Shown here one piece after another: positions 1 through 20,438 of a stretch of 20,438 nt of DNA. This DNA is from a virus, in the IMG/VR virus record IMGVR_UViG_3300037071_001215, positions 1 to 20,438 of that record. One strand, given 5' to 3'. A model generated the notes under the pieces. The model was not told the DNA's origin and did not search any database. It saw nothing but the letters and a program-made list of their open reading frames with translations. Numbering within the stretch: the stretch's first letter is position 1; each line of letters begins with the position of its first letter. The position numbers were made by a program, and so were the translations under genes.

Positions 1-1
1 A

Positions 2-673
2 AAAACACGGATGCCCGGCACCACGATTCAGGAGACGCACCACTACGGCAACGGCAACGGCGGGAACACTGGGCTGTCGGACTATCTCGCCAAGTTCAAG
101 GGCGGCGAGGCAGCCGGCGCCAACCTCCGCAATGTCTGGACCCTCGGCCCTGCCGCCTTCAAAGAAAGCCACTTCGCCACGTTCCCGCCGGAGATCCCGC
201 GCCGCTGCATCCTGGCCGGCACCAGCGAGAAGGGCGCGTGCCCGGCGTGCGGGGCGCCGTGGGTGCGGATCTCGAAGCCGACACCGGAGTACCAGGCTAC
301 GCTAGATCGCCTGAAGTCAGATCCAGCGTGGAAGGGCGCGCGGCGGGCGGAGGCTATCGCGATTGGCAACGCTTTCGGATCGCGAGCAACGAGAGAATCG
401 GCAAGCTACCAGACCCTCGGCTGGGCGCCCTCCTGTCAGTGCGACGCCGGCGACCCGGTGTCCTGCGTCGTCCTGGACCCATTCCTCGGCAGTGGCACCA
501 CCGCGCTCGTCGCCGACCGACTCGGCCGGGACTGCATCGGCATCGAGCTAAACGAGGAGTACGCCGAGATGGCACGGAAGAGGATCGAGCAGGACGCGGG
601 CTCGCTGTTCGGAGATCCAGTCTCCGTGGAAGCGCCGGCACAGCTTGACCTGTTCGTGGAGGTGGCCGGATGA
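2..673 (+). CDS. DNA methyltransferase (N4-cytosine/N6-adenine class), C-terminal part; 5' end outside the window
   Basis: The frame is open to the left edge, so the gene probably starts upstream and the ATG at 11 is not necessarily its start. Numbering from that ATG, the SAM-binding motif I (DPFLGSGTT) is at residues 156-164 and an acidic ribose-contact residue (Glu179) lies in the following strand (IGIEL). Upstream, the stretch around NLRNVWT and HFATFPPE matches the segment that follows the catalytic DPPY motif in beta-class methyltransferases, in which the catalytic motif precedes the SAM motif. The catalytic motif itself is outside the window. Four cysteines (C77, C80, C142, C144) suggest the zinc-ribbon insert common in phage enzymes of this type. 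The family methylates adenine N6 or cytosine N4 in DNA, and phages use such enzymes to evade restriction. The stop overlaps the next start (ATGA at 670). Specificity cannot be read from the sequence. Confidence 0.88.
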   Translation, partial: KTRMPGTTIQETHHYGNGNGGNTGLSDYLAKFKGGEAAGANLRNVWTLGPAAFKESHFATFPPEIPRRCILAGTSEKGACPACGAPWVRISKPTPEYQATLDRLKSDPAWKGARRAEAIAIGNAFGSRATRESASYQTLGWAPSCQCDAGDPVSCVVLDPFLGSGTTALVADRLGRDCIGIELNEEYAEMARKRIEQDAGSLFGDPVSVEAPAQLDLFVEVAG

Positions 674-888
674 GAGGCCGTATTCAGATTGGCGACGTCG
701 TCACCGGCCCAGCCGGCGGCGAGCAGTGGACCGTGACCGCCGTCCGTGGCCCAAAGATCGAAGTCATGCGCGATCACACCGACTCCCGAGGTGTCAACTG
801 GATCGAACGGCGAGAAGTCTTCAGGCGGGACTGCCGAGTCGTCGGCATCCAGGAGCCCCTGGGCCTGTTCACGGAGACGGGCCTATGA
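670..888 (+). CDS. small hypothetical protein, 72 aa, possible SH3/KOW-like fold
   Basis: The ATG at 670 overlaps the stop of the methyltransferase gene, and the stop at 886-888 overlaps the ATG of the VRR-NUC gene, so the frame is coupled on both sides. The protein is short and rich in beta-type residues. It has the pattern GDVVTGPAGG then WTVTAVRGPKIEV, which resembles a small SH3-like or KOW-like barrel. I do not recognise a named family. No catalytic motif, membrane segment or cysteine pair is visible. Its location between a methyltransferase and a nuclease suggests an accessory DNA-metabolism role, which is only an inference. Confidence 0.7.
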   Translation: MRGRIQIGDVVTGPAGGEQWTVTAVRGPKIEVMRDHTDSRGVNWIERREVFRRDCRVVGIQEPLGLFTETGL

Positions 889-1271
889 CCGCAGATGCCC
901 CAAGAACGCCGCTCAAGCCCTCTACAGCCGTTTCTCTCAGGAAAACGGGTAGAGTGGCACCCCGCGTCAATCCGGCCGAATCTAAACCGATTCAGCAGAC
1001 TGAGCGGGCGTTCCAGGCATCTGTCATCCGGTACGCCGAGCTGATGGGCTGGACGTGCCACCACCACTACGACTCGCGGCGGTCATCCCCTGGTCTGCCG
1101 GACTTGCTACTCGTCCGCCGACCCCGCGTCGTCTGGGCAGAACTCAAGAGCGAACGCGGCCGGCTCACTCCAGACCAGCGCGCCTGGATCGAAGAACTGC
1201 GAGCCTGCGGCCAGGAAGTGTTTCTTTGGAGACCTTCAGACTGGGAGAAAATCGAACGTGTGCTTAGGTGA
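885..1271 (+). CDS. VRR-NUC domain nuclease
   Basis: The ATG at 885 is chosen because it overlaps the preceding stop (ATGA). Upstream in-frame starts would run through the preceding gene. The product is 128 aa. Residues 40-128 form a VRR-NUC (PD-(D/E)xK superfamily) nuclease: the conserved PGLPDLLL (Asp73), WAELKSE (Glu86, Lys88) and TPDQ (95-98) motifs are all present, ending in the family-typical WRPSDW segment. In phages this stand-alone nuclease usually lies among replication or recombination genes and is thought to cut branched DNA. The 3' end meets the antisense HNH gene, whose stop codon (1264-1266) lies inside this gene. A second, diverged copy of the last 18 or so codons lies beyond the HNH gene at 1897-1956, so the present C-terminus may have been acquired together with the HNH gene. 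Confidence 0.88.
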   Translation: MTADAPRTPLKPSTAVSLRKTGRVAPRVNPAESKPIQQTERAFQASVIRYAELMGWTCHHHYDSRRSSPGLPDLLLVRRPRVVWAELKSERGRLTPDQRAWIEELRACGQEVFLWRPSDWEKIERVLR

Positions 1272-1893
1272 CGTGTTTCCAGATGGCGCCTCTCTTGATG
1301 GCTCCAATAAGGCTGATGCTGACACCGAAGCGGTCTGCCAGGATCTTTTGGGTCTCGCCGGCCGCGCGGATCGTGCGCACGTCGTCTTCGGTAAGCTGCG
1401 CGCGGGGGTGGATCTCTCCGATCATCGGGCCAACGTGGGCGCCGGCTGCCCTTCGAGCGCGTTCCTTCCGCTCCTTCCCCTGAGCATTACGGCACGTTCG
1501 GCACCGGCGGGCTCCGGTCTTGGCGTCAATAATCAGGTTCTCTCCGCTGAGAGGATGACCGCCCGGGCACTCGGTGATAGCAGCCTTGGCCCTGCGAACG
1601 TTCTCGGCGTGGGTAACGGGCTCAAGGTGCCGCTCGTAGTTGACGCAATGACGGATTCGACAGAGATGGTCCAGGTCCGGCGTTTCCCTGGGCACTGGGC
1701 CGACGCCGAGCTGGTACGCGATGACGTGGACCTTCTGCATCCTGTGGCCCCGCTTCAAGTGAGCGTAGCCGTCTTCCCTGAGCGGGCCAGTCCATACCCA
1801 GCACGGGCCGAGGTCTGGACGGTGCGGCGGGATGGGGCCATTCAGGTCGACTCTGGCCCAGAAGAGGGGGTCGCGCGAGATGTCGATGCTCAT
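1264..1893 (-). CDS. HNH endonuclease 1 (HNH_3-type with C-terminal helix-turn-helix), antisense, probably mobile
   Basis: The product is 209 aa from the ATG at 1893; an in-frame ATG at 1908 would add five residues. The N-terminal block contains FWARVDLNGPIP and LGPCWVWTG (residues 11-36). The core DHLCRIRHC...HLEPVTHAENVRR (75-101) is the beta-beta-alpha-metal HNH_3 fold. A structural zinc site, CPGGH then CRTC (109-134), follows, and a C-terminal helix-turn-helix (about 170-205) ends in IWKHV. Such free-standing HNH proteins are typical phage homing-type endonucleases. One oddity is that the usual CVNPDHL is CVNYERHL, one residue longer between Asn and His. It is opposite to all neighbours, overlaps the end of the VRR-NUC gene by a few bases, and its start abuts a leftover VRR-NUC C-terminus. 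It is a clear paralogue of the HNH gene at 11625-12221. Confidence 0.9.
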   Translation of the reverse strand: MSIDISRDPLFWARVDLNGPIPPHRPDLGPCWVWTGPLREDGYAHLKRGHRMQKVHVIAYQLGVGPVPRETPDLDHLCRIRHCVNYERHLEPVTHAENVRRAKAAITECPGGHPLSGENLIIDAKTGARRCRTCRNAQGKERKERARRAAGAHVGPMIGEIHPRAQLTEDDVRTIRAAGETQKILADRFGVSISLIGAIKRGAIWKHVT

Positions 1894-1896
1894 GCG

Positions 1897-1956
1897 GGAG
1901 TATACCATTTCTGGCGCCCGGCCATGTGGCAGGACGTCGAGAGAATCCTGCGATGA
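1897..1956 (+). pseudogene. remnant of a VRR-NUC gene 3' end, displaced by the HNH insertion
   Basis: In the + frame that stops at 1954-1956, the last codons read VYHFWRPAMW then QDVERILR. The intact VRR-NUC upstream ends FLWRPSDW then EKIERVLR. Over 16 aligned residues, 8 are identical (W, R, P, W, E, R, L, R) and 4 more are conservative. The stop of the remnant overlaps the ATG of the next gene (ATGA at 1953), exactly the coupling seen elsewhere in this genome. This looks like the original end of the VRR-NUC gene, separated from its body by the antisense HNH gene. Confidence 0.68.
1899..1907 (-). promoter_or_regulatory. extended -10 promoter of HNH endonuclease 1
   Basis: Reading the minus strand, TGGTATACT matches an extended -10 element (TGnTATAAT) at 8 of 8 defined positions except the fifth base of the hexamer. 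The HNH start codon at 1893 lies only five bases beyond the hexamer, so the transcript would be leaderless or nearly so, in line with the absence of a Shine-Dalgarno sequence. No convincing -35 is seen. The paralogue HNH2 has the same element (TGGTATAAT). Confidence 0.5.
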
Positions 1957-2579
1957 AGACCCAGGAATACGCGCCAGACCGGCGCGGCTACCGAAACCCC
2001 GCCCATACGCAGGGGATGGCGGGGCTCTGCAATTGCAGTACCTGCTATCAGCGGCGCTGGTGGACCCCAGAGCGGCGGTCGGCGCGAGCTGCGGCGATGC
2101 GCCAGCAGTGGGCGAGCGGCCGGCGGGATGGTCAGCCGCACTCGAACGTCCGGCGCGCGTCACACTGGACGCCGGAGCAGGACGCCTCCTTGCGATCGCT
2201 TGCCGGGAAGCACGATCTGCCGGAACTTGCGGCGCTGATGAGCGCACTGTTCCACGTACCACGTACCACCCAGGCGATTCACCGACGGTGTCAGCGGCTC
2301 GGTATCTCCAGGCTACAACTTCGCCCGTACACTACGAGCGAAGTGGCGCGGATGTTGGGGATGGGCATAACAACCTTCCGCACCCGCATCGTCCTCCCCG
2401 GCCTCCTCCAGTTCGTATGGTGGCGCGGCGGCAGCGCCGGGACGCGCGTCTACCGTCGTGCCGATCTTGAGCGATTCATACGCCTGCACCCCGGTAGCTA
2501 CGACCCAGAGCGTATCCGAGACTCGCAACTTTCAGTGCTGGCGCGCGCGGTGACACGCGGTCGACTGCGGACTGGCTGA
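1953..2579 (+). CDS. DNA-binding protein with SANT/Myb-like and MerR-like helix-turn-helix domains
   Basis: The ATG at 1953 overlaps the stop of the VRR-NUC remnant, so this start is preferred over the in-frame ATG at 1926. The product is 208 aa. A Cys cluster (C26, C28, C31; CNCSTC) is near the N-terminus. A SANT/Myb-like or recombinase-like helical domain begins at HWTPEQDASL (71-119). A second helix-turn-helix of the MerR/excisionase type follows (YTTSEVARML through YRRADLERFI, about 126-176), with a beta-wing between. The tail is basic. Two DNA-binding domains and no catalytic motif point to a regulator or DNA-architecture protein, and its place just before the terminase genes would suit a late-gene regulator. 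That role is inferred, not shown. Confidence 0.75.
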   Translation: MKTQEYAPDRRGYRNPAHTQGMAGLCNCSTCYQRRWWTPERRSARAAAMRQQWASGRRDGQPHSNVRRASHWTPEQDASLRSLAGKHDLPELAALMSALFHVPRTTQAIHRRCQRLGISRLQLRPYTTSEVARMLGMGITTFRTRIVLPGLLQFVWWRGGSAGTRVYRRADLERFIRLHPGSYDPERIRDSQLSVLARAVTRGRLRTG

Positions 2580-2594
2580 GCAACTTCATGCACT

Positions 2595-2638
2595 GGGACC
2601 ACTTTGGGAGTAAGATGGTGGAAACGACGGGACCACTT
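2595..2638. repeat. pair of 10-bp direct repeats (GGGACCACTT) ahead of the terminase operon
   Basis: The exact 10-mer GGGACCACTT occurs at 2595-2604 and 2629-2638, 34 bases apart start to start, in the 91-bp gap before the small-terminase gene. This is one of the few non-coding gaps in the window. A weak -10-like TAAGAT lies between the copies (2611-2616), but no good -35 is seen. The arrangement would fit an operator for a regulator of the packaging operon. Confidence 0.35.
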
Positions 2639-2670
2639 GGTTTTCAACATTTCAAGAACGGAGCCTGAAC

Positions 2671-2982
2671 GTGGGACACGGCGGCGCTAGGCCAGGATCA
2701 GGCCGGAAGCGAACGCGCCCCTATCCGGCTATGCCCGGCTCGCCGGTGCAGACTGCACAGCAGAAACTCCATGACGCCCTCCCCGACCTCGTCGACCGCG
2801 CTATCGCTCTCGCCAAAGAGGGGAACTACAAGATGCTGGTCTACTGCATCGACCGCGTTCTGGGCTCGCCCGTCAAGACCATCGCCATCGAGGACGAAGC
2901 GCGCCGTATTGCCGAGGCTAGAGGCCTCGACCCCGACCGCGTCGTGCATCTCTTTGAAGACCTCAAACGGCGGGCCTCGTGA
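2671..2982 (+). CDS. putative terminase small subunit
   Basis: The GTG at 2671 is preceded by GGAG about 8 bases upstream. The product is 103 aa. It begins GHGGARPGSGRKR, a basic Gly/Pro-rich N-terminus found on many phage small-terminase and related DNA-binding proteins. A helical middle (AQQKLHDALPDLVDRAIALA) is followed by a charged C-terminal segment. It lies directly before the large terminase gene and its stop overlaps that gene's GTG (GTGA at 2979), the usual order for terminase subunits. The small subunit recognises the packaging site on phage DNA. The assignment rests on position and N-terminal motif; the sequence itself is weakly conserved. Confidence 0.65.
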   Translation: MGHGGARPGSGRKRTRPYPAMPGSPVQTAQQKLHDALPDLVDRAIALAKEGNYKMLVYCIDRVLGSPVKTIAIEDEARRIAEARGLDPDRVVHLFEDLKRRAS

Positions 2983-4274
2983 TCATTGCTGACGAGCTGG
3001 TCGCCCTTTACCAGGCGCTCGACCTCGCTGAGGCCGAGCGCCATCAGGCCGACCCCGACCTGTCCCTGCTCTCGCCGCTCCAGTGGGCCGAGCAGAACGC
3101 CACCATCGTCCTCCCGACCGAAGGCCGCATGCCATTCAGCCCCTATCCGTACCAGCGCGAACTGCTCGACGACCGATCCCTGCGCCGGGTCGTCCTCAAG
3201 GCCAGGCAGACCGGGATGAGCAACGTCATCGCCATCGAAGCCCTCCACCTCGCCATCACCCGCCCAGATTCGACCATCCTGTTTGTCTCCAGGAACCAGC
3301 AGGCAGCCCGGGTGCTGATCACCTACGCCCAACACACGCTGAGTGGGTTACGCCAGATCCCCGAGCTGACCAACGAGACGCAGAGCGAACTGGCATTCCC
3401 GAACGGCTCGCGCATCATCAGCCTGCCAGCCACAGCCAGCACCGGACGAGGCTTCGCTGCCACCCGCGTCTACCTCGATGAGTTCGCCTTCTGCGCCTAC
3501 GATGGGCTGATCTATGAAAGCATCGTCGGTACGGTCTCGACGGGTGGTGACCTGACCGTCCTCTCTACTGCCAACGGCCGTAACAACGTCTTCTTCCGTC
3601 TCTGGTCCGGGGTCGAGGGCGGGCACTGGTCGAAGCACCGTATTCACTGGTCGGACTGCCCGCGCTACACCGAGGCCTGGGCCGAGCGCACCCGGGCCGG
3701 CATGACGAGACAAGCGTTTGCGCAGGAATACGACCTCGACTTCCTGACCTCGGGCGACGCGGTCTTCGATCCTGCCGACCTGGCCCGGTGCGGCGATGAC
3801 TGGTCGGATCACACCGCGCACTGCACGCAGTTCGTGACGGCCTGGGACATCGGCCGCAGGCAGGATCACACGGTCGGGCTCACGCTCGGGCTCCGGGATG
3901 ATGCCTGGCACGTCGTCGCCTTCGAGCGGTTCCTAGCCCCGTACCCCGTCATTCAGAGCAGGATCGAGCAACGCGCCCGTACCTACCCTGGCCGGCATGT
4001 CGTGGAGTCCAACGGCGTCGGCGATCCTGTCATCGAGAACCTGAGTTGCCGCGTCGAACCGTTCACCACGACCGCGAAGACCAAAGTACAGGCGATCCAG
4101 GCGTTGCAGCTGCTGATCCAGCAGCGACGCTTCAAGCATGCCGAGCCACAGCTCGCGAACGAACTGAGCGTCTACGAATGGAACGATGCCGGCATCGTCC
4201 AGGACAGCGTGATGGCCGCGTCGATTGCCGCGTTCACGGTCCAGAAGCCGGCGAGAGCCGCATACGTGTACTGA
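2979..4274 (+). CDS. terL: terminase large subunit
   Basis: The product is 431 aa from a GTG overlapping the previous stop. The ATPase domain has a Walker A variant (KARQTGMS, residues 74-81), Walker B (VYLDE, 164-168) and the coupling motif STANG (196-200). The RNase H-like nuclease domain has AWDIG (Asp290), VESNGVGDPV (Glu343) and a final DSVMAA segment (Asp409), so all expected acidic residues are present. The protein packages phage DNA into the prohead with ATP and cuts concatemers. Its length is normal for the family. The N-terminal QWAEQN and PYPYQRELL patterns are typical adenine-recognition sequences. The gene is followed after 14 bases by the portal gene. Confidence 0.95.
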   Translation: MIIADELVALYQALDLAEAERHQADPDLSLLSPLQWAEQNATIVLPTEGRMPFSPYPYQRELLDDRSLRRVVLKARQTGMSNVIAIEALHLAITRPDSTILFVSRNQQAARVLITYAQHTLSGLRQIPELTNETQSELAFPNGSRIISLPATASTGRGFAATRVYLDEFAFCAYDGLIYESIVGTVSTGGDLTVLSTANGRNNVFFRLWSGVEGGHWSKHRIHWSDCPRYTEAWAERTRAGMTRQAFAQEYDLDFLTSGDAVFDPADLARCGDDWSDHTAHCTQFVTAWDIGRRQDHTVGLTLGLRDDAWHVVAFERFLAPYPVIQSRIEQRARTYPGRHVVESNGVGDPVIENLSCRVEPFTTTAKTKVQAIQALQLLIQQRRFKHAEPQLANELSVYEWNDAGIVQDSVMAASIAAFTVQKPARAAYVY

Positions 4275-4288
4275 GAGGGGGTGATCCT

Positions 4289-6325
4289 GTGGGCATCTTC
4301 GATTGGCTCGGGCCGCTGAACGCCGGGAGTAATAAATCGCGCGGCTGGGGCGACTTGCCGTCATCAGTAATAAAATTGCCCGAGACGAAAGCATCCTGGA
4401 CGATTGACGATTACCGCGCTGTCATCGTCTCGCCGCTGGTGCACGGCCCGGGTGCTACCGATCTCCTGGCCGGCGCCTACGGGGCTGCTGCCAACAGCGC
4501 GGTGTTCGCCTGCCTGACGGCCATCGCCTCAGCCTACGTCGAGGCGCCGCTCACGGTCTACCGACAGATGAGTCCGAAGGACCGAGAGCCACAGTTCGAC
4601 AGCCCGCTTCAATCATTGCTCGACTACCCGAATCCGGCGCTCGATATGCTGGAAATCATGGGCTGGGTGCAGTGCGCCAAGCACGTCGACGGGAACGCCT
4701 ACCTGCGGAAGATGCGCGCCGGCAACGACCTGACCGGCAACGTCGTCGAGCTGTGGCCGATCAGCCCGAGCAGGCTTGAGCCACGGACGATCCGCGATTC
4801 TGGCGACTTCATCAGCTTCTATCGCTACTACATCCGACCGGGCGTCTACGAGGACATCCCGACCGAAAACATCATTCACTTTCGGATGGGCCTCGACGAC
4901 AAGGATCATCGGCTCGGCATCTCCCCGTTGAAGCGACTGGTCCGCGAGGTTAGCAGCGACGACCAGGCCACCAGATACGCCGACCGCCTACTGGCGAACC
5001 TCGCCATTAATGGCCTGAGCATGGAGTTCGACAAGGACACCGGCCCGATTGATCGGGCGACCGCCGACGAGATGAAATCCAGGATTCAATCGGCCTACTC
5101 GGGCGACAACGTCGGCGCCGTCTCGGTGCTCAGCCCTGGCGCCAAGCTCGTGCAGCATGGATTCTCGCCTGAGCAGATGGACCTCAAGGTCTTGCACCGG
5201 GTGCCAGAGGAGCGTATCTCTGCCGTGTTGCAGGTACCTGCCATCGTCGCCGGTCTCGGCGCTGGCCTTGACCGCTCGACGTTCGCCAACTACGAAGAGG
5301 CGAATCAGTCATTTATCGAGAAAACGATCCTGTCTCTCTACCGTGCCGACGACAAGAAGCTAACCCATAGCCTCGCGGTCGACTTCACATCGGACCGCAA
5401 GATCAGCATTGCCCACGACATCACTCAGATGCGCGCCTTGCAGGACGACGAGGACAAGAAGGCGACGCGGCTGGCTGCTTACGTCGCTGCCGGCATCCTC
5501 GATGTCAACGAGGCGCGTGCCGAGATCGGCCGGGAGCCTCGCGCTCCGTCGCCCCCGGCAGACGCAGCGGCTCCGGCGCTTCCGTCCTCCCCTCCGGAAG
5601 CGCGGAGCCGGCCGCGCATCCTCACCCTGCCGAATCGGGAACTCAAGAGTCCGGACGACCTGCCCGGCCTGTTCGGGCGCCTCAAGGACAACCTGGAGCC
5701 CGACTGGTTCTCGGAGATCGAATCGTTCCTGACCGCACAACTCAGGAGGGTCAATGCTCGACTCCGTGCTGGCGGCGATACGGCGGAGGGACTGGTCGCC
5801 GAGGGCGAGGCACAACTGCTCGGTGAGACACTTACCCCTCTCCAGACCGCCCTGTTGTCCGACGTGTCACGCCTTGTGGTCGCGGAGCTGGCGGTGGCTT
5901 TCGATCTGGACGACGCGGCATCTCGCGCATACCTGCGAGATGCCGGTTCCAACATTGTTGGCATCACCGAGACGACGCGCGACGCGGTCAGAGCCGCCCT
6001 CATCGAGGGCCAGCAGGCCGGCGAGGGAATCCCCCAACTCGCCGCCCGCCTCCAGCAACTCCCCGCCTTCAACCGCGCTCGCGCCATCACCGTTAGTCGA
6101 ACTGAACTCGGGCATGCAGCGAATGTCGCAGCAGTTGCGAACTACCGCGCGAGTGGTGTCGTTGTTGGCGTCCGGGTCTTCGACGGCGACTACGACGCCG
6201 AGTGCATCGCGATGAACGGCCGGACGTTCACCCTCGACCAGACACCGCCGACCTTGCAGCACCCTCGTTGCCTGCGGGCGTTCGCGCCGATCACCGACGT
6301 CAGCGAGTTAGTGAGGTCAGCGTGA
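4289..6325 (+). CDS. portal protein fused to a MuF (SPP1 gp7-like) head morphogenesis domain
   Basis: The GTG at 4289 has GAGAGGGG about 8 bases upstream and gives GIFDWLG, a common portal N-terminus; the open frame further upstream overlaps the terminase gene. The product is 678 aa. Residues 1 to about 430 are an HK97-type portal: VFACLTAIASAYVEAPLTVY, PNPALDMLE, then GNAYL, GISPLKRL and the late segment with VPAIVAG and NYEEAN. A Pro/Ala-rich linker follows. The C-terminal about 220 residues are MuF-like, with the RTELGHAANVAAV motif (about 604-616) and HPRCLRAF near the end. The portal forms the DNA gate at one capsid vertex, and MuF proteins are minor head proteins that are usually separate. 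No stop or start splits the two parts. Confidence 0.93.
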   Translation: MGIFDWLGPLNAGSNKSRGWGDLPSSVIKLPETKASWTIDDYRAVIVSPLVHGPGATDLLAGAYGAAANSAVFACLTAIASAYVEAPLTVYRQMSPKDREPQFDSPLQSLLDYPNPALDMLEIMGWVQCAKHVDGNAYLRKMRAGNDLTGNVVELWPISPSRLEPRTIRDSGDFISFYRYYIRPGVYEDIPTENIIHFRMGLDDKDHRLGISPLKRLVREVSSDDQATRYADRLLANLAINGLSMEFDKDTGPIDRATADEMKSRIQSAYSGDNVGAVSVLSPGAKLVQHGFSPEQMDLKVLHRVPEERISAVLQVPAIVAGLGAGLDRSTFANYEEANQSFIEKTILSLYRADDKKLTHSLAVDFTSDRKISIAHDITQMRALQDDEDKKATRLAAYVAAGILDVNEARAEIGREPRAPSPPADAAAPALPSSPPEARSRPRILTLPNRELKSPDDLPGLFGRLKDNLEPDWFSEIESFLTAQLRRVNARLRAGGDTAEGLVAEGEAQLLGETLTPLQTALLSDVSRLVVAELAVAFDLDDAASRAYLRDAGSNIVGITETTRDAVRAALIEGQQAGEGIPQLAARLQQLPAFNRARAITVSRTELGHAANVAAVANYRASGVVVGVRVFDGDYDAECIAMNGRTFTLDQTPPTLQHPRCLRAFAPITDVSELVRSA

Positions 6326-6327
6326 GG

Positions 6328-6360
6328 GCTCGGTAGGTGGCTGGTACCCACCTACCGAGC
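6328..6360 (+). terminator. 13-bp perfect stem-loop between the portal and the secreted-protein gene
   Basis: The arms at 6328-6340 and 6348-6360 (GCTCGGTAGGTGG and its complement) pair perfectly over 13 bp around a 7-base loop, three bases after the portal stop. No T-run follows, so a classical Rho-independent terminator is not supported. It may be a weak terminator, an mRNA processing or stabilising hairpin, or an end of an inserted cassette. Confidence 0.5.
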
Positions 6361-6393
6361 AGAGCATCACGGAGAACCCTGGAAGGAAACCCC

Positions 6394-8340
6394 ATGACGG
6401 CCAGGAGAATAGCCTGCAACGCCCTGCTGGTGCTGTGCATTGTGTGGCTGGCGCTGCTCCCGAAGGGGACAGCGGCGCAGAGCGGCGCTATCTCGTGTAT
6501 CCCCGTCATGACCGTGGACGGCGGTCGCGTGACCTTCGCCTGCCCCACCGAGACAGCAACGTCAACACCCGTAGCCTCTACGGCGACGGCCACCAACACC
6601 AGCACGCTCACCCCGTCGCCGTCGCCATTGCCGACGAATACGGCGGTATCGTCCCCGACCGATACCGCAACTCCTGAGCCCACCGATACCCCGGCGCCGG
6701 CTACCCCGACCGACACGCCAGAGCCGACGAATACGCCGGTGCCACCAACCAGCACCCCACTCCCCACGGCGACGGGTGTACCGCCGACCTCCACCCCCGC
6801 ACCTCAAGCGCTGAGCGTCCTGCTCCGTCGTCATGATTACGCCTGGACGGAGCTTCAGCGCGGCATTGCTGATGGCCCCGGTGGCCCGACGATGTACCGC
6901 CCACGACAGTTCGTCAACGGCCTCCAGATCACGGACGATAGCTGGGGCACGTTCACGGTATCGAACGCTGGTCCGTACGCTGGCTGGGACATCTGGAAGG
7001 GCGCGAACAGGAACAACTGGCGTAGCCCGTCCACCAACCAGCAGTGGGCACGCTTCACCCTTCAGCGCCCGGCCACGGTCGGCCTGGTGTGGAGAGGCAA
7101 GGGCAGCAACCCGCCGGCATGGCTCACACAGCAGGGCTGGACGGAGGGTGCACAGATTGCGACCACGGGCGCCTCTGGCAACCAGTCTGGCTCACACCGG
7201 GTCTTCACGAAGCAGATGCCGGTAGGCGAGTTCTGGGTGCCGTGGGTCGGCTATCAGGCAGCCGCCGACAACAACACATGGTGGGTGCTGTTCGGAGAGA
7301 CGAACGGGACAGCTAGCCCGGCCCCATTCGTCGGCGGCGAGCGTGAGGTACCCGTCCCCAACCAGACCTGCCCGCAGTGGGTCCACGATCAGTACGTGAC
7401 GCTCGGGCCGGACGGACGCGCCTACGCCACATGGCACCGCGTGATCGACCCCGTCTACTGGTGCAGCTTCACGCATGAGCACGGCGACGACCCGGCATTA
7501 CTTGGAGTAGCGGACTTCCACCCGACGTTCCACTACGCCGCGACGGCTGACGGCGCCTCGGAGTTCCATCAAGGCTTCAAGGTGCTGGTCTGGGATGACG
7601 GCACCAACAACTACACCCACCTGGACGTGATGCACTTCGGCACCAGTAACACCAACAGCGTGTGCAACCGCTTCCACGAGATGCAGCACGCCGGCGCCCG
7701 GAACGGCGAACTGCTCTACTACTACCAGTACCAGGGTGATTTCGGGGTCGCCTCGCAGAACAACACCAACGACGTCTTCTACCTTGTCTCGAAGCCGACC
7801 TGTCCACAGGGCTCGGGCCCGGCCCCCGGTTCTACCGGCCTACGTCAGATGCCGGTGCAGTCGTCCGACATCAACGGCCCCTCACCCAACCCCGTCTTCT
7901 ACGAGCCGTGGCGTGAGGACGAACGTGCTATCTGCTCGCTGGCGGGGATGTGCATTCAGGACTTCCACATTAACAACCCCGACCCGATGGTGATCTGCCG
8001 TGATCGGCAGTGTGCCGACCCGCCGATCACGACGGGGAAGCCTGGAGCACAGCGGTTCAGCAACCTCCAGCCGGGCAGCCAGATTCGAGCGCCCGCCGAC
8101 ACCCCCGCAGACGGCTATCTGTGGACGGACGCACGAGCCACTCAGCGTGTTGCTGTTGGCACGCTCGGCGCTGTCCGGCAGTTCGTCAAGCAAGGGCTGG
8201 TGCTGGCCGTCCGCGAGTTCGTCAATACCGAAGAACTCACGACCGATACCGTCTGGGGGGAGGAGAAGTCAAGGCCGATCCTCGGCAGCCTGCACGGCGC
8301 CGTCCGTGACCCCGAGAAGACCGTCCGCTCGCCCAACTAG
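6394..8340 (+). CDS. secreted protein of unknown function with signal peptide and Thr-Pro-rich linker (moron-like)
   Basis: The ATG at 6394 has GGAAGG 7 bases upstream and starts a clear signal peptide: basic MTARR, hydrophobic core at residues 9-22, and likely cleavage after TAA near residue 28. The product is 648 aa. Residues 51-137 are a low-complexity Thr/Pro/Ser/Asn linker with repeated DTP, NTP and STP units, a style frequent in Chloroflexota extracellular proteins. Two further regions follow: about 145-310, Trp/Gly-rich and probably a beta-sandwich, and about 325-560, with many His and Cys (HEHGDDP at 361-367, H376, H380, H392, H409, H414, and HEMQH at 428-432). I do not recognise the family. 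HEMQH formally fits the zinc-protease pattern HExxH, but nothing else confirms a protease. It follows the portal gene and precedes virion-type genes. It could modify the host surface or be displayed on particles. Confidence 0.8.
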   Translation: MTARRIACNALLVLCIVWLALLPKGTAAQSGAISCIPVMTVDGGRVTFACPTETATSTPVASTATATNTSTLTPSPSPLPTNTAVSSPTDTATPEPTDTPAPATPTDTPEPTNTPVPPTSTPLPTATGVPPTSTPAPQALSVLLRRHDYAWTELQRGIADGPGGPTMYRPRQFVNGLQITDDSWGTFTVSNAGPYAGWDIWKGANRNNWRSPSTNQQWARFTLQRPATVGLVWRGKGSNPPAWLTQQGWTEGAQIATTGASGNQSGSHRVFTKQMPVGEFWVPWVGYQAAADNNTWWVLFGETNGTASPAPFVGGEREVPVPNQTCPQWVHDQYVTLGPDGRAYATWHRVIDPVYWCSFTHEHGDDPALLGVADFHPTFHYAATADGASEFHQGFKVLVWDDGTNNYTHLDVMHFGTSNTNSVCNRFHEMQHAGARNGELLYYYQYQGDFGVASQNNTNDVFYLVSKPTCPQGSGPAPGSTGLRQMPVQSSDINGPSPNPVFYEPWREDERAICSLAGMCIQDFHINNPDPMVICRDRQCADPPITTGKPGAQRFSNLQPGSQIRAPADTPADGYLWTDARATQRVAVGTLGAVRQFVKQGLVLAVREFVNTEELTTDTVWGEEKSRPILGSLHGAVRDPEKTVRSPN

Positions 8341-8351
8341 GGAGGTAGATC

Positions 8352-8771
8352 ATGGCCCTCGACCCGAGCATTACTACCGCTGCCGCGAACGCGGCCTGTG
8401 ACGCCGTCGTCGACCTGATCGACGCCGGCACCCCGCCCGGCCTGCTCAAGATCTACGCCGGCACCGTTCCCACCAATGCCAACGCCGCGCTGGGCGGCGC
8501 GACCCTGCTCGGTACGCTGACGTTCAGTAACCCTGCCTTCGGTGCGGCCTCGGCGGGCGTGGCAACGGCCTCGGCGATCACGTCCGACACCAGCGCCGAC
8601 GCGACCGGCACGGCGACATTCTTCAGGATCACCAACGCCGCCGGTACGGTCATCATCCAGGGCGAGGTCGGGACATCTGGCGCCGACCTCAACCTGTCGT
8701 CGGTCGCCATCACCATCGGCGGCACGATCGCCGTGTCCTCGCTGACGTACACCCAGCAAGGTCTAGCGTAG
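8352..8771 (+). CDS. phage structural-type protein of a conserved uncharacterised family
   Basis: The ATG at 8352 has GGAGG 6 bases upstream. The product is 139 aa. It has the N-terminal NAACDAVVDLIDAG motif, then LKIYAGTVPTNA, TLTFSNPAFGAAS and TSDTSADATGTATFFRI. These match a small all-beta protein family that I recall from many phage structural operons, usually next to lectin-like and Ig-like proteins. Its exact function is not established; a virion decoration or tail-associated role is likely. The stop overlaps the next GTG (TAGTG at 8769-8773). Confidence 0.75.
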   Translation: MALDPSITTAAANAACDAVVDLIDAGTPPGLLKIYAGTVPTNANAALGGATLLGTLTFSNPAFGAASAGVATASAITSDTSADATGTATFFRITNAAGTVIIQGEVGTSGADLNLSSVAITIGGTIAVSSLTYTQQGLA

Positions 8772-9493
8772 TGCCATCGCCACCAGTGGCCGGAGCGGCT
8801 GGTATCTGGCGAGCGAAGGATCTCGCCGGGCTGGCTGATGGCGACCCCATCTCCACCTGGCCGGACACCAGCGGCAACGGCAAAGACCTGACGGGATCTG
8901 GCACGGCACGGCCAACCTACAAGACCAACATCTACAACGGCTGGCCGGTCGTGCGCTTTGACGGAACCGACGATCTCCTGGTCAACGCAGCCTTTACGGC
9001 CCTCATCGGTGCGGCAGGATGCTGGGGGTTCGCCACCGTCATCATCACGAACGGTGTTGTTGAACATCGGCTGATCGACCGTACCTCACAGATCGACTGG
9101 CGGATGAGAACCGATGCGTCTAATGATGACATCGGCTTCGGGCTCCAGACCTCGGCCGGCTTCACCGTCCTACGAACTCCGACGACCGGGATGAGTTACG
9201 GCGTGCCCCAGCGGATCATCTGGGCGTATGACGGTACGAACAACTGGATTCGCCGCGAGGGGACGCAGGAGGCCACGGCTGCGAAGACCGGGACTATCTC
9301 CAATGGATCGGGAGATCTAAAGGTCGGGAACGTCTTCAATCACGATCTCCTGGAGTTAGGAATCTACGCCTCTGCCCCAACCGGCAGCAACATCACCGAC
9401 ACCGAAACGTATATGGCCGGCGAGTATGCGGCTGCCACAGCAGCCGGCCCTCCGCCGTTGATTCAGCACGCACTTCGTTTGATCGGGAGGTAA
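8771..9493 (+). CDS. LamG/concanavalin-like lectin domain protein, probable virion surface or adsorption protein
   Basis: The GTG at 8771 overlaps the preceding stop. The product is 240 aa. The early motif WRAKDLAGLADGDPISTWPD then SGNGKDLTGSG, PTYKTNIYNGWPVVRFDGTD and later GIYASA are hallmarks of the LamG/laminin-like jelly-roll domains used by phages and bacteria to bind carbohydrates. No signal peptide is present, which fits a virion component rather than a host secreted protein. Its neighbours are other small beta-rich phage proteins. The likely role is binding host glycans or decorating the head or tail. The ligand cannot be read from the sequence. Confidence 0.78.
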   Translation: MPSPPVAGAAGIWRAKDLAGLADGDPISTWPDTSGNGKDLTGSGTARPTYKTNIYNGWPVVRFDGTDDLLVNAAFTALIGAAGCWGFATVIITNGVVEHRLIDRTSQIDWRMRTDASNDDIGFGLQTSAGFTVLRTPTTGMSYGVPQRIIWAYDGTNNWIRREGTQEATAAKTGTISNGSGDLKVGNVFNHDLLELGIYASAPTGSNITDTETYMAGEYAAATAAGPPPLIQHALRLIGR

Positions 9494-9497
9494 CGAT

Positions 9498-9974
9498 ATG
9501 GGCCGGATGTATACGGTAGCCCTGCAACTGACTGCCTACACGGCCCAGATCGACCTGTTCGACCTGGCGCCGGCCGACGATAAGCCGATCATCCTGCACG
9601 CCGTCTATCTCGGCCAGTCTACCGAGCTGGGCGATACGGCTGAGGAGCAGCTCGGCATCCAGTACATCCGTGGGTTTGCCACGGTCGGGTCCGGCGGCTC
9701 TGCCCCGACGCCATCGCCGTGCAACCCATCCGACGCAGCCGCCGGCTTCACAGCGAGAACAGGTGATACGACTGTCGCCGTCGTCGGTGGGGGCACGACG
9801 ACGCACATGCATGCCGACACCTGGAACGTCAGAGGACCGTACGTCTACATCCCAACACCTGAGATGCGGATGCAGTGCAGCCAGGGGCAAACACGCCTCG
9901 TGATCCGCCTGACCGGGGCGCCGGCTGACAGCGTCACGATAGCCGGCACGGCGTACGTGGAGGAGCAGGGCTAG
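9498..9974 (+). CDS. conserved phage structural-type protein, function unknown
   Basis: The ATG at 9498 has GGGAGG about 8 bases upstream. The product is 158 aa. It begins GRMYTVALQLTAYTAQIDLF, followed by ILHAVYLGQSTELGDTAEEQ, IQYIRG and a Gly/Ser-rich GSGGSAPTPSP stretch. It ends with RLVIRLTGAPADSVTIAGTA and a final EEQG. This layout matches a family I recall from phage structural operons next to lectin-like and repeat proteins, with no assigned function. It is predominantly beta and has no membrane segment. A head or tail decoration role is inferred from context. Confidence 0.72.
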   Translation: MGRMYTVALQLTAYTAQIDLFDLAPADDKPIILHAVYLGQSTELGDTAEEQLGIQYIRGFATVGSGGSAPTPSPCNPSDAAAGFTARTGDTTVAVVGGGTTTHMHADTWNVRGPYVYIPTPEMRMQCSQGQTRLVIRLTGAPADSVTIAGTAYVEEQG

Positions 9975-9977
9975 ACC

Positions 9978-10706
9978 GTGCCCTACGTCTTTCGTCGCCC
10001 GTTCGACTTCGCGGTGTACGCCGCTCGTTGGCTCGCGCCGTCTGCGCCGCCGCCGGGGGTTACTGGCACCGGGGCGGTCGCGATTGCAGGCCCGGTGCTG
10101 GCGGCAACTGGCACCTTCACGACAACCGGCAGCGGTGCGGTCGCGATCTCCCCTCCGGCGCTCGCAGGTGCCGGCGCCTTCACGACGACGGGATCGGGCG
10201 CGCTGACGATTGGTGCCCCAGTCGTCGCCGGCGCCGGCACCTTCACGACGACGGGCACTGGCGCCATCACCATCGGCGGGCCAGCGGTCAGCGGTTCGGG
10301 CTCGGCGTTCGACCCCGGCACCGGCAGCGGCGCTATCAGCATCGGGCCGCCCCAGGTAGCAGGTGCGGGCAGTTTCGCCACCACCGGGGCAGGAGCGGTC
10401 AGTATCAGCCCGCCGGTCCTCGACGGCTCGGGCACGTTCGTCGGGCCGGCGAGTGGGACGGGCGTCATCACGATTCCAACGCCCGTTCTGGCCGGGGTGG
10501 GAACGCTGATCTACGTCGGCAGTGGAGCCATCACGATCCCTGGCCCGATTGTGCTCGGCTATGAGGCGGTGCCGGCTATTGCGACGAGAGCAGCAGCCGC
10601 CGACTCGGCGTACGGTGGAGCTGTCGGCAGCGATGCCGCCTACACTGGCGCTGGCGCTGGAGACCTGGCGCTCGTCGGCGCCACAGCAAGTGATTCGGAG
10701 GTCTGA
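9978..10706 (+). CDS. glycine-rich repeat protein with seven to eight 21-22-residue repeats, probable virion fibre or decoration protein
   Basis: The GTG at 9978 starts PYVFRRPFDFAVYAARW, an N-terminal motif I recall from phage structural proteins. From residue about 30 to 194 there are seven full and one partial repeats of 21-22 residues, with consensus G-(S/T)-G-A-hydrophobic-x-I-x-x-P-x-(L/V)-x-G-x-G-(T/S)-F-x-T-T. Such short Gly-rich repeats often build a beta-solenoid or fibrous shaft. The C-terminal 45 residues are Ala/Gly-rich and end DSEV. The coding DNA carries matching imperfect tandem repeats, so copy number may vary among relatives. The stop overlaps the next ATG (TGATG at 10704). 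No catalytic motif is seen. Confidence 0.75.
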   Translation: MPYVFRRPFDFAVYAARWLAPSAPPPGVTGTGAVAIAGPVLAATGTFTTTGSGAVAISPPALAGAGAFTTTGSGALTIGAPVVAGAGTFTTTGTGAITIGGPAVSGSGSAFDPGTGSGAISIGPPQVAGAGSFATTGAGAVSISPPVLDGSGTFVGPASGTGVITIPTPVLAGVGTLIYVGSGAITIPGPIVLGYEAVPAIATRAAAADSAYGGAVGSDAAYTGAGAGDLALVGATASDSEV

Positions 10707-10993
10707 TGTCAGCTTACCAGCGGGGTCAGTCGGTCAGGCTCTACTGCTCGTTTGCCGATGCCAACGCAGTCGCGGCCAACCCGACGACCGTTACGTGTGC
10801 GGTCGAAGAGCCGGACGGGACAGAGACGACCTACACCACGCCGGTGATCACCAACCCGTCAACCGGCACCTTTCAGTTGATCGTGGTGCCCGACCAGAGC
10901 GGGATGTACTCCTACCGCTGGGAAGGCACCACCGGCACCAGCGTTGCCGTCGACGAGGATCAGTTCCACGTGCTCGGGTCGGCCTTCCCGTGA
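10706..10993 (+). CDS. small Ig-like phage protein
   Basis: The ATG at 10706 overlaps the previous stop (TGATG) with GGAGG about 6 bases upstream. The product is 95 aa. The pattern is a short beta-sandwich: YQRGQSVRLYCSF, then TVTCAVEEPDGTETTYTTPV, GTFQLIVVPDQSGMYSYRWEG and DQFHVLGS. It resembles small Ig-like or carboxypeptidase-regulatory-like domains in phage head and tail accessory proteins. The stop overlaps the GTG of the first glycosyltransferase (GTGA at 10990). It probably acts as a particle-surface protein; this is inferred. Confidence 0.72.
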   Translation: MSAYQRGQSVRLYCSFADANAVAANPTTVTCAVEEPDGTETTYTTPVITNPSTGTFQLIVVPDQSGMYSYRWEGTTGTSVAVDEDQFHVLGSAFP

Positions 10994-11628
10994 GGCCGCT
11001 GGTGTCCGTGTGTACCCCGACCTGGCAGCGGCCGGAGCTGCTGGCCGAGACGATCCGCCATCTTCGGGAGCAGGACTATCCGAATATCGAGCATGTCGTG
11101 ATCTCGGATGGGCCGGACGATGGGCTGCTGGAGCGGATGCGTTGGCTTAGGAGCCGACCCGTCAAGAAAGCCGGTGATTGGTCCGCTCGCTCAATCCAGC
11201 TCGGCCGCAACTGGTCGGGGCTGATGCCGTCGTCGTTCGGGATCGCCCCGCTGCTGGTCGGCTACCTGATGGCTCGCGGCGAGTACGTTGCCAATCTCTC
11301 CGACGATGACAGGATGAGCCCAGACTACATCAGCCGCCTAGTTACGTTGCTCGAAGAGACGGGAGCGGACTTCGCCTACAGCAAGGCGCGGTTCTACTGG
11401 TACGACCAGCGGCCGGAGGACGGCTACGACATTGGGACCGACCCGCCCCAGCATGGGCAGATCACGAGCATGGTGGCGCGGACATCCTGCTTCTGGCGGT
11501 TCGGGATGCCGCGCTGGTCTTCCCACCCGGTTGATTGGTCCCTGGTGCAGGATTGGATCTCGGCCGGTGCGAAGTGGGCATTCCTGCCGGAGGTGCTGTT
11601 CTGGCACCGAGCGGACCAGAGAGGCTAG
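10990..11628 (+). CDS. glycosyltransferase family 2 (GT-A), copy 1
   Basis: The GTG at 10990 overlaps the previous stop. The product is 212 aa. The N-terminal nucleotide-sugar fold begins VSVCTPTWQRPELL, followed by NIEHVVISDGPDDG and the metal/sugar-nucleotide motif SDDD (DDD at 105-107). A C-terminal acceptor-side region ends in FLPEVLFWHRADQ. Family 2 enzymes transfer a sugar from a nucleotide donor; there is no membrane segment, so it is cytoplasmic. It is a paralogue of the gene at 13969-14622, sharing ISDGPD, the GTDPPxxGQIT-type segment, ADFAYSxA and the C-terminal PEhL...H(R/K)AD ending. Its TAG stop is palindromically shared with the TAG of the antisense HNH2 gene (CTAG at 11625-11628), so its 3' end may have been replaced at that insertion. 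Confidence 0.88.
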   Translation: MRPLVSVCTPTWQRPELLAETIRHLREQDYPNIEHVVISDGPDDGLLERMRWLRSRPVKKAGDWSARSIQLGRNWSGLMPSSFGIAPLLVGYLMARGEYVANLSDDDRMSPDYISRLVTLLEETGADFAYSKARFYWYDQRPEDGYDIGTDPPQHGQITSMVARTSCFWRFGMPRWSSHPVDWSLVQDWISAGAKWAFLPEVLFWHRADQRG

Positions 11629-12221
11629 ACGTGCTTCCAGTTCTTACGCTGAATCACCGCATACAGCGTGCTGGTATTGATGCCCATCTGGTGCGCCAGC
11701 GCCTTGACCGTGATGTTGCCCTCAGCGTGACGGCGTCGCGCCTCGATCACGATGGCTTCGGTCAGTTTCGCTACGGGCGTGGACTCGCCCCGTCGAACGA
11801 GGTCAGGTCGCCGCACCATGTAATGTCGCTCGCCGCGCGCGCGACTATCGGGCCGTGTTCTCGAAGAGTGCTGGTCACCCTTAGCCGAGCGCCCCTTGGC
11901 GACCATGTCGGCCTGGTTCTGAGCAATCGTCCCAGCGAAGAGATGGTCAGGCCGGACGCAGGCGATGTAGCCACCGTCGCAGCGGTGCAGAACGCAAGGC
12001 TTGTCGGCTGGCAGTTCGCCGTAGGTCAGGATGTAGGCGACGACGCTGGCGACGTACGTCCGACTGCGAAAGTGAACCTGCCCCCGTCCGTCAGGATGAC
12101 GCGATCCTGTCCAGATCCAACAGGGGCCAAGCTCGGGGCAGTGGGCCGGGATCGGGCCGTTCCGATCAACCTTGGCCCAGAACGTCGTTACGCGCTGCTC
12201 GGGCGTATACTTGGCTGGCAT
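11625..12221 (-). CDS. HNH endonuclease 2 with C-terminal helix-turn-helix, antisense, probably mobile
   Basis: The product is 198 aa from the ATG at 12221, with a strong Shine-Dalgarno (GAGGGGG, about 7 bases upstream on the minus strand). It shares with HNH1 the N-terminal FWAKVDRNGPIP and LGPCWIWTG (14-39) and the C-terminal helix-turn-helix ending NWKHV. The HNH core is CVLHRCDGG...ACVRPDHLFAGT...QNQADM (76-106), ending in an AKGR segment. The usual Asn of CVNPDHL is Arg90 here, a possible loss or change of activity. It is opposite to all flanking genes and sits at the 3' end of a glycosyltransferase, with the two stop codons overlapping. Such HNH genes are typical phage homing-type elements. 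The HNH1 paralogue sits in an equivalent position at another gene's 3' end. Confidence 0.9.
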   Translation of the reverse strand: MPAKYTPEQRVTTFWAKVDRNGPIPAHCPELGPCWIWTGSRHPDGRGQVHFRSRTYVASVVAYILTYGELPADKPCVLHRCDGGYIACVRPDHLFAGTIAQNQADMVAKGRSAKGDQHSSRTRPDSRARGERHYMVRRPDLVRRGESTPVAKLTEAIVIEARRRHAEGNITVKALAHQMGINTSTLYAVIQRKNWKHV

Positions 12222-12241
12222 CGAGATTCCCCCTCGGTGTC

Positions 12242-12271
12242 GCCCCCGGCCGTTGACGCGGTAGCGGGGGC
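12242..12271 (-). promoter_or_regulatory. stem-loop in the predicted 5' leader of HNH endonuclease 2
   Basis: On the minus strand GCCCCCG (12271-12265) can pair with CGGGGGC (12248-12242) around a 16-base loop. It lies between the predicted -10 element and the ribosome binding site of HNH2. It might modulate expression or act as a barrier to + strand transcription; no T-run follows on either strand. Confidence 0.35.
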
Positions 12272-12282
12272 TTCGTGCGTCA

Positions 12283-12291
12283 ATTATACCA
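12283..12291 (-). promoter_or_regulatory. extended -10 promoter of HNH endonuclease 2
   Basis: The minus strand reads TGGTATAAT, a perfect extended -10 element, about 62 bases upstream of the HNH2 start. No convincing -35 is visible, which extended -10 promoters tolerate. In such a GC-rich genome this AT-rich element stands out. It lets the antisense gene be expressed independently of the + strand operon. Confidence 0.6.
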
Positions 12292-12296
12292 GTTCG

Positions 12297-12317
12297 CTTC
12301 GAGTGGATCAGCCATGA
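12297..12317 (+). pseudogene. possible remnant of a glycosyltransferase 3' end beyond HNH2
   Basis: The + frame ending at 12315-12317 reads LRVDQP, compared with HRADQRG at the end of the glycosyltransferase upstream. The 12 bases CGAGTGGATCAG match CGAGCGGACCAG at 10 positions. The stop overlaps the next gene's ATG (ATGA), as at the HNH1 locus. The match is short and could be chance, so it is mainly supported by the parallel with HNH1. Confidence 0.32.
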
Positions 12318-12493
12318 GCGAGATGGGGCGCTGCCGCGACTGTCGCTGGTGGGCCGTGCATGAATATGAGGAGGAACACGGGGATTGTCGTCTGGCTGAG
12401 ACTGATCCGCCGTCGTTGCTCTGGGCAGAGTTTGAGGGCGCCGTAATCACGCTGGCCGTCTTCGGGTGCGTGCTATTCGAGGCGAAGCCGTGA
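12314..12493 (+). CDS. small Cys-containing hypothetical protein, 59 aa
   Basis: The ATG at 12314 overlaps a stop codon in the style of this genome (ATGA). The product is 59 aa with C7-x2-C10, C25 and C52 (GRCRDCRWW, HGDCRLAE, FGCVLFE). This pattern resembles small zinc-ribbon-like proteins that I recall from phage and environmental genomes, where four cysteines bind one metal. No function is recognised. The stop overlaps the GTG of the next small gene (GTGA at 12490). It is the first of a run of tiny proteins between glycosyltransferases. Confidence 0.65.
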   Translation: MSEMGRCRDCRWWAVHEYEEEHGDCRLAETDPPSLLWAEFEGAVITLAVFGCVLFEAKP

Positions 12494-12615
12494 GAACGCT
12501 GGTGCTGGCCTGCCTGCTGGCCGTGCTGTTCCGTCTGGCTGGCCGGCACATCTGGCGCTGGTGGGTCTATGACGGCTACACCCTGCCGCCCGATCTCGTT
12601 CGGAGGTCGTCCTAG
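12490..12615 (+). CDS. tiny membrane-type hypothetical protein, 41 aa
   Basis: The GTG at 12490 overlaps the preceding stop and the TAG at 12613-12615 overlaps the GTG of the next gene. The N-terminus RTLVLACLLAVLFRLAG looks like a single short hydrophobic helix, followed by aromatic RHIWRWWVYDGYTLPPDL and a basic end. It could be a one-pass membrane peptide. Support is the double overlap and the gap it fills exactly. No family is recognised. Confidence 0.5.
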   Translation: MRTLVLACLLAVLFRLAGRHIWRWWVYDGYTLPPDLVRRSS

Positions 12616-12839
12616 TGGCGAACGACAAGCTGTTTCTTGTTTGTCGTGGATGCCGGGCTGTCCTGGGCATCTACAAGTATTTCGGCCACGCGGACCCCGC
12701 TGCGTACATCTCGGGCGGCGAGCTTGGCGCATTCATCGCTGAGCACCTGTATCACACCGGGCATCACCCGGACGGATTCCATTTGCCAGAGGAGGCCTTC
12801 GAGATAACGACCGATCATATCCTGATGAGGGAATCGTGA
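12615..12839 (+). CDS. small zinc-binding-type hypothetical protein, 74 aa
   Basis: The GTG at 12615 overlaps the preceding TAG; the stop overlaps the next gene's GTG (GTGA at 12836). The product is 74 aa with LVCRGC (C10, C13) and a His cluster (H44, H47, H50, H51) in the segment FIAEHLYHTGHHPDGFHL. A CxxC plus histidines suggests a small metal site. A similar small protein type (CRGC...EL..F...H...H) seems familiar from phages of high-GC hosts, without known function. It lies directly before a glycosyltransferase, but no role can be assigned. Confidence 0.65.
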   Translation: MANDKLFLVCRGCRAVLGIYKYFGHADPAAYISGGELGAFIAEHLYHTGHHPDGFHLPEEAFEITTDHILMRES

Positions 12840-13426
12840 ATGCTGACCTGACGATCGTCATCCCAACGCAGGGCCGGGAGACGCTGCCGACCTGTCTGGC
12901 GTCGATGCGCCCGCTTCGGCAGGGCGACGTGCCGGCTCAGATCCTCGTTGTGGCTGATACCCACTCGCCGCTCCTGATGGACGTGCAAGCCCTCTGCCAG
13001 GAAGAGCGGGTGACCTACCTTGAACTCGACGCCGGCTGGCACGACTGGGGCTACCCGCAGCTCCAGTATGGCTACGACCTGGCGCTCGGTGACTACGTCA
13101 TGAACATTGGCGACGACGACGTCTACGAGCCCGGCGCCTTCGAGGTCATCCGAAACGCCATTGACGAGCTGCCGTCTACCCGTCCGCTGCTGTTCCGCGC
13201 GCTGATGCATCCGAGCGTCAGCCGCCCGTGCGGTGACCCGCTCCTGCTCTGGCGGTTGCGCGGCCAGATCGTGCGCGGGACGGTCACCGGTCAGAACCTC
13301 GTCGCCCCGAACGTGCCCGCGAAGCTCGGTACCTGGGTTGACGACTTCATCCACCTGGAGCAGACCGTCAACGCCTGGGACGGCCTGGTCGAGTGGCGAG
13401 ACGAGGTTATCGCGAAATGCTACTAG
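12836..13426 (+). CDS. glycosyltransferase family 2 (GT-A), copy 2
   Basis: The GTG at 12836 overlaps the preceding stop. The product is 196 aa. It has the GT-A start LTIVIPTQGRETLPTCLASM, AQILVVADTHS, and the metal/nucleotide motif GDDDVY (DDD at 93-95). A late VDDFIHLEQTVNAWDG segment would contact the acceptor. It is shorter than typical family 2 enzymes and more distant from copies 1 and 3 than they are from each other. No membrane helix is visible, so it is probably cytoplasmic. Donor and acceptor are unknown. The end overlaps the next frame by 10 bases. Confidence 0.85.
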   Translation: MNADLTIVIPTQGRETLPTCLASMRPLRQGDVPAQILVVADTHSPLLMDVQALCQEERVTYLELDAGWHDWGYPQLQYGYDLALGDYVMNIGDDDVYEPGAFEVIRNAIDELPSTRPLLFRALMHPSVSRPCGDPLLLWRLRGQIVRGTVTGQNLVAPNVPAKLGTWVDDFIHLEQTVNAWDGLVEWRDEVIAKCY

Positions 13427-13848
13427 GCGATGCTCGTGAGATTTTCAACCTGGGGCCGGCGGGCGATGGGCACCCTTGCAAGTACTGCTGTTTCATACCC
13501 CACCAGGAGGAGTGCCCGTGGCTCAGCATGCCGAAGATCCTCGCGGCGCTGGAGAGTGCGCCCGCTGAGCGCACGCCAGACGGCCACCCCCAGGTCTGGT
13601 TATTGTTCAGACCTGAGCCCTTCGCGCCGTGGTCGGACGACGACCGATCGATCCATCTCTGGGTACGCCGTGCCGACGTCTTCACCAGTCGCGTTGTGGC
13701 TATCGCGTTCTTGGACAACCTACTGGGCTATCAGGTGACCTGGCAGCCGTACAACGAGGCGTTCCCGGAGCTGTGGATCGGCTGGGCTCGGGGCGACCGC
13801 TGGCTCTTGTGTCCGGCGCCTCTTGATCCGCCGGGAGGTCAGCGGTGA
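13417..13848 (+). CDS. hypothetical protein with N-terminal Cys cluster, 143 aa
   Basis: The ATG at 13417 overlaps the end of the preceding glycosyltransferase by 10 bases; an in-frame ATG at 13393 would overlap further. Residues 21-33 contain CKYCC...C (C21, C24, C25, C33), a possible metal site. The rest is rich in Trp and charged residues (VWLLFRPEPFAPWSDDD, LWVRRADVF, PELWIGWARGDRW). No family is recognised. The stop overlaps the GTG of the next small gene (GTGA at 13845). It might be a small accessory factor of the glycosyltransferase cluster, which is only guilt by association. Confidence 0.6.
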   Translation: MLLGDAREIFNLGPAGDGHPCKYCCFIPHQEECPWLSMPKILAALESAPAERTPDGHPQVWLLFRPEPFAPWSDDDRSIHLWVRRADVFTSRVVAIAFLDNLLGYQVTWQPYNEAFPELWIGWARGDRWLLCPAPLDPPGGQR

Positions 13849-13976
13849 TCTGGGGTTCGTTCCTCTGCTGGCTCGGGCGCCACCGTCCCTACACGTACTA
13901 CCAGCATGGAGACGTCCGCTTCCTGGGATGTCAGCGCGACGGCTGTTTCTGGATACGAGAGGTTAGCCGTGACTGA
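13845..13976 (+). CDS. tiny Cys-containing hypothetical protein, 43 aa
   Basis: The GTG at 13845 overlaps the previous stop, and the frame ends 8 bases into the next glycosyltransferase gene. Residues include C8, C29 and C34, with a GRHRPYTYY segment and GCQRDGCFWIRE. It resembles small zinc-knuckle-like phage proteins in which a first Cys, a His and a CxxxxC end bind a metal. It fills the gap between two genes precisely. No function is known. Confidence 0.5.
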   Translation: MIWGSFLCWLGRHRPYTYYQHGDVRFLGCQRDGCFWIREVSRD

Positions 13977-14622
13977 GCGTAAGTTAGTTTCAGTGGTGAC
14001 CGGAACGTATCAGCGCCTTGAACTCTTGCTCGGCGCCATCGAGAATGTGCGCGCTCAGACCTACCGGCCGCTTGAGCATGTCATTGTCAGCGACGGCCCG
14101 GACCATACCCTGGACTTCCTCCTCAACGAGGAAGACGAACACCGCTGGTCTGATGACGGCACCGAAGACTCGCGGTGGGTGCCGATCCGCTATGCCGAGC
14201 TGGGTTTCTGGTCGTCGGGCCTGCTCAGCAACAGCATCAGCGCGGCGCCGTTCATGGTCGCGCAGTTATTGGCCCGTGGCGACTATCAGATCACCATGTC
14301 GGACGACGAGCGGTTCCTCGACACCGATGCGATTACGAAGCTCGTGGACAGCCTCGAAGCGTATGAAGCGGACTTCGCCTACTCTCGTGCCGAGATCACG
14401 TTCGCTTGGGATAACCCGCCGTATGGCATTGGGATCGACCCGCCGGCGAGTGGGCAGATCACGCAGTTTCTCTACAAGCGGGAGATGCTCGACAAGGGCA
14501 TGCTGTTTCGGACGCACATCGGGAATGCGACCGACTGGGACGCGGTCAGCCGCACGATGGCGAGCGGCGGCCGGTGGGCCTACGTCCCCGAAATCCTGGT
14601 GACCCACAAGGCGGATAAGTGA
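13969..14622 (+). CDS. glycosyltransferase family 2 (GT-A), copy 3
   Basis: The GTG at 13969 is chosen because GAGG lies about 6 bases upstream and homology with copy 1 begins there (KLVSVVTGTYQRLELL); an ATG further upstream at 13906 lies inside the small preceding gene. The product is 217 aa. Motifs are HVIVSDGPDH (38-46) and the metal/nucleotide motif MSDDERF (SDDE at 111-114). The C-terminal half shares ADFAYSRAE, GIDPPASGQIT and WAYVPEILVTHKAD with copy 1. The two are paralogues that may act on different donors or acceptors. The stop overlaps the next ATG (TGATG at 14620). Confidence 0.87.
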   Translation: MTERKLVSVVTGTYQRLELLLGAIENVRAQTYRPLEHVIVSDGPDHTLDFLLNEEDEHRWSDDGTEDSRWVPIRYAELGFWSSGLLSNSISAAPFMVAQLLARGDYQITMSDDERFLDTDAITKLVDSLEAYEADFAYSRAEITFAWDNPPYGIGIDPPASGQITQFLYKREMLDKGMLFRTHIGNATDWDAVSRTMASGGRWAYVPEILVTHKADK

Positions 14623-14753
14623 TGACGCCGCGACGATGCCTCATCCCGATCGCTCGCCGGCTGCGCCGTCACGACATCGTGCGGTTCTGTCGCTTCACGT
14701 ACAGCCTCGGCCTTCTGGGCGGCCTGAGAGAGAGGGTGGGAAGCCGTGCCTGA
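14622..14753 (+). CDS. tiny basic hypothetical protein, 43 aa
   Basis: The ATG at 14622 overlaps the previous stop, and the frame ends 8 bases into the next gene. The product is strongly basic (TPRRCLIPIARRLRRHD), then has RFCRFTYSLGLLGGLRERVG. It has two cysteines and a short hydrophobic stretch that could lie on a membrane or nucleic acid. The overlaps on both sides are the main evidence that it is translated. No family is recognised. Confidence 0.42.
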   Translation: MTPRRCLIPIARRLRRHDIVRFCRFTYSLGLLGGLRERVGSRA

Positions 14754-14988
14754 CGAGCCGCTGAGCATCTGGGTTGTTCATGCCGGGACCGAGCATATGT
14801 GTACGGTCGGCGGGCTGTTTCGCACGCTTGAGGGCGCGCTCAGATACGTGGAGGCCGATTCGGGGGGAGCGGTCAAGCTGCATCGCATGGGATCGACTCA
14901 CGACAACGAGTGGTATGCCGGTAAAGGGCGAGTGTTCGATCAGTATCGCGACTACGTCGTCACGCGCAAGGCTGTCTCCGATGAGTGA
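14746..14988 (+). CDS. small hypothetical protein, 80 aa
   Basis: The GTG at 14746 overlaps the preceding frame, and the stop at 14986-14988 overlaps the start of the large glycosyltransferase. The product is 80 aa: LSIWVVHAGTEHMCTVGGLF, then RTLEGALRYVEAD and NEWYAGKGRVFDQYRDYVV. It looks like a compact alpha/beta domain. I do not recognise a family. Its tight coupling with the glycosyltransferase downstream suggests co-expression. Confidence 0.62.
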   Translation: MPDEPLSIWVVHAGTEHMCTVGGLFRTLEGALRYVEADSGGAVKLHRMGSTHDNEWYAGKGRVFDQYRDYVVTRKAVSDE

Positions 14989-16120
14989 GAAGCTGACCGG
15001 CCCGTCCATCCTCGCCCTCGTCGGCCGGCAGCAGACCGGGCCCGACCTCTGGAGAGTTTTACAACCCGTGACCGCACTGGAGAAGCAGGGCTACCCGGCC
15101 GGCTGGGATTTCAAGGATGCCGACCTCCTGGGCCTGGTCGCCAGCGTCGCCGAGGCGATCCTGATGCCGCGCATGGAGTGGCCGCCCGAGTACCGCCGAG
15201 TCGCAGAGGCGTGGTTCCAGAAGAATCGCCAGGACGGGAAGACCACGATCTACGACGCCGATGACGACATCTTCACGGCCGCCGAGACCCAGCGCCGGGT
15301 CGAGCTTGGCTGGATGGAGGGCCGGACCTATGAGCAACTGGAGGCATCGCGCTTCGAGCGGATCTGGGCCATGCAGCAGTGTGATGGGGTCACGGTCAGT
15401 ACCCAGCGGCTCGCGACCATCGTCCGGAGCTTCACCACGAAGCCCGTCATCGTCGTTCCCAACGCGATCGACCTCGTCTGGTTCAAAGGCGTTGTACGTG
15501 CCACCAGGCGCCAGATTCCAGGGCTGACGATTGGCTGGGCCGGCGGCCGGCGCCATGACCGCGACGTCGAGATGATGGCGGAAGCCTGGGGCAGGATCGC
15601 CCGGCGCTATCCGGCCGTCCGCTTCGTCGTGCAGGGGCATGTCCCGCCGGTCATCCTGGAGAACGTCGACCGCGACCGACTCGCGATCCTGCCGTGGATG
15701 CGGCTACAGGAGTACCCCTATGGCATCCGACAAATCGATCTTGGATGTTGTGCAGTTGCCGACACACCTTTCAATCGTCCTAAGTCGAACATCAAAGCGA
15801 TGGAATACGCAGGGGCCGGCGCTGCTGTCGTGGCTAGTCCTACCCTGTACGGGGGGCTCGTCGACCACGGTTACTCTGGCTTCATCGCAGAGTCGGTAGG
15901 CGAATGGGAAGACGCGCTATCCCAGCTCGTCGAGTCGAACGCCCTACGGCGGATGATGGCGACGCGACTGCTCCGGACGGTCGAGAAGCGGCACAGCCTG
16001 GCCGGCAACCTCTGGCGCTGGCCGGCGGCCTGGTCGGCGATTCAGGAATCCGCGAATGAGCGGCGGATCATCCTCGGCACCGGGGCGAAGGACGTGCGAC
16101 GTGGCGTCATCCTGGCGTGA
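14981..16120 (+). CDS. glycosyltransferase of the GT-B fold (family 4-like)
   Basis: The ATG at 14981 overlaps the previous stop by 8 bases; longer in-frame starts would run through the preceding gene. The product is 379 aa. The N-terminal domain carries IYDADDDIF (90-98) and VSTQRL; the hinge has VIVVPNAID (156-164). The C-terminal Rossmann domain has TIGWAGGRRHDRDVEMM (183-199), FVVQGH (215-220) and the donor-binding FNRPKSNIKAMEYAGAGAAV (264-283, Glu275), all typical of GT-B retaining enzymes. It transfers sugars from a nucleotide donor in the cytoplasm. It is the largest of the four glycosyltransferases in this block. The last 20 bases overlap the start of the Com-like gene. The acceptor could be a virion protein or a host glycan. 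Confidence 0.88.
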   Translation: MSEKLTGPSILALVGRQQTGPDLWRVLQPVTALEKQGYPAGWDFKDADLLGLVASVAEAILMPRMEWPPEYRRVAEAWFQKNRQDGKTTIYDADDDIFTAAETQRRVELGWMEGRTYEQLEASRFERIWAMQQCDGVTVSTQRLATIVRSFTTKPVIVVPNAIDLVWFKGVVRATRRQIPGLTIGWAGGRRHDRDVEMMAEAWGRIARRYPAVRFVVQGHVPPVILENVDRDRLAILPWMRLQEYPYGIRQIDLGCCAVADTPFNRPKSNIKAMEYAGAGAAVVASPTLYGGLVDHGYSGFIAESVGEWEDALSQLVESNALRRMMATRLLRTVEKRHSLAGNLWRWPAAWSAIQESANERRIILGTGAKDVRRGVILA

Positions 16121-16277
16121 GCCGGCGCCGGCCTCGAAGATGGTCGAGGTCCGGTGCCGCGACTGCGGCCGGTTGATCTGCAAGATCGACACGGAGCGCG
16201 CCCGCGTCGAGGCCGTCTGCCCGGATCGCCGCTGCAAGCGATACCAGATCCAGCAATTGCAAAAGAGGCAGTCATAG
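16101..16277 (+). CDS. Mu Com-like zinc-finger protein
   Basis: The start is uncertain: GTG at 16101 (58 aa) overlaps the glycosyltransferase by 20 bases, and an in-frame ATG at 16140 would give 45 aa beginning MVEVRCRDCG. The core VRCRDCGRLICKID then EAVCPDRRCKR matches the phage Mu Com protein pattern (IRCKNCNKLLFK...IRCPRCKR). The zinc cysteines are C19, C22, C40 and C45 counted from the GTG. The second pair is spaced CxxxxC instead of CxxC. Mu Com is an RNA-binding activator that opens a stem-loop hiding the ribosome binding site of mom. Here a stem-loop that hides the protease ribosome binding site begins 38 bases downstream, so a similar role is possible. No mom gene is seen in the window. 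Confidence 0.72.
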   Translation: MASSWREPAPASKMVEVRCRDCGRLICKIDTERARVEAVCPDRRCKRYQIQQLQKRQS

Positions 16278-16285
16278 CGTAGAGT
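16257..16285 (+). promoter_or_regulatory. candidate promoter ahead of the protease-capsid operon
   Basis: TTGCAA (16257-16262) and TAGAGT (16280-16285) are separated by 17 bases, each matching the sigma-70 consensus at 4 of 6 positions. They overlap the end of the Com-like gene and precede an 85-base non-coding gap, one of the few in this dense operon. The match is moderate. Confidence 0.33.
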
Positions 16286-16314
16286 AGTAGGCAAGCGAAT
16301 ACGAACGGGCCGAC

Positions 16315-16357
16315 GAGCCCCCAGCCACGCGCGCACGACGCAGCGGGAAGGGGGCTC
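16315..16357 (+). promoter_or_regulatory. stem-loop that buries the prohead protease ribosome binding site
   Basis: GAGCCCCC (16315-16322) and GGGGGCTC (16350-16357) are perfect 8-bp complements around a 27-base loop. The right arm contains the GGGGG of the Shine-Dalgarno (AAGGGGG), 8 bases before the ATG at 16363. When folded, the mRNA would block ribosome access, so translation of the protease may need melting or a binding protein. The upstream Com-like gene is an obvious candidate. Confidence 0.5.
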
Positions 16358-16362
16358 TATCC

Positions 16363-17094
16363 ATGCCGCTCGAATACAAGAGCATCCCGTTCGAGGTCAA
16401 GGAAGTCGTCAGCGTCGAGTCGGGCGGCTGGGAGATCGCCGGCTACGCCAGCACCTTCGGCGGCGAGCCCGACTCCTACGGCGACATCATCGCGGCCGGT
16501 GCCTTCACCGAGTCGATTGCCACGCGGCCGACGAAGTTTCTCTATGAGCACTTCGAGCCGATCGGCAAGCAACTCGAAATCCGGGAAGACGAGCACGGAC
16601 TGTTCGGTCGCTGGTCTATCGTCAACACCCGGACCGGCGAGGACGCCTACAAACTGGCGAAGGCCGGCGTCCTCGACTCCCTGAGCATCGGCTACTTCAC
16701 GCAGGATGCCGACTACGATAAGGACGGCGTCCGCATCCTGCGGAAGATCGACCTGTACGAGGTGTCGGCCGTCGCCATCCCGGCGAATAAGTCGGCCGTT
16801 ATCACCGGCGTCAAATCCCGTCCCTTCGAGATCCACTCAGCGGATGTGCAGGTTGCGCTCCGCGAGTATCTGACGCGCTGTAAGGCCGGGTTGGCCCAGC
16901 GCCAGAAGGACGGCCGCGAACTGTCTACCGCACGCCGAGACCAGATGGCTGCCATGAGCGGGTCGCTCCGAAGTGCAGCCGATGAGGTCGACGCGCTGCT
17001 CGTGCCGCCTGCCCCGCCCGAGGTCATCAACGTCGGCGCGGAGCTACGCCGTCGGCGCTACCAGAGCGCCGGCCTAACGGAGCGACCCGCATGA
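16363..17094 (+). CDS. prohead protease (HK97 family, U35)
   Basis: The ATG at 16363 has AAGGGGG 8 bases upstream. The product is 243 aa. The protease domain spans residues 1 to about 150: GWEIAGYASTFGGEPDSYGD, the catalytic His63 (YEHFEP), the catalytic Ser108 (DSLSIGY) and the supporting YEVSAVAIPAN segment (132-142). The C-terminal 90 residues are charged and helical, possibly a scaffold-like tail. The enzyme cleaves the capsid protein delta domain and other prohead proteins during maturation. The stop overlaps the ATG of the major capsid gene. Unlike in most HK97-type phages, it is about 10 kb away from the portal gene. Confidence 0.93.
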   Translation: MPLEYKSIPFEVKEVVSVESGGWEIAGYASTFGGEPDSYGDIIAAGAFTESIATRPTKFLYEHFEPIGKQLEIREDEHGLFGRWSIVNTRTGEDAYKLAKAGVLDSLSIGYFTQDADYDKDGVRILRKIDLYEVSAVAIPANKSAVITGVKSRPFEIHSADVQVALREYLTRCKAGLAQRQKDGRELSTARRDQMAAMSGSLRSAADEVDALLVPPAPPEVINVGAELRRRRYQSAGLTERPA

Positions 17095-18455
17095 GTTCAC
17101 CAGTAGCCGACCACGCCCTGACCGTCGAGAAGGTCAGGAACATGAGCCTTAGCGAGTGCATGGCCGAGAGCCGCACCCGTTACGAGAAGTGTGCCTCCAT
17201 CGAGGCGAAGCACCCGAACGGTGTCACCCCTGACGCCGCCGAGGATTTCGCCGAGGTCAAGCGACTGCTGACCGAGGTTGACCTGATCGAGACCCGTACC
17301 GCCGAGCTTGAGGACGCCGGCAACCGTACCCGCCGGATCGCTGAGAACACCAAGCGCCTCGGCAAGCCCGCCGAGCGCCACGAGCAGCCAGCCGGCGGCG
17401 ACGCAAAGAACATCCTGACGATGTTCGGCTCTCAGTTCATCGAGGATCAGCAGTACAAGAGCGTCGTTGAGTCGGGCGTCCTGAACAACGGGATGGCGCG
17501 GCCTGAGTTCGGCATCAACCTCAAAGGCTCGATGCTCGACTACATGACGCACAAGGCGCTGGTCTACAGCGCCTCCGGTCAGGGCGGCAACCTGATTACG
17601 AACGATCGGCTGCCAGGCTTCCGCGAGATCCTTCAGCGGCAGTTGACCATCCTCGATCTGATCCCAACCGCGCAGACCACATCGAACACCATCGAGTACG
17701 TGAAGGAAAAGACCTTCACGAACAACGCCGCCGAGGTCGCCGAGGCGACGGCCACCACCGGCACCACCGGCACCAAGCCCGAGTCGGTGCTCAACTTCGA
17801 GCTGGCGACCTCGCCCGTCCAGACCATCGCCCACTGGATTCCGGTCACGAATCAGATGCTCGCCGATGCGCCGCAGATTCGGGGCATCATCGACAACCGT
17901 CTGATCTACGGCCTCAACCAGCGCCTTGAAACCGAGATCCTGGGCGGCAACGGCACTCCGCCGAACCTGCTCGGCATCCTGAACACGCCGCTCATTCAGA
18001 CGCTCGGCCTCGCTGCTGGAGCCACCTACGGCGGGCAGGCATCTGTTGTGGACGCCGCGTTCGCCGCGATGGTGCAGATTCAGGTCACCGGCCTGGCGAA
18101 TCCCAACGGGTTCGTGTTCAACCCAGTCGACTGGGCAGCCGTCCGTCTGATGCGCGAGTCTGCTGTCACCGGCAACGTCAACCCTGGCGGCTACCTGTAC
18201 GGCCCTCCGAGCGTGGCCGGCCCGATGACGCTCTGGGGTCGCCCGGTCGTCGAGGCGGTCGGCATGACGCTGAACACGATGCTCTGCGCCGACTTCCAGC
18301 TCGGGTGCATGTTGTTCGATCGCGAGCAAGCGGCTATCCGGGTCGGCACGATCAACGACCAGATGATCCGCAACATGCAGACGATCCTGGCGGAGTTGAG
18401 AGCTGCGTTCGTCGTCTTCCGTCCGACTGCTTTCGCGCAGGTAACGGGAGTCTAG
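17091..18455 (+). CDS. major capsid protein (HK97 fold) with N-terminal delta domain
   Basis: The ATG at 17091 overlaps the protease stop. The product is 454 aa. Residues 1 to about 105 are a charged helical region (NMSLSECMAESRTRYEKC, EVKRLLTEVDLIETRTAELE) typical of the scaffolding delta domain removed by the protease. A probable processing region follows the Pro/Gly-rich EQPAGGDA. The mature part shows HK97 features: SGQGGNLITNDRLPGFREIL, LDLIPTAQTT, the beta region ending HWIPVTNQMLADAP, and C-terminal GPMTLWGRPVVEAVGM then RAAFVVFRPTAFAQVTGV. It builds the icosahedral shell. The gene follows the protease as usual. Confidence 0.95.
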   Translation: MSSPVADHALTVEKVRNMSLSECMAESRTRYEKCASIEAKHPNGVTPDAAEDFAEVKRLLTEVDLIETRTAELEDAGNRTRRIAENTKRLGKPAERHEQPAGGDAKNILTMFGSQFIEDQQYKSVVESGVLNNGMARPEFGINLKGSMLDYMTHKALVYSASGQGGNLITNDRLPGFREILQRQLTILDLIPTAQTTSNTIEYVKEKTFTNNAAEVAEATATTGTTGTKPESVLNFELATSPVQTIAHWIPVTNQMLADAPQIRGIIDNRLIYGLNQRLETEILGGNGTPPNLLGILNTPLIQTLGLAAGATYGGQASVVDAAFAAMVQIQVTGLANPNGFVFNPVDWAAVRLMRESAVTGNVNPGGYLYGPPSVAGPMTLWGRPVVEAVGMTLNTMLCADFQLGCMLFDREQAAIRVGTINDQMIRNMQTILAELRAAFVVFRPTAFAQVTGV

Positions 18456-18459
18456 TCAG

Positions 18460-18657
18460 GTGACGACGTACCGAGTGGGAACTGAGGGCGCAGTCGTCTT
18501 CAACGAGGACGGCGAGGCCATCGCGAATCTCCGGCCCGGCTACGTCGTCGTTCCTGGATCGCTCAAGGAGCCGGGCTCGCTTGCGGATCAGCACCGCAAG
18601 CGGGTCCGCAACTACGCCGACAAGGTCATCCGTCCAGCCGAGGACAAGAGCCGATGA
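18460..18657 (+). CDS. small head-region hypothetical protein, 65 aa
   Basis: The GTG at 18460 starts four bases after the capsid stop, and the stop overlaps the ATG of the connector gene (ATGA at 18654). The product is 65 aa: YRVGTEGAVVFNEDGEAIAN, GYVVVPGSLKEPG and a basic end RKRVRNYADKVIRPAEDKSR. It is a charged, mostly beta then helical small protein of a kind common between capsid and connector genes. No motif is recognised. Position suggests a head accessory protein. Confidence 0.7.
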   Translation: MTTYRVGTEGAVVFNEDGEAIANLRPGYVVVPGSLKEPGSLADQHRKRVRNYADKVIRPAEDKSR

Positions 18658-19226
18658 CTGCCTACACCGATGCCAATAAGATCGCCCTGTACCTGGGCGT
18701 CACGCTGACCGGTGCCCAGCAGAATCAAGCCGGCGTTGCCGCTCAGGCGGCATCCGACTGGATCGACGTCTTCAAGGCGCGATCGTGGCAGGCAGCGACA
18801 CCAGTGACCGCTGAGGAGCACGCGATCCTGGGTGACCGCGTCTTCCTCGCCGCCCGTCCGGTCCTGACCATCACCAGCGTCAGCACCAGAGCGCCGATCT
18901 ACGTCGGCGGCTCATGGACGACGCTATCCGCCGGTCAGTACGAGCTGCTGAACGCCGCGAACGGCGAACTGCTGATTCAGGGATGGGGACCAGGCAGAGC
19001 CCGGGTGACCTACACCCATGCCACGGTGCCTCCAGCGCAGATCGCCTTTGCCGCGACCATGATCGCCGCGTCGCTGCTCGGCCCGACCATCCGCCCGAAC
19101 ACGAGTGGGCTGGAGTCGGTCGCGGTAGGCCAGAACGACGTCTCCGTCAAGTTCTCGGTTGACTACGGCAGCGTGCCCACTGAGGCGCTGTCGCTGCTCG
19201 GCGCTCGCGGCGTGGTGGTGGCATGA
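18654..19226 (+). CDS. head-tail connector protein (gp6/gp15-like)
   Basis: The ATG at 18654 overlaps the previous stop. The product is 190 aa. The N-terminus (TDANKIALYLGVTLTGAQQNQAGVAAQAASDWIDVF) is a helical bundle of the head-tail connector type; a beta insertion (VLTITSVSTR, LLNAANGELLIQGWG) follows and the C-terminal helix is PPAQIAFAATMIAASLLG. This layout matches adaptor proteins that bind under the portal ring and join it to the tail. The location after the capsid gene is the usual one. Sequence conservation in this family is low, so the call relies on layout and order. Confidence 0.75.
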   Translation: MTAYTDANKIALYLGVTLTGAQQNQAGVAAQAASDWIDVFKARSWQAATPVTAEEHAILGDRVFLAARPVLTITSVSTRAPIYVGGSWTTLSAGQYELLNAANGELLIQGWGPGRARVTYTHATVPPAQIAFAATMIAASLLGPTIRPNTSGLESVAVGQNDVSVKFSVDYGSVPTEALSLLGARGVVVA

Positions 19227-19360
19227 AAAATCCCGCCGGTGGCCCCGTCGTGTGCTGCCACCTTCACCGATATCCTCCGCGCCCTTCATTGCACTTGGGG
19301 CGCGGCCCTTACGGGTTTATCCGTCACTTTCGGGCGACGGTGCGGGCGTCTGAACTGTAG
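19223..19360 (+). CDS. possible tiny open frame, 45 aa, in the gap after the connector gene
   Basis: An ATG at 19223 overlaps the connector stop (ATGA), the usual coupling here, and an open frame runs to TAG at 19358-19360. The product would be MKNPAGGPVVCCHLHRYPPR and onward, rich in His, Arg and Pro. Composition is unlike neighbouring genes, and the same DNA contains a stable hairpin (19277-19305), so the gap may instead be an untranslated leader. The next gene has its own strong ribosome binding site. Confidence 0.3.
   Translation: MKNPAGGPVVCCHLHRYPPRPSLHLGRGPYGFIRHFRATVRASEL
19277..19305 (+). promoter_or_regulatory. 8-bp stem-loop in the gap before the 67-aa gene
   Basis: CCGCGCCC (19277-19284) and GGGCGCGG (19298-19305) pair perfectly around a 13-base loop; a smaller CCC-TTAC-GGG hairpin with a short T-rich tail follows at about 19306-19320. 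This could be an attenuator, weak terminator or processing site. No promoter is obvious downstream. Confidence 0.35.
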
Positions 19361-19375
19361 CAGGTAGGAGGAAAC

Positions 19376-19579
19376 GTGCAGGTCATCATCAGCAACGAGA
19401 AGACCGGCGAGCAGTACGAGATCGACTCGGCCGACTTCCGCCGTGGCAAGCACTACCAGCAGCCCGACGGCGAGATGGTCAGCTTTGAGGAAGCCGGCTT
19501 CAAGGTGATCAGCCTGCCGAACGGCGAGCCGTACACCGGGCCGCTCAACGACCCGCCGAAATCCGAGAAGGCTGACTAG
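19376..19579 (+). CDS. small hypothetical protein, 67 aa
   Basis: The GTG at 19376 has a near-perfect ribosome binding site (TAGGAGGAAAC) directly upstream, one of the strongest in the window. The product is 67 aa: QVIISNEKTGEQYEIDSADF, RRGKHYQQPDGEMVSFEEAGF and an acidic/charged C-terminus. It is a compact, hydrophilic, mixed alpha/beta protein with no recognised family. It sits between head-tail joining genes, so a minor structural or assembly role is likely. Confidence 0.7.
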   Translation: MQVIISNEKTGEQYEIDSADFRRGKHYQQPDGEMVSFEEAGFKVISLPNGEPYTGPLNDPPKSEKAD

Positions 19580-19581
19580 CC

Positions 19582-19935
19582 GTGATTGTCCCCGTCGACT
19601 TCCTGCGTGCCTTGAGCAACCAGTTCCTTCCGGATCTGTGCTCAATCCAGCGGTACGTCGAGACCAGCACCGGCGATGGCACGACCCAGACGTGGTCGGA
19701 CCTGGCTACTGGCGTCGCCTGCCGCGTCTCGCCGCTGGCGTCTGGTTCGACGGAGGCGCTCGGGGCTGATGCCAGCTTGCAGGCGGTCGCGCAGTGGACG
19801 ATCTGGTTGCAGGCCGGGCAGGACGTGACGGTCAAGGACAGGATCGTCTACGGGGCGCGCGTCTTTGAGGTTGCCAGGGTCGGCGCTCGGAGCTATGAGA
19901 CGGTACGGGAATGTATCTGTCGTGAGGTCGTGTAG
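19582..19935 (+). CDS. putative head-tail joining (head-closure) protein
   Basis: The GTG at 19582 lies two bases after the previous stop. The product is 117 aa. It has the features of small head-closure proteins: FLPDLCSIQRYVETSTGDGTTQTW, VACRVSPLAS and the beta-barrel end WTIWLQAGQDVTVKDRI then ARVFEVARVGARSYETVREC. The strand pattern with a VxVKDRI and VFEV segment near the C-terminus is typical of head-tail adaptors of siphoviruses. It would stop the portal channel and bind the tail. The name is assigned from pattern and position. Confidence 0.68.
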   Translation: MIVPVDFLRALSNQFLPDLCSIQRYVETSTGDGTTQTWSDLATGVACRVSPLASGSTEALGADASLQAVAQWTIWLQAGQDVTVKDRIVYGARVFEVARVGARSYETVRECICREVV

Positions 19936-19941
19936 TGCCTG

Positions 19942-20268
19942 ATGTCCGACGTCGTGCTCTCGCCCCAGACCGTCGCCCTGGTGGGCGGCTTGATGTCTGC
20001 GTTGGTGCTGGCGATCTCGGCACTCAGTGGGGCAATCGTCTTCCTCTATCGCCAGATTCTTACGGAACGCGACCGACTCCTCACCGAGCGGGACCGGGTG
20101 CTGGAGGAGCGAGACGCACGATTGGTGGATCTCTGGCGCGACCTGGAGGAAAAAGAGATCCGGATTACGGCGCTCGAAGCCAGCAACGAGCGGCTACAGA
20201 AGCTCGCTACCGACGCGACCGAAGGCTGGAAGGAATCCGTTGTGCTCTCGCGAGTGAGTCCGACCTGA
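19942..20268 (+). CDS. membrane-anchored coiled-coil protein, 108 aa
   Basis: The ATG at 19942 gives a hydrophobic N-terminal helix (VALVGGLMSALVLAISALSG through FLYRQ, about residues 10-37), then a long charged coiled coil with tandem seven-residue units (LTERDRLLTERDRVLEERDARL) to about residue 85. The N-out or N-in topology cannot be decided. Such proteins with one membrane helix and a coiled coil occur among phage holin, spanin and tail-assembly genes, but no lysis enzyme is in the window. Its location amid connector genes is unusual for a lysis gene. The stop overlaps the next ATG (TGATG at 20266). Confidence 0.7.
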   Translation: MSDVVLSPQTVALVGGLMSALVLAISALSGAIVFLYRQILTERDRLLTERDRVLEERDARLVDLWRDLEEKEIRITALEASNERLQKLATDATEGWKESVVLSRVSPT

Positions 20269-20438
20269 TGTGTCGGCCGACCGATGCGCTGCGCCACATC
20301 CTCGGTATCCGCGACTACGCACCCGGGCCGCACCCGCATGCCAGGGTCAGGAAACCGACATGGCATGGCGCACGATCCACGAACGGTCATGCTCCGGGGC
20401 TCGACGTGATCCCCGATCCGGCCGTCGCACGGCTGGCC
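20268..20438 (+). CDS. open frame running off the right edge, partial
   Basis: The ATG at 20268 overlaps the preceding stop, the common coupling here, and 57 codons continue without a stop to the window end. The start reads CRPTDALRHILGIRDYAPG, followed by a His/Pro/Arg-rich segment. No family is recognised from this fragment. It may be a real small or long gene; the overlap and the open frame are the only support. Confidence 0.45.
   Translation, partial: MCRPTDALRHILGIRDYAPGPHPHARVRKPTWHGARSTNGHAPGLDVIPDPAVARLA

Follow-up and report, generated by a model that had tools for sequence, protein, structure and literature searches.

HNH genes of bacteriophages found with apparently replaced 3′ ends of neighbouring genes, a possible natural counterpart of home-and-rescue drives

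We analyzed a 20,438-base IMG/VR phage fragment (IMGVR_UViG_3300037071_001215; hereafter, the window) in which an antisense HNH gene, HNH1, stands between the end of a VRR-NUC gene and a second sequence resembling that end (Table 1). The VRR-NUC gene (885-1271, plus strand) matched its family profile, PF08774, above the curated cut-off (38.9 vs 23.8 bits), and its product has the C-terminus ...VFLWRPSDWEKIERVLR*. The TAA stop of HNH1 lies within the last codons of VRR-NUC. HNH1 matched PF13392 (HNH_3 endonuclease family) with 31.4 bits, above the curated cut-off of 24.8, and phrog_826 with an E-value of 4.3e-40; its C-terminus is a helix-turn-helix with WKHV as the last residues. A fold search of the HNH1 structure model (Foldseek against the PDB) gave I-PpoI as the best hit at 0.087 and nothing at E ≤ 0.001, and a phmmer search of HNH against the PDB returned no match. 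In addition, the pattern TGNTATAMT occurs at two sites in the window, directly 5′ of HNH1 and of a second antisense HNH gene, HNH2, with an expected count of 0.07 and two sites in none of 100 shuffles; the pattern was, however, picked only after both sites had been seen. No sigma-70 hexamer pair was found by the scanner in 1150-2050.

Table 1. Features of the two HNH loci in the window.
Feature	Position	Strand	Evidence or remark
VRR-NUC gene body, common to HNH-free relative L001	885..1189	+	PF08774; L001 identity
Functional replacement 3′ end of VRR-NUC	1190..1271	+	Left boundary within 1190-1213 inferred; L001 identity falls at 1190
HNH1, putative free-standing homing endonuclease, antisense	1264..1893	-	PF13392; phrog_826; model pLDDT 87
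Extended -10-like element TGGTATACT	1899..1907	-	5 nt ahead of HNH1 ATG; post hoc pattern
Remnant of native VRR-NUC 3′ end, FWRPAMWQDVERILR*	1909..1956	+	48 nt; stop overlaps next gene
Next gene, phrog_323	1953..2579	+	ATG overlaps remnant stop
Glycosyltransferase family 2 gene, body	10990..11577	+	PF00535 60.5 bits; start codon inferred
Glycosyltransferase 3′ end travelling with HNH2	11578..11628	+	Boundary approximate; L024 identity jump
HNH2, second antisense HNH gene	11625..12221	-	PF13392 19.4 bits, below cut-off; phrog_1872 E 2e-23
Extended -10-like element TGGTATAAT, upstream of HNH2	12283..12291	-	TGNTATAMT pattern
Probable remnant of native glycosyltransferase 3′ end, YTSSLRVDQP*	12285..12317	+	Gap-free with L077 tail
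Next gene after second remnant	12315..12493	+	ATG overlaps remnant stop; same gene in L078

The sequence-only reading had claimed that two diverged VRR-NUC C-termini flank HNH1, and that the stop of the downstream copy overlaps the start of the next gene. Both claims were borne out: the two 16-mers share eight identical residues, as stated, and the TGA of the remnant overlaps the ATG at 1953. When stop-anchored 16-mers were compared, the functional tail FLWRPSDWEKIERVLR scored 57 against the remnant, and the best non-VRR-NUC 16-mer scored 16 against the functional tail (17,482 stop-anchored 16-mers from 76 sequences). In 3,000 dinucleotide shuffles of 1894-2100, the highest score was 33, so none came up to 57. 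A chance resemblance of the tails is rejected by this background and the shuffles. Conversely, an unanchored local BLAST screen gave the HNH1 tail pair 26.9 bits, equalled by 22 of 1,980 mismatched pairs and hence at noise level. Because that screen cannot tell the pair from noise, the case rests on stop-codon anchoring and on the relatives.

We compared the VRR-NUC gene with its relatives, eight loci from viral_contigs. The nearest, L001 (87% amino acid identity) and L002 (63%), have no HNH gene at the 3′ end, and their tails, YIWRPSQWQDVERILK and FLWRPSMWQDVERILK, both end in WQDVERILK*, which is the remnant type. This was the prediction made for uninterrupted homologues, and the finding that would have refuted it, both tails in an HNH-free genome, was made in none of the eight relatives. 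The window and L001 share 298 of 327 nt over 885-1211, including 120/120 at 1070-1189; from there to the gene end, identity per 20 nt is 14/20, 14/20, 10/20 and 12/20. Over its last 48 nt, the remnant agrees with L002 at 35 positions, with L001 at 33 and with the functional tail at only 26, and the functional tail agrees with L006 at 32, L005 at 28, L002 at 27 and L001 at 26. Since identity to L001 drops at the functional tail, and the remnant is nearer to the tails of L001 and L002, it is the functional tail that is foreign and the remnant that is native. The collapse of identity and the tail type of the relatives thus support the proposal that a replacement 3′ end from a relative displaced the original tail, with cleavage and homing inferred.

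The origin of the replacement tail was not recovered, in that a degenerate pattern for its donor had no match in viral_contigs. In absolute number, recoding of this tail is a weak signal (4 of 8 codons against L001, and 8 of 11 against L002), and natural-looking variants occur in L005 (WRPSDIEKITRILR) and L006 (WRPSDWAEIEEVLG). Its GC3 is 9/19, whereas the gene body has 0.70 and HNH1 has 0.78, and only 4 of 2,575 other 19-codon windows were as low. The gene after VRR-NUC in L001 and L002 differs from that in the window, whose next gene is absent from G001 (the record containing L001) and G002. G001 has one other HNH gene, far away and with 33% identity.

Two tails of one family in the same orientation could also have arisen if two VRR-NUC genes once stood in a row and HNH replaced most of the second. 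We consider such a tandem duplication highly improbable, because the functional first tail departs from the relatives and the isolated second tail keeps their type, which makes the first tail the foreign one; moreover, no tandem pair was present in the eight loci examined, and the empty site of a methyltransferase locus described below holds only one gene. The tandem origin was rejected on these grounds. Group I introns often contain HNH genes, and the tails could in principle be exon-like repeats around a self-splicing intron or intein. This can hardly be maintained, as Rfam gave no match at the gathering score in the window, L074 or L093, HNH1 is antisense to its target, and a stop codon closes the first tail; this candidate was also rejected.

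HNH2 terminates at the stop of a glycosyltransferase gene. Compared with L024 (in record G001), the window has 23, 18 and 25 identities per 30 nt just before 11593 and then 30/30; identity is 179/180 over 11593-11772 and 117/120 over 12163-12282, so that the tail and HNH2 form a single high-identity island. HNH2-free relatives (L077, L078 and L079) end in TF[ST]HRLDQ(L). The second remnant aligns without gaps to the native tail of L077, VTFSHRLDQL, with 16/33 nt identical; 7 of 20,250 stop-anchored 10-mers score that high against the L077 tail, and three of the seven are the remnant (twice) and L077 itself. In L078, the uninterrupted glycosyltransferase is followed by the same gene whose ATG this remnant overlaps in the window, and in L024 the remnant precedes the next gene found in L077. 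The remnant is short and does not resemble the functional glycosyltransferase tail of the window (gap-free score, −14), and the replacement tail has no GC3 shift (0.81). Judged from these alignments, HNH2 probably repeats the tail-replacing architecture on the glycosyltransferase gene. In L024, HNH2 (about 2280) has an internal loss of about 362 nt (window ~11776-12137), while the tail and remnant persist; this loss is decay after fixation.

The same design appears in mycobacteriophages at a C5 methyltransferase gene. In SkinnyPete, the methyltransferase (PF00145), ending in NAVTPCAARDLVGVVAQSLGVSA, is followed by an HNH gene in the same direction, then by NAVTPPAARDLVGVVAESLGVTS and the next gene. 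Piper2020, TChen and Phayonce have no HNH gene at the methyltransferase end, where their tail is NAVTPPAARDLVGVVAESLGVAS*. C5 methyltransferases share the conserved motif QxGNxVxP. The HNH protein of SkinnyPete (gp53) had no Pfam match at E 0.01 and matched an HMM built from A3 at E ≤ 1e-6. Between SkinnyPete and Piper2020, 23 of 28 tail residues are kept, and codons differ at 20 of the 23 identical residues, whereas in the 300 nt before the tail they differ at 21 of 94. Furthermore, GC3 of the SkinnyPete tail (0.25) is lower than in all 574 other 28-codon windows of the gene and HNH (minimum, 0.54), with values of 0.88 for the methyltransferase body, 0.67 for HNH and 0.86 for the remnant.

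Four phages, SkinnyPete, DocMcStuffins, Awesomesauce and Misha28, have an identical tail (87/87 nt) and HNH gene (588/588 nt), whereas the methyltransferase body of SkinnyPete differs from those of the other three at 42/900 nt. Their remnants are pairwise identical at 58-66 of 69 nt (3 to 11 differences), and the flanks beyond are mostly unrelated in pairs (17-34/100), except for SkinnyPete and Awesomesauce (98/100). The Misha28 remnant is the TChen native tail (69/69). From the HNH stop on, Misha28 and TChen are 99.857% identical over 700 nt, and left of the cassette they are 92.9% identical over 1,889 nt; the tail and HNH gene are absent in TChen. This pair thus presents a presence/absence polymorphism with a clean empty site, consisting of a single gene, and an exact right junction. 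Because identity is nearly complete rightward and 92.9% leftward, the right junction is recipient-specific and the left is not. The native tail and its overlap with the same next ATG can be checked at this target and at HNH2. TootsiePop and the Gordonia phages Posh and DumpsterDude were left out of this sequence comparison. Overall, the comparison supports well, as far as sequences can, the presence of the same design at the methyltransferase.

Related HNH genes also occur in other settings. In EvePickles, which speaks against the design being general for this HNH family, an HNH gene 58% identical to that of SkinnyPete adjoins a related methyltransferase whose tail type is unchanged; no tail recoding (GC3, 0.64) or remnant was detected there. 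In the Gordonia phages Bradissa (L071) and Wrigley (L099), an HNH gene 72% identical to that of SkinnyPete is followed by a methyltransferase-tail remnant, and the gene upstream of HNH is an unrelated hypothetical one. This is an orphaned cassette.

We consider it likely that HNH1 encodes a free-standing phage homing endonuclease and that its mobile unit takes in a replacement 3′ end for the target gene. In the proposed mechanism, the endonuclease would cut the native VRR-NUC tail in a relative without the element. Repair off the element-bearing genome, inferred from the junctions, would copy the VRR-NUC body, the replacement tail and HNH, and would rejoin at the native tail, leaving it behind as the remnant, which begins at GN|AVTP in the methyltransferase and just before WRP in VRR-NUC; the corresponding right junction is exact in Misha28 and TChen. 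As the sequence shows, the replacement tail is now the end of the target gene, which still codes for a full protein; rescue of the target is inferred. Since its DNA is unlike that of the native tail, the replacement tail would be expected to resist cutting and to be unable to pair with the broken native end. Repair, it is inferred, must then continue across HNH as far as the remnant, the presumed homology arm on the right. Recoding of the tail would thus serve two purposes, as an uncut site and as a sequence with which the broken recipient end cannot pair.

Alternatively, the arrangement may be a passive by-product, in which HNH and flanking coding sequence were co-converted from a diverged relative and joined inside the old tail, the divergence reflecting donor distance with no selection for recoding. 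Co-conversion of flanks is standard in phage homing, according to the portion of PMC2988022 available; the glycosyltransferase tail shows no AT shift, and the VRR-NUC tail has its natural-looking variants in L005 and L006. SkinnyPete speaks against this explanation: its protein is nearly unchanged, yet nearly all codons at the identical tail residues differ, and low GC3 is limited to the tail, sparing the body and HNH. A simple distant or AT-rich donor is thus insufficient for SkinnyPete, and we regard the passive by-product as possible but rather doubtful. Selection for recoding, which the home-and-rescue reading would involve, is nevertheless inferred.

We screened for further cases. A stop-anchored duplication screen of 45 non-redundant HNH ORFs with flanks flagged two, SkinnyPete (63) and HNH1 (58), the next value being 26. 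In its null (n = 3,944), from which L003, a copy of the window, was excluded, the values of 58 and one of 36 came from real homologues (the methyltransferase tails of SkinnyPete and EvePickles against the Bradissa remnant), and the rest reached 38. This screen is not sensitive, as it missed HNH2 and a possible 5′ case, and with only 2 of 45 ORFs flagged, the design is not general for this HNH family. In an unanchored flank-versus-flank screen, SkinnyPete stood out with 40 bits (0 of 1,980 mismatched pairs were as good); otherwise, GC-rich frames of low complexity drown the signal in such comparisons. Scanning genome_contigs more widely for HNH gave one locus, and among 400 genomes from the same phylum as this locus, seven had an HNH match and seven a VRR-NUC match (E ≤ 1e-8).

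Exchange of 5′ ends is also possible. In L087 (G062:C106), at about 4640-5714, an HNH gene is immediately preceded by a peptide that resembles the N-terminus of VRR-NUC (9.2 bits, E 0.033, against VRR-NUC model positions 6-34), and the end of the HNH gene overlaps a complete VRR-NUC gene; L087 is possibly a mirror-image cassette that swaps the 5′ end. In L002, an HNH gene of PF01844 lies just upstream of VRR-NUC (about 4560-5303), and the front half of this VRR-NUC is diverged from that of the window, with 81-82% identity in the flanks, possibly another 5′ swap. T7-like phages with related HNH genes showed no tail duplication. In several of those examined (L064-L070), endonuclease I has a longer annotated start that is overlapped by the end of the HNH gene, and these starts are a further possible place for 5′ swaps. 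The broader proposition, for which we see the arguments as evenly balanced, is that phage HNH genes repeatedly become natural home-and-rescue drives, in which a synonymously recoded gene end would neither be cut nor offer the broken recipient end a repair template and the old end would be the distal homology arm; 3′ ends and possibly 5′ ends (the candidate being L087) would be swapped.

The layout has a precedent in the mORFs of fungal mitochondria, where, in the accessible part of PMC3630166, C-terminal duplication is described for atp6, atp9, cox2 and nad3 of Glomus sp. and atp6 of Allomyces macrogynus. As in the phage cases, a foreign C-terminus is in-frame on the host gene, followed by an endonuclease ORF and the native C-terminus downstream, and the inserted and native tails of fungal atp6 are described there as differing mostly by silent changes. 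The phage cases therefore share the in-frame foreign C-terminus upstream of an endonuclease ORF and the native C-terminus downstream. However, mORFs, as that portion presents them, are LAGLIDADG or GIY-YIG enzymes in fungal mitochondrial DNA, whereas the phage genes encode HNH enzymes in double-stranded DNA phages, and two are antisense. Unlike mORFs as described in that text, the phage cases include cultured phages with an exact empty site and, in one case, strong codon change confined to the tail. Because the enzyme is HNH and the host a phage, we say that the system works like an mORF and do not file it as one.

Among phage systems, the free-standing homing endonucleases of T4-like phages (Seg and Mob) are likewise stand-alone genes that spread with co-conversion of flanks; the accessible text of PMC2988022 describes intergenic insertion and co-conversion, with no carried replacement gene end and no word with the stem "duplicat". 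Carried replacement ends are not mentioned in the available portions of PMC2988022, PMC10448857 and PMC12724721 either, and no phage report of a tail-replacing homing cassette was found in the literature, although most subscription journals were not covered. The excerpts available of PMC11855218 (see also PMC9957025) report the ShiLan domain, an HNH inserted in a mycobacteriophage methylase with disjunct distribution, whose first 11 residues resemble the 11 after the insertion site, which the authors, within these excerpts, leave unexplained. As presented in PMC11855218, the methylase and HNH differ from ours, and translation continues in frame through the insertion with no stop. The ShiLan region had no tblastn match (E 1e-3) to the SkinnyPete HNH or to HNH1 or HNH2 of the window, and the SkinnyPete methyltransferase matched only another ShiLan gene region, not gp65. 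A short replacement tail like those described here is one possible reading of the 11-residue repeat in ShiLan gp65 (JN020143, L100). Engineered HomeR drives, as far as the part of PMC7968924 at hand goes, resemble the phage cassette in that a nuclease and a recoded, uncleavable end of the target gene are carried together; HomeR is engineered CRISPR in insects, whereas the phage arrangement is natural and its drive activity has not yet been demonstrated.

The usual view is that free-standing homing genes insert between genes and so do no damage. With a cassette that rescues its target, a homing gene could strike conserved coding sequence and yet leave the gene functional, and rescue cassettes would explain sharp differences at gene ends between close phages. 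Engineered home-and-rescue gene drives would have their natural counterpart in this phage arrangement, of which the mycobacterial version is clearer than that of the window. The cassette-bearing phages SkinnyPete, Awesomesauce, Misha28 and DocMcStuffins, set against the cassette-free Piper2020 and TChen, make the proposal open to direct test in a laboratory strain, and this set would be a natural test of a design rule of synthetic gene drives, namely that the rescue copy must be recoded.

What the first reader, a model, noticed from the sequence alone, without database searches (positions are those of the whole stretch)
6394..8340. Chloroflexota-style secreted protein embedded in a phage structural operon
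A 648-residue protein with a clear signal peptide, an 87-residue Thr/Pro/Asn-rich linker and two unknown extracellular-type domains sits directly after the portal gene, where phages rarely encode a secreted protein. It has its own ribosome binding site and is preceded by a strong hairpin. It could be a host-derived moron that changes the cell surface, excludes other phages or degrades extracellular material, or it may be displayed on the virion.
Basis: partly seen in the sequence, partly recalled or inferred. Interest (0 to 1): 0.65.

Follow-up and report, generated by a model that had tools for sequence, protein, structure and literature searches.

The report
Phage-borne exported HEHG-family protein
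A virus of bacteria carries, among the genes for its own particle, a gene for a protein built to be exported from the cell; it belongs to a widespread but unnamed family of secreted bacterial proteins that phages have picked up at least four times, and whose job is still unknown.

Summary
The 648-aa ORF at 6394-8340 has a signal peptide, an 88-residue Thr/Pro-rich linker and two domains, and lies 68 nt after a portal-MuF fusion gene. The linker is not Asn-rich (3% N). Both domains are real homologues of secreted bacterial proteins: held-out HMMs give E 1.2e-28 (residues 157-308) and 1.7e-61 (316-606). The C-terminal "HEHG" domain has no Pfam, NCBIfam, PHROG or PDB match. It has ten positions invariant in 81/81 sequences (H348, C357, H361, H363, K396, H428, Q596 among them) and a C-terminal Asn in 77/78. 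A 93.5-pLDDT model of one relative has no significant PDB fold match. Cellular members occur in Acidimicrobiia, Chloroflexota, Thermaceae, Gemmatimonadota and Streptomyces, some fused to SLH, CBM2, GHL15 or cohesin/dockerin. Eight more viral contigs carry it, all with signal-peptide-like starts and among virion or lysis genes, often near a phrog_3758 gene. The tree forces at least four host/phage changes. Two related phages share flanks and the gene's 5' end but carry HEHG domains from different clades. Best reading: a host-derived exported protein made with the late genes, probably an enzyme acting on envelope or extracellular polysaccharide. Family and origin are well supported; the activity is inference.

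The parts
6328..6360 (+). perfect 13-bp inverted repeat in the 68-nt portal/secreted-gene intergenic gap; function unknown
   Evidence: no T-run, not found upstream of the other viral homologues
6381..6388 (+). purine-rich ribosome binding site (GGAAGGAA)
   Evidence: sequence
6394..6477 (+). Sec-type signal peptide, residues 1-28 (predicted cut TAA|Q)
   Evidence: hydropathy; the eight other viral homologues also begin with signal-peptide-like sequence. No trained predictor was available.
6478..6543 (+). short stub (residues 29-50) with two Cys
   Evidence: similar-looking stubs precede the linker in L007, L022, L095, L097; inspected, not scored
6544..6807 (+). Thr/Pro-rich linker, residues 51-138
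6862..7317 (+). N-domain (residues 157-308), beta-rich; homologous to the domain in front of HEHG in Acidimicrobiia, Meiothermus granaticius and Calidithermus
   Evidence: held-out HMM E 1.2e-28; alignment A6 with 15 invariant columns; model
7339..8337 (+). HEHG domain (residues 316-648), unnamed family
   Evidence: held-out HMM E 1.7e-61 over 316-606; alignments A3 and A4; no Pfam, NCBIfam, PHROG or PDB match
7474..7485 (+). HEHG motif, residues 361-364 (H361, H363, G364 in 81/81; E362 in 80/81)
8335..8337 (+). C-terminal Asn648; Asn is the last residue of 77 of 78 family members that end with the domain
8352..8771 (+). phrog_3758 virion structural gene, recurrent neighbour of HEHG genes
   Evidence: phrog_3758 E 4e-38; homologues beside HEHG in L102, L103, L005 and three genes away in L105; a similar gene at the same place in L114, by inspection
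4262..6325 (+). portal protein with MuF-like C-terminus, upstream neighbour

Best explanation
The gene encodes a host-derived protein made with the phage late (structural) genes and exported through the Sec pathway of the infected cell. The signal peptide is removed and the Thr/Pro linker works as a spacer between an N-terminal stub and two folded domains: a beta-rich N-domain and the HEHG domain. The HEHG domain is most likely an enzyme with a His-rich (possibly metal) site drawn from H348, H361, E362, H363, H414, H428 and K396, with W506, R554, Q596 and perhaps the C-terminal Asn around it. It probably acts on cell-envelope or extracellular polysaccharide, which would help progeny leave or re-enter a coated cell. 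Shown here: homology, host origin, repeated capture, location among late genes, and different HEHG domains at the same place in related phages. Inferred: signal cleavage, late expression, export. Inferred with low confidence: enzymatic nature and polysaccharide substrate.
For: Both domains match cellular secreted proteins. Viral members fall in several clades, with at least four host/phage label changes forced by supported branches. All nine viral genes keep a signal-peptide-like start and end in Asn. They lie in virion or lysis clusters: L005 terL-portal-phrog_3758-HEHG-...-MuF-capsid; L102 and L103 HEHG-phrog_3758-...-terL-portal; L007 directly after an NlpC/P60 tail protein; L105 after a gene with weak Rz-spanin/holin-like matches. 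Enzyme-like conservation: ten positions invariant in 81/81 members although members are only about 25-30% identical to the window. Links to carbohydrate: fusions to CBM2 (L080, 8e-25), GHL15 (L092, 6e-23) and cohesin/dockerin (L024), SLH anchors (L018), a GH11 xylanase gene about 1.6 kb away in one Streptomyces. Exchange of the variable half: L003 and L105 share flanks (78-89% nt) and the gene's 5' end (81% over 88 nt) but not the HEHG half, and their HEHG domains fall in different supported clades.
Against: No catalytic residue, metal or substrate is demonstrated. No fold match: PDB Foldseek has nothing at E<=0.001, best a catalase-related protein at E 0.018, probability 0.25, TM about 0.2. 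Strict His/Cys conservation could be structural (metal or disulfide). The cohesin/dockerin, CBM and SLH fusions fit cell-surface display or binding as well as catalysis, and each was seen in few members. No SignalP-type prediction, expression data or proteomics. The L003/L105 difference extends into the adjoining LamG-like gene, so it may be replacement of a longer stretch rather than of one domain.
Confidence: 0.4

Rival explanations
1. Surface modifier or exclusion factor: the protein is exported and stays on the producing cell, binding or masking receptors or glycans so that other phages (or released progeny) do not adsorb; the HEHG domain binds rather than cuts.
For: Signal peptide, linker and SLH-bearing homologues point to cell-surface placement. 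Exported exclusion lipoproteins are described in other phages, e.g. the mEpimmI coliphages (PMC11893012). Several carrier phages also carry glycosyltransferases nearby (window, L006, L104).
Against: No lipobox, anchor or SLH seen in the window protein. Location in the late cluster suggests production when the cell is about to lyse, late for exclusion. No sign of separate expression (no sigma-70-like promoter).
Confidence: 0.22
2. Virion-associated protein: exported or released, then attached to the particle (or displayed with the neighbouring LamG-like and phrog_3758 proteins) and used on the way into the next cell.
For: Recurrent neighbourhood with phrog_3758, LamG-like/phrog_10356 and Ig-like genes. 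Half-gene exchange resembles receptor-binding modules.
Against: All nine viral copies keep a signal-peptide-like start, and cellular homologues look like free or wall-bound secreted proteins. Tailed phages assemble in the cytoplasm (general knowledge). No PHROG virion family matches it.
Confidence: 0.15
3. Nutritional or auxiliary gene: the secreted protein feeds or protects the infected or lysogenised host, with no role in the phage cycle itself.
For: Cellular members look like extracellular polymer-directed or surface proteins. At least one carrier has an integrase (L007).
Against: Placement in the late structural cluster rather than at prophage ends. No integrase seen in the window, which may be a fragment.
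Confidence: 0.18
4. Artefact: cellular DNA misjoined to a phage contig, or a decaying insert.
For: Single contig, no reads available; a hairpin sits at the possible joint.
Against: Same gene family beside the same neighbour gene in independent contigs. The frame is intact, codon-position GC is like the neighbours and the family C-terminus is kept.
Confidence: 0.02

Closest known systems
Unnamed HEHG-domain secreted proteins of Acidimicrobiia, Thermaceae, Chloroflexota, Gemmatimonadota, Streptomyces/Glycomyces (loci L011-L099)
   Same: Same HEHG domain, invariant residues and C-terminal Asn; signal peptide; in Acidimicrobiia, Meiothermus granaticius and Calidithermus also the same N-domain
   Different: Encoded in cellular genomes, some with SLH, CBM2, GHL15 or cohesin/dockerin modules the window lacks; only about 30% identical to the window protein
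HEHG proteins of other viral contigs (L003, L005, L006, L007, L102-L105)
   Same: Signal-peptide-like start, HEHG domain, C-terminal Asn, virion or lysis gene neighbourhood
   Different: No N-domain was noticed in them (not searched by profile); L102-L105 and L003 have a dockerin-like segment; most HEHG domains are from other clades
Phage exported cargo and exclusion proteins (lambda Lom and Bor, recalled; mEpimmI exclusion lipoproteins, PMC11893012)
   Same: Exported product of a phage gene that can alter the host surface
   Different: No sequence relation shown; those are membrane proteins or lipoproteins, this looks like a soluble multidomain protein
Tetraselmis virus 1 protein A0A2P0VNA9 (predicted structure)
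   Same: Only significant viral structure match, E 4e-8, 505 aligned columns
   Different: 12% identity, TM about 0.2, algal giant virus, uncharacterised
Catalase-related proteins (PDB 3e4w and catalases)
   Same: Recur among the top Foldseek hits
   Different: All non-significant (best E 0.018, probability 0.25, TM about 0.2); treated as a lead only

Membership tests
HEHG-domain family (defined here) | C-x-F-x-HEHG-x-x-P signature and invariant H348, K396, H428, Q596 | tested here: met
HEHG-domain family (defined here) | Domain runs to the protein end with a C-terminal Asn | tested here: met
   77/78 members, window ends RSPN
Sec-exported protein | n-h-c signal peptide at the start codon | tested here: met
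   hydropathy and sequence; no trained predictor available
Phage moron (strict sense) | Own promoter and terminator, expressed in the lysogen | tested here: inconclusive
   no sigma-70-like promoter, no terminator on the gene's strand; host promoters may differ and there are no transcripts
Phage moron (strict sense) | Foreign (cellular) origin relative to neighbouring phage genes | tested here: met
   tree with cellular and viral members interleaved
Known virion protein families (PHROGs) | Match to a head, tail or connector profile | tested here: not met
   0 families at E<=1
Known glycoside hydrolase, lyase or carbohydrate-binding family | Match of the window protein to a Pfam or NCBIfam model | tested here: not met
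   only fusion partners in relatives match
Catalase superfamily | Significant fold match | tested here: not met
   no PDB hit at E<=0.001

The most novel reading that the evidence does not exclude
The HEHG domain is a new family of extracellular enzymes with an unseen fold and an active site that uses the protein's own C-terminal Asn. Phages of Chloroflexota-like hosts keep a dedicated late-operon slot for it and exchange the HEHG half in and out, as they do receptor-binding modules.
Probability: 0.25. Interest if true: 0.78.

Novelty: new variant of a known kind. Interest (0 to 1): 0.58.

Why it matters
Phages carrying host-derived secreted proteins are known, but here a widespread family with no name in the libraries searched, with enzyme-like invariant residues and no structural match, is found in at least nine phage contigs, taken up at least four times, in a recurring place among the virion and lysis genes. 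That gives a defined target for structure and activity work and suggests how phages of Chloroflexota and similar bacteria may deal with the cell surface.

Tried and rejected
Direct searches with the single protein found nothing (viral contigs) or chance hits only (phages and plasmids). The first PDB phmmer hits covered the low-complexity linker and its edge. NCBIfam MXAN_5187, E 0.18, covered signal peptide and linker. Loci L008, L009 and L010 matched the DNA pattern but their proteins are unrelated. Misassembly was considered and set aside because of shared neighbours in independent contigs. A terminator role for the hairpin is not supported (no T-run), and the hairpin is absent upstream of the other viral genes. 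Catalase membership rejected. A prophage origin of the cellular copies was tested: of 22 genomes, three have portal genes (PF04860); where contig numbers could be compared they lie on another contig than the HEHG gene (G005: C9 against C41). Cellular gene neighbourhoods gave no consistent operon. A literature search for 'HEHG' gave only unrelated uses. L105:6872-8092, which looks lysin-like by eye, has no Pfam or PHROG match.

Full report
1. Observation. The window is the whole of a 20,438-base virus record (G000). The ORF at 6394-8340 is real: ATG start, plausible ribosome binding site, 648 codons, codon-position GC broadly like its neighbours. Residues 1-28 have signal-peptide features, residues 51-138 are a Thr/Pro-rich linker (T 32%, P 26%, N only 3%). 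It follows a portal gene with a MuF-like end by 68 nt, and its stop is 11 nt before a phrog_3758 virion gene. The hairpin at 6328-6360 is a perfect 13-bp inverted repeat, with no T-run.

2. What the domains are. Pfam, NCBIfam, PHROGs, PDB sequences, phage and plasmid collections gave nothing useful for the protein. A motif search (C-x-[FY]-x-HEHG-x-D-P) in viral contigs found relatives. An alignment of these found 131 relatives in the GTDB species genomes, 80 kept as loci, from Acidimicrobiia, Chloroflexota, Meiothermus/Calidithermus, Gemmatimonadota, Streptomyces, Glycomyces and others. HMMs built without the window hit it at E 1.2e-28 for residues 157-308 and E 1.7e-61 for 316-606, with no hit to 5000 shuffled sequences.

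3. The HEHG family. In 81 members H348, C357, H361, H363, G364, P367, K396, H428, G451 and Q596 are invariant, E362, G394, H414 and W506 are in 80 and R554 in 79. Of 78 members that end near the domain, 77 end in Asn; the Anaerolineae members with extra C-terminal domains do not. Accessory modules: SLH (L018) and CBM2 (L080), GHL15 (L092), cohesin and dockerin (L024). A model of the window's two domains has mean pLDDT 75.8 and pTM 0.76; a model of the L035 domain has pLDDT 93.5 and pTM 0.92. Neither has a PDB match at E<=0.001. The only significant viral structure match is an uncharacterised Tetraselmis virus 1 protein.

4. Distribution. With the HEHG profile, 8 of 400 Chloroflexota genomes matched at 1e-5; only the best few candidates per genome were scored, so this is a lower bound. 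With the two-domain profile, 4 of 198 genomes of the class of L011 matched. Cellular copies are not beside portal genes where this could be compared.

5. Viral members. Besides the window: L003, L005, L006 (=L004, L100), L007 (=L002, L101), L102, L103, L104, L105. All begin with a signal-peptide-like sequence and end in Asn. Neighbourhoods: L005 terL-portal-phrog_3758-HEHG-phrog_14065-small gene-MuF-capsid. L102 and L103 HEHG followed directly by a phrog_3758-like gene (41% and 35% identical to the window's), then terL-portal (terL and portal confirmed in L102). L003 and L105 HEHG-LamG-like-'DNTTLNTG'-phrog_3758 (in L003 the last by inspection). L007 directly after an NlpC/P60 tail protein. 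L006 and L104 between glycosyltransferases and tail-like genes that are homologous between the two. In Mycobacterium phage Charlie the related gene lies between minor tail genes and the endolysin.

6. Origin and exchange. In the careful tree the viral label needs 5 changes and at least 4 are forced by supported branches. The window pairs with L006 (91/92) inside a clade (97/92) with Acidimicrobiia, Meiothermus granaticius and Calidithermus. L102-L105 are sister to Chloroflexota proteins (100/100); L003 and L005 group with Chloroflexota L096 (100/98); L007 with Meiothermus and G330 (96/93). Several of these rows are long branches, so their exact places are unsure. L003 and L105 come from related phages: DNA flanks 78-89% identical and next structural gene 88% at protein level. 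Their HEHG genes share the 5' part (81% over 88 nt; 34% over 91 residues) but no DNA similarity over the HEHG half, and the two HEHG domains fall in different supported clades. The simplest reading is replacement of the HEHG half (with the LamG-like gene, which also differs) by recombination. L006 and L104 have the same slot with HEHG proteins from different clades.

7. Mechanism. Shown: homology, host origin, repeated uptake, location with late genes, kept signal-peptide-like start. Inferred: Sec export, late expression. Inferred with low confidence: enzymatic activity on envelope or extracellular polysaccharide, from the enzyme-like invariant residues and from fusions to carbohydrate-related modules. 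Exclusion or surface modification, auxiliary host benefit and virion attachment are the main rivals and are not excluded.

8. Host. The portal's best chromosomal relatives found here are in Chloroflexota (31-41% identity, 4 of 400 genomes) against 34% in one of 198 genomes of the Acidimicrobiia class. This suggests but does not prove a Chloroflexota host.

Noticed in passing
window 1264-2262 (-) and 11628-12221 (-): Two minus-strand ORFs that run against the structural genes are both homologous to an L006 minus-strand ORF (24%, 7e-10 and 33.5%, 5e-24); they look like HNH-type homing endonucleases by eye, not tested by profile.
   Followed up: partly
window 10.5-16.1 kb: Glycosyltransferase genes (12836-13426 and 13906-14622 match GT2; 10522-11628 is 26% similar to an L104 glycosyltransferase) lie between the structural genes and the capsid protease.
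   Followed up: partly
L003 / L105 (with L114): Related phages with shared flanks carry HEHG domains from different clades behind a shared 5' gene start; the LamG-like gene next to it also differs.
   Followed up: yes
L092:1459-3900 (-): Chloroflexota protein fusing a GHL15 glycosidase-like domain (6e-23) to the HEHG domain, with a second HEHG gene (L099) about 3 kb away on the same contig.
   Followed up: partly
HEHG family C-terminus: The last residue is Asn in 77 of 78 members that end with the domain, across phyla; no explanation found.
   Followed up: partly
L102-L105 and L003 HEHG proteins, N-terminal part: Dockerin-like segment (D-x-N-x-DG-x-x-DI-x-D) between signal peptide and linker in phage-encoded proteins; recognised by eye, Pfam did not call it in L105 or L003.
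   Followed up: no
BFVD A0A2P0VNA9 (Tetraselmis virus 1): Giant algal virus protein with a significant structure match to the window model (E 4e-8), hinting that the family may reach eukaryotes or their viruses.
   Followed up: no
L111 (G577, genome of the class of L011): HEHG relative with one in-frame TGA in the matched stretch.
   Followed up: no
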